From Lachnospiraceae bacterium (GTDB taxonomy: Bacteria > Bacillota > Clostridia > Lachnospirales > Lachnospiraceae), in contig JAEEOJ010000060.1 in NCBI GenBank assembly GCA_016284175.1, positions 1 to 45,754 on the forward strand: a stretch of 45,754 bases of DNA, written 5' to 3'. This document shows, in pieces, positions 1 to 45,754 of this stretch. Below the pieces are notes generated by a model, which searched no databases, was not told where the DNA came from, and was given only the letters and a program-made list of their open reading frames with translations. The position numbers and the translations under genes are program-made. Within the stretch, counting starts at the first letter, position 1, and each line of letters opens with the position of its first letter.

Positions 1-2
1 TC

Positions 3-1808
3 ATTACAGAAGATCTTCTCTGTCAGACGCATTATGATAAATTCTTTGATATGCTTGCCGTATATTCATATCAGATACGTCCTTTTACCAACTTTTGGCT
101 CTGTGTTAATGAAGGATTCAGAGATCCCAATACTTTTATCGGAGGAAACGCCAGAAGAAACGGATATGCTTCCAATATGAATATGATTATAAAATGTGGC
201 GAGATATTGCCCGATCTTGACAAAAATGCCGTAAGTTTTAACCGTTCATTTAAGACTACTCAGATGCTTCCTGAGCTCTATGAAGACAGGGATTATCCTA
301 CCACATACATATTCAGCCCCGTTTTCTTCGATGACAGATGCTTCGGATATGCCGTGGTCAACTTTGGAAAATCGGTTGAAGTATACAACGAGATATACAG
401 AGTTTGGATGCGTAATATCAATCAGTGTATCGAAGCCTTTTATCGTCAAAAAGCATTATCATCTCTTGTTGAACAGATTAAGGCTGAACAGATTCGTGAC
501 AAGCAGACCGGTCTCTTTAATTATTCAGGCTTCTTTAAAGGTCTTAATGAGCTGGTTGAGGAAAATATCGCCAAAGGAAGATCTCTTGCAATCATCGCTA
601 TCGATATTAACAATCTGACCGATATCAATGAGAAATACAACCGTATCGGCGGAGACTCTGCAATATTGTCACTGGCAAAATTCATTGCAGGCAATACAAA
701 GGAACATGAAATCTGCGGCCGACTCAGCAATGACGAATTCCTTATCGGAATTGTAGACATCGATTGCGAAGGCAGATATAAGGAACTGATGTCATTGGTT
801 CCCAAAGAAGGCATTGCATTCTATGATACCGAGCAATGTCTCCATTATGCTACCATTCACCACAATATGAAGACCGTCAGCCTCAATACGGTTCCCGATA
901 TAGACTTTATCATCAACCAGGCTGTAAACGACAAGAATCACGCCAAAAAGATTGTATCTCAAAAAGATATCGCTCTCTCCGAAATGTCAGAAGAAGATAT
1001 TGCCAAGTGCAAAGAAGTGGAAAAGATTCTCGATAATAATCTCTTAACATTCCACTTTCAGCCCATCGTCAAAGCTGACAACGGCGAGATATTTGGATAC
1101 GAAGCTCTCATGCGATACGAAGGCGATATTAAGCTTAATCCGCTTGAGATTATCAAGTATGCCAAGAGTATGAACCGTCTATATGATATAGAAAAAATTA
1201 CCTTTAACGGCGTATTGGATTGCATGGAAGACAATCCCGGCAATTTTATATCCAAAAAAGTATTTATCAATTCGCTTCCGGCTTATCAGCTCAAAGGCGA
1301 AGACGAAGAGAATCTATTTACAAGATTCAAACGACATCTCGGAAGAATAGTTGTTGAATATACGGAAGCATCCGAGTTTTCTGATGAAGCTCTCAACAAG
1401 AGGAAGTCCGATTACTCTTCTCTCTATGTCGAGATTGCTCTTGATGATTACGGCAGCGGATACAGTAACGTCAATAACCTTATTCGCTACAATCCCAGAT
1501 ACGTTAAGATTGATCATGCTCTCATTCAGGGTATTGATAATAATCCTCAAAAGCGTCACTTCGTCAAGAATATCATCTCTTATGCCAACAAGAGCAATAT
1601 ATCCGTACTTGCAGAAGGCGTCGAAACCAAGGAAGAACTGCGCACCGTCATAGAACTCGGTGTTAATTATATCCAGGGATTCTATACCGGTCGACCCGCT
1701 AAAGAACCCATTCAAAGAATCCGCGAAGAGATATGTTCGCAGATTAAGCGTTTCTCCTATGGTAACGATACCTCATCTCTTAATTTTGATGACAATCTCT
1801 TTGGCTAA
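3..1808 (+). CDS. Partial GGDEF/EAL domain protein, probable c-di-GMP phosphodiesterase (5' end outside window)
   Basis: The reading frame is open to the left edge, so the true start lies outside; the first in-frame ATG, at 51, is probably internal. Counting from that ATG, residues 1-130 resemble the end of a sensor module of the kind found before GGDEF domains in Clostridia. Residues 150-300 are a GGDEF domain whose signature reads SNDEF (226-230), so cyclase activity is doubtful. Residues 320-570 are an EAL domain that keeps EAL (351-353), the Asn in FINS, the Glu in VVEYTE, the Asp pair (465-466), the Lys in VKID, AEGVET and the Gln in QGF. These are the metal, substrate and catalytic positions of active EAL phosphodiesterases. 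Hydrolysis of c-di-GMP to pGpG is therefore the likely activity, with the GGDEF part regulatory. No membrane helix is visible. The next gene starts 24 bp downstream on the same strand. Confidence 0.88.
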   Translation: MTEDLLCQTHYDKFFDMLAVYSYQIRPFTNFWLCVNEGFRDPNTFIGGNARRNGYASNMNMIIKCGEILPDLDKNAVSFNRSFKTTQMLPELYEDRDYPTTYIFSPVFFDDRCFGYAVVNFGKSVEVYNEIYRVWMRNINQCIEAFYRQKALSSLVEQIKAEQIRDKQTGLFNYSGFFKGLNELVEENIAKGRSLAIIAIDINNLTDINEKYNRIGGDSAILSLAKFIAGNTKEHEICGRLSNDEFLIGIVDIDCEGRYKELMSLVPKEGIAFYDTEQCLHYATIHHNMKTVSLNTVPDIDFIINQAVNDKNHAKKIVSQKDIALSEMSEEDIAKCKEVEKILDNNLLTFHFQPIVKADNGEIFGYEALMRYEGDIKLNPLEIIKYAKSMNRLYDIEKITFNGVLDCMEDNPGNFISKKVFINSLPAYQLKGEDEENLFTRFKRHLGRIVVEYTEASEFSDEALNKRKSDYSSLYVEIALDDYGSGYSNVNNLIRYNPRYVKIDHALIQGIDNNPQKRHFVKNIISYANKSNISVLAEGVETKEELRTVIELGVNYIQGFYTGRPAKEPIQRIREEICSQIKRFSYGNDTSSLNFDDNLFG

Positions 1809-1832
1809 GAGTTTTCCTGTCATGGAGTTACA

Positions 1833-3365
1833 ATGAAAAATTTTTACGCAAAACACAAAAACAAAATATTGCTTGCATATACTTTTGCGTTTTTCATATA
1901 TCTATTTATCTGGAGTGTACTCAAGCCCTACAACTATGGACCCGATGAGTATCATAGATTTCCCGCATATTATTATGTATTTATACACAATTATCTTCCT
2001 TCGGGCTGGCTCGAAGAAATACGTAACCCCATCTGGGGTTTTTCGTATGCATTTTTATTTACTTGGCTTCCCGGATTATGCAGTGTATTTTGTATGAAAA
2101 TATCATCCTTGTTTTTCCATACTCCAACATCCATTCTAATAGCAGCAAGATTCCCCGGTGTAATCATGGGGGCTCTGTGCGTATTCTTGATATTTAAAAT
2201 TCTCGATGCTGTATTGGAAGATGAAAAAACAAAATGGATTGTAACTATTCTTGTTACCTCCATTCCGCAGTTTGCTTTTATATCAAGCTATGTAAATAAC
2301 GATATATTCGCACTTGCAGGTGCCTTCTTAATCCTGTATTCCTGGGTAATAATTCTTAAGAAAAAAGAGTGGAATGTATGGCAGAGTTTCATAATGGCAG
2401 GAGGTATATTCATCGTAGTATTGTCGTATTACAATGCATACGGATGGATACTGTGCTCTCTCATTTTTGCAGCATATTACGCATACAAAAATAAAAAATA
2501 CAAAGACAAATATTTTTGGTGTCAGCTTATTATTATTTCGACCATCGCCATCAGTTCCACCGCGTATTTTTGGATAAGAAATATCATCATATATGACGGT
2601 GATATGTTTGGTCTTAAAACCATGTTAAATTCATGTGAGATGTATGCGTGGGAATCAATTAAGCCAAGCAACAGAATCACTCCGAAAAGCAGCGGAATAT
2701 CATTATTGTCACTTGCAATGGACCCTTCTTATATTAAGACTCTATTCTTAAGTTTTATCGGGCTCTTTGGATATATGGAGTTTGGTCTTAGAGGATTCGT
2801 ATATCTCTTGTATTTAATAGCACTTTCACTCGGATTTATCTTCAGCGTAGTTGGAATAATAGTTAAGACTGTTACCAACAAAAAAGATGAATTAAAAGAT
2901 AATAATAGAGATAATAATACAGTTATTACAATGCCCATCTATATTATCTTAATCATATCTGCAGGTATTGTATGTGCATTGACTTTATACAACAGTTGGA
3001 ACAATGATTACTCACCGCAAGGAAGATATCTCTATCCTGCTCTTCCATCCTTAGTTGTAATTCTTGGTATTGGATATGAATATATTTTTACTCTCATAAA
3101 AAAAATATTCTTCGAAAAATATATCAAGAAAACTGATGAAAATTCTGATAAAAAAAATGAAAATAAAAATGAAAAAATCGAATTGATTTTTGACAAAATA
3201 AAAAGCATTTTATGCGTATCATTTTCAGTCATATTTTTGTCCGTTTCATTATACAGTTTTACTAATGTATATTTACCTTCAGAAGTAGCTGTAGGAGAAG
3301 GTGATCCTACACCTAACGAAACCTTTGAAACCCTTATAAATACTATGAATTCAGGCATTGAATAA
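1833..3365 (+). CDS. Polytopic membrane protein, GT-C / DUF2142-like putative glycosyltransferase
   Basis: This 510-residue protein has about 11-12 hydrophobic segments. A short extracytoplasmic loop after the first helix carries GPDEYHRF (about residues 36-43), an acidic motif placed where GT-C glycosyltransferases of the PMT/ArnT and DUF2142 type hold their catalytic Asp. A second motif, YVNNDIFAL, near residue 155 also fits that family. The likely role is transfer of a sugar from a polyprenyl-phosphate donor to an envelope acceptor; the family is inferred and the acceptor is unknown. The ATG at 1833 follows GGAG (in catggagtt) at good spacing. The C-terminal third has a Lys/Asn-rich loop. 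The gene looks more AT-rich than the genes further right. It may be co-transcribed with the GGDEF/EAL gene 24 bp upstream. Confidence 0.7.
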   Translation: MKNFYAKHKNKILLAYTFAFFIYLFIWSVLKPYNYGPDEYHRFPAYYYVFIHNYLPSGWLEEIRNPIWGFSYAFLFTWLPGLCSVFCMKISSLFFHTPTSILIAARFPGVIMGALCVFLIFKILDAVLEDEKTKWIVTILVTSIPQFAFISSYVNNDIFALAGAFLILYSWVIILKKKEWNVWQSFIMAGGIFIVVLSYYNAYGWILCSLIFAAYYAYKNKKYKDKYFWCQLIIISTIAISSTAYFWIRNIIIYDGDMFGLKTMLNSCEMYAWESIKPSNRITPKSSGISLLSLAMDPSYIKTLFLSFIGLFGYMEFGLRGFVYLLYLIALSLGFIFSVVGIIVKTVTNKKDELKDNNRDNNTVITMPIYIILIISAGIVCALTLYNSWNNDYSPQGRYLYPALPSLVVILGIGYEYIFTLIKKIFFEKYIKKTDENSDKKNENKNEKIELIFDKIKSILCVSFSVIFLSVSLYSFTNVYLPSEVAVGEGDPTPNETFETLINTMNSGIE

Positions 3366-3429
3366 TTTCAAAAAAATCATCAAATTCTTAGTGATTTTTT
3401 CAATAGAATAGCAACAAAAAATGACGTAA

Positions 3430-3478
3430 ATAAATAAGAGACTGCTGATAAAAAACTATCATGCAGTCCCTTATTTAT
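3430..3478. terminator. Bidirectional terminator-like hairpin between convergent genes
   Basis: A near-perfect palindrome: outer arms taaataag/cttattta, then gactgc/gcagtc with one A/C mismatch between, and an inner tgata/tatca stem around an A-rich loop. It lies between the + strand gene ending at 3365 and the - strand gene ending at 3605, so it can end transcripts from both sides. A weaker AT-only stem (aaaaaatca/tgatttttt) sits at about 3370-3400. Confidence 0.75.
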
Positions 3479-3604
3479 ATGAGTTGTTTTCTAACATTTT
3501 TAATATTATAACATTATTAAAAAACAGTCAAATCTTTTCAAAAATTTTTTATAATCTACTTTTTTTTATCTCGTTTTTTCAATCAATTATTCAATCGTTT
3601 TTCA

Positions 3605-3997
3605 CTAGAATTTTATAACTTCAGGTGCAGCTGTAAACGATGAAATTGTTGCAGTTGCATCTTCGAAATAAAATACTTCTGTATTACCATCATCAGGTGA
3701 ATATATATTCTTAAGATCAGGATATGCATCGAGCATTGATACACGTGCATCTCTGTTATCATCTTCAATTAGTTTTCCTGCTACTCTAATCCATGCACCA
3801 TCTTTGAATGCACAAATTTCTGCTTTGGGATTAGCATGTAATTGCTTTGATACATCCTTTGCTTTTCCTGTCTGAATATAGAGCTTACCATTGAATACAT
3901 TAACAGTACCAAAAGGTCTAACTCTAGGCTGATTGCCATCTACTGTTGCAAGATAATATACGCCTGCTTCTTTTAAAAACTTAACTACTTTTTCCAT
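3605..3997 (-). CDS. Pyridoxamine 5'-phosphate oxidase-like FMN-binding protein
   Basis: This 130-residue single-domain protein has the split-barrel pattern of the PNPOx-like / general stress protein 26 group: VYYLATVDGNQPRVRPFG at residues 13-30, KLYIQTGKAKDVSKQL at about 38-53, then NPKAEICAF. In this family these stretches contact the FMN phosphate and form the dimer. The family includes flavin- and F420-dependent reductases and many proteins of unknown substrate, so the reaction cannot be named. The ATG at 3997 has a strong GGAGG upstream. It is the last of three close genes on the - strand (cyclase, RidA-like, this one), 53 bp after the RidA-like gene, and probably shares their transcript. 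Confidence 0.85.
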   Translation of the reverse strand: MEKVVKFLKEAGVYYLATVDGNQPRVRPFGTVNVFNGKLYIQTGKAKDVSKQLHANPKAEICAFKDGAWIRVAGKLIEDDNRDARVSMLDAYPDLKNIYSPDDGNTEVFYFEDATATISSFTAAPEVIKF

Positions 3998-4050
3998 AAC
4001 GCAACCTCCAAGTTTTTTTCTTATTATATCATATTAATTTACTTTGCTAA

Positions 4051-4419
4051 TTATTCTCCTGCGTATGCAACTCCATCTACTTGGAATAATAATCCATCCG
4101 GTCCACCTACATGCGCAAACTCAGTTTGAATAGATTTACGTGCAGGATAATGTCCATGGAATCTCTCCTTGATTACTTTTTCCATTACAGGAATATTCCA
4201 TACGTCTCTGAAAAGACAATCCATCTGAACTACATTCTCAAGAGTTAGACCAACCATTGATAAGCGGCGTTCCATCTCATCAAATGCACCGTTAATCTGC
4301 TCTTCTATTGTTCCACCAACATTACCGGCGCAGTAATTAAGATAATAAGTATCTCCTGCTTTTACTATCCCTGAGTGCGCCCATTCTTCATTAACATCAT
4401 ATCTTTCAATAGCACCCAT
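4051..4419 (-). CDS. RidA/YjgF/YER057c family protein
   Basis: This 122-residue protein has the RidA fold pattern: an N-terminal strand region with the YYLNYCAGN segment, a helix with QINGAFDEMERRL, the VVQMDCLF strand, and YPARKSIQTE near the C-terminus. Arg94 in YPAR matches the arginine that binds the substrate carboxylate in RidA imine deaminases. The Glu usually found in the final strand appears to be an Asp (FQVDGVA), and Gly-Gly-Pro-Asp-Gly precedes it, so this may belong to a non-canonical Rid subfamily. The plausible role is hydrolysis of a reactive enamine/imine or a similar intermediate. The gene starts 16 bp after the cyclase-family gene, which suggests work on the same compound. 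Family assignment is firm; substrate is unknown. Confidence 0.85.
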   Translation of the reverse strand: MGAIERYDVNEEWAHSGIVKAGDTYYLNYCAGNVGGTIEEQINGAFDEMERRLSMVGLTLENVVQMDCLFRDVWNIPVMEKVIKERFHGHYPARKSIQTEFAHVGGPDGLLFQVDGVAYAGE

Positions 4420-4435
4420 TTATTATTCCCCCTTA

Positions 4436-5050
4436 TTACAGTTTCAAAAGTGTAGCACGACAAGGTGCGCCATCAGAGCCACCAAGATTAATTGGAGCTG
4501 CATTAAGTAAATATATTCCTTCTTCTACATCTTGCAAACGTATTCCTTCAAGAAGAACTACCTGCGCACCAAGCATAATAAGATGAACAGCCATGGGCGC
4601 ATCTTCAGGTCCTACGGTTTGTGATTCGTTGCCATAGAGCAACAGATTGTTATCTGCATATACTTTTGCTGCATCCTCTGTAACAATTGCATGACCCTTT
4701 ACAAGGATTCTTTTATATGCATCGCAATCTTCTATACCAGAATTATCTGAAGCCGCTTTAGCCTCATTAATTATTCTTCTGGCATCATCTGCAGTAATAT
4801 CTCCTTCATGTGAAGCGACATAAGCATAACCAATGAATTTAGACATATCTACTTCATCAATCTTCTTTCCGTCGTCTATAAAATGATAAGGAGCATCTAC
4901 ATGCGTTCCGTTATGCGCACACATATTAAAAGCTGTCAGATTGCATACTGCTCCATCTTTAATACTCATCATCACTTTTCTTTCCGGAGACGGATCGCCT
5001 GGAAAGACCTTGCATGAAAACACTTCTTGAGAAATATCATATATTTTCAT
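4436..5050 (-). CDS. Cyclase-family metal-dependent hydrolase (kynurenine formamidase-like)
   Basis: This 204-residue protein carries the family hallmark HNGTHVDAPYH at residues 46-56 (HxGTHxDxPxH), which binds the metal in KynB-type arylformamidases and related cyclases. Asp6 in YDISQ, His156 and Glu169, and the C-terminal GGSDGAPCRA segment also match the family. Members hydrolyse N-formyl amides, cyclic amides or similar bonds; the substrate cannot be told here, and no kynureninase or tryptophan dioxygenase gene is nearby. It is the first of three close genes with the RidA-like and PNPOx-like proteins. The ATG at 5050 lies 42 bp after the lipoprotein stop codon, behind AGGTGA, so read-through from the lipoprotein transcript is possible. 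Confidence 0.85.
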   Translation of the reverse strand: MKIYDISQEVFSCKVFPGDPSPERKVMMSIKDGAVCNLTAFNMCAHNGTHVDAPYHFIDDGKKIDEVDMSKFIGYAYVASHEGDITADDARRIINEAKAASDNSGIEDCDAYKRILVKGHAIVTEDAAKVYADNNLLLYGNESQTVGPEDAPMAVHLIMLGAQVVLLEGIRLQDVEEGIYLLNAAPINLGGSDGAPCRATLLKL

Positions 5051-5092
5051 TTTTTCACCTGTTTTTTTATCCTTAGCTTTAAAATAAATACG

Positions 5093-6028
5093 TTATTGTG
5101 AGTTAGGCGTTCTAACCGTGTATTCTGTTGTTTCAGAGTGAAATGAACGATAATCCGGAAGCAATTCACCGTTTTGTTCGGATTCTTCATTATATCCGTC
5201 AAGTGAGTTCTTTAGAGCTTTCAAACAATCAGTTTTTTCTGGAATATCTACCCATTCTACATGCACACAAGGCTGTTTTTCATAATCCGCCCAATAATCT
5301 TCAACCACCTTGTCCAACTCTTCTGAACTTCCAAGAAAAGCCTTGTCTGTATCATAGAACTTAACTGATACGGTTTTGGCACACCATCTGTCATAATCAA
5401 ACTCATCGATATGCAGATGATAACCTCCGATTAATTCGCGCTTAATACAGCCCTCAAACGAATATGCATAGAGGCACTCTTCAATCACGTTCGCTCCGCT
5501 TGGTGTATAATCATCCAGAGCGTAGTAATATATTCCGTCTTTTTTATAACAATTAAAATCGGAATGCCTTATAAAATCGCCTCTCATATCCACTCCATCG
5601 TTTCGATCCAACGGATTAAGTCTGACAAGATTAGATTGTGATTCATCCGGTTCCAATATAAATGTTACACAAAATAAACCCGTTCCCTGAAGACTGGTAC
5701 ATATTAATTCCAAACGGCCGTTTCGATTCAGATCAGTTACCGCTATCTTATACTCATCGTCATCATTCTCAGCCGCCTGCCACTCTTTTATTTCACTTAT
5801 CCAGTTGTCATAGTCCTCTGCAAACAGATTAAGCTGCGCTTCATAATCTGCAGCATCGACGGTAACTGAACCTTCATCTGATTCCTTATCGGTTTCCTTA
5901 CCGGTTTCCAAAGCGTTATTTTCTATACCTTCATCTCCTGTTACAACATCTGAAACCGCATTGGGTCCGGCGCACGCCACCATAAATGTGATCAAAGTAA
6001 TCCCTGCCAATAAACTCTGCTTTTTCAT
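5093..6028 (-). CDS. Predicted lipoprotein of unknown function
   Basis: I place the start at the ATG at 6028 rather than the upstream in-frame start at 6085, because AAAGGGGA sits just before 6028 and the protein then begins with a normal lipoprotein signal: MKK, a hydrophobic stretch, and the lipobox MVAC with Cys19. The mature protein (311 residues in total) starts with a Ser/Gly/Glu-rich linker, then a soluble domain. An EF-hand-like stretch DLNRNGRLEL occurs at about residue 100 and resembles short Ca-binding repeats in secreted Clostridia proteins. No enzymatic motif is recognised. It should be anchored to the outer face of the membrane. The cyclase-family operon follows 42 bp downstream. 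Confidence 0.75.
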   Translation of the reverse strand: MKKQSLLAGITLITFMVACAGPNAVSDVVTGDEGIENNALETGKETDKESDEGSVTVDAADYEAQLNLFAEDYDNWISEIKEWQAAENDDDEYKIAVTDLNRNGRLELICTSLQGTGLFCVTFILEPDESQSNLVRLNPLDRNDGVDMRGDFIRHSDFNCYKKDGIYYYALDDYTPSGANVIEECLYAYSFEGCIKRELIGGYHLHIDEFDYDRWCAKTVSVKFYDTDKAFLGSSEELDKVVEDYWADYEKQPCVHVEWVDIPEKTDCLKALKNSLDGYNEESEQNGELLPDYRSFHSETTEYTVRTPNSQ

Positions 6029-6114
6029 ATTTTCCCCTTTCTGACGATTTTGCTTACCTCTGCAAAATCGATTGATATGGTACACTACTCATACTACTGA
6101 ATTAATTATATCAC

Positions 6115-6123
6115 ATATTTTTT
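6115..6123 (-). promoter_or_regulatory. Extended -10 promoter for the lipoprotein gene
   Basis: On the - strand the sequence reads TGATATAAT: a perfect TATAAT (6115-6120) preceded by the TG of an extended -10. No good -35 hexamer is seen at 16-18 bp. The leader would be about 80 nt. Confidence 0.55.
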
Positions 6124-6205
6124 AACCAACGACTGCGTATTTATTTCATATAATTGCTTTTATCAAAAAAATGAAACACTATCCCCGTCCCCTAGTGTCA
6201 TCAAT

Positions 6206-6237
6206 AAAAAAGCCACTGCAAACTTGCAGTGGCTTTT
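6206..6237 (-). terminator. Rho-independent terminator of tuf
   Basis: Arms aaaagccactgcaa (6208-6221) and ttgcagtggctttt (6224-6237) form a strong stem, and a run of six T follows on the - strand. It lies 40 bp after the tuf stop codon and ends the whole translation supercluster. Confidence 0.92.
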
Positions 6238-6279
6238 ATTATTAACGCTTATGCGCTCATCTCATTACTTACGCGGAGA

Positions 6280-7467
6280 TTACTCGATGATAGTAGCAAC
6301 TCTTCCTGAACCTACTGTTCTACCACCCTCACGGATAGCGAATGTAAGACCCTGCTCCATAGCGATGGGATGGATGAGTTCGATTGTCATCTCTACGTTA
6401 TCACCAGGCATGCACATCTCTGTACCAGCGGGAAGGTTGCAAACACCTGTAACGTCTGTTGTTCTGAAGTAGAACTGAGGTCTGTAGTTGTTGAAGAAAG
6501 GAGTATGACGTCCACCTTCATCCTTTGTTAATACGTAAACCTGAGCTGTGAATTTCTTGTGGCATGTAACTGAACCGGGCTTAGCAAGAACCTGTCCTCT
6601 TTCGATTTCTGTTCTCTGGATACCACGGAGAAGTGCACCGATGTTATCACCAGCCTGAGCCTCGTCAAGCATCTTACGGAACATTTCGATACCAGTAACA
6701 ACTGTCTGCTTGTTCTCTTCCTTGATACCAACGATTTCAACCGGCTCGTTGAGCTTTAATGTACCACGCTCTACTCTACCTGTAGCAACTGTACCACGAC
6801 CTGTGATTGTAAATACGTCTTCAACAGGCATAAGGAAAGGCTTATCTGTTTCTCTCTGAGGATCAGGAATGTATGAATCAACTGTATCCATAAGTTCCAT
6901 AACCTTGTCACCCCATTCACTTGAAGGATCTTCAAGAGCCTTAAGAGCTGAACCCTTAACGATAGGGCAATCATTGAAATCATACTCAGCTAACTGATCT
7001 GTAACTTCCATCTCAACGAGTTCGATGAGTTCAGGATCGTCAACCATATCACACTTGTTAAGGAAAACAACGATTTTAGGAACACCTACCTGACGGGAAA
7101 GAAGGATGTGCTCTTTTGTCTGAGCCATAACACCGTCAGTAGCAGCTACAACGAGGATAGCACCATCCATCTGAGCAGCACCTGTGATCATGTTCTTTAC
7201 GTAGTCAGCATGGCCCGGGCAGTCAACGTGTGCATAGTGTCTCTTCTCTGTCTGATACTCAACGTGAGCAGTAGAAATTGTGATACCTCTTTCTCTCTCT
7301 TCGGGAGCCTTATCGATGTTCTCGAAATCTACCTTTTCGTTACCTGCTACTCTCTCAGCAAGAACCTTTGTGATAGCTGCTGTAAGAGTTGTTTTACCAT
7401 GATCTACGTGACCGATTGTACCAATGTTACAATGGGGTTTTGTTCTTTCAAACTTAGCTTTTGCCAT
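6280..7467 (-). CDS. tuf: Elongation factor Tu
   Basis: This 395-residue GTPase delivers aminoacyl-tRNA to the ribosomal A site. The G domain shows GHVDHGKT (19-26), the switch II motif DCPGHADY and NKCDMV, followed by beta-barrel domains II and III; the C-terminus SGRVATIIE is typical. Length matches the bacterial family. It is the last gene of the rpsL-rpsG-fusA-tuf group, has its own promoter (7557-7585), and ends in a strong terminator. The ATG at 7467 follows AGGAGG. No inactivating change was noticed. Confidence 0.98.
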
Positions 7468-7514
7468 TTCTAAAATTCCTCCTAAAAATTTTTCAAAAAT
7501 TATCTTTAATTTTC

Positions 7515-7553
7515 GGATAACGGCCAGCTAATTTGACCGAACCGCCGTTATCC
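7515..7553 (-). promoter_or_regulatory. 5' leader hairpin of tuf
   Basis: Perfect 10-bp arms ggataacggc (7515-7524) and gccgttatcc (7544-7553) enclose a 19-nt loop. The expected transcription start from the tuf promoter is about 7550, so the mRNA would begin almost exactly at this stem. It may protect the 5' end or be a control element. Confidence 0.6.
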
Positions 7554-7556
7554 TTA

Positions 7557-7585
7557 ATTATATTAAATTGTTACAACATTTTCAA
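7557..7585 (-). promoter_or_regulatory. tuf promoter
   Basis: On the - strand: TTGAAA (7580-7585), 17-bp spacer, TATAAT (7557-7562). It lies between fusA and tuf, giving tuf extra transcription beyond read-through. Confidence 0.85.
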
Positions 7586-7614
7586 GTATATTTTATAGCC
7601 CGAAAATGCCCTTA

Positions 7615-9783
7615 TTAGTTCACGCTTTTGCCTTCAAGAACCTTTGCCTGAACGCTCTTGGGAACGGGTTCATACTTCTCAAAGAACATTGAGTAGTTAC
7701 CACGGCCCTGTGTTCTGGAACGAAGGTCTGTAGCATAACCGAACATCTCGGCAAGAGGTACATAACCTCTGACAATCTTTCCGCCTCCGACGTCGTCCAT
7801 ACCTTCGATACGGCCACGACGGGAGTTGATATCGCCGATTACATCACCCATGTACTCTTCAGGCATTGTAACTTCAACCTTCATGATGGGCTCAAGAAGT
7901 ACGGGATCTGCTTTCTTCATAGCATCCTTGAACGCCATAGAACCTGCGATGTGGAATGCCATTTCTGAAGAGTCGACTTCATGGTATGAACCATCATATA
8001 CGTTAGCATGAATACCAAGTACAGGGAATCCGCCAAGGATACCGGAAAGTGCTGCTTCCTTGATACCTTCGCCGACTGCAGGGATGTATTCCTTAGGAAT
8101 AGCACCACCGACAACGGTAGATTCAAAGAGCAGTGTAGGAGGCTCGTTGATAAGAACGTTAGCCTTAGGATCAAATTCGAACTTGTCGCCGTTAGCGTCA
8201 AGGGGCTCGAATTTAACTTTACAATGACCGTACTGTCCACGACCACCGGACTGCTTAGCGTATTTGGAATCAACTTCAACAGCCTTTGTAAATGCCTCTT
8301 TGTAAGCAACCTGAGGAGCACCTACGTTAGCCTCAACCTTGAATTCACGAAGAAGTCTGTCAACGATGATTTCAAGGTGAAGTTCACCCATACCTGCGAT
8401 AATTGTCTGACCAGTTTCCTGATCTGTATGAGCACGGAATGTAGGATCTTCTTCAGCAAGTTTAGCCAAAGCTTCACCAAGTTTGCCCTGACCTGCCTTT
8501 GTCTTGGGCTCGATAGCGAGTTCAATAACGGGTTCAGGGAATTCCATACTTTCAAGGATTACGGGGTTCTGTTCGTCACAGATTGTATCACCTGTACCTG
8601 TAAGTTTGAAGCCTACTGCAGCAGCGATATCACCTGAGTAAACCTTGTCAAGTTCTGCTCTCTTGTTAGCGTGCATCTGTAAGATACGACCAACACGCTC
8701 TTTCTTATTCTTTGTTGCATTAAGAACATATGAACCTGAGTTCAGTGTTCCTGAGTATACTCTGAAGAATGCAAGCTTTCCTACGAAAGGATCGGCCATA
8801 ATCTTGAATGCAAGTGCTGCGAAAGGTTCTTCGTCTGAAGAATGTCTTTCTGTTTCATTTCCTTCAAGGTCAACACCCTTAATAGCAGGGATGTCAAGGG
8901 GTGAAGGCATGTATTCGATAACTGCATCAAGAAGCTTCTGTACACCTTTGTTTCTGTAAGCTGTACCACAGCAAACGGGAACTGCTGTACATTCGCATGT
9001 ACCTTTTCTTAAAGCTGCCTTAAGCTGATCTACGGTAATGGAATCGGGATCGTCCATCCACTCCATCATAAGGTCCTCATCAAGCTCTACGCACTTTTCG
9101 ATAAGGTCTGAATGATAGATTTCTGCTTCATCCTTCATATCTTCGGGAATGTCTGTGATTGAAATGTCTTCGCCCTTATCATCATTGTAGATGTAAGCCT
9201 GCATTTCAAATAAGTCAATGATTCCCTTAAATTCGTCTTCTTTACCGATAGGAAGCTGAATAACGATAGCATTCTTACCGAGACGATTCTTAATCTGATC
9301 TACAGCTGCATAGAAGTTTGCGCCTAAGATATCCATCTTATTGATGAATGCCATTCTGGGAACGTTGTATGTATCAGCCTGTCTCCAAACGTTTTCAGAC
9401 TGGGGCTCAACGCCGCCCTTTGCACAAAATACACCAACTGCACCGTCAAGTACACGAAGTGAACGCTCTACTTCTACAGTAAAGTCAACGTGACCCGGTG
9501 TGTCGATGATGTTAATACGATGCTCTAAAGCGCCTGCCTTGGGCTTGCAGTGATCCTGAAGTGTCCAGTGGCAAGTTGTAGCCGCAGAAGTAATGGTAAT
9601 ACCTCTTTCCTGTTCCTGCTCCATCCAGTCCATGGTAGCAGTACCGTCATGAGTCTCACCAATTTTATGGTTAATACCGGTATAGTAAAGGATACGCTCT
9701 GTCGTTGTAGTTTTACCTGCATCGATATGAGCCATGATACCGATATTTCTGGTCCGCTCAAGCGGATATTCTCTTCCAGCCAA
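7615..9783 (-). CDS. fusA: Elongation factor G (TTG start, domain IV insertion)
   Basis: This 722-residue GTPase drives tRNA-mRNA translocation. Residues 17-25 give AHIDAGKTT, followed by the DTPGHVDF and NKMD motifs, then domains II to V; the GGRGQYGH stretch and [19 protein letters not shown] mark domains IV and V. It is longer than the usual 690-705 residues. One source is a segment before INIIDTPGH, comparable to the E. coli protein. The other is a roughly 15-residue stretch at 538-552, before FESTVVGG in domain IV, that I do not recognise in ordinary EF-G. The start codon is TTG, with AGGAGG at proper spacing; the next Met (residue 17) would cut off the G1 motif. It follows rpsG by 18 bp. 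Confidence 0.97.
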
Positions 9784-9801
9784 TGTCTTTTCCTCCTGTT
9801 A

Positions 9802-10272
9802 CTAGAAGCGATAGTGTGCGAAAGCCTTGTTAGACTCAGCCATCTTATGCACATCTTCTTTCTTCTTTACGGCTGCACCGGTATTATTTGCAGCATCTAA
9901 AATTTCGTTAGCTAATCTGTCTTCCATTGTCTTCTCACCACGCTTTCTAGCGTATGTGGTAAGCCAACGTAAACCGAGTGCCTGACGTCTGTCAGGGCGA
10001 ACCTCGATAGGTACCTGATATGTGGCACCACCGATACGACGAGCCTTAACTTCCAGCATGGGCATGATGTTGTTCATAGCTTCCTGGAATACTTCAAGGG
10101 CAGGTTTACCGGCTTTTTCTTCTACCTGAGCAAATGCACCGTATACAATCTTCTGAGCTACGCCCTTCTTACCGTCTAACATAATGTTATTGATAAGCTT
10201 GGTAACTACCTTGTCATTGTATAAGGGATCTGCCAATACATCTCTTTTCTGAATATGTCCTTTACGTGGCAC
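9802..10272 (-). CDS. rpsG: 30S ribosomal protein S7 (GTG start)
   Basis: This 156-residue protein begins [10 protein letters not shown] and contains [19 protein letters not shown], the S7 signature that nucleates assembly of the 3' major domain of 16S rRNA. Length is standard. The start codon is GTG, preceded by AAGGAGGG. It sits between rpsL and fusA, 213 bp after rpsL, a long spacer for this operon that holds RNA-structure potential. In E. coli S7 represses its own operon by binding the rpsL-rpsG spacer; whether that happens here is not known. Confidence 0.98.
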
Positions 10273-10485
10273 GATTCTTCCCTCCTTAATTATTAATGGA
10301 ATCTAGAGCAATATGCTCTTTCTTCTCCGCTCATCCGGCATATACCGGCTAATTTGCGGAAATTAAATCTTCGGTACTCACATGTGTCCTCTAATGTGTT
10401 CGTGCTGTGTTCAATCTATAGCACTAAGCCAAAATCTGAATCCCAACACTTAAAATTAGTTCTGTTTGTGGTACAAACCTAAAAA
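10273..10485 (-). promoter_or_regulatory. Long structured rpsL-rpsG spacer, possible S7 control region
   Basis: This 213-nt spacer contains, near 10328-10362 on the - strand, an outer CCGC/GCGG pair around a CCGG/CCGG hairpin. A second possible hairpin, AGAGCATATTGCTCT, lies at about 10306-10320. No good promoter was found. It could be a translational control site, by analogy with the E. coli S7 spacer. This is inference only. Confidence 0.35.
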
Positions 10486-10905
10486 TTACTTACCTGCTTT
10501 AGGTCTCTTAGCGCCGTATTTTGAACGAGCCTGCTTGCGGTTAGCAACACCTGCGGTATCAAGTGTACCACGGATAATGTGGTATCTGGTACCGGGAAGG
10601 TCCTTTACTCTACCGCCACGGATCAATACTACGCTGTGTTCCTGAAGGTTGTGGCCTTCACCGGGAATGTAGCTGGTTACTTCAATACCATTTGAAAGAC
10701 GAACTCTGGCGATCTTACGAAGAGCTGAGTTAGGCTTCTTAGGTGTTGCAGTTTTAACAGCGGTACATACGCCTCTCTTCTGAGGAGAAGGTGCTTCGAC
10801 AGCCTTTTTGTGTAAAGAGTTAAAGCTTGACTGCAAAGCAGGTGCCTTAGACTTCTTTTCGGATGTCTTTCTTCCCTTACGTACTAACTGATTAATTGTC
10901 GGCAT
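10486..10905 (-). CDS. rpsL: 30S ribosomal protein S12
   Basis: This 139-residue protein of the decoding centre has the [12 protein letters not shown]-terminus, [15 protein letters not shown] and [17 protein letters not shown] motifs. The lysines that confer streptomycin resistance when mutated (in TPKKPNSA and GGRVKDLPG) are wild type. The ATG at 10905 has AAGGAGGA upstream. It is the first gene after the rpoC terminator and is served by a consensus promoter (10981-11009), so rpsL-rpsG-fusA-tuf can be expressed separately from rpoBC. Confidence 0.98.
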
Positions 10906-10980
10906 TAGATTTTCCTCCTTATCTTATTTTACGCGATTTTTTTGCGCAGTATAAAAGACGCACAAAAAGCGCGCCTTATT

Positions 10981-11009
10981 ATTATACTAATGTGAACTGT
11001 CAATGTCAA
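10981..11009 (-). promoter_or_regulatory. Consensus sigmaA promoter of rpsL-rpsG-fusA(-tuf)
   Basis: On the - strand: TTGACA (11004-11009), exactly 17 bp, TATAAT (10981-10986), a full match to consensus. A second TTGACA directly follows the first, but at 11 bp from the -10 it is too close to act with it. Confidence 0.93.
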
Positions 11010-11070
11010 TTGATTTTTTCTTAAATGTGCTCATAAAAGAAGCACTCCACACTATATTGTATTAAATATT

Positions 11071-11101
11071 GAAAACGGCGAACTTCATGTCCGCCGTTTT
11101 C
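11071..11101 (-). terminator. Terminator after rpoC
   Basis: Arms gaaaacggcg and cgccgttttc (11071-11080 and 11092-11101) form a 10-bp stem with a short loop, starting about 10 bp after the rpoC stop codon. The T run on the - strand is short, so termination may be partial. Confidence 0.75.
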
Positions 11102-11111
11102 TTATTAAAGA

Positions 11112-14100
11112 TTATTCTTCATCTGTATCGATGGTCTCTGCTTCTTCGTTATCTTCGATGATTTCTTCGTTGTAGTTTTCGATTGTTCTTCTGTAAAGAT
11201 TGGGAACATCAAGTTCTACGTCACGGTATCTCTTCATACCTGTACCTGCAGGAATAAGTTTACCGATGATAACATTTTCCTTAAGACCGATAAGAGGATC
11301 AACCTTGCCCTTAATAGCTGCATCGGTAAGAACCTTTGTGGTCTCCTGGAAGGAAGCTGCTGAAAGGAACGAGTTGGTTGCAAGAGCTGCCTTAGTAATA
11401 CCAAGGATGATATCGCTTGCTACTGCAGGTTCCGCATCGGGATTGTTTGCAAGAAGCTCATTGTTGATATCTTCAAGGTCAAGTCTGTCTACAAGGCTGC
11501 CGGGAAGTAATTCTGTATCACCGGCGCTCTCTACTCTCTGCTTCTTTAACATCTGGCGAACGATAACTTCGATGTGCTTGTCGGAAAGATCAACACCCTG
11601 GAGACCGTAAACCTTCTGTACTTCGCAGATAAGGTAATTCTCAACCGCATCTATCTTCTTGATCTCAAGTAAATCGTGAGGATTTACACTACCTTCGGTA
11701 AGTTCGTCGCCGGCTTCGATAACGTCACCTTCCTGAACTTTGATTCTTGAACCGTAAGGAATGAGATATGTCTTGGACTGCTCATCGTTAGCAACAACGA
11801 TTTCTCTCTTGTTGTTGGTTTCAGTAATTGATACTGTACCGCCGAACTCGGAGATGATAGCAAGTCCCTTAGGTTTTCTTGCTTCGAAAAGCTCTTCAAC
11901 TCTGGGAAGACCCTGAGTAATATCGTTACCTGCAACACCACCGGTATGGAATGTACGCATGGTAAGCTGTGTACCGGGTTCACCGATTGACTGAGCAGCG
12001 ATAATACCAACTGCTTCACCAACCTGAACTGCTTCACCGGTTGCCATGTTAGCACCGTAGCACTTAGCACAGATACCGTTCTTTGACTTACATGTTAAGA
12101 TACTTCTGATCTTAACTTCCTCAACAGGATTGCCGTCCTTGTTTACGCCGATCTTACAGATCTTCTCTGCACGGCTCGGTGTAATCATGTGGTTTGCTTT
12201 TACGATAATGTTACCGTCTTTATCATAAACGTCTTCGCAGGAAAATCTTCCTTTGATTCTGTCCTGAAGGCTTTCGATTGTCTTCTTGCCGTCAACGAAT
12301 GCGGAAACTGTTCTGCCGGGAATGAAATCTTTTCCTTCGCAGCAGTCAACTTCTCTGATAATGAGTTCCTGACAAACGTCAACCATTCGACGTGTAAGGT
12401 AACCGGAGTCAGCTGTACGAAGAGCTGTATCGGAAAGACCTTTACGAGCACCGTGAGCTGACATGAAGTACTCGAGTACGTCAAGACCTTCACGGAAGTT
12501 GGACTTGATGGGAAGTTCGATTGTACGACCTGTTGTATCAGCCATAAGTCCACGCATGCCGGCAAGCTGTTTCATCTGCTGTTCACTACCACGGGCACCT
12601 GAGTCAGCCATCATCTTGATGTTGTTGTACTGATCAAGACCGTTCATAAGCTCTTTTGTAAGTCTGGCATCGATATCTTCCCAAACCTTACATACGCCTT
12701 TGTATCTTTCTTCATCTGTACACTGACCACGACGGTACTTCATCTGGAGTACGTCTACCTTCTCCTGTGCTTCCTCAAGAAGTTCTTTCTTCTTTTCGGG
12801 AACTACCATATCTGAAATGGATACGGTAAGTGCTGCACGTGTTGAGTACTTGTAACCGATTGCTTTTACGAGGTCAAGTACTTCGGCTGTCTTTGTAGCT
12901 CCGTGTGTATTGATAACTTTTTCAAGGATCTGCTTTAACTGCTTCTTACCTACAAGGAAGTCGATTTCGGGAAGAACTGCATTCTCGGGAACGCTTCTGT
13001 CCACATAACCTAAATCCTGAGGAAGAATTTCGTTGAATAAAAGTCTTCCGAGTGTTGTTTCAACTACTCCTGTAACAAATTCATCGTCAGCCATCTTCTT
13101 TTCGATTCTGACTTTAATCTTTGCATGAAGAGTGATGATACCGTTTTCGTAAGCAAGGATTGCTTCGTTAACACTCTTGAAGTATTTGCCTTCTCCTCTT
13201 GAGCCGGGTCTCTCCTGTGTAAGGTAGTAGATACCGAGAACCATATCCTGTGAAGGAACGGCAACGGGTGCACCGTCTGAAGGTTTAAGAAGGTTATTGG
13301 GTGAAAGAAGTAAGAAACGACATTCTGCCTGAGCTTCCACACTTAAGGGAAGGTGAACAGCCATCTGGTCACCGTCGAAGTCAGCGTTGAACGCTGTACA
13401 TACGAGGGGATGAAGCTTGATAGCCTTACCTTCTACGAGAATCGGTTCAAATGCCTGAATACCGAGTCTGTGAAGTGTCGGAGCACGGTTTAACATAACA
13501 GGATGCTCGCAGATGACGTCTTCAAGAACGTCCCATACTCTTACATCGAGTCTTTCAACCATTTTCTTTGCATGTTTGATGTTAGGGCTAAGTCCTCTGC
13601 CGACAAGCTCTTTCATAACGAAGGGCTTGAAGAGTTCGATAGCCATTTCTTTAGGAAGACCGCACTGATAAATCTTAAGTTCGGGTCCTACAACGATAAC
13701 GGAACGTCCTGAGTAGTCAACACGCTTGCCAAGAAGGTTCTGACGGAAACGTCCGGATTTACCTTTGAGCATGTCGGAAAGTGACTTAAGTGCTCTGTTG
13801 GAAGGTCCGGTAACAGGTCTTCCTCTTCTGCCGTTATCAATAAGTGCATCAACAGCTTCCTGAAGCATTCTCTTCTCGTTACGAACGATGATATCGGGTG
13901 CACCGAGTGTAAGAAGCTTTGCAAGTCTGTTGTTTCTGTTAATAATTCTTCTGTATAAGTCGTTTAAGTCGCTGGTTGCGAAACGGCCGCCGTCAAGCTG
14001 TACCATAGGACGAATATCGGGCGGAATAACAGGGATTACATCAAGAATCATCCATTCGGGCTTGTTGCCTGACTCACGGAATGCTTCGATTGCCTCGAGT

Positions 14101-14753
14101 CTCTTCATGAGTTTGGATTTCTTCTGACCCTTTGAGCTGTCGGAATCAAGCTCTTCTTTAATAGCTGCGTACTCTGTTTCAAGATCCACACCCATTAAAA
14201 GTTCCTTAACGGCCTCAGCACCCATACCTACGCGGAATGTATCGCCGTACTGTTCTCTTGCGGTCTGGTACTCTTTCTCGGAAAGAACCTGCTTGAACTC
14301 AAGCTGTGATTCGCCGGGATCAAGTACAACGTAAGACACGAAGTAAAGAATCTTTTCAAGTGCCTTGGGGCTTAAATCAAGAATGAGACCCATTCTTGAA
14401 GGAATGCCCTTAAAGTACCAGATGTGTGAAACGGGAGCGGACAGTTTAATATGTCCCATTCTCTCTCTACGAACGCTGGCCTTTGTTACTTCTACGCCAC
14501 AACGGTCGCAGACAACGCCTTTGTAACGAATCTTTTTATATTTACCGCAATGACATTCCCAGTCTTTGCTCGGTCCGAAAATCTTTTCGCAGAATAAGCC
14601 TTCTTTTTCGGGCTTTAATGTTCTGTAGTTGATGGTCTCGGGCTTTTCAACTTCGCCTCTGGACCATTCAAGAATTTTCTCGGGTGATGCCAAACCGATT
14701 TTGATTGAATCAAATGTTATCGGTTCATATCCATCTCTTTTTATATCAGACAT
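11112..14753 (-). CDS. rpoC: DNA-directed RNA polymerase beta' subunit
   Basis: This 1213-residue catalytic subunit of RNA polymerase has the N-terminal zinc site CHCG...CDRCG at about residues 67-87, the active-site loop [12 protein letters not shown] at about 455-466 (three Asp binding the catalytic Mg), and the bridge-helix/trigger-loop region later ([16 protein letters not shown]). Length fits Firmicutes forms without the large insertions seen in proteobacteria. The C-terminus is acidic. It follows rpoB by 41 bp and is surely co-transcribed with it. The ATG at 14753 has AAGGAG upstream. Confidence 0.98.
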
Positions 14754-14794
14754 TTCCTGGCTCTCCTTTTTAAAATAATGTGTTAAATGTTCAA

Positions 14795-17700
14795 CTATTC
14801 TTCGTCACCTGCAAAATCATTTACCGAATCCTCTTCGTAAACGTACTCTTCTGAGTAATCGTCATCGAATCTGTCATCGTTGTCTTCTTCACCGATTGTG
14901 TGCTCCGTGAAGCCCATCTCGGTAAGTTTCATACCTTCATAATCTGCGGTGTCTGAATCGTCGCCCATTTCTGCACGGTAAGTATTAGTAGTAACTTCAG
15001 TGTTTTCAAGAAGTACAACTTCGTTGCCGTCTTCGTCAAGCACCTTAACATCAAGACAAAGTGACTGAAGTTCCTTAAGTAATACCTTGAATGATTCAGG
15101 TATACCGGGTGTAGGAATGTTCTCGCCCTTGATAATTGCCTCGTATGTCTTTACACGACCTACAACGTCATCGGACTTAACAGTAAGGATTTCCTGAAGT
15201 GTATAGGATGCACCGTATGCTTCAAGTGCCCAAACTTCCATTTCACCGAAACGCTGTCCACCGAACTGAGCTTTACCGCCGAGAGGCTGCTGAGTTACGA
15301 GTGAGTACGGTCCTGTCGAACGTGCATGGATCTTATCATCAACAAGGTGATGGAGCTTAAGATAATGCATGTGTCCGATGGTAACGGGTCCGTCGAAGTA
15401 TTCGCCGGTACGACCGTCACGAAGTCTTACTTTACCGTCTCTTGAAATAGGAACGCCTTTCCAGAGTTCTCTGTGGTCTCTGTTTTCATACAGATACTCG
15501 AGAATTTCAGGAAGAAGAACGTCTTTATATTTCTTTTCAAAATCTTCCCATGTACCGTTTACATAGTCGTTAGCCATGTCAAGGGTATCCATGATGTCGT
15601 TTTCGTTTGCGCCGTCGAATACGGGGGTTGCAATGTTAAATCCGAGAGCCTTTGCAGCAAGTGAAAGGTGGATTTCAAGTACCTGACCGATATTCATACG
15701 GGAAGGAACGCCAAGAGGGTTAAGCACGATATCAAGAGGACGTCCGTTAGGAAGATAAGGCATATCTTCTACGGGAAGAACTCTTGAAACAACACCTTTG
15801 TTACCGTGACGGCCGGCCATCTTATCACCTACAGAAATCTTTCTCTTCTGTGCGATGTAAATTCTGACCTTCTGGTTAACTCCGGGTGAAAGTTCCGAAT
15901 CGCCCTGAGCACGTGAGAATACTTTGGCATCAACTACAACACCGTATTCGCCGTGAGGTACCTTAAGAGATGTGTCTCTTACTTCTCTTGCCTTCTCACC
16001 GAAGATTGCTCTTAAAAGTCTCTCTTCGGGTGTTAATTCTGTTTCTCCCTTAGGAGTAACTTTACCTACAAGGATATCGCCCGCACGAACCTCTGCACCG
16101 ATACGGATGATACCGTTTTCGTCAAGGTCTTTACGTGCATCTTCGCCGACACCGGGAAGATCTCTTGTAATCTCTTCGGGTCCGAGCTTTGTATCTCTTG
16201 CTTCTGTTTCATATTCTTCAATATGTACAGAAGTATAAACATCTTCTTTTACGAGTCTTTCTGAAAGAAGTACAGCATCCTCGTAGTTGTAACCTTCCCA
16301 TGTCATGAAACCGATGAGAGGGTTCTTACCTAAACCTAATTCGCCGTTAGCGGTTGAAGGACCGTCTGCGATAACCTGACCTGCTTCAACATGGTCGCCC
16401 TGGAATACGATGGGCTTCTGGTTGTAACAGTTGCTCTGGTTACTTCTTGCGAACTTGGAAAGTTTGATATCTTCTTTTGTGCCGTCGTCATATGTCATCT
16501 TAATTAGTTCGGATGAAACATAATCGATTGTACCGGCTTTCTTGGCTACCTTACATACGCCTGAGTCAACAGCAGCCTTTGCTTCCATACCTGTACCAAC
16601 AACGGGTGCCTCGGTAAAGAGAAGGGGAACTGCCTGACGCTGCATGTTCGAACCCATGAGGGCACGGTTAGCATCGTCGTTCTCAAGGAAAGGAATTAAA
16701 GCTGTAGCTACCGAGAATACCATCTTGGGAGATACGTCCATGTAATCGAACATAGCCTTGGGATATTCATGTGTTTCTTCTTTGAAACGACCGGTAACCA
16801 TCTTTCTTACGAAGTGGCCTTCTTCATCGAGCTTTTCGTTAGCCTGTGCTACATGATAGTTATCTTCTTCATCAGCTGCCATGTAAACAACTTCGTCGGT
16901 AACTCTGGGATTCTCGGGATCTGTTTTGTCAATCTTTCTGTAAGGAGCCTCGATAAATCCGTACTCATTGATTCTTGCATAAGAAGCAAGTGAGTTGATA
17001 AGACCGATGTTAGGACCTTCGGGTGTCTCGATAGGACACATTCTTCCGTAATGTGTATAGTGAACGTCTCGAACTTCGAATCCGGCACGGTCTCTTGAAA
17101 GACCACCGGGTCCTAATGCTGAAAGACGTCTCTTATGTGTAAGTTCGCCGAGAGGGTTATTCTGGTCCATGAACTGTGAAAGCTGTGATGAACCTACGAA
17201 TTCCTTCATAGCTGCCTGTACGGGCTTGATGTTTACAAGGCTTGAAGCCGAAACATCATCTGCATCATGAGTGGTCATTCTTTCACGAACAACTCTTTCC
17301 ATTCTTGAAAGACCGATTCTGTACTGGTTCTGGAGAAGTTCTCCGACAGCACGGATACGTCTGTTTCCTAAGTGGTCGATATCATCCTTATTACCGATAC
17401 CGTACTCAAGATGTAAGCAGTAGTTAATGCTGGCAAGGATATCTTCCTTGGTAATGTGCTTGGGAATAAGATCGGAGATGTTGTTCTTGATTGCATCGCC
17501 GAGCTCTTCGGGTCTCTCTGCATATTCGCCGAGGATTGTCTGAAGTACGGGGAAGTAAACGAGTTCGGTAATACCAAGCTCTTCCTTGTCACAGTCAACC
17601 CACTCGGAAATATCAACCATCATGTTGGAGAGTACTTTTACGTTTCTTTCTTCTGTCTGAATTAAAACAGAAGGAACAGCAGCGTTCTGAATCTTTGTAG

Positions 17701-18688
17701 CAGTTTCCTTATCTACAACATCGCCTGCCTTGGCAAGTACGTCACCTGTAAACTCACTTACAACATCTTCGGCTAAAACATGGCCTACGATTCTCTTGTT
17801 GAAGTTGAGTTTCTTATTATATGTATAACGTCCAACCTTTGCGAGGTCGTAACGTCTGGGATCAAAGAACATGGAGTTCATGAAGTTCTCTGCGTTTTCT
17901 ACGCTGAAAGGCTCGCCGGGGCGAAGTCTTGCATAGAGTTCTCTAAGGCCTTCCTGATAGTTCTTGGAAGGGTCTTTTGCGATTGTGGCAAGGATCTTGG
18001 GATCGTCACCGAAAACAGAGATGATATCTTCGTCGCTGCTGATTCCGAGCGCACGAATAAAAGCGGTCATAGGCATCTTTTTGTTTCTGTCTACATGAAC
18101 GCTTGCGATATCGTTAGAGTCTGTTTCATATTCAAGCCATGCACCACGGTTAGGAATAACTGTGGATGCGAAGAGCTTCTTTCCTAATTTATCATGTGTA
18201 TAATCATAGTAAATGCCCGGGGAACGAACGAGCTGTGAGACGATTACACGCTCGGCACCATTGATTACGAAGGTACCGGTTTCTGTCATGAGAGGGAAAT
18301 TCCCCATAAAAATGTCGGATTCCTTAATCTCAAACTGACCTGTCTTGTTGCCGTTCTTGTCTTTCTCCGGAACGTACAGACGGGCCTTTACTCTCAAGGG
18401 TGCTTCATAGGTAAGGTCTCTTTCCTTGCACTCTTCGATTGTATGCTTTGCCTCATCCTCGGCAAGAGTGAAATCAACAAAATCAAGGCGCATGTCGCCA
18501 CCGAAGTTGGTGATGGGACAAATGTCTGCGAAAGCTTCCTTTAAACCTTCTTTGAGAAACCATTCATATGATTTCTTCTGAACTTCGATAAGGTCGGGAA
18601 TTTCGAGCACTTCTTCCTGTCTTGAATAGCTGATTCGTAAGCTGTTACCGTTGTACACCGGACGAATTCTTTTCTTTTCCATTGACAT
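14795..18688 (-). CDS. rpoB: DNA-directed RNA polymerase beta subunit
   Basis: This 1297-residue subunit has the expected domain order: [16 protein letters not shown] at the N-terminus, the rifampicin pocket [23 protein letters not shown] split across about residues 497-522 with wild-type Asp, His and Ser positions, and the GHRG-like [12 protein letters not shown] and C-terminal [18 protein letters not shown] motifs. The last 60 residues are very rich in Asp and Glu. Two starts are possible, 18688 and 18682 (M S M E K); GGAG is 4 nt from the first and 10 nt from the second, so the choice is open. It is transcribed from the promoter at 18806-18834 plus read-through from rplL. Confidence 0.98.
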
Positions 18689-18805
18689 TCTGCTCCAATC
18701 TTTATATAATCACTAATTTTTTGGAGAAAATCGGGCTTTTTTTGACCCTTTTTTTAGGCAATAAAAAGTCAAATGGGCCACATCTCCCACATTAGCGCAT
18801 TTTCC

Positions 18806-18834
18806 ATCATAACAAAAAAACAACCGGAAGTCAA
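18806..18834 (-). promoter_or_regulatory. rpoBC promoter nested in the rplL terminator
   Basis: On the - strand: TTGACT (18829-18834), 17-bp spacer, TATGAT (18806-18811). The -35 lies in the loop of the rplL terminator, and the spacer is that terminator's 3' arm plus its T run. Confidence 0.8.
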
Positions 18835-18854
18835 ATACTTTTTCCGGTTGTTTT
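18814..18854 (-). terminator. Terminator/attenuator after rplL
   Basis: A 13-bp stem (aaaacaaccggaa 18817-18829 with ttccggttgtttt 18842-18854), a 12-nt loop, and seven T on the - strand (18814-18820). It sits 25 bp after the rplL stop and would reduce read-through into rpoBC. Confidence 0.9.
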
Positions 18855-18879
18855 GAATATTTTTTCTAAAGATTTTTAA

Positions 18880-19260
18880 TTACTTTAAAGTAACCTTAGC
18901 GCCTTCAGCTTCAAGTTTAGCCTTGATGTCGTCAGCTTCTTCCTTAGAAGCGCCTTCCTTAACCATCTTAGGAGCTGCATCTACGAGATCCTTAGCTTCC
19001 TTAAGACCTAAGCCTGTAGCTTCACGAACTACTTTGATAACCTTAACCTTGTTAGGTCCTACATCTGTAAGTTCTACATCGAACTCAGTCTTCTCTTCTG
19101 CTGCTGCGCCTGCATCACCAGCACCTGCTGCTGCAACTACAACGCCTGCTGCTGCAGATACGCCGAATTCTTCCTCACATGCCTTTACAAGATCGTTTAA
19201 TTCAAGTACGCTGAGCTCTTTAATAGCAGCGATAAATTCTTCTGTTGTTAATTTAGCCAT
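18880..19260 (-). CDS. rplL: 50S ribosomal protein L7/L12
   Basis: This 126-residue stalk protein recruits translation GTPases. It has the N-terminal dimerisation helix ([19 protein letters not shown]), an Ala/Gly/Val-rich flexible hinge at about residues 35-55, and the C-terminal domain with [20 protein letters not shown] and the factor-binding [12 protein letters not shown]. Length is typical. It lies 46 bp after rplJ and is under the L10 leader. The terminator directly after it helps keep L7/L12 more abundant than RNA polymerase, as in other bacteria. Confidence 0.98.
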
Positions 19261-19306
19261 TTTAATTTTCCTCCATATTGATAAATAAATACTAATTTAC
19301 AGTTAA

Positions 19307-19804
19307 TTATGCACCCTGCTGCTGCTCTGCGATCTGATTGAGTACGCGAGCAAGATTTGAAATGGGTGACTTCATGCTGCCGAGCAGCTTTGCGAGAAGT
19401 TCTTCTTTTGAAGGTACGCTTGCAATCTGAGCGATGCCCTTTGCATCATAAGCTGTTCCTTCTACGATACCTGCTTTAACTTCAAGCTTGGGAGCCTCTT
19501 TTGCAAATTTGCAGATAGCTCTTGCAGGTGCTGTAGCATCTTCAGTAGAGATTGCGATAGCTGTAGGTCCTTCAAGATAAGGAGCAAGGCCTTCGAACTC
19601 TGTTCCCTGAATTGCAAAGTTGATCATTGTGTTCTTGTATACTTTGTAAGTAATGTTGTTCTCACGAAGTGTCTTACGAAGTCTTGTATCCTGCTCAACG
19701 GTAAGTCCGCGGTAGTCAACTACAACAACTGACTTTGCATCTTTGATGCTTGATTGAATCTCTTCGATAATGGGTTTCTTTAATTCAATCTTTGCCATTT
19801 TCAT
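19307..19804 (-). CDS. rplJ: 50S ribosomal protein L10
   Basis: This 165-residue protein anchors L7/L12 dimers to 23S rRNA. It has the SVVVDYRGLTVEQDTRLRK N-terminal segment and a C-terminal helix that binds L7/L12 (ISNLARVLNQIAEQ). Two starts are possible, 19804 or 19798 (M K M A K): GGAGG lies 4-5 nt before the first and about 10 nt before the second; family members usually begin MAKIELK, so the second is credible. It is preceded by a recognisable L10 leader and its own promoter. Confidence 0.97.
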   Translation of the reverse strand: MKMAKIELKKPIIEEIQSSIKDAKSVVVVDYRGLTVEQDTRLRKTLRENNITYKVYKNTMINFAIQGTEFEGLAPYLEGPTAIAISTEDATAPARAICKFAKEAPKLEVKAGIVEGTAYDAKGIAQIASVPSKEELLAKLLGSMKSPISNLARVLNQIAEQQQGA

Positions 19805-19848
19805 TTTTCCTCCTTCTTTTATTTGATTGCCGAAAGAGTTTATTGAAT

Positions 19849-19970
19849 AAAAAATCTCCCGCCGACAAAGCGAGAGAGCAAAATTTAATCCAAAACTTTT
19901 CTCCTCGGTAGGCGATTACACTTACGTCTTTCGACACCTACTGTCTTCGGCATGGTCTGGCGACCTTTTC
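19849..19970 (-). promoter_or_regulatory. Ribosomal protein L10 leader (autoregulatory mRNA element)
   Basis: On the - strand this leader holds the L10-leader core: AGACAGTAGGTGTCG, a middle hairpin region, then CCTACCGAGG, where GTAGG pairs with CCTAC. In Firmicutes the L10(L12)4 complex binds such leaders to repress rplJL. Towards rplJ a hairpin (ctctcgc with gcgggag) is followed by six T at 19849-19854, so repression may work by premature termination. Confidence 0.85.
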
Positions 19971-19971
19971 T

Positions 19972-20000
19972 AATTTAACATTATGAAAATTAAATGTCAA
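19972..20000 (-). promoter_or_regulatory. rplJ-rplL promoter
   Basis: On the - strand: TTGACA (19995-20000), 17-bp spacer, TAAATT (19972-19977). The expected start is at the beginning of the L10 leader and just after the rplA terminator, which makes rplJL a separate unit. Confidence 0.82.
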
Positions 20001-20012
20001 GAATAAATTTGT

Positions 20013-20039
20013 AAAAAGAGCGCTTCTTTCGAAGCGCTC
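20013..20039 (-). terminator. Terminator after rplA
   Basis: A perfect gagcgcttc/gaagcgctc stem (20018-20039) with a 4-nt loop, and five T on the - strand (20013-20017). It lies 10 bp after the rplA stop. Confidence 0.93.
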
Positions 20040-20048
20040 GATTTTATC

Positions 20049-20741
20049 TTACAGATATTTAAGTGTGCTAACCTTGACACCGGGGCCCATGGTTGAAGAA
20101 ATTGTAATGCTCTTTAAGTATGTACCCTTAAGTGAAGCGGGTTTAGCCTTAACAATTGCATCCATGATAGCCTTGAGGTTCTCAACGAGCTGTTCCTCGC
20201 TGAAAGATACCTTACCGATGGGGCAGTGAACGATGTTGGACTTGTCGAGTCTGTACTCAATCTTACCTGCTTTGATATCGTTGATTGCCTTTGTTACATC
20301 CATTGTAACTGTGCCGGCCTTAGGGTTGGGCATGAGACCTTTAGGTCCGAGTACCTTACCGAGACGACCAACAACACCCATCATGTCGGGAGTTGCAACT
20401 ACAACATCGAAGTCAAGCCATCCTTCATTCTGAATCTTGGGAATGAGTTCATCGCCGCCTACGAAATCTGCGCCTGCTGCTTCAGCTTCGTTTACCTTAT
20501 CACCCTTAGCGAAAACAAGTACTCTGACTGTCTTACCTGTTCCGTGAGGAAGAACTACAGCGCCACGGATCTGCTCTTCTGCATGACGTCCGTCACAACC
20601 TGTTCTGATATGAAGTTCAACTGTTTCGTCGAACTTAGCTGTTGCTGTTTTCTTTACGAGTGCAACTGCTTCAGCGGGATCGTAGAGAGTTGCTCTGTCA
20701 ACCTGCTTTGCAGCTTCATTGTATTTTTTTCCGTGTTTCAT
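20049..20741 (-). CDS. rplA: 50S ribosomal protein L1
   Basis: This 230-residue protein of the L1 stalk, which guides E-site tRNA release, shows [17 protein letters not shown] near the N-terminus and the signature [23 protein letters not shown] at about residues 118-140. Length is standard. It follows rplK by 49 bp. In many bacteria L1 represses the rplK-rplA transcript by binding its leader; the hairpin at 21239-21271 before rplK is a candidate site. Confidence 0.98.
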
Positions 20742-20790
20742 TTAAATTACCTCCTTGTGGTCAATGCAATTAATGCTCCCACTTACTCCA

Positions 20791-21216
20791 TTAATCTTCT
20801 ACTACGATACCCATTGAACGGGCTGTACCTGCGATCATGCTCATAGCTGCTTCAATGCTTGCTGCATTTAAGTCTTCCATCTTGGTCTCTGCGATTTCTC
20901 TAATCTTAGCCTTGGAAATTGTAGCAACCTTATCCTTGTTAGGTCTTGCGGAAGCGCTCTTTAAATTACAAGCCTTCTTTAATAATACTGCAGCGGGAGG
21001 AGTCTTTGTAACAAAACTGAAACTCTTGTCTGCGTAAACTGTGATAACAACAGGAATGATTACATCACCCTTATCTGCTGTTCTTGCGTTGAACTGCTTT
21101 GTGAATTCAACGATGTTAACACCATGCTGGCCTAAAGCGGGACCAACAGGGGGTGCCGGTGTTGCTTTGCCGGCAGGAATCTGTAACTTGATATAACCTG
21201 AAACTTTCTTTGCCAT
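20791..21216 (-). CDS. rplK: 50S ribosomal protein L11
   Basis: This 141-residue protein of the GTPase-associated centre has the N-terminal [21 protein letters not shown] proline-rich region (residues 15-35), the target area of thiostrepton-type antibiotics, and the C-terminal rRNA-binding domain ending GTARSMGI. Length is standard. It follows nusG by 102 bp, of which 33 bp form a compact hairpin. The ATG at 21216 has AGGAGG upstream. Confidence 0.98.
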
Positions 21217-21238
21217 TTTGGCTACCTCCTAATAAAAT

Positions 21239-21271
21239 GTGGTTCGGCGCCGAAACCTCTTCGGCTCCCAC
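21239..21271 (-). promoter_or_regulatory. Hairpin before rplK, candidate L1-binding leader
   Basis: On the - strand: an outer GTGG/CCAC stem and an inner GCCGAA/TTCGGC stem with a 5-nt loop, separated by an asymmetric bulge (GA on one side, GCCGAA on the other). It lies 22 nt before the rplK start. Its position before rplK-rplA suggests an L1 autoregulatory site; this is inferred from layout. Confidence 0.4.
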
Positions 21272-21318
21272 TGTTCAAGAACATCTATAATATATAGGAA
21301 ATCCTATGAACAAACAAC

Positions 21319-21897
21319 TTAGATTTTCTTAATATCAGCAAAGCTGATTTCAACAGGTGTTTCACGACCGAACAATTCGACGTTAATTGTAACAACCTGT
21401 TTGTTGGCGTCAACTCTCTTAACGACACCGACTGTTCCAACCCAGACACCTGCGATAACATCAACAGTATCTCCTTCGGAAACATCAATACGGATCTTTT
21501 CGGGTCCTTCGAAGCTTAATGCCTTCATTTCGTCCTCTGTTAAAGGAACGGGCTTACTTCCGGGTCCTACGAATCCTGTAACGCCTCTTGTATTTCTTAC
21601 CACATACCATGCTGCATTGTCGTCAGCATCCATATGAATAAGTACATATCCGGGGAACATCTTCTTTTCAGATGTCTTTCTTACACCGTTCTTGACTTCG
21701 GTAACTTCCTGCATGGGAACCTTTACCTCAAGAATGGTCTCGCGAAGCTCGGGTCTGTTTTCGATGGCCTTTTCGATGTTTGTCTTTACCTTATTCTCAT
21801 ATCCTGAATAAGTATGAACAACATACCATCCCATACCTTTGCCGGATTTATTGTCACTCTGACCAATGTCATACTCTTCTTCGATGAATTCTTCCAT
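21319..21897 (-). CDS. nusG: Transcription termination/antitermination protein NusG
   Basis: I choose the ATG at 21897, which follows GGAGG at 6 nt, over an upstream in-frame TTG at 21918 that would place this ribosome binding site inside the gene. The 192-residue protein has a roughly 20-residue acidic N-terminal extension, the NGN domain (GWYVVHTYSGYENKV; FPGYVLIHM; VRNTRGVTGFVG) that binds RNA polymerase, and a C-terminal KOW domain (GDTVDVIAGVWVGTVG) that contacts S10 or Rho. It follows secE by 48 bp, the usual order. Confidence 0.97.
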   Translation of the reverse strand: MEEFIEEEYDIGQSDNKSGKGMGWYVVHTYSGYENKVKTNIEKAIENRPELRETILEVKVPMQEVTEVKNGVRKTSEKKMFPGYVLIHMDADDNAAWYVVRNTRGVTGFVGPGSKPVPLTEDEMKALSFEGPEKIRIDVSEGDTVDVIAGVWVGTVGVVKRVDANKQVVTINVELFGRETPVEISFADIKKI

Positions 21898-21945
21898 TAA
21901 AAACCTCCGTGCCGGCAATAAAACAACTCTGCCGGTTTGTCAATC

Positions 21946-22146
21946 TTACAGACCTGTTAAAAAGTTAATTCCGTACTGTACGCCCAAATCGATAGCGGCA
22001 ATTATAACGGCAACAACAACTGTAATAACAGTAACAACAAGAGTCTGCTTTAAAACATCATCTTTTGTCGGCCATGTAATCTTTTTGAATTCAGATTTAA
22101 TGCCCTTGAAAAAACTTCTCTTGGACTTCTTCTGTGTATCTGCCAT
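21946..22146 (-). CDS. secE: Preprotein translocase subunit SecE
   Basis: This short 66-residue SecE has a basic N-terminus, the conserved FKKITWPTKDDV amphipathic segment and one membrane helix (LVVTVITVVVAVIIAAIDLG). It clamps the SecY channel in the membrane. It lies between rpmG and nusG as in most Firmicutes. The ATG at 22146 follows AAAGGGA. Confidence 0.96.
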   Translation of the reverse strand: MADTQKKSKRSFFKGIKSEFKKITWPTKDDVLKQTLVVTVITVVVAVIIAAIDLGVQYGINFLTGL

Positions 22147-22181
22147 ATTTTATCCCTTTCCGGATCAAGCCGAATACCCGA

Positions 22182-22331
22182 TTACTTTGTTTCCTTATGT
22201 AAAGTATGCTTCTTGCAGAATCTGCAGTACTTCTTGGTTTCCATTCTGTCGGGATGGTTCTTTTTTTCCTTTGTGGTATTGTAATTTCTCTGCTTGCATT
22301 CAGTGCATGCCAATGTAATTCTTGTACGCAT
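22182..22331 (-). CDS. rpmG: 50S ribosomal protein L33
   Basis: A 49-codon gene starting at the ATG at 22331 (GGAGGTAATAAAT upstream) and ending with TAA at 22182. The protein starts [17 protein letters not shown] and has a second pair of cysteines in YCRFCKKH, so it is the zinc-binding (C+) form of L33. It is the first gene of the rpmG-secE-nusG-rplK-rplA unit and lies downstream of a promoter at 22432-22460. Confidence 0.95.
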
Positions 22332-22397
22332 TATTTATTACCTCCGTAACCGTATGTTCACAGTTATTTTTGCTATCTGACTGATTTTTGAGTGCAT

Positions 22398-22479
22398 AAA
22401 AAAAAGACCTAAAAAGCAATCTTGCTTATGTAGAATAACATAACGTTTAGTCTACGTCAACAACTTTTTGGTCTTTTTT
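22398..22479 (-). terminator. Terminator of the HPr gene, with a promoter in its loop
   Basis: Arms aaaaaagacctaaaaag and ctttttggtctttttt (about 22400-22416 and 22464-22479) pair along 16 bp with a single bulged base; a run of eight T on the - strand follows. The loop of about 47 nt contains the rpmG promoter and a small AAGCAA/TTGCTT hairpin. Confidence 0.7.
22432..22460 (-). promoter_or_regulatory. rpmG-secE-nusG promoter
   Basis: On the - strand: TTGACG (22455-22460), 17-bp spacer, TATTCT (22432-22437). Both hexamers lie inside the loop of the preceding terminator. Confidence 0.75.
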
Positions 22480-22485
22480 GATTAG

Positions 22486-22773
22486 TTACACCAAAGGCTT
22501 CATGTCCTCGGTCTCGCCGAGTCCTTCCTCTATTACCCTTACCATGTTTTCCATAGCTTCTTCTTCGTCATCGCCCTCTATTACCAGTTCGATCGACTCG
22601 CCCTGCTTTACGCAGGCTGCCAGTACGGAAAGCACACTCTTGGCATTGGTATTGTTGTTTCTGTAATTAAAAGAAATTTTAGATTTGTACTTTACTGCTT
22701 CTTTGCATAAGTTACCTGCAGGTCTTAAGTGCAGACCCGTAGGGTTATTAATAACCACAGTCTTAGTAAGCAT
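22486..22773 (-). CDS. HPr family phosphocarrier protein
   Basis: This 95-residue protein has PTGLHLRPAG with His15, the residue phosphorylated by enzyme I of the sugar phosphotransferase system, and Ser46 in NAKSVL, the site of HPr kinase in Firmicutes. Both are present, so it could serve transport and, with CcpA, catabolite control. It stands alone, without ptsI next to it. The C-terminus is a little longer than in classical HPr. It could be the housekeeping HPr (ptsH) or a paralogue. A promoter overlaps the end of cdaR, and a terminator follows. Confidence 0.9.
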   Translation of the reverse strand: MLTKTVVINNPTGLHLRPAGNLCKEAVKYKSKISFNYRNNNTNAKSVLSVLAACVKQGESIELVIEGDDEEEAMENMVRVIEEGLGETEDMKPLV

Positions 22774-22815
22774 ACGTTTCCCCCCGTATTTTTACCCCAA
22801 AAATTATTTTAAATA

Positions 22816-22844
22816 TTATAGCACTTTTTCAGTCGAAACTCAAG
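22816..22844 (-). promoter_or_regulatory. Promoter of the HPr gene
   Basis: On the - strand: TTGAGT (22839-22844), 17-bp spacer, TATAAT (22816-22821). The TGA stop codon of cdaR is part of the -35 hexamer. Confidence 0.85.
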
Positions 22845-24132
22845 TTTCATCCGCCTTAACACGGATTCGGATTTTAAGTGTATCGCTCATTCGAAGTCCC
22901 TCGGGAAGTGTAACCTTTAAAGGAACTGTCATGTAACCCTGATTTATCTGGGCGATATTGTTTTCTTCCATATATTTATCAAAGTCTGCTTCAACCTTTA
23001 TATCGGAAGCAATTACATTCTCAAACTCGTTCGCAAGACCATAGGCTACAACCTCGACTTTGTTATCCGATGCACTCTCGGTATCATTTATAATCTCAGC
23101 GGTCAGACCTTCGGGAAGCTGGTCAAATGATATCTTATTAAAATATATATTGTAGGATTTGCTTATTTCTTCTTCGATTTCAACCGTAACACTTACTGCT
23201 CCCTTGAAAGCATCTTCTGCGGATTCAACTCCCGAAGGAAGATAATTGAAGATATTTACGTTTGTTTTATAATTTGAATCCTGGCCTTCGATATTAACGG
23301 CGGTTGCAGGAATCGTTACCTGACTGATGTTATCAAGAACGGACTTCATTCCTGCGATTGTTACCTTGGAAGGAACCACCTGAACGTTGCCGTTTGCCTT
23401 GTAGCCTTCTTCGGGGGCGCCGGAAACATTTGCCACAACATCAATCGTCTTGGTATAAAGAACTTCCTGGCTGACATTGATATTGTCGAGGTTCATCTTA
23501 AGCTTGGTTGAATCCATTCTCTCTCCGAGAGCATCATAAAGGATAATCGGTGCGGAAGCGGAGATATTTCCCGAAGCTCCGTCAACATCCACCTGAACCT
23601 TTGCTGACTGAACCTTGTCTATTACGGACTTCGGTCCTTCAATATTTACACGGTTAAGGCTGATGGTGTAGTCACCCAGCTTATATCCTTCTGCAGGGAA
23701 GCCAACCGGTTCAACCTGGATGGCTTTCTGAATCTTCTTTAATTCCTCCACATTAAGTTCCACTTTGTCGAATTCGGGTTTCATGGAATCAATGTCTCCG
23801 GAATATTTATTGGAAGTAACTCTTAATGTAAGCGCATTGGTTTCGTTTAATTCCTTGCAGTCAGCCGTTACACTGATATTGTCTTTGGAAAGATCCTCTA
23901 TAACGGATCTTCTGCCGCTTACCATAACGTCAACCGTTTTCTGACCGTCAACAATTTCGCCCACAAGATTCTTTTCAGTTAAGAGCTGCTGGTTGATAAC
24001 ATCTATGGGGATATCGTTGAACTGCACACTTTTAATAGGGTCGTCAATGTTAACGACTACTATCCATATAATAATGGAAAAAAGTACGGCAAGGACTTTA
24101 AGGTTGAGATTATGCGTCAGCTTTTGCTTCAT
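22840..24132 (-). CDS. cdaR: CdaR / YbbR-domain protein, regulator of the c-di-AMP cyclase
   Basis: I start it at the ATG at 24132, behind GGGGGAGG, not at the in-frame start at 24201. The resulting 431-residue protein begins with a short basic segment and one membrane helix (about residues 12-30), followed by an extracytoplasmic part with about four YbbR-type repeats. Each has a pattern like VDVMVSGRRSVIEDL or VNIEGPKSVIDKV. In Bacillus and Listeria, CdaR binds CdaA at the membrane and modulates c-di-AMP synthesis. Its start overlaps the end of cdaA by 23 bp, a sign of coupled translation. Confidence 0.93.
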   Translation of the reverse strand: MKQKLTHNLNLKVLAVLFSIIIWIVVVNIDDPIKSVQFNDIPIDVINQQLLTEKNLVGEIVDGQKTVDVMVSGRRSVIEDLSKDNISVTADCKELNETNALTLRVTSNKYSGDIDSMKPEFDKVELNVEELKKIQKAIQVEPVGFPAEGYKLGDYTISLNRVNIEGPKSVIDKVQSAKVQVDVDGASGNISASAPIILYDALGERMDSTKLKMNLDNINVSQEVLYTKTIDVVANVSGAPEEGYKANGNVQVVPSKVTIAGMKSVLDNISQVTIPATAVNIEGQDSNYKTNVNIFNYLPSGVESAEDAFKGAVSVTVEIEEEISKSYNIYFNKISFDQLPEGLTAEIINDTESASDNKVEVVAYGLANEFENVIASDIKVEADFDKYMEENNIAQINQGYMTVPLKVTLPEGLRMSDTLKIRIRVKADET

Positions 24133-25000
24133 CTTTTTCCTCCCCCTTCTTTTTTCCGTTCTTTTTGCTCTTGCCTTCCTTCTTGTCCTGAACAGACTCA
24201 AGCTTTCTTCTTAAGTCGATAACGTCAAGAGATCTGAAAAGTTCTCCGTTCTGTGCAACGGAAACTTTACCTGTTTCTTCGGAAACTATAATGACAAGCG
24301 CATCTGTAACTTCGGAAATACCAACGCCTGCACGGTGTCTGGTACCGAGTTCTTTACTTAAACTCCTGTTGTCTGAAAGCGGAAGGTAACATGTGGCGGA
24401 CTGAACTCTGTCACCGCGAATGATAACCGCACCGTCGTGCAAAGGAGTATTGTGTTCAAAAATATTTACGAGAAGCTGACTGGAAACAAGTCCGTCAACC
24501 GTAATACCTGTTCTTTCATATTCTTCAAGAGGAGAATTAACTTCGATTACAATAAGAGCACCTGTTTTGGAACGGCCCATCTCAAAACTTGCAGAAATGA
24601 TTTCATTTATGGTCTTATCGGAAAATCTTCCTTCGTTCTGCTTGTCACCGAGTAAAATCAGTGTTGTTAAAAGATTGTTCTTGCCGAGGTCCTCAATCAG
24701 TCTTCTGATTTCGGGCTGAAGTGCAACGATAATCGCAACGGCGCCTAAGGTAAAGAGGCTCTTGCCGATCCAGATGATTGTAGTCATATCGAGGATTTCC
24801 GCGATAGCCATAAATACCAAAATAACGGCCAGTCCTTTTACAACCGCCCATGCTCTGGTATTCTTCATCCATTTCATTACCTGATACAGAAGAAATGCAA
24901 GAATGATTATTTCGAAAACATCCAAAATGCCCACTCTGGGAAGTCTGAATACCGTAAGATATTTACTTATGAAATCAAACATTCTCTGAAATACTGTCAT
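24110..25000 (-). CDS. cdaA: Diadenylate cyclase CdaA (DacA)
   Basis: This 296-residue enzyme makes c-di-AMP from two ATP. Three membrane helices lie in residues 25-95, followed by the DAC domain with DGA (189-191) and RHR (221-223), the two catalytic motifs, both intact. The C-terminus (from about 265) is a Lys/Glu-rich tail, longer than in Bacillus CdaA. c-di-AMP controls potassium uptake, osmolytes and cell wall integrity in Firmicutes. Usually glmM follows cdaR; here an HPr gene does. Upstream are two membrane proteins of unknown function. Confidence 0.96.
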   Translation of the reverse strand: MTVFQRMFDFISKYLTVFRLPRVGILDVFEIIILAFLLYQVMKWMKNTRAWAVVKGLAVILVFMAIAEILDMTTIIWIGKSLFTLGAVAIIVALQPEIRRLIEDLGKNNLLTTLILLGDKQNEGRFSDKTINEIISASFEMGRSKTGALIVIEVNSPLEEYERTGITVDGLVSSQLLVNIFEHNTPLHDGAVIIRGDRVQSATCYLPLSDNRSLSKELGTRHRAGVGISEVTDALVIIVSEETGKVSVAQNGELFRSLDVIDLRRKLESVQDKKEGKSKKNGKKKGEEKDEAKADA

Positions 25001-25006
25001 TTACCG

Positions 25007-26383
25007 TTACTCGTCGTTTCTGTTTAATCTTTCCTCAAGTTTTCTTCTCTGATATGCCATTCTCTGGCTCATTGCAAGTTCGGAATCCTCTTCCGCACTT
25101 ACTTCGGGTACAACTCTTGTGGGTTCGTCATCGCTTAGATTAACGCGAAGCCTTTCTTCCCTTGCTTTAGCCGCTGCTCTTCTTCTGGCGATTTCAGCCT
25201 GTCTTGCTTCGTATGCGGCTCTTTCTTTTGAGAACTCCTTATCCACGTCAATCATCTTCTGACGGTTAGGGGTTCTTTTAGGAGCTGTGGTTCTGACAAC
25301 CTTTACTTCTTCCTCTGCTGCTTCTGCCTTCTCTGCCTCTGCCGGTTCGGCTTTTCTTCTTTCCTTTGCGGCTGCAACTGCCTTTTCTTTTAACTCATCA
25401 TCGCTCTTATCTTTTTTAGCAAGTGCTTTGGGAGCTTTTTTAGGCTTTGCTTTCTTGGGAGCATCGGAAGCATCCGCATTGTCTCTTATATTGCCTGCGG
25501 TAATCTTGGGAACCGCTTTTACGTAGTAGTAATAATCGTCGTCTTCGAACTGGACTTTTTCGGCCCTTGAATAATCGACGTCGAATACCAGGAACTGAAT
25601 TACCTTCACGACACCGCATGCAAGGATGGTACCGAAGATAAGTCCCACGATTGAGATGTCGGTCTTGTACATAATGTCGCCTACAAGGATTGTAAGGATT
25701 CCTGTGAGTGCGCCGGTTACCATTGCAATTGTCCATGCGTAGTTAATCGACATTCTTCTTACAAGATAAACAACGATAACTATGAGAGCAAAAGCTGCCG
25801 CACATACTATCATTTCCTTGTATTTGATAATACCTTCGAGAAGTGCACGGAGTCTTGTAAGTAAATCTGTTTCTCCGTTTTCCTCAAATGCCTTTGCGGC
25901 TTTGGTCATGTAGCTTAAAACATAGTAAACTATTGTTCCGCATGCTACGGACACAGCGCTTGATGCAGATCCAACCAAACCGAATGACATCGGAATTACG
26001 TAGGGGATCTTTAGCATAAAACAAATCGGTGTAAGTATAACCGCAAATGAATCTTTCGGGGAAAACCTGAAGAACAAAAGAAACATTATTACATAAACCA
26101 CCGCCAGCACTATCGCGAATTCAATTCCTATCGCATAGGCATGGGCCAGAGTTAAAAGTGCACCTATGATAATAATCATGCTCATCGGCATGAACGAACA
26201 GAAGAGTGCGAGAATAATCACCAAAGGGAATTTGGTGATACTCTTCATGTATCCGAATTTTGCATTGATGATGCAAAATACAATCATTGCCGTTATGAAT
26301 TTTCCTGCGGGAACCAGATAAGCTTCAAACTTACTTAAAAAAGTTACTACCTGAAGTCTGATTTCTCTCAACTTAGTCATCAT
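25007..26383 (-). CDS. Conserved polytopic membrane protein of unknown function with Lys/Ala-rich cytoplasmic tail
   Basis: The ATG at 26383 (or 26380, ATGATG) is preferred; the upstream start at 26398 would be a TTG. The protein has about 8-9 membrane helices in the first 280 residues, then VQFEDDDYYYYVKAVPK, then about 170 soluble residues very rich in Lys, Ala, Glu and Arg, with long charged helices (KERRKAEPAEAEKAEAAEE). I do not recognise a named family; the membrane part has some permease character but no ATPase is nearby. It overlaps the preceding small membrane protein gene and ends 6 bp before cdaA, so it is coupled to c-di-AMP synthesis genes. A scaffold or sensor role is conceivable but unproven. 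Confidence 0.75.
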   Translation of the reverse strand: MMTKLREIRLQVVTFLSKFEAYLVPAGKFITAMIVFCIINAKFGYMKSITKFPLVIILALFCSFMPMSMIIIIGALLTLAHAYAIGIEFAIVLAVVYVIMFLLFFRFSPKDSFAVILTPICFMLKIPYVIPMSFGLVGSASSAVSVACGTIVYYVLSYMTKAAKAFEENGETDLLTRLRALLEGIIKYKEMIVCAAAFALIVIVVYLVRRMSINYAWTIAMVTGALTGILTILVGDIMYKTDISIVGLIFGTILACGVVKVIQFLVFDVDYSRAEKVQFEDDDYYYYVKAVPKITAGNIRDNADASDAPKKAKPKKAPKALAKKDKSDDELKEKAVAAAKERRKAEPAEAEKAEAAEEEVKVVRTTAPKRTPNRQKMIDVDKEFSKERAAYEARQAEIARRRAAAKAREERLRVNLSDDEPTRVVPEVSAEEDSELAMSQRMAYQRRKLEERLNRNDE

Positions 26384-26801
26384 CGTCTTCTTCCTCAAAG
26401 TCTTCTTTCTTGCCGTAATGAGACAAAAGTTTTTTCAGATTTCTTGAAAAAATTCTTTTATATCTGACTGCCTTGTTGTATTTCACAAAGAAAGCAATCG
26501 CAACTATCACTACATATACGCTGACAAAACCGATATACGCAAGTATCAGTTTACGCGCTTCACCAAGCATATCTATTCTGTAAAAATCCACCATGAGAGT
26601 TTCGGAATTACAAAGAACATAAAGTCCGATAATCATCAAGAAAACAACGGTAGCACAGATGACCGAGCTGAGAATCTTAAGACCGATGTAATCGGATCTG
26701 AAATATCTCGCAACGGGTTCGTTCTTTCTGCCCTCCGTCTTTTCGTATATGGCGATTCTAGTCATAAGACGTATTTTCTTTTTTCCCTGATCGTTAATCA
26801 T
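26373..26801 (-). CDS. Small conserved membrane protein of unknown function
   Basis: This 142-residue protein has two clear membrane helices (about residues 40-65 and 88-110), a basic N-terminal segment containing MTRIAIYEKTEGRKN, and a short cytoplasmic end finishing with a run of acidic residues. The ribosome binding site is weak; an alternative start is the ATG at 26765. The acidic C-terminal codons overlap the start of the next gene, so the two are probably translated together. It sits 7 bp after comF. No function can be assigned; partner of the larger membrane protein downstream is the natural guess. Confidence 0.7.
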   Translation of the reverse strand: MINDQGKKKIRLMTRIAIYEKTEGRKNEPVARYFRSDYIGLKILSSVICATVVFLMIIGLYVLCNSETLMVDFYRIDMLGEARKLILAYIGFVSVYVVIVAIAFFVKYNKAVRYKRIFSRNLKKLLSHYGKKEDFEEEDDDD

Positions 26802-26808
26802 AATCTTT

Positions 26809-27501
26809 CTAACTGCCTGATCCTATCGCAACGGTAACGAAGTAAATATTCTTTAAACCGCCCGAAATAAGGGTTCTGCTCGCTTCATCCAGAGTAGCAC
26901 CCGTAGTATAGACATCATCAACCAATATAATATTATTATATTTTACACCATTTTGGGGCATATGAAAAGCCCCAACGGTATTCTTTAAGCGTTCGTTTCC
27001 GCTCAGTTTTTTCTGCTCTTTAGTCTTCTTTGTTCTCTCAAGCAGATGCGTTTCGACAGGTATGTCAAGACGCTTTGAAAGTTCCTTTGCAAGAAGCTCC
27101 GACTGATTGTATCCGCGCTTTTTTAACTTCGCAGGATGAAGCGGAATCGGAACGAGCACATCCGCATTAAAAGTCTTAATTATATCCGACAGATATCTTT
27201 CGATTCCGTCCGCATAAAAGGCAGCGTATTCAGGTCGCGCATTGTTCTTGAAACTGTTGATTGAGTCTTTTACGGAGTCATACTCATACAGGGCTATCCC
27301 TCGTAAAAAGGCCTTTTTGTGCTTTTCGCAGTCCGGACAGTATTCGGCACAGGGTGAATCAAGATGTTTGGAGCACTTAAAACACCTTTCTCCCGTAACA
27401 CGCCTCGGTATGCGTATGCACTTGTCGCAAATCAGTTTCCCGCTTTCGATTATCTCATCGCATATGGGACATCTTCTCGGGAATAGGAGCGAACCTGTCA
27501 A
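26809..27501 (-). CDS. comF: ComF family protein (phosphoribosyltransferase-like)
   Basis: This 230-residue protein has an N-terminal zinc-finger-like set (CPIC, CDKC, CFKC, CPDC within the first 60 residues) and a C-terminal phosphoribosyltransferase domain with the PRPP-binding motif ILVDDVYTTGA near residues 192-202. ComF proteins act in the uptake of single-stranded DNA during transformation, though many non-competent Clostridia keep them. The start codon appears to be TTG at 27501, overlapping the recD2 stop (TTGA); the next Met would remove the zinc-binding cysteines. GAGG lies upstream inside the end of recD2. Confidence 0.9.
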   Translation of the reverse strand: MTGSLLFPRRCPICDEIIESGKLICDKCIRIPRRVTGERCFKCSKHLDSPCAEYCPDCEKHKKAFLRGIALYEYDSVKDSINSFKNNARPEYAAFYADGIERYLSDIIKTFNADVLVPIPLHPAKLKKRGYNQSELLAKELSKRLDIPVETHLLERTKKTKEQKKLSGNERLKNTVGAFHMPQNGVKYNNIILVDDVYTTGATLDEASRTLISGGLKNIYFVTVAIGSGS

Positions 27502-29732
27502 TCCATTACCTCTTTAAGTCTCTGTGTAAAATCCGTGTATCTTCTTCTGTCGGAATCGTTCGAAACCATCTCTTTTATCTTTTCGCTGCTTCCTAAAATC
27601 ATCACGCAGTCCGTGGCTCTGGTAATCGCAGTATAAAAGAGATTTCTCGTAAGAAGCATCCTCGGCGTATCGAGTATCGGTATGACTATTGCCGGATATT
27701 CGCTGCCCTGCGATTTGTGAATGGTTATCGCATATGCAAGTTCGAGTTCTTCGATTTCATCCCTTGCATAAGTGGCCTCTCTGACCTCGTCAAACAGAAC
27801 CGTGACGCTTCTTTCAAATTCGTTTATTCTTATAATTCGTCCGATATCGCCGTTGTAGACGCCCTCGCCTCTTTCAACCACGATATCGTTAAAGCCTCTG
27901 CAGACCCATTCCATGTCGTAATTGTTTTTAATCTGCATGACTTTGTCGCCGAGGCGGAATATATTGTCGCCTCTGGTGATTTCGCTTTTTCTTTTATCCT
28001 CGGGATTAAGATGTTTCTGAAGTACTCTGTTTAGCGCCTCAACTCCCAAATCACCTTTTCTGCTCGGGGATAAAATCTGTATCTCCGAAGGATCCACATT
28101 GAACTTCTTCGGAATTCTGTTTTTAACCAGTTCAATAATGTCGCTTGTCAAGCGGTTCTTCTCGCCTCTCTCAAGGAAGAAGAAATCGTTGCTCTCATCG
28201 TTTTTATCCAAAGGCGGACATATGCCCTTGTTTACACTGTGGGCATTGACAATTATTTTACTGTCGATGCTCTGTCTGTGAATTTCGGTCAGACGCTCGC
28301 TCGCAAAATATCCGCAGTTTAAAAGATCTCTGAAAATATTGCCAGCGCCGACACTCGGAAGCTGGTTCATATCGCCTACCAGAATCACTCTCGAGCCTAC
28401 CTGGACCGCTTTTAAAAATGCGGCAAAAAGGAAAACATCCACCATCGACATTTCGTCAATGATAAAAACATCCGCTTCGAGAGGATTTGCTTCGTTTCTT
28501 GCAAACCTTGCTTTCTCGCTGTCATCACCCAAAGCCTTTGCCTCTAAAAGTCTGTGAAGCGTTTTGGCTTCAAAGCCTGTTGCCTCGCTCATTCTTTTAG
28601 CCGCTCTGCCCGTAGGCGCTGCGAGTACTACGTCTCTTCTGTCTTTAAAGAAGTATTCTATTAAAGCTTTTATGATCGTTGTTTTGCCGGTACCTGGTCC
28701 GCCTGTTAAAAGAAATATTCCGTTTTCGATGCCGGCCTGAATTGCTTCTTTTTGCGAATCGTCAAGTTCAAAAGAATAATTGCTCATGATTCGCTCAAGC
28801 ATGTCTTCGCGGTATTCTCTTTCGGCCTCGGTCTCTTTTGTTTTGGCGAATACATCTTTTAGGGACTTTAATTTGGAGGCGCAGTATGCCTCGTCGTTGT
28901 AAACATATTTAAGGAAAACCTTATCGGGCTTTTTGATTGTAATCCTGTTGGAAATGGCCAGATTGCCTATGTTTTCTTCGATTAAGTCTTCGCTAACGCC
29001 GAGGATTTCTTTGGCTTTTTCGATTAAGATTTCCTTCGGAAGATATGTGTGGCCTTCCTCGAGTGCAAGGCTCAGCGTGTACTGAATACCGGACATGATT
29101 CTTTCGGAATCGTTTTCTTTTATACCGACTTCTCTTGCGATACCGTCGACGGTTTTAAATCCGACACCATAAATGTCCTCGGCGATTTTATAAGGGTGCT
29201 CCCTTACAATCGTGTACATTTTCTCATCGTATTTCTCGTAGATTTTGGCTGCGAGATGATTGGAGATATTGTAATTCTGCAGGAAAATCATTGCGTCTCT
29301 CATGCTTTTCTTGGAAGCATATTCAATCGCAATGTTTCTGGCCATGTTATCGCTGATGCCTTTTACTTCGGCGAGACGCTCGGGCTCTTTTTCAAGGATA
29401 TCCAGAGTATTTACACCAAAAGTCGTAAAAATTCGCACAGCCATTTTAGGGCCTATACCTTTAAGTGCGCCTGAAGCGAGATATTTAATTACCGCATCTG
29501 TATCTGTGGGCTGAACTGCCCTGTAAGAGGTCATTTTTATCTGTTTGCCGTACACGGGATGGATGACTTCATTGCCCGTGACTTCGATATAATCCCCCTC
29601 TGAAAGACCGAAAACATTGCCTGTAACGGCAATGCTTCCATCCTTAACTTCAGAGGTATTTAAGATAAAAATACCAAAATGATTTATATCATTGACATAT
29701 TTAAAAGAATCTACTGAACCTTTAATTACCAT
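27498..29732 (-). CDS. recD2: RecD2-type ATP-dependent DNA helicase
   Basis: This 744-residue superfamily 1B helicase acts 5' to 3' without RecBC in this family. The first 300 residues contain the OB-like and tandem helix-hairpin-helix regions (GIGPKMAVRIF, GVGFKTVDGIA) typical of RecD2. Walker A GGPGTGKTT is at about 342-350, Walker B FIIDEMSMVD near 422, and the SF1 motif AITIHKSQGSEY near 670. It lies 7 bp after mreB and overlaps comF by 4 bp, consistent with one transcript. Role: genome stability or mismatch repair support, inferred from the family. Confidence 0.94.
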   Translation of the reverse strand: MVIKGSVDSFKYVNDINHFGIFILNTSEVKDGSIAVTGNVFGLSEGDYIEVTGNEVIHPVYGKQIKMTSYRAVQPTDTDAVIKYLASGALKGIGPKMAVRIFTTFGVNTLDILEKEPERLAEVKGISDNMARNIAIEYASKKSMRDAMIFLQNYNISNHLAAKIYEKYDEKMYTIVREHPYKIAEDIYGVGFKTVDGIAREVGIKENDSERIMSGIQYTLSLALEEGHTYLPKEILIEKAKEILGVSEDLIEENIGNLAISNRITIKKPDKVFLKYVYNDEAYCASKLKSLKDVFAKTKETEAEREYREDMLERIMSNYSFELDDSQKEAIQAGIENGIFLLTGGPGTGKTTIIKALIEYFFKDRRDVVLAAPTGRAAKRMSEATGFEAKTLHRLLEAKALGDDSEKARFARNEANPLEADVFIIDEMSMVDVFLFAAFLKAVQVGSRVILVGDMNQLPSVGAGNIFRDLLNCGYFASERLTEIHRQSIDSKIIVNAHSVNKGICPPLDKNDESNDFFFLERGEKNRLTSDIIELVKNRIPKKFNVDPSEIQILSPSRKGDLGVEALNRVLQKHLNPEDKRKSEITRGDNIFRLGDKVMQIKNNYDMEWVCRGFNDIVVERGEGVYNGDIGRIIRINEFERSVTVLFDEVREATYARDEIEELELAYAITIHKSQGSEYPAIVIPILDTPRMLLTRNLFYTAITRATDCVMILGSSEKIKEMVSNDSDRRRYTDFTQRLKEVMD

Positions 29733-29739
29733 TGATTAT

Positions 29740-30735
29740 TTATACTTCATAATACTTGGTATCGAGGTATTCTACATATTTTCCGGTACCGATGGCAACG
29801 CATGTCAAAGGTTCGTTAGCTGTATTTGTTTCGATACCTGTCTTAATCTCGATTAAGTCTTCGAGACCTCTTAACATTGAACCGCCGCCGGTAAGAACGA
29901 TACCACGTTCTGCGATATCAGCAGAAAGTTCGGGCGGAGTTTTCTCAAGTACGGAGTGGATGGCGTCAACTATCTGTGTGGTAGTTTCCTTTAAAGCCTC
30001 TTCCATTTCCGTGGATGTAACCGTAACGGTATTGGGAAGACCTGATAAAACATTGAGTCCCTTAACTTCCATTGAATCCTCTTCGAGTCTTCTGTAAGCG
30101 GAACCGATCTTTATCTTGATATCCTCGGCTGTTCTTTCACCAATGGATAAGTTGTGTTTTCTCTTAATGTATCTTGCGATAGCTTCGTCGAAATCATCGC
30201 CTGCAATCTTAATTGATTCGCTGACAACGGTACCGCCGAGTGAAATAACTGCGATATCGGTTGTACCACCGCCAATATCTACAATCATATTTCCGCAAGG
30301 CTTTGAAATATCAATACCTGCACCGATAGCTGCTGCAATAGGCTCCTCAATAATTGAAACGTCTCTCGCACCTGCCTGATATGTAGCATCAAGTACAGCC
30401 TTTCTCTCAACTTCGGTAACACCTGAAGGAACGCAGACCGCTACTCTGGGCTTTCTGAACATTCTTCTTCCGACAGCCTTCTGGATGAAATATTTCATCA
30501 TCTTCTCGGTAACCGTATAGTCAGAAATAACTCCGTGTCTCAAAGGTCTGATTGCCTGGATAGTACCGGGTGTTCTACCAATCATAAGTCTGGCTTCTTC
30601 ACCGATTGCTCTAATTTTATTTGTATCTTTATCGAAAGCCACTACTGAGGGCTCTTTTAAAACAACGCCCTTGTTCTTAACATAAACAAGTACTGACGCT
30701 GTACCTAAATCGATTCCTAAATCAGAATTCTGCAT
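29740..30735 (-). CDS. mreB: Rod-shape protein MreB/Mbl family actin
   Basis: This 331-residue bacterial actin has the phosphate 1 motif DLGIDLGTA (5-13), the phosphate 2 motif DIGGGTTDIAV at about 155-165, and the adenosine motif GIVLTGGGSMLRG in the C-terminal third. It polymerises under the membrane and guides lateral wall synthesis. It is not followed by mreC-mreD, so it resembles the orphan Mbl/MreBH type. A promoter lies 47-75 bp upstream. It heads the cluster mreB-recD2-comF-(two membrane proteins)-cdaA-cdaR. Confidence 0.96.
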   Translation of the reverse strand: MQNSDLGIDLGTASVLVYVKNKGVVLKEPSVVAFDKDTNKIRAIGEEARLMIGRTPGTIQAIRPLRHGVISDYTVTEKMMKYFIQKAVGRRMFRKPRVAVCVPSGVTEVERKAVLDATYQAGARDVSIIEEPIAAAIGAGIDISKPCGNMIVDIGGGTTDIAVISLGGTVVSESIKIAGDDFDEAIARYIKRKHNLSIGERTAEDIKIKIGSAYRRLEEDSMEVKGLNVLSGLPNTVTVTSTEMEEALKETTTQIVDAIHSVLEKTPPELSADIAERGIVLTGGGSMLRGLEDLIEIKTGIETNTANEPLTCVAIGTGKYVEYLDTKYYEV

Positions 30736-30781
30736 TTCTATATCCTCTCCTTAACGCAGTAACGCATAATAATCTATGATG

Positions 30782-30810
30782 ATTATACTCCAATGCGCGA
30801 AAAAATCAAA
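30782..30810 (-). promoter_or_regulatory. mreB promoter
   Basis: On the - strand: TATAAT at 30782-30787 with TTGATT 16 bp upstream (or TTTGAT at 17 bp). It lies between the large inverted-repeat element and mreB, so mreB starts a new unit. Confidence 0.75.
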
Positions 30811-30826
30811 CTGTAAAAATATAGGA

Positions 30827-30982
30827 CGCTCGAACCGACCATGCGATACACCGTGGGCACGCTCTCGCTAAGATGTCTCACGTAGCGGCTGCTAAATTCG
30901 ACTTCGCATTAAAAATGCTCGTCTCATTAAGCACCGACGGAGCCATATTACCCACTTGTGCATCACATGGTCGGTTCTCGCT
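30827..30982 (-). repeat. Structured inverted-repeat element between uvrA and mreB
   Basis: Perfect 12-bp arms gaaccgaccatg (30832-30843) and catggtcggttc (30966-30977) bound a 146-bp element. The pairing continues imperfectly (GAT, CAC and GTGGG conserved in both arms). Inside, on the - strand, are a GCATT/AATGC hairpin within GAC/GTC and a CGCTA/TAGCG hairpin. CGCT flanks both ends (30827-30830, 30979-30982), which may be chance. It could be a structured RNA at the 3' end of the uvrBA transcript, or a short mobile-type repeat. No coding sequence is seen in it. Confidence 0.65.
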
Positions 30983-30998
30983 GTTATATTTCTGCTTT

Positions 30999-33848
30999 TT
31001 ATTTATTCTTTTTAAGCATCTTAGCTATATACTGACCGGTAAATGAATTCTTATTCTTGGCCACCTCTTCAGGGGTGCCTTGTGCGATTACAGTTCCGCC
31101 ACCGTCTCCGCCTTCGGGGCCGAGATCGATAATATAGTCGGCGGTTTTGATTACGTCCAAATTGTGTTCAATAACAATTACCGTATTGCCAGCGTCAGTT
31201 AGTCTCTGGAGAATATCTACCAACTTATGAACGTCCGCAAAATGGAGGCCGGTGGTGGGCTCGTCTAAGATGTAGATGGTGTTGCCGGTTGAGGTACGGC
31301 TAAGTTCTGTGGCAAGTTTGATACGCTGTGCCTCGCCACCCGAAAGCTGTGTTGAGGGCTGGCCGAGTCTGATGTAGGAAAGGCCTACGTCGTCAAGTGT
31401 CTTCATTTTCTTTTTGATTGAAGGTATTGCATCGAAGAACTCAACCGCTTCGGCCACCGTCATTTCAAGTACGTCGGAAATGCTCTTGCCTTTATATTTA
31501 ACTTCAAGTGTTTCTCTGTTGTATTTCTTTCCGCCGCAGACTTCGCAGGGAACGTAAACATCGGGAAGGAAGTGCATTTCAATCTTTACGATACCGTCGC
31601 CCGAACATGCTTCGCAGCGACCGCCTTTTACGTTAAAGGAGAATCTGCCCTTCGCGTAGCCTTTAGCTTTTGCGTCTTTGGTCTCGGCAAAAAGATTTCT
31701 GATAAGATCGAAGACTCCTGTATAAGTCGCAGGATTGGACTTCGGAGTACGACCGATAGGTGACTGGTCGATGTCGATTACCTTGTCGAGTTTCTTAATA
31801 CCTTTTATGTTTTTATGCTTGCCCGGTATGGTTTGTGCGCGGTTTAAATCTCTCGCAAGTCTCTTGTATAAAATTTCATTTATGAGTGAACTCTTGCCTG
31901 AGCCGGAAACACCTGTTACGCAGGTGAATACACCGAGAGGAATGTCAACGTCAATGTTCTTTAAATTGTTCTCCTGTGCGCCCTCAATTGTGATGAAATC
32001 TTTGGGTTTTCTTCTTACAGGAGGAACCGGTACAAAAAGGTCTCCCTTTAAATACATACCTGTGATTGAGTCGGGACAGTTCATAATGTCTTCAGCGGTA
32101 CCGCATGCGACAACCTGACCGCCCTTTTCGCCGGCCTGAGGTCCGATATCCACGATATAATCCGCCTGAAGCATTGTGTCTTCGTCATGCTCTACGACTA
32201 TAAGGTTGTTGCCCAAATCTCTTAACTTCTTAAGCGACGCAAGAAGCTTGTCGTTGTCTCTCTGATGAAGACCGATACTCGGCTCATCGAGAATATATGT
32301 AACTCCTACAAGTCCTGAACCAATCTGTGTAGCAAGACGAATTCTCTGTGCCTCACCACCCGAAAGAGTTGCGGTAGGACGTGACAATGCAAGGTAGCCT
32401 AAGCCAACATCCATCAGGAAACCTACTCTTGAACGGATTTCTTTTAGGATCTGATTACCGATAAGAGCCGCGTTGCCTGTAAGTTCCATATCGGTGAAAA
32501 ACTTATGCAGTTCGCCGAGAGGCATCATTGTTACTTCATAAATGTTTTTATCATTAACCGTAACCGCAAGGGAAGTCTTTTTAAGTCTCATGCCTTTACA
32601 CTCTGCACACAGCGTGTCGGACATATATTTTTCGTATTCCATTTTCGCAGAATCAAAGGGTGTCTGACGATATCTGTCAACAACGTTTTTATAAAGGCCT
32701 TCGAACTGGATAGGATATACTCCTCTTCCTCTCGAACTCTCGTAGTAAACGTCCACAAATTCGTTGGTTCCGTTTATGATAATGTCCTGAATCTTTGCGG
32801 GCAAATCTTCAAAAGGAGTGTCGAGCGAGAACTTAAAATGCTTTGAAAGCGCTGTTAAAACTCCGTTTGAAAAAGAGCCATCGTTCTTACTGTTCTTCCA
32901 GCCGATAACCTGGATGGCACCCTGTGACAGAGAAAGAGATCTGTCGGGAATCATAAGGTTAATATCAAATTCTCTCTTAAAACCGAGACCGTCGCACGCG
33001 GGACATGCGCCGAAAGGGTTGTTGAAAGAGAAACTTCTCGGTTCGATTTCGTCAATGCTGACACCGCAGTCCGGACATGAAAACGACTGGCTGAAATTAT
33101 ATTCTTTGCCGTCGGAATCAGCCACGGTAAGAAGACCTTCGGAAAGTGCAAGTGCGTTCTCCACGGATTCCGTCAGTCTGCTTACGATATCTTCTTTTAC
33201 GACGAGTCGGTCAATAACGATATCGATGTTATGCTTTATGTTTTTATCAAGTTTGATTTCTTCGTCGAGCTCGTACAGATTGCCGTCGATTCTTGCACGA
33301 AGATAACCGCTCTTAGCAGCTCTTGCAAGAAGCTTTTCGTGCTCACCTTTTCTGCCTCTGATAACAGGAGAAAGGACCTGAATCTTGGTGCCCTCGGGAA
33401 GTGATAAGATTCGGTCGACCATTTCGTCGACAGTCTGTCTTGAAATCTCCTTACCACATTCGGGACAGTGCGGAATACCGATTCTCGCATAAAGAAGTCT
33501 TAAGTAATCGTAAATTTCAGTTACTGTTCCGACAGTAGATCTCGGGTTTCTGTTCGTGGACTTCTGATCGATACTGATGGCGGGTGAAAGACCCTCGATA
33601 AATTCGACATTGGGCTTTTCCATCTGTCCGAGGAACTGTCTCGCATAGGACGAGAGCGATTCCATATATCTTCTCTGGCCTTCGGCGTAAATCGTATCAA
33701 ATGCAAGTGATGATTTGCCGGAGCCTGAAAGTCCCGTGATAACTACAAATTTGTTTCTCGGGATTTCTACATTTAATCCTTTTAAGTTATGTTCTTTTGC
33801 GCCTACTATCCTGATAACATCGGATTTCGGAAGCATTTTCTGTGCCAT
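30999..33848 (-). CDS. uvrA: Excinuclease ABC subunit A
   Basis: This 949-residue damage-sensing ATPase of nucleotide excision repair has two ABC ATPase modules: Walker [10 protein letters not shown] at 39-47 and GVSGSGKSS near residue 643, each with an LSGGEAQRI signature. Zinc-binding CPEC/CPDC modules and the CSGDG...CEVCGG module are present. Length is typical. It starts 1 bp after the uvrB stop codon (TAAT ATG), so the two are translationally coupled. Control is through the SOS box upstream of uvrB. Confidence 0.98.
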
Positions 33849-33849
33849 A

Positions 33850-35835
33850 TTATTCCTCTATTTCATTTCTTATCTTTTTAAGTTCGGCAAGCTGGTCGCG
33901 GTAAATAGCCGCATTCTCGAAGTCGAGATCCGTTGCCGCTTTCTTCATCTGTTTTTCGACGGATACAATGAGCTTGCTGATTTCCTCGCGGGTCATGCTC
34001 TCAGGCTCCATCTTCCATGTGTTTTCAGCCTCAGCCACTTTCTTCGAGATTGAAATCACATCTCTGACCGCTTTCTTGATTGTGGTCGGAATGATGCCGT
34101 GTTCTTCGTTGTACTTCATCTGAATCTCACGACGTCTTGCGGTCTCGTCTATCGCAACCTTCATCGAATCGGTGATGGTGTCTGCGTACATGATTACGTG
34201 GCCTTCGGAGTTACGCGCCGCACGGCCGACCGTCTGTATCAGTGAAGTCGCGGAACGAAGGAAACCTTCCTTGTCTGCATCGATTATAGCCACGAGTGCG
34301 ATTTCCGGAATGTCCAGTCCTTCTCGTAAAAGATTGATACCCACCAAAACATCGAACACATCGAGACGCATATCTCTAATTATTTCCGCTCTCTCCAAAG
34401 TGTCAATATCCGAGTGAAGATATTTTACTCTGATTCCGACTTCTTTTAAATAGTCGGTTAAATCTTCGGCCATTCTCTTGGTAAGCGTGGTGACAAGAAC
34501 TTTGTTGCCGCCCTTCGTAACCTTGTTTATCTCCGAAATCAGATCGTCAATCTGTCCTTCGGTCGGGCGCACGAATATCTTTGGATCAAGCAGACCTGTA
34601 GGTCTTATAATCTGCTCGGTTCTTAACATTTCATGCTCTTCTTCGTACTTCGAAGGTGTCGCGGACACACATAAAAGCTGGTCGATTCTGTCTTCAAATT
34701 CGTCAAACGACAAAGGTCTGTTGTCAAGCGCCGAAGGAAGTCTGAAACCGAAATCCACGAGCGTGTTCTTTCTTGCTCTGTCGCCCGCATACATACCGCC
34801 GATCTGCGGTATCGAAATATGCGACTCGTCGATGATTAAAAGAAAATCGTCCTTAAAATAATCCATCAGACAGTGAGGCGGATCTCCTGGCTTTAATCCC
34901 GCGAGCACGGGAGCATAGTTTTCGATGCCCGAGCAGGTGCCTGTTTCTTTTAGCATCTCTAAATCGAATGTGGTTCGCTCAAGTATTCTCTGCGCTTCGA
35001 CAAAACGGTCCTCGCTCTTAAAATATTCAACGCGGTCGCGCATTTCTTTTTCGAGTTTGTCACAGGCAATGTCTATTTTTTCTTTTGAAATAACATAGTG
35101 TGATGCGGGGAAGATTGCGACATACGAAAGCAGCGCTTTCTTTTTGCCGGTTACAGGATCAATCTCCGCTATCTCTTCAATTTCGTCTCCCCAGAAAGAA
35201 AGACGCACGACACCCTCGCCGCCTTCGGCTTTGGCTATCTCGAGCGTGTCTCCCCTTACCCTGAAAGATGAACGCGTAAGGTCCATATCGTTACGCTCAT
35301 ACTGCATATCAACGAGACGCGCGATTATTTCGTCGCGGTCAATCTGCATTCCGGGACGAAGCGACATTATCATGCTCTCGTAATCTTCGGGGCTGCCCAA
35401 ACCGTATATACATGAAACGGAAGCCACGACAATAACATCCCTTCTTTCGGTAAGGGATGCGGTGGCAGAAAGTCTTAATTTGTCAATTTCTTCGTTAACC
35501 GACGAGTCCTTTTCGATGTAGGTGTCCGTCGAAGGAACATAAGCCTCAGGCTGGTAGTAATCGTAGTACGAAACAAAATACTCAACGGCGTTCTCAGGGA
35601 AAAACTCTTTCATCTCCGAATAAAGCTGGCCCGCAAGTGTTTTGTTGTGCGAAATAATCAGTGTGGGCTTGTTCAAAGCTTCGATGACGTTTGCCATCGT
35701 AAAAGTCTTGCCAGAGCCCGTAACTCCTAAAAGAGTCTGGCACTGATTGCCCTTTTTAAAGCCCTCCACCAGCTCTTTTATGGCCTGCGGCTGATCGCCC
35801 GTGGGTTTATATTCTGAATGAAGTTTGAAATCCAT
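33850..35835 (-). CDS. uvrB: Excinuclease ABC subunit B
   Basis: This 661-residue helicase-like subunit verifies lesions. Walker A GVTGSGKT is at 37-44; the beta-hairpin that inserts into DNA is visible as [12 protein letters not shown] at 90-101; helicase motifs follow, including DESH and QTVGRAARN; a C-terminal UVR domain (about 620-655) binds UvrC. The ATG at 35835 has TTTTAGGGAT upstream. It is the first gene of uvrBA, with a 221-bp leader holding an SOS box, a terminator-like hairpin and two tandem repeats. Confidence 0.98.
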
Positions 35836-35866
35836 ATATTTTATCCCTAAAATAGAACTGGTCTGT

Positions 35867-35939
35867 CACTAAGCTCGAAAAAACCTCGCTAAGTGTCATC
35901 CCATGGCACGCACTAGGCTCGACAGAACCTCGCCAAGTG
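35867..35939 (-). repeat. Two tandem 29-bp repeats in the uvrB leader
   Basis: Copies at 35867-35895 and 35911-35939, 44 bp apart, share about 25 of 29 bases (CACTaaGCTCGA....CCTCGCtAAGTG). Each can fold into a CACT.AGC/GCT.AGTG-type hairpin with one mismatch. They lie between the terminator-like hairpin and uvrB. Their role is unknown. Confidence 0.65.
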
Positions 35940-35970
35940 CTCCGCACACGTCCCCAATTGGCTCATAATT

Positions 35971-36007
35971 AAAAATGATATGCCGAAGTTAAGCATATCA
36001 TTTTTTT
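35971..36007 (-). terminator. Terminator-like hairpin between the TagF-like gene and uvrB
   Basis: A 13-bp stem (aaaaatgatatgc/gcatatcattttt) with a 9-nt loop and T runs on both strands. On the - strand it follows the TagF-like gene and also the SOS box, so it may end the upstream operon and at the same time act as an attenuator for uvrB. Confidence 0.8.
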
Positions 36008-36028
36008 CAAAATATGTCTATATAATTC

Positions 36029-36042
36029 AGAACATTTGTTCG
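36029..36042 (-). promoter_or_regulatory. LexA (SOS) box of uvrBA
   Basis: agaacatttgttcg on the + strand, CGAACAAATGTTCT on the - strand: fits the Firmicutes LexA site CGAAC-N4-GTTCG with one change. It is about 195 bp upstream of uvrB and 15 bp after the TagF-like stop codon. TATATA and TATAGA sequences follow, but no convincing -35 is seen. Confidence 0.75.
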
Positions 36043-36056
36043 TATTTTGTCTCTTT

Positions 36057-37307
36057 TTATTTTATGTCTCCGGCATTAAGTTCGTTGTACTTTGCAATCA
36101 TGTAATCAACGGTATTCTTTGTGCCATTGCCATAGCCCTGCCAGCATTCGTTTCTGACTTCTTCTCTGCCCTTGGCGAACTCATCGCTCTCGATGCAGGA
36201 GTCGATTAAGTTCTTGATATCCGAAAGATTGTCGGATGTAATCATCTTACCGAGTCTCGGAAGTGCGGACAGTGTCCAGATGTCTTCGTCGAGCCACCAG
36301 AGGTCGTAAGCCGATGTATCAAACTCTGTATCAGTGTAGATGACGGGCTTGTCGTAAACAAGCGCAAAGTCAAATACTACACCCGAGAAATCCGAGATAA
36401 GGATATCGGATCTTTTAAGAACTTCAAAGTTATCTCTGTCGCGGTTCCATTCAAGCTGCTCTGAATCGGGGAATTCTTTCATCAGCGAATCCATCAGTTC
36501 TTTTTCCGCGGTAAAGGATTGAGGATGAGGTCTGACGGTTACGTGATATCCTGTATCAAGCAATGCTTTTATGATCTCGCCTTTGAACTTGTTAAAGAGC
36601 GAAGTCTCGCCCCAGGTGGGTGCGATAAGAACTGTGCGTTCGTGCTTAAGAGTCTCGCCGCTTTCTTTAAGTCTTTTGACCATTTCATCCATGTAAGGAA
36701 TACCGGTCATGTGCAGGTCTTTCGCAGGAAGGTTTCGCAGTGCCTCAAGTTTTCTTATCTGTCTTTCGTGGAAATCTCCGGCGATTAAAACCGCATCGTA
36801 GTAGTCTAAACCGAACATTCTGTAGAAATTGATTTCACCGGCTGCATGAGGAATGTGGATATAGTAATCCACTTCTCTCGAGCGCTTCCACTGGTAGACA
36901 TCCAGTCCCGGAGTCGTCGCAAGAACAACCGAAGCGTTTAGGAAATTAAGCTTTGAAAAAGCTTTGTTTCCTTCGCCCAAATATCTCGCCTTCACATGAT
37001 CCAGGCCACAGGAAAGACCCGGGTCGTCTGCGGAGGCTGTCAGATATTCAACATCAATTCCTCTGTCGTTGAATTCCCTGCAGATCGGCTCGAAGGTATT
37101 CCAGTACCTTTTATCATCCGCAAAGATAACGTAGGGAATTTTGTCGCTCTTTATTTCTTCTTTTTTGCCGCTTGTAAGTTTGAAGCGTATCTTTACCCAG
37201 GCCACCCTGATAATGTATCCGACTGCGCCGAATACACCGATAAGCACTGCAAAAAGCATGCTTCCCGTTCCGGGGTCTATGTAAAGCAGTAAATTATCAG
37301 TCGACAT
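36057..37307 (-). CDS. Membrane-anchored TagF-like CDP-glycerol glycerophosphotransferase family protein
   Basis: This 416-residue protein has an N-terminal membrane segment (residues 5-36) carrying YIDPGTGS, a short motif often found in envelope-polymer proteins, then a cytoplasmic glycerophosphotransferase-type domain. Visible family motifs are HIPHAAGE (151-158), APTWG (229-233), RPHPQS (259-264) and SDFSGVVFDFA (305-315), covering the catalytic His and the CDP-ribitol/glycerol-binding region of TagF/TagB enzymes. The likely reaction is transfer of glycerol phosphate or ribitol phosphate to a polymer or lipid-linked acceptor. It starts 9 bp after the YidC-sulfatase fusion gene, so they are co-expressed. 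The exact polymer is unknown. Confidence 0.85.
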   Translation of the reverse strand: MSTDNLLLYIDPGTGSMLFAVLIGVFGAVGYIIRVAWVKIRFKLTSGKKEEIKSDKIPYVIFADDKRYWNTFEPICREFNDRGIDVEYLTASADDPGLSCGLDHVKARYLGEGNKAFSKLNFLNASVVLATTPGLDVYQWKRSREVDYYIHIPHAAGEINFYRMFGLDYYDAVLIAGDFHERQIRKLEALRNLPAKDLHMTGIPYMDEMVKRLKESGETLKHERTVLIAPTWGETSLFNKFKGEIIKALLDTGYHVTVRPHPQSFTAEKELMDSLMKEFPDSEQLEWNRDRDNFEVLKRSDILISDFSGVVFDFALVYDKPVIYTDTEFDTSAYDLWWLDEDIWTLSALPRLGKMITSDNLSDIKNLIDSCIESDEFAKGREEVRNECWQGYGNGTKNTVDYMIAKYNELNAGDIK

Positions 37308-37316
37308 TCTTTCTTC

Positions 37317-40082
37317 CTATCTGTTGTCTTTAAGAATCTTCCAGTTGTTTTTATCTCTCATGTCTCCTTCAACGGAAAACCATATTCCGTCGATGAAAGT
37401 TGTTCCATTATTTGTAATTACGTCAGGATTGTGCGAACCGAGAATCTTCTGCGGTTCATGTTTCGCATCGTTGGTAATAGCCTTGCCCGTAAAAGGATTG
37501 ACAGGGTTTTCCACGATTCCGTCAAGCGCATACACGGGAACATCGCCGTTTGTCATAAACTGCTCGTCGGTCGTAAATCCGTGGCTGTCAAAATCTTTTA
37601 TCATAAGCAGAGGATAATAACTTTCGATATCCGTCTCGTCATCACCGCTGCCGTCAATATCAAACATATCGTTGTGGTAAACCCACTTTCCGTGGTCCGA
37701 AACAATTATGATTCTCGTATTGTCGTATACGCCCTGTTCTTTTAAGTAATCAAGCCATTCGCCGATTCGAAGCATCGCGCACATATTAACCTGATAGCTT
37801 CCGATCTGAACATCGTTTTCCATATCAAGCGTTACGCCGTCAACTGTGTATCTGTCCGCATGCTCTTTTTCATAGCCTTCGTTGTCGACATAGTATGCGA
37901 CCTCGTACTCGGGCTCCTTGAAATAAATCGGCCAGTGCGTAAGCTCGTTGTCTATCATTAAGAAATTATCCGAAGCATCATCGCTTATCTCGGTCATATC
38001 AATAAGGTTGGTGATTGTCAGATAATCTTCCATAACCTCTTCGTTGATACCGGTGCATCTGTAAAGACCGTCTTTTACGATTGCAGTCGAATTCTTCATT
38101 TCACTTAAGAATCTCTCGTTTCCGATACTCTCGTTGTACGAACCGTGATTGTAAAGATGATTCTGAATTGCCAGCGGCGCAATCTTAGTAATCGAATAGC
38201 AGAAGAAGTTTCTGAAGTTTCTGTCGGAGACGTTCACCTTCTGTGCATTCCAGTAGTAACCCTTGGTGATAAACGTCTTCATGCCCGGATAATCGCTGTA
38301 AATCGAAAGGTCGGGAACCGTACTGTATCCTGCATAAGGAGGGTCGCAGACGGTAACATTGTAGCCCTGCTCATAAAATAAAGCGGGCATAACTTTTAAG
38401 GCCTCATCATGCTTGTCTCGTAAAAGTTCCGTATCCCTCTTGTTCATCTCTTCGGGCGTATATTCGTATCCGCCGAAAATCGCAGGTGCACCGTAGTTGG
38501 TACAGAGGCCGTGAGATATGGTGTTCGGATAATATGTGAAGCCGTCGTAAATTTCCTTTAATTCGGGCTTTTCGTTCACGAAGTAAGGAATGTATTCGTT
38601 CATTCCTCGATCGAGCATGAACACAATTACGTTTTTGCCACCGGTACTTAAGTTAAACGAAGGCTTTTCCGTATTGACTGATTCGATAACGGACTTAAGG
38701 CTCCTGATTTCTTTCTGGATTGCTCCGCAGTTAATCACGGACATTCCGAATATCGCAAGAGTGCCTGCAATCAAAAGCACTCTTAATTTCTTGCCGAGCA
38801 AAAGGGTTAAAGCCACGCCTGCTGCCACAACAAGCACGATAACCGCAAGGTTGATTAATATCAGTTTATGTGGTGCAGAGTACTCTTCGGTATACGCAAG
38901 CGCACTGTTTAAGATGACATTGTTCTTTCCAAAGAACATATAGTTAACGGTTGCCACAAAACAGAGCACGCACATCACAACGTTTAAAATGCTCTTTATT
39001 TTCTTGTCCAACAGACCATAAAAGACAGAGAACCACACTAAGAAAAGACCGATTGCAATGCATGCGGCACTTACGACAAACCAGAGCGGATTCAGGAAAT
39101 GATAAATATCCACGAACTCCTGCGGCGAGGATTTTATAACCGCAGAAGGAATGAGAATACCGGTCAGAATTGTCATATAAATTCCGCCGAGTAAGAAAAG
39201 CTTTCCGTCGGTTTCTTTTATGTCTTTTTTCTTTAAAAGATTCTTCTTTGAAACAATCGAAATTACCAGAGGCACAAAGCAGATAAACGCAAGCAGCACA
39301 AGGATAAGTAAAAACGATTTGCTGCCCGTCTTCTTCATGACGAAAGGAAGAGATCCTAAAAGAATCACGCCCACTGCGGAAAATGCAATATTCAAAACCT
39401 TCTTTGCGGTCTGCGATTTGTAATATATCGTTTTAACCAGTGAGAAAAGGTTGTTTAAAGTCCAGTAGAAAACGAGTCCCGCGGGGGATTTGTATAAAAA
39501 GAAAAAGAAGAAAATCGCCATCGCATAAAGCTGGATTTTGTTCTTCAGAGGATATCCTTTCGTAAACACGATACAGGATATAAGGTTCAGTGATGTCATC
39601 ACTATGGGTAAAAGATTAATTGAAAAAGCACCGAGAGTAATCAGGGCATCGGGAGCGCCGAGATTAGCTATCGGACCGAATGATACATTCTGAATTGCAT
39701 CAAGATGGGATAAGAACTGATATGCGGCGATGAAAAAAGGTATCTCCAAAAGAAGAGAGACAGAACTTTTGAATACATCCGTAGGCTTGTATCCGTTCTG
39801 TCTGTAATATGTTTGCAGCATCATCATTCTTTCGTCGCCTTTGAAAGTCTTTCTGATGTGTGCAACACCTTTTCTTAATTTGTTTTCGATATTCCTTTCT
39901 TCTTCCTGAACCGCATCCGCTCTGTTGTATAAAGGAAGAACCAAAAGGTTCATTGAAAGGCTTAACGCAATGATCGAAAGACCGGGATTGTTAAGCCCTT
40001 TTTGTGCTACAGTAAAAACGTATTCGAAAAAAATCTGCAACGGTCTTATCATGACCGTGTAAATCACTTGAAAAACACTCAT
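37317..40082 (-). CDS. YidC/Oxa1-like domain fused to a sulfatase-superfamily (LtaS-like) domain
   Basis: A 921-residue protein in three parts. Residues 1-225 match YidC/Oxa1/Alb3 insertases: GLSIIALSLSMNLLVLP, a cytoplasmic charged hairpin, and the last helix pair with PAGLVFYWTLNNLFS (200-214). Residues 228-455 hold about six more membrane helices. Residues 480-921 are an extracytoplasmic alkaline-phosphatase/sulfatase-fold domain: VIVFMLDRG with metal ligand Asp491, candidate nucleophile Thr528 in HGLCTNYGAP, and IIIVSDHG with Asp796 and His797. In LtaS-type enzymes such a Thr carries a glycerophosphate intermediate. The YidC part has Asn45 where Gram-positive YidC has an essential Arg. 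The ribosome binding site is weak; the gene starts 2 bp after ctp. Possible role: phosphoglycerol transfer to an envelope polymer or protein. Confidence 0.85.
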   Translation of the reverse strand: MSVFQVIYTVMIRPLQIFFEYVFTVAQKGLNNPGLSIIALSLSMNLLVLPLYNRADAVQEEERNIENKLRKGVAHIRKTFKGDERMMMLQTYYRQNGYKPTDVFKSSVSLLLEIPFFIAAYQFLSHLDAIQNVSFGPIANLGAPDALITLGAFSINLLPIVMTSLNLISCIVFTKGYPLKNKIQLYAMAIFFFFFLYKSPAGLVFYWTLNNLFSLVKTIYYKSQTAKKVLNIAFSAVGVILLGSLPFVMKKTGSKSFLLILVLLAFICFVPLVISIVSKKNLLKKKDIKETDGKLFLLGGIYMTILTGILIPSAVIKSSPQEFVDIYHFLNPLWFVVSAACIAIGLFLVWFSVFYGLLDKKIKSILNVVMCVLCFVATVNYMFFGKNNVILNSALAYTEEYSAPHKLILINLAVIVLVVAAGVALTLLLGKKLRVLLIAGTLAIFGMSVINCGAIQKEIRSLKSVIESVNTEKPSFNLSTGGKNVIVFMLDRGMNEYIPYFVNEKPELKEIYDGFTYYPNTISHGLCTNYGAPAIFGGYEYTPEEMNKRDTELLRDKHDEALKVMPALFYEQGYNVTVCDPPYAGYSTVPDLSIYSDYPGMKTFITKGYYWNAQKVNVSDRNFRNFFCYSITKIAPLAIQNHLYNHGSYNESIGNERFLSEMKNSTAIVKDGLYRCTGINEEVMEDYLTITNLIDMTEISDDASDNFLMIDNELTHWPIYFKEPEYEVAYYVDNEGYEKEHADRYTVDGVTLDMENDVQIGSYQVNMCAMLRIGEWLDYLKEQGVYDNTRIIIVSDHGKWVYHNDMFDIDGSGDDETDIESYYPLLMIKDFDSHGFTTDEQFMTNGDVPVYALDGIVENPVNPFTGKAITNDAKHEPQKILGSHNPDVITNNGTTFIDGIWFSVEGDMRDKNNWKILKDNR

Positions 40083-40084
40083 TT

Positions 40085-41350
40085 TTAGTTAATTTTATCC
40101 TTCAGGTAGTCCATTGCGTAATCCAACTGATTGTCGGTTTGATCCTCAAGATATTTTTCTGAATCAAATTTAACTTCTTCGTCGGGTTCAATACCGATTT
40201 TATGAATATTGTTGCCGTTGGGCGTATAGTATTTGCTTGTGGTAATCTTGATAGCCGAACCGTCGCCCAAAGGTAAAATGCTCTGGACAATACCTTTGCC
40301 GTATGTGGTGGTTCCGATAAGTGTACCTATACCGTAATCCTTGATGGCACCTGCCATGATTTCGGAAGCCGAAGCAGAACCGCCGTCAATTAAAACTACC
40401 ATGGGAACGTCAATTTTTTTCTTGCCGTCGCATGAAAATTCATTGCGGTTGCCGTACTTGTCTTCTGTATAAACAATCAGTCCCTGAGGAAGAAGTTCGC
40501 GACAGATATCAACTACTACATCGAGGTTTCCGCCGGGGTTACCTCTTAAGTCGATAATAAGTCCGCTCATATTTGCGCTTCTTGCAGCATTGATGGCTTC
40601 TTCAAACTGACTTGTTGTAATCGCATCAAACTCGGTAATCTTTATGTACCAGATACCGTTTTCTTTTTCGCTGTACTCAACGGTAGGAGTATCAATTTTT
40701 CTTCTCTCAAGTGTAACGTCTTTCTTGCCGTCAGCACCTTCTATGGTAAGTGTAACAAATGTACCTTCCTCACCTCTGATGTATGATACAACTTCGTTTA
40801 AAGTCTTGCCGTACATTTCCATGCCGTCAACAGCCACGATGTAATCGCCGACATTTAATTCTCCGCTTTCCTTTGCGGAACCGCCTTCGATAAAGCTCTC
40901 AATCGTAGCATATCCGACTTCTGTATCCATTCTTAAGTATGCGCCGACACCTTCGTAATTGCCGTTCCAGCTGGCGGTCATATCCTTGTACTCTTCGGGT
41001 GAGTAATAAACAGTGTAAGGATCGCCCACGCCGTTCATGATACCGTAATAAAGACCGTTTTCAAGGTCTTCGTCATCAACATCCTCGTAATAATATGCTT
41101 TGATATATTTTTCGAGCTGGTCTATTTTGCTTAAAGTATCCGAATTTATAAAACTGCTCTGTGCGGTAAGTTTTTCGTACTTGTCTTTGTTTAATCCGAT
41201 TGTCAGTCCGACGATTAATAAAACTATTAAAATAATCGATCCCGAACCGATAATAAGTCCTAAGAAAAATACAAGAATTGTTCTGATTACTGCCCAGACT
41301 CTGCCTTTCTTTTTAGGCTTTTCCTGAGCGTTTAAATTTGTGTTGTCCAC
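40085..41350 (-). CDS. S41 family C-terminal processing peptidase (GTG start)
   Basis: This 421-residue protein has a cytoplasmic Lys-rich start, one membrane helix (about 22-53), then an external part with a PDZ domain (about 130-205) and the S41 protease domain. The catalytic Ser327 lies in GGSASASEI and the Lys352 in YGKGIVQS, 25 residues apart as in Prc/CtpA; both are present, so it should be active. Such proteases trim or degrade wall hydrolases and secreted proteins; a target among the neighbouring M23 hydrolase, FtsX or YidC-sulfatase proteins is plausible. The start is GTG at 41350 behind TTGGAGG. Confidence 0.94.
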   Translation of the reverse strand: MDNTNLNAQEKPKKKGRVWAVIRTILVFFLGLIIGSGSIILIVLLIVGLTIGLNKDKYEKLTAQSSFINSDTLSKIDQLEKYIKAYYYEDVDDEDLENGLYYGIMNGVGDPYTVYYSPEEYKDMTASWNGNYEGVGAYLRMDTEVGYATIESFIEGGSAKESGELNVGDYIVAVDGMEMYGKTLNEVVSYIRGEEGTFVTLTIEGADGKKDVTLERRKIDTPTVEYSEKENGIWYIKITEFDAITTSQFEEAINAARSANMSGLIIDLRGNPGGNLDVVVDICRELLPQGLIVYTEDKYGNRNEFSCDGKKKIDVPMVVLIDGGSASASEIMAGAIKDYGIGTLIGTTTYGKGIVQSILPLGDGSAIKITTSKYYTPNGNNIHKIGIEPDEEVKFDSEKYLEDQTDNQLDYAMDYLKDKIN

Positions 41351-41397
41351 AACCGGCCTCCAATGATAAAGGTTTTTCTTTCAATGATTCAATGATA

Positions 41398-42714
41398 TTA
41401 AGGTTTAACTATATAATTCCAAGGCGATACGTATTCGCCGTTTAATCTTACGCTGAAATGGAGATGGTTACCTGTACTTCTGCCCGTAGAACCTACGAAA
41501 GCGATAACGTCTCCTCTCTTAACTTCCTGGCCTTCCGATACGTTGAGCTTGGAAGCATGCATATAAACCGTATACAGTCCGCCGCCGTGATCAATCATAA
41601 CGTAGTTACCCATAGCACCGGTGTATGATGCGGAAACAACTTCTCCGTCATACGCTGCCAGAATGTTCGAACCTGCGGGTGCCGCAAGATCGACGCCGTT
41701 ATGGAACAGATTAATCTTAAGCGTAGGATGAATTCTGTTACCGAAATCCGAAGAAACGTATTTGTATGCGGGACACGGCCAGCAGAATGCGCCGCCGTCG
41801 TAAACACGCATATTTTCAAGAGCTTTCTTTTCCTGGGCTACTATTCTTTCAAGTTCGGAAATCGTTGCGTTCTGCTCTGCAATTTCCGCCTCCAATTCTC
41901 TAAGGGCTCTTTCCTGGTCGCCTATCGCATTCTCAACAGACGCAATCTCAGCCTCTTTCTGGCTGATAAGTTCTTCTATCGCTGCCTGCTCGTCTTCTGC
42001 GGCTTCCTTGGTTGCCTGTAAGAGTGCTTCTTCTTCTTCAAGCTGTTCTTCGCAGATTGTTACATATTCAACGGTTTCCTGATATTCCTTAAACATTCTG
42101 TCGTCATATTTCGAGAGATCCTCAATATAATCCATCTGATTCAGGAAATCACCAAGACCTTTGGAATTTAAAAGAAGTTCAAGATAGAAACTGTCGCCCT
42201 GCTCGTAGATTGCCTTAACTCTCTTTTTCATGCACTCATACTGGTTGTCTTTAATAGCGATTGCTTCCTCGAGATCTTTTTTGGTTTCCTCGATCTGTTT
42301 TTCTTTTACGGCAATCTGACCTTTTAAGTCTGCGATTTTATCTTCTATGGCAACAACCTGGGCGTCAAGTTCGGAAACATACTGGGAAAGATCTGCCTTG
42401 CTGTTTTCGAGAGACTGTTTTATTTTTTCGACATTCGTTTTGCCTTTTGCAAGCTCATTCTTTTCGTTCCTTGCAGAACTGATTGCAGCCTCTTTTTCTT
42501 TTATGGACTGTTCGAGAGCGCTCTTTTCGGCGTTCTTTTTATCCTTTTCCTCGTCATCCTTTGAATCATCGCCTGTTTCAGTCGTTGTCTTATCGGATGA
42601 ATCGGTAGGATTGGCAGAAACTGTAGCGGAAAACGGAGTCGAAAATAAAAGTCCCATTATCAAAACCGGAATAATAATTTTGATTACCAGTTTGTTAACT
42701 TTAATTCGACTCAT
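41398..42714 (-). CDS. Coiled-coil M23 (LytM) murein hydrolase, FtsEX partner
   Basis: This 438-residue secreted protein has a signal peptide (cleavage near Ala34), a long coiled coil (about 50-300) like EnvC and PcsB, and a C-terminal LytM domain. The zinc ligands are complete: His338 and Asp342 in HNGVD, His419 in HLH, plus the catalytic His386 and His417. Unlike E. coli EnvC, which has a degenerate domain and activates amidases, this should cut peptidoglycan peptides itself. It is 13 bp after ftsX, fitting control of its activity by the FtsEX ATPase at the division site. Confidence 0.94.
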   Translation of the reverse strand: MSRIKVNKLVIKIIIPVLIMGLLFSTPFSATVSANPTDSSDKTTTETGDDSKDDEEKDKKNAEKSALEQSIKEKEAAISSARNEKNELAKGKTNVEKIKQSLENSKADLSQYVSELDAQVVAIEDKIADLKGQIAVKEKQIEETKKDLEEAIAIKDNQYECMKKRVKAIYEQGDSFYLELLLNSKGLGDFLNQMDYIEDLSKYDDRMFKEYQETVEYVTICEEQLEEEEALLQATKEAAEDEQAAIEELISQKEAEIASVENAIGDQERALRELEAEIAEQNATISELERIVAQEKKALENMRVYDGGAFCWPCPAYKYVSSDFGNRIHPTLKINLFHNGVDLAAPAGSNILAAYDGEVVSASYTGAMGNYVMIDHGGGLYTVYMHASKLNVSEGQEVKRGDVIAFVGSTGRSTGNHLHFSVRLNGEYVSPWNYIVKP

Positions 42715-42727
42715 AAAAACTCCGAAA

Positions 42728-43618
42728 TTAAACTTTCAAATGTTTGCGAACCGTAAAGAAACTTCCGACAAAACCGATTCCCACACCAAGTACAAGCGAG
42801 AAAGGAATCAGATATGTGAATATTTCAAATGCGGGCATAAATGTCAGGAACGAAAGGAAAGCAAACTTATCCGTAATTAAATCTGTGACAATTTCGTACA
42901 GATAGTACAAAACTCCCATGGGAATTGCAGCACCGATAAGTCCCAAAATCATTCCTTCAAATACGAAGGGGGCACGCACGAAAAAGTCGGTGGCGCCTAC
43001 ATATTTCATAATCGTAATTTCTTCCTTACGAACGGAAATACCCATCGTAACCGTATTGCTGATAAGGAATATACTTACCGCAAAGAGGATAACTATAATT
43101 CCTATAAATACATAAACCAAAACCATATTGATACCCGAAAGCGTATCTGCGGTAAAGTCTGATTTGTTGATTTTTCTGACACCGTCGACACCTTCGAGAT
43201 AATTTACAAGTTCACTCTGTTTGGAAACATCGCCGAGATAAATCTGGTAGTTTGCGCAGTTCTCAAGAGGGTTCTCAGTGAAGCCTTCAGCATATTCGCC
43301 GAGCTGAACCGAGAATTTTTCCCATGCTTCCTCAGCTGTAACGAGTTCGTATCTTGCAACCTCGGAACGACGTCCGATCATATCGCCGATTTCATCGATA
43401 CGCTCATTGGTAATTCCTTCCTCAAAGAATACCGTAATGGAAACATTCTGCTCTGCGTTCTGAACTATATTCCAAACATTGAATGCTATAGCATAAAAGA
43501 TACCGAATACGAAAAGACAGGCTGAAATGGTGGCTACCGTTACAAATGCGAACCATTTGTTTTTGAATATGCCAAGGATGCCCTGTTCGATGGTATAAAA
43601 GAAAGTTCTAATCTTCAT
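42728..43618 (-). CDS. ftsX: Cell division protein FtsX
   Basis: I start it at the ATG at 43618, 8 nt after GGAGG, rather than at 43651; the gene then overlaps ftsE by 11 bp. The 296-residue membrane protein has four membrane helices: one near residues 20-50, an external loop of about 120 residues that in this family binds the coiled-coil hydrolase, and three more, with the conserved VRKEEITIMKYVGAT cytoplasmic coupling segment between them. It transmits ATP hydrolysis by FtsE to the wall hydrolase outside. Confidence 0.96.
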   Translation of the reverse strand: MKIRTFFYTIEQGILGIFKNKWFAFVTVATISACLFVFGIFYAIAFNVWNIVQNAEQNVSITVFFEEGITNERIDEIGDMIGRRSEVARYELVTAEEAWEKFSVQLGEYAEGFTENPLENCANYQIYLGDVSKQSELVNYLEGVDGVRKINKSDFTADTLSGINMVLVYVFIGIIVILFAVSIFLISNTVTMGISVRKEEITIMKYVGATDFFVRAPFVFEGMILGLIGAAIPMGVLYYLYEIVTDLITDKFAFLSFLTFMPAFEIFTYLIPFSLVLGVGIGFVGSFFTVRKHLKV

Positions 43619-44351
43619 CGAAATAACCTCCGTTCTCGGCATCGGAAACAATCATACCCTGTCTTATAGTAACTACTCTCTTCTTCATCTCATTAACGAG
43701 TTTTTCGTTGTGAGTAACTACTACAACAGTAGTGCCGTTTTCATTGATGGTCTCCAAAAGACGCATGATTTCCTGTGTGTTGTAAAGGTCCAGGTTACCT
43801 GTAGGCTCGTCAGCAAGAAGAAGCTTGGGCTGGTTAACCAAAGCTCTTGCTATAGCAACCCTCTGCTGCTCACCGCCGGCAAGCTGCTTGGGTTTAGCCT
43901 TATATTTTCCGGCAAGTCCTACGAGGGAAAGCATGCTCGGAACGTTGGTTCTGATTTCTCTTTCGGATTTCTGGGCGATTCTCTGTGCGAATGCGACATT
44001 CTCATACACGTTTCTGTCTTTTAGGAGCCTGAAGTCCTGAAAAACAACTCCGAGCGTTCTTCTGAACTTCGGAATTTTACCGTGCTTGATTGTCATAAGA
44101 TTGAATCCGTTAACGAATATCGTACCGCTGTCTGCTTTAAGTTCTCTTAAAAGCAGCTTTATAAGTGTGGATTTACCCGCACCTGAAACTCCGACGATAA
44201 ATACGAATTCGCCCTGCTTAACTTTCAGATTGATATTGGAAAGAGCGGGAACACCGTCGGAAAATGTTTTGCTTACATCGTCAAGATAGATGGCGTAATC
44301 GGCGATTTCATCCATGGCCGAATCGCGTCTTCTTCTCTTCTTCTCTGCCAT
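43608..44351 (-). CDS. ftsE: Cell division ATP-binding protein FtsE
   Basis: This 247-residue ABC ATPase carries Walker A GVSGAGKST at 54-62, the signature LAGGEQQRVAIARAL at about 157-171, Walker B LLADEPTGNLD and the switch histidine VVVTHN. It has a basic N-terminal extension of about 20 residues (MAEKKRRRRDS); the ATG at 44351 has TTAGGAG upstream, with an alternative Met at residue 13. It works with FtsX and is followed by its membrane partner and the murein hydrolase. It starts 18 bp after the PucR-type regulator gene. Confidence 0.97.
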   Translation of the reverse strand: MAEKKRRRRDSAMDEIADYAIYLDDVSKTFSDGVPALSNINLKVKQGEFVFIVGVSGAGKSTLIKLLLRELKADSGTIFVNGFNLMTIKHGKIPKFRRTLGVVFQDFRLLKDRNVYENVAFAQRIAQKSEREIRTNVPSMLSLVGLAGKYKAKPKQLAGGEQQRVAIARALVNQPKLLLADEPTGNLDLYNTQEIMRLLETINENGTTVVVVTHNEKLVNEMKKRVVTIRQGMIVSDAENGGYFDED

Positions 44352-44369
44352 TTAATTTAAACTCCTAAA

Positions 44370-45458
44370 TTAATATTCAAGCGACTCCATGTACTTCATA
44401 TACTTAACTACCATAAGGGCAATTCTGAATGTAATCGCATCTTCGAAAACTCTTAAGTCAAGACCTGTGGTTTTCTGGATCTTGTCAAGTCTGTAAACCA
44501 GAGTATTTCTGTGAATAAACAACTGTCTTGAAGTCTCGGAAACATTCAGGCTGTTTTCGAAAAACTTCTTGATGGTTGTGATTGTTTCTTCGTCAAATTC
44601 CTCGGGATTGACATTGTCGAAAATCTCTTTGATGAACATTTTGCAAAGAGGAATCGGCAACTGATAAATCAGTCTTCCGATACCGAGTTCGCCGTATGCG
44701 ACAACGTTTCTGTCTTCAAAGAAAATACCGCCTACGTCAAGCGCCATCTTGGCTTCCTTGTATGAACGGGAAACATCCTTGATTTCGTTAACTACGGTAC
44801 CGTAGGAAATACGGATATTCTTTGCGTTCTCTTTTGCAAGAAGCTTGTGAAGTCCGGCGATTGCAACATCGATTTCTTTCTGCGCATTATCGCCCTGAAT
44901 TTCTTTTATGACAACAACGTTCTTTTCATCCACTGCACTGACAAAATCACGCTTCTCTGCGAGCATGGCTTCTTTTACGATTGAAAGAATATCCATGTCT
45001 TTGTTGCGTGTGTTATCAATTAAAATAACAACTCTTGATGCATCAAGAGGAATATGAAGTCTCTTTGCGTAGCCGTAAATATCCACGAGTAAGAGGTTGT
45101 CCAAAAGGAGGTTTTTGATAAAGTTGTCTTTATCGAATCTCTCTTTATATGCAACTGCAAGGCTCTGAATCTGGAATGCCGCCATCTTTCCTACAAGGTA
45201 GGAATTATCCCCGTTAGATGCGCAGATCACAATGTATTCAAGAGTCTGTTCGTCATAAATCTTAAAGAACTGACTGCCCTGAATCTCCTGGCTGTCTGCG
45301 GAAGATTTTACGAACTCTCTTACCTGTGACTGATAGTTAACAGACGAACTCATAGTACTTGCTATGGTTTTTCCTTCAGCGTCTGTCACGCACAAATCCA
45401 CTCTGGATATACTCTTAATGCCTTCGATTGACTGTTGTAAAATTTGGTTCGATACCAT
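44370..45458 (-). CDS. PucR/CdaR-type (sugar diacid family) transcriptional regulator
   Basis: I start it at the ATG at 45458 (GGTGGAG upstream); an earlier in-frame TTG at 45482 is unlikely. The 362-residue protein begins with a sensory segment (RVDLCVTDAEGKTIAST) like the diacid-recognition domain, has a central GGDEF-like regulatory domain typical of PucR-family proteins, and ends in the helix-turn-helix NVSETSRQLFIHRNTLVYRLDKI, a hallmark of the family. Its ligand is unknown. It heads the ftsE-ftsX-M23-ctp-YidC/sulfatase-TagF set with only 18 bp before ftsE, so it may control that operon or itself. This is inference from position. Confidence 0.88.
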   Translation of the reverse strand: MVSNQILQQSIEGIKSISRVDLCVTDAEGKTIASTMSSSVNYQSQVREFVKSSADSQEIQGSQFFKIYDEQTLEYIVICASNGDNSYLVGKMAAFQIQSLAVAYKERFDKDNFIKNLLLDNLLLVDIYGYAKRLHIPLDASRVVILIDNTRNKDMDILSIVKEAMLAEKRDFVSAVDEKNVVVIKEIQGDNAQKEIDVAIAGLHKLLAKENAKNIRISYGTVVNEIKDVSRSYKEAKMALDVGGIFFEDRNVVAYGELGIGRLIYQLPIPLCKMFIKEIFDNVNPEEFDEETITTIKKFFENSLNVSETSRQLFIHRNTLVYRLDKIQKTTGLDLRVFEDAITFRIALMVVKYMKYMESLEY

Positions 45459-45527
45459 ATCTTTCTCTCCACCCCTATACAAAACTCACAATATGCCGTA
45501 ACGGCAGTTATATATTTTTACATGCCT

Positions 45528-45538
45528 ACTATCATAGT
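45528..45538. promoter_or_regulatory. Small dyad over a possible -10 before the PucR-type regulator gene
   Basis: actatcatagt is a perfect 5+1+5 palindrome 70 bp upstream of the regulator start. On the - strand TATGAT within it could be a -10, but no good -35 is visible. It could be an operator. A TGCCG/CGGCA hairpin lies at 45494-45506 in the leader. Confidence 0.3.
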
Positions 45539-45682
45539 GTAATATATTTACCAAAAAATATCTACCTTTTTTATATATTTTGTCTGTCGAATCTTTGTTT
45601 TTTTTATAACAGACTCGTTCAAATATAGTAAAAATGCACAAAAGCCCGTATTTGAGCGGTCGAATGCACTTTGTATTTCCAG

Positions 45683-45742
45683 TTTGCAAAACTTACTTCC
45701 GCATTTAATCTTTTTGCAAGACTTACTTCAGATTATACTCTT
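45683..45742. repeat. Tandem 30-bp repeat at the right edge
   Basis: tttgcaaaacttacttc (45683-45699) recurs as tttgcaagacttacttc (45713-45729), 16 of 17 bases identical, with weaker similarity through the rest of a 30-bp unit. The right edge of the window follows. No gene is supported between 45459 and 45754 (296 bp). Confidence 0.6.
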
Positions 45743-45754
45743 CCCGAACGGTAA

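Follow-up and report, generated by a model that had tools for sequence, protein, structure and literature searches.

The window, by which we mean the whole stretch of 45,754 nucleotides that was analysed, carries on its minus strand a gene (37317..40082) for a 921-residue protein in which a YidC core, a membrane part and a sulfatase-fold domain are fused, as judged from domain matches, residue invariance, the structural model and fold matches. Residues 1–222 (39417..40082, minus strand) form a YidC/Oxa1-like five-helix core, with a PF02096 match over residues 34–222 and a fold match to YidC (3wo7_B), in agreement with the original prediction, which had placed YidC/Oxa1 in residues 1–225. That prediction had also counted about six extra helices; further membrane helices are indeed present, and their number, from the model, hydropathy and loop charge, is predicted to be seven (residues ~223–455; 38718..39416, minus strand), which gives 12 predicted helices in total. 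The remaining part (residues ~481–921; 37320..38642, minus strand) is a sulfatase-fold domain that is predicted to lie outside and contains D491, T528, H716, D796 and H797. The partner gene (36057..37307, minus strand), only 9 bases downstream of the fusion, encodes a TagF-like (PF04464) membrane-anchored GT-B transferase. The two genes are referred to below as the module. On the same strand, genes for an S41 protease, an M23/PcsB-like hydrolase (both by Pfam) and putative ftsX and ftsE precede the module (40085–44351); an S41 gene lies directly before the fusion in 7 of the 46 fusion loci described below (L020, L021, L022, L023, L025, L026 and L057).

LtaS-type enzymes have a Thr at the nucleophile position, and such a Thr is typical of transferases and not of formylglycine sulfatases. 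The domain of the fusion matches PF00884, has the sulfatase fold and carries both the Thr and the metal ligands; D491, T528, D796 and H797, the residues singled out at the outset, are all intact and occur unchanged in each of the 53 aligned rows. The six proteins that were compared (those of the window and of locus L114, and separate partner proteins) also all keep the Asp, Thr, His and Asp-His positions. LtaS chains were found among the fold matches of this domain, the matches shown being at most 17% identical to it. LtaS has a five-helix membrane part before its catalytic domain and no other domain, and the fusion departs from this layout in having the YidC core and seven helices ahead of the catalytic domain. 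It therefore resembles the LtaS-type and EptA/PptA-type transferases of the alkaline phosphatase superfamily in its fold, its Asp/Thr/Asp-His site and the membrane part in front, but differs from them in the YidC core, the 12 predicted helices and the company of a TagF-like partner and of genes for CDP/CMP headgroups. PptA, itself a member of this superfamily, offers a precedent: it puts phosphocholine on pilin, with phosphatidylcholine as the proposed donor. In the fusion loci, Lic-like activation genes adjoin a sulfatase-fold protein.

TagF-family enzymes act on CDP-linked donors. The partner protein of the window matched PF04464 above the cut-off and has a GT-B fold with RPHP and SDFSG-type motifs like the TagF/TarL CDP-polyol transferases, but it is shorter and has one N-terminal membrane helix. 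In a profile search it was distant from known relatives (Cps3D, E 6e-8; TarL, E 0.0018), and we infer that its substrate is probably not CDP-glycerol. Active-site residues are conserved in both enzymes of the module. The link of the fusion to TagF-like genes, anticipated earlier, held across the genomes surveyed: a PF04464 gene on the same strand and within 300 bp of a fusion was present in 37 of the 46 loci, and 6 of the 9 loci without such a neighbour end at a contig edge beside the fusion. One locus, from a Saccharofermentans MAG (L043:1673-15579), has an expanded arrangement in which five tandem YidC-sulfatase paralogues follow a single TagF-like gene. A related membrane protein of ~550 residues is encoded upstream of the module in nine loci (L039, L040, L042, L043, L045, L047, L049, L053 and L064), seven of which also hold a small protein of 165–183 residues; the L042 copy of the larger protein ends in DUF4214.

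The 46 loci came from a contig scan and represent about 42 genomes, four of which contributed two contigs each. The carriers are gut and rumen bacteria, including culturable Lachnospiraceae, and 10 of the loci are from records not labelled as MAG or uncultured. The fusion could in principle be an assembly error or a chance joining of two genes, since the genome of the window is a draft of 148 contigs with a contamination value of 5.11. However, the same architecture was found in 69 distinct rows of at least 840 residues, of which L008 and L015 overlap and come from a single protein. Many assemblies are represented, some of them of isolates, which refutes this explanation almost beyond doubt and confirms that the fusion of a YidC domain to a sulfatase is real. 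Whole-genome samples showed that its occurrence is patchy. In the family sample, 10 of 150 genomes matched the fusion at E 1e-10, and seven of these were counted as YidC-sulfatase fusions (G000, G004, G022, G036, G049, G052 and G109), G052 being included although Pfam gave PF02096 alone in its incomplete L010 piece. The three not so counted have an ordinary YidC with a periplasmic domain (G097), a separate sulfatase (G135) and a short fragment (G081). G120, which belongs to the same genus as the window genome, gave no fusion match in this sample. At E 1e-20, matches were obtained in 12 of 391 genomes of the class sample and 3 of 398 of the phylum sample, some genomes belonging to both; one genus accounts for 8 of the 12.

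We then compared the N-terminal core with the YidC/Oxa1/Alb3 insertases (PF02096; B. halodurans YidC2 and E. coli YidC), to which the fusion adds seven helices and an outward enzyme. The five-helix YidC fold is complete, and the PF02096 score is well above the cut-off (77.6 bits against 35), while that for NCBIfam TIGR03592 is slightly below it (80.5 against 84.3). The fusion-type cores form a clade of their own, apart from the housekeeping YidCs compared, and where they have the polar residues N156, T163, Q184, T208 and N210, the 18 housekeeping rows mostly have others. N45 of the fusion aligns to R366 of E. coli YidC, which we take to be the positively charged residue of the groove. Asn occupies this position in 69 of 69 fusion rows and, in a second comparison, in 15 of 16 (the other having Gln). 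The test is a blunt one, as the 18 housekeeping rows carry Tyr (7), Arg (5), Asn (3) or Lys (2) here, Tyr or Asn in 10 of them. Loss of the groove Arg was accordingly dropped as a main argument for changed function: the housekeeping YidC of the host has Tyr, and most of the others compared are without Arg. A separate housekeeping YidC is present in 18 of the 19 genomes examined, the exception being G052, whose genome is 84% complete.

A YidC core is also fused to the other enzyme. Four genomes (G022, G051, G086 and G135) encode a YidC core joined to a TagF-like domain; Pfam places the core and PF04464 in one protein in G086 and G135, and the proteins of G022 and G051 are 66–67% alike over this arrangement. 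A separate Thr-type sulfatase-fold protein of 551–565 residues adjoins this fusion in G086 and G022 and lies on another contig in G135; the stretch around the fusion in G051 contained none. Among these separate proteins, that of L119 scored below the PF00884 cut-off (19.9 against 25) and that of L012 above it (41.2). G052 offers a third architecture (L157:10413-12773), in which a main-clade YidC core is joined to the other, shorter sulfatase-fold type with its active-site residues kept. For a tree of 39 rows, a partial housekeeping YidC of G135 (L183) and a duplicate of the L157 protein (L179) were left out. The YidC-sulfatase cores (16 and that of G052) and the four YidC-TagF cores fell on separate branches, each with 100/100 support; the latter were placed among the housekeeping rows, and the stems are long. 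Holding the two types of core together gave p-AU 0.047, and so a single fused YidC ancestor is not supported by the tree, though it is only marginally rejected. Since YidC cores occur fused to one or the other of two enzymes of one pathway, the core quite probably cooperates with both of them.

Next, we considered the genes around the fusion. Genes of the LicC/PntC sort, for nucleotidyltransferases and headgroup synthesis, were found in 14 of the 46 loci within the stretches covered, which reach at most ~10 kb on either side, and the stretch scanned contained no headgroup gene in the other 32; the counts of genes found are lower bounds, because overlapping shorter ORFs were removed before the scan. 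Six of the 14 have an NTP-transferase fused to a CobD-like PLP domain, with matches below every equivalog cut-off. The CobD-like part would be a decarboxylase making a phospho-amine, and the whole protein may convert a phospho-amino acid to a CDP-amine. This type of protein (e.g. L028:6857-8701) is widespread in the family, occurring in 19 of 150 genomes, mostly without the module. Four loci have a LicC-like gene with a choline/ethanolamine kinase, accompanied in two by an EamA transporter, and two have an NTP transferase alone. L049 has a full Ppd-Ppm-PhnW-PntC set next to the module, relatives of genes of the window genome, and L056 has an iron alcohol dehydrogenase (below every cut-off), a nucleotidyltransferase-Ppm fusion (TIGR02320, 397 bits) and Ppd (TIGR03297, 464 bits).

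Two known systems are called to mind. The LicC-like and choline kinase genes beside the module in four loci recall the Lic-1 phosphocholine pathway (LicA, LicB, LicC and LicD), the Lic names being used by analogy; unlike in Lic-1, a scan of 30 neighbour proteins found no LicD, and the window genome gave none at E 1e-5 either. The Ppd-Ppm-PhnW-PntC runs beside the module in L049, L106 and L114 resemble the Pnt pathway (Ppm, Ppd, AEP transaminase and PntC). The runs of L106 and L114 are full AEP gene sets, and that of L108 is of the hydroxyethylphosphonate type. Module and Pnt-type pathway thus share one gene cluster in L049, L106, L114 and L117, the last being from the family sample. In G004 (L155), a TagF-like gene lies inside the phosphonate run itself, in the order Ppd-PntC-Ppm-TagF-like-PhnW.

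Ten further genomes outside the first set of loci were met after the idea had been formed (G307 was left out as matching L055). In 20-kb stretches, headgroup genes were present in six of the ten (G529, G458, G262, G284, G441 and G843) and absent from four (G207, for which some fusion loci only were covered, G234, G408 and G389). The window genome, which is 95% complete, has the module on contig C36 and the phosphonate genes on contig C122, so the link here is one of co-occurrence only. On C122, Ppd, Ppm and PhnW exceed the NCBIfam cut-offs (TIGR02320, TIGR03297, TIGR03301), and the fourth gene (L072:4200-5090) encodes a PF00483 nucleotidyltransferase with an N-terminal winged-helix (MarR_2/HTH_24) domain, which is PntC-like by context and has no NCBIfam match at 1e-30. 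As LicD (PF04991), the usual transferase, was not found in this genome at E 1e-5, the module becomes a natural candidate for its role. The genome also encodes two long sulfatase-family proteins on C79 and C95; they look LtaS-like in layout, and their first motifs aligned poorly.

We measured the association in the 150 genomes of the family sample, taking as module-bearing the 10 genomes, the window genome among them, with YidC fused to either enzyme. At least one of three pathways (phosphonates, CDP-choline and the CobD-like fusion) was present in 9 of these 10 against 25 of the 140 others (Fisher p 5e-6), the union of pathways and the thresholds having been chosen after the matches were known. 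For the sulfatase-fusion genomes alone, the figures were 7 of 7 against 27 of 143 (p 2e-5). The signal comes from the enrichment of PEP mutase, which by itself was found in 6 of 10 module genomes against 10 of 140 (p 9e-5; threshold E 1e-50, giving 16 of 150 genomes, with one, G129, below the family cut-off). The CobD-NTP pathway alone was not enriched (2 of 10 against 17 of 140, p 0.37; threshold >400 bits, 19 genomes among the 97 listed), nor was choline kinase alone significant (1 of 10 against 1 of 140, p 0.13; threshold >300 bits, 2 genomes among the 28 listed). G051 is without any of the three pathways as defined, with a weak NTP-transferase match (46 bits) near its YidC-TagF fusion. The sample is in part not independent of the loci from which the idea arose, G049 being, by length, the same contig as L033. 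As 17 genomes with the CobD-NTP protein and 10 with PEP mutase are without the module, these pathways do not need it.

From this gene company, the module's overall role is likely to be the decoration of the cell surface with headgroups. More specifically, we propose, with a probability of about one half, that the products of the two genes form a headgroup relay across the membrane. In its first step, a cytidylyltransferase like PntC or LicC would supply CMP-aminoethylphosphonate, CMP-hydroxyethylphosphonate, CDP-choline or a CDP-amine. The membrane-anchored TagF-like enzyme on the cytoplasmic side would then take the phospho or phosphono headgroup off the nucleotide and attach it to a lipid carrier or a lipid of the membrane. 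The headgroup could next cross to the outer leaflet through the lipid-open groove of the YidC core and be passed to the fused enzyme, whose outward sulfatase-fold domain, to judge from its active site, would load it on Thr528 and transfer it to a surface polymer. The outward position of one enzyme, the inward position of the other and the lipid scrambling reported for YidC together suggest such a lipid step and a conduit role for YidC; according to a preprint (PMC10491306), lipid scrambling was seen with E. coli YidC in vitro and with the Oxa1-family proteins tested in silico. The complete lipid-relay mechanism, built by analogy, has slightly less than an even chance of being right. The original interpretation, an envelope enzyme whose insertase part presents a lipid or peptide substrate to the catalytic domain, is partly supported. 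The fusion and its conservation, the TagF-like pairing, the conserved active-site residues, the link to headgroup pathways and the alternative fusion were all shown by computation; the lipid step is an analogy.

The PF00884 and PF04464 matches, the Thr position known from LtaS and the LtaS chains among the fold matches would suit a glycerol-phosphate transferase, in which the sulfatase-fold domain uses phosphatidylglycerol as LtaS does, the TagF-like enzyme makes a teichoic-like polymer from CDP-glycerol and the headgroup pathways merely share envelope clusters; the dlt-like set found upstream in L029 (genes for AMP-binding, MBOAT and DltD proteins) points the same way. However, the genome already has the two other long sulfatase-family proteins with an LtaS-like layout by reading, the genes nearby are of the cytidylyl headgroup and phosphonate kinds, and the TagF-like gene of G004 sits inside a phosphonate run, so we regard this explanation as unlikely.

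The intact YidC fold raises another explanation. YidC assists polytopic membrane proteins, and with a full fold and a PF02096 match, the core might be a built-in insertase that helps to fold its own helices, the tandem paralogues or the partner and takes no part in catalysis. Against this stand the separate housekeeping YidC in nearly all the genomes examined, the occurrence of YidC cores fused to a TagF-like domain with no further membrane part by Pfam, and the separate clade with its distinct polar residues; we consider a purely assisting role improbable to a similar degree. Still less probable is a one-step transfer in the cytoplasm, where the TagF-like enzyme would load a lipid-linked glycan in a LicD-like manner and the YidC-sulfatase would only trim or move the product outside. 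The use of CDP-linked donors by the TagF family agrees with it, as does the direct use of CDP-choline as donor by LicD described in an excerpt of PMC10434233. The Thr at the nucleophile position in the window protein and five others is, on the contrary, what a transferase would have, and up to five fusion paralogues per TagF-like gene, as in the Saccharofermentans locus, fit several acceptors better than trimming.

We offer a wider proposition tentatively and with somewhat more doubt than belief: that a YidC-type fold was turned, probably more than once, from protein insertion to service as a lipid-headgroup conduit linking inside TagF-like and outside Thr-type enzymes, that CMP-phosphonates, CDP-choline and CDP-amines serve as donors, and that the module could provide the missing last steps of phosphonate tailoring where LicD is absent. 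PMC6697681 describes these tailoring steps as enigmatic or unknown, mentions LicD-like transferases in some clusters and states that the bulk of bacterial phosphonate capacity serves cell surfaces. Compared with the Pnt clusters that have LicD-like transferases, the YidC-sulfatase/TagF-like pair is a different candidate. No title or abstract among the matches listed in our literature search, which left most subscription journals and full preprints outside its reach, describes such a fusion.

What is new here is the gene company of the fusion, i.e. its link with pathways that activate CDP- and CMP-linked headgroups. This company suggests that these bacteria decorate their surface with small phosphorus-containing groups, rare phosphonates included, and makes the module a concrete two-gene candidate for the transfer and export of surface phosphonate groups. 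If it is true that the YidC core moves lipid headgroups, this would give a biological use to the lipid scrambling by insertases that was seen in vitro, as excerpted from PMC10491306.
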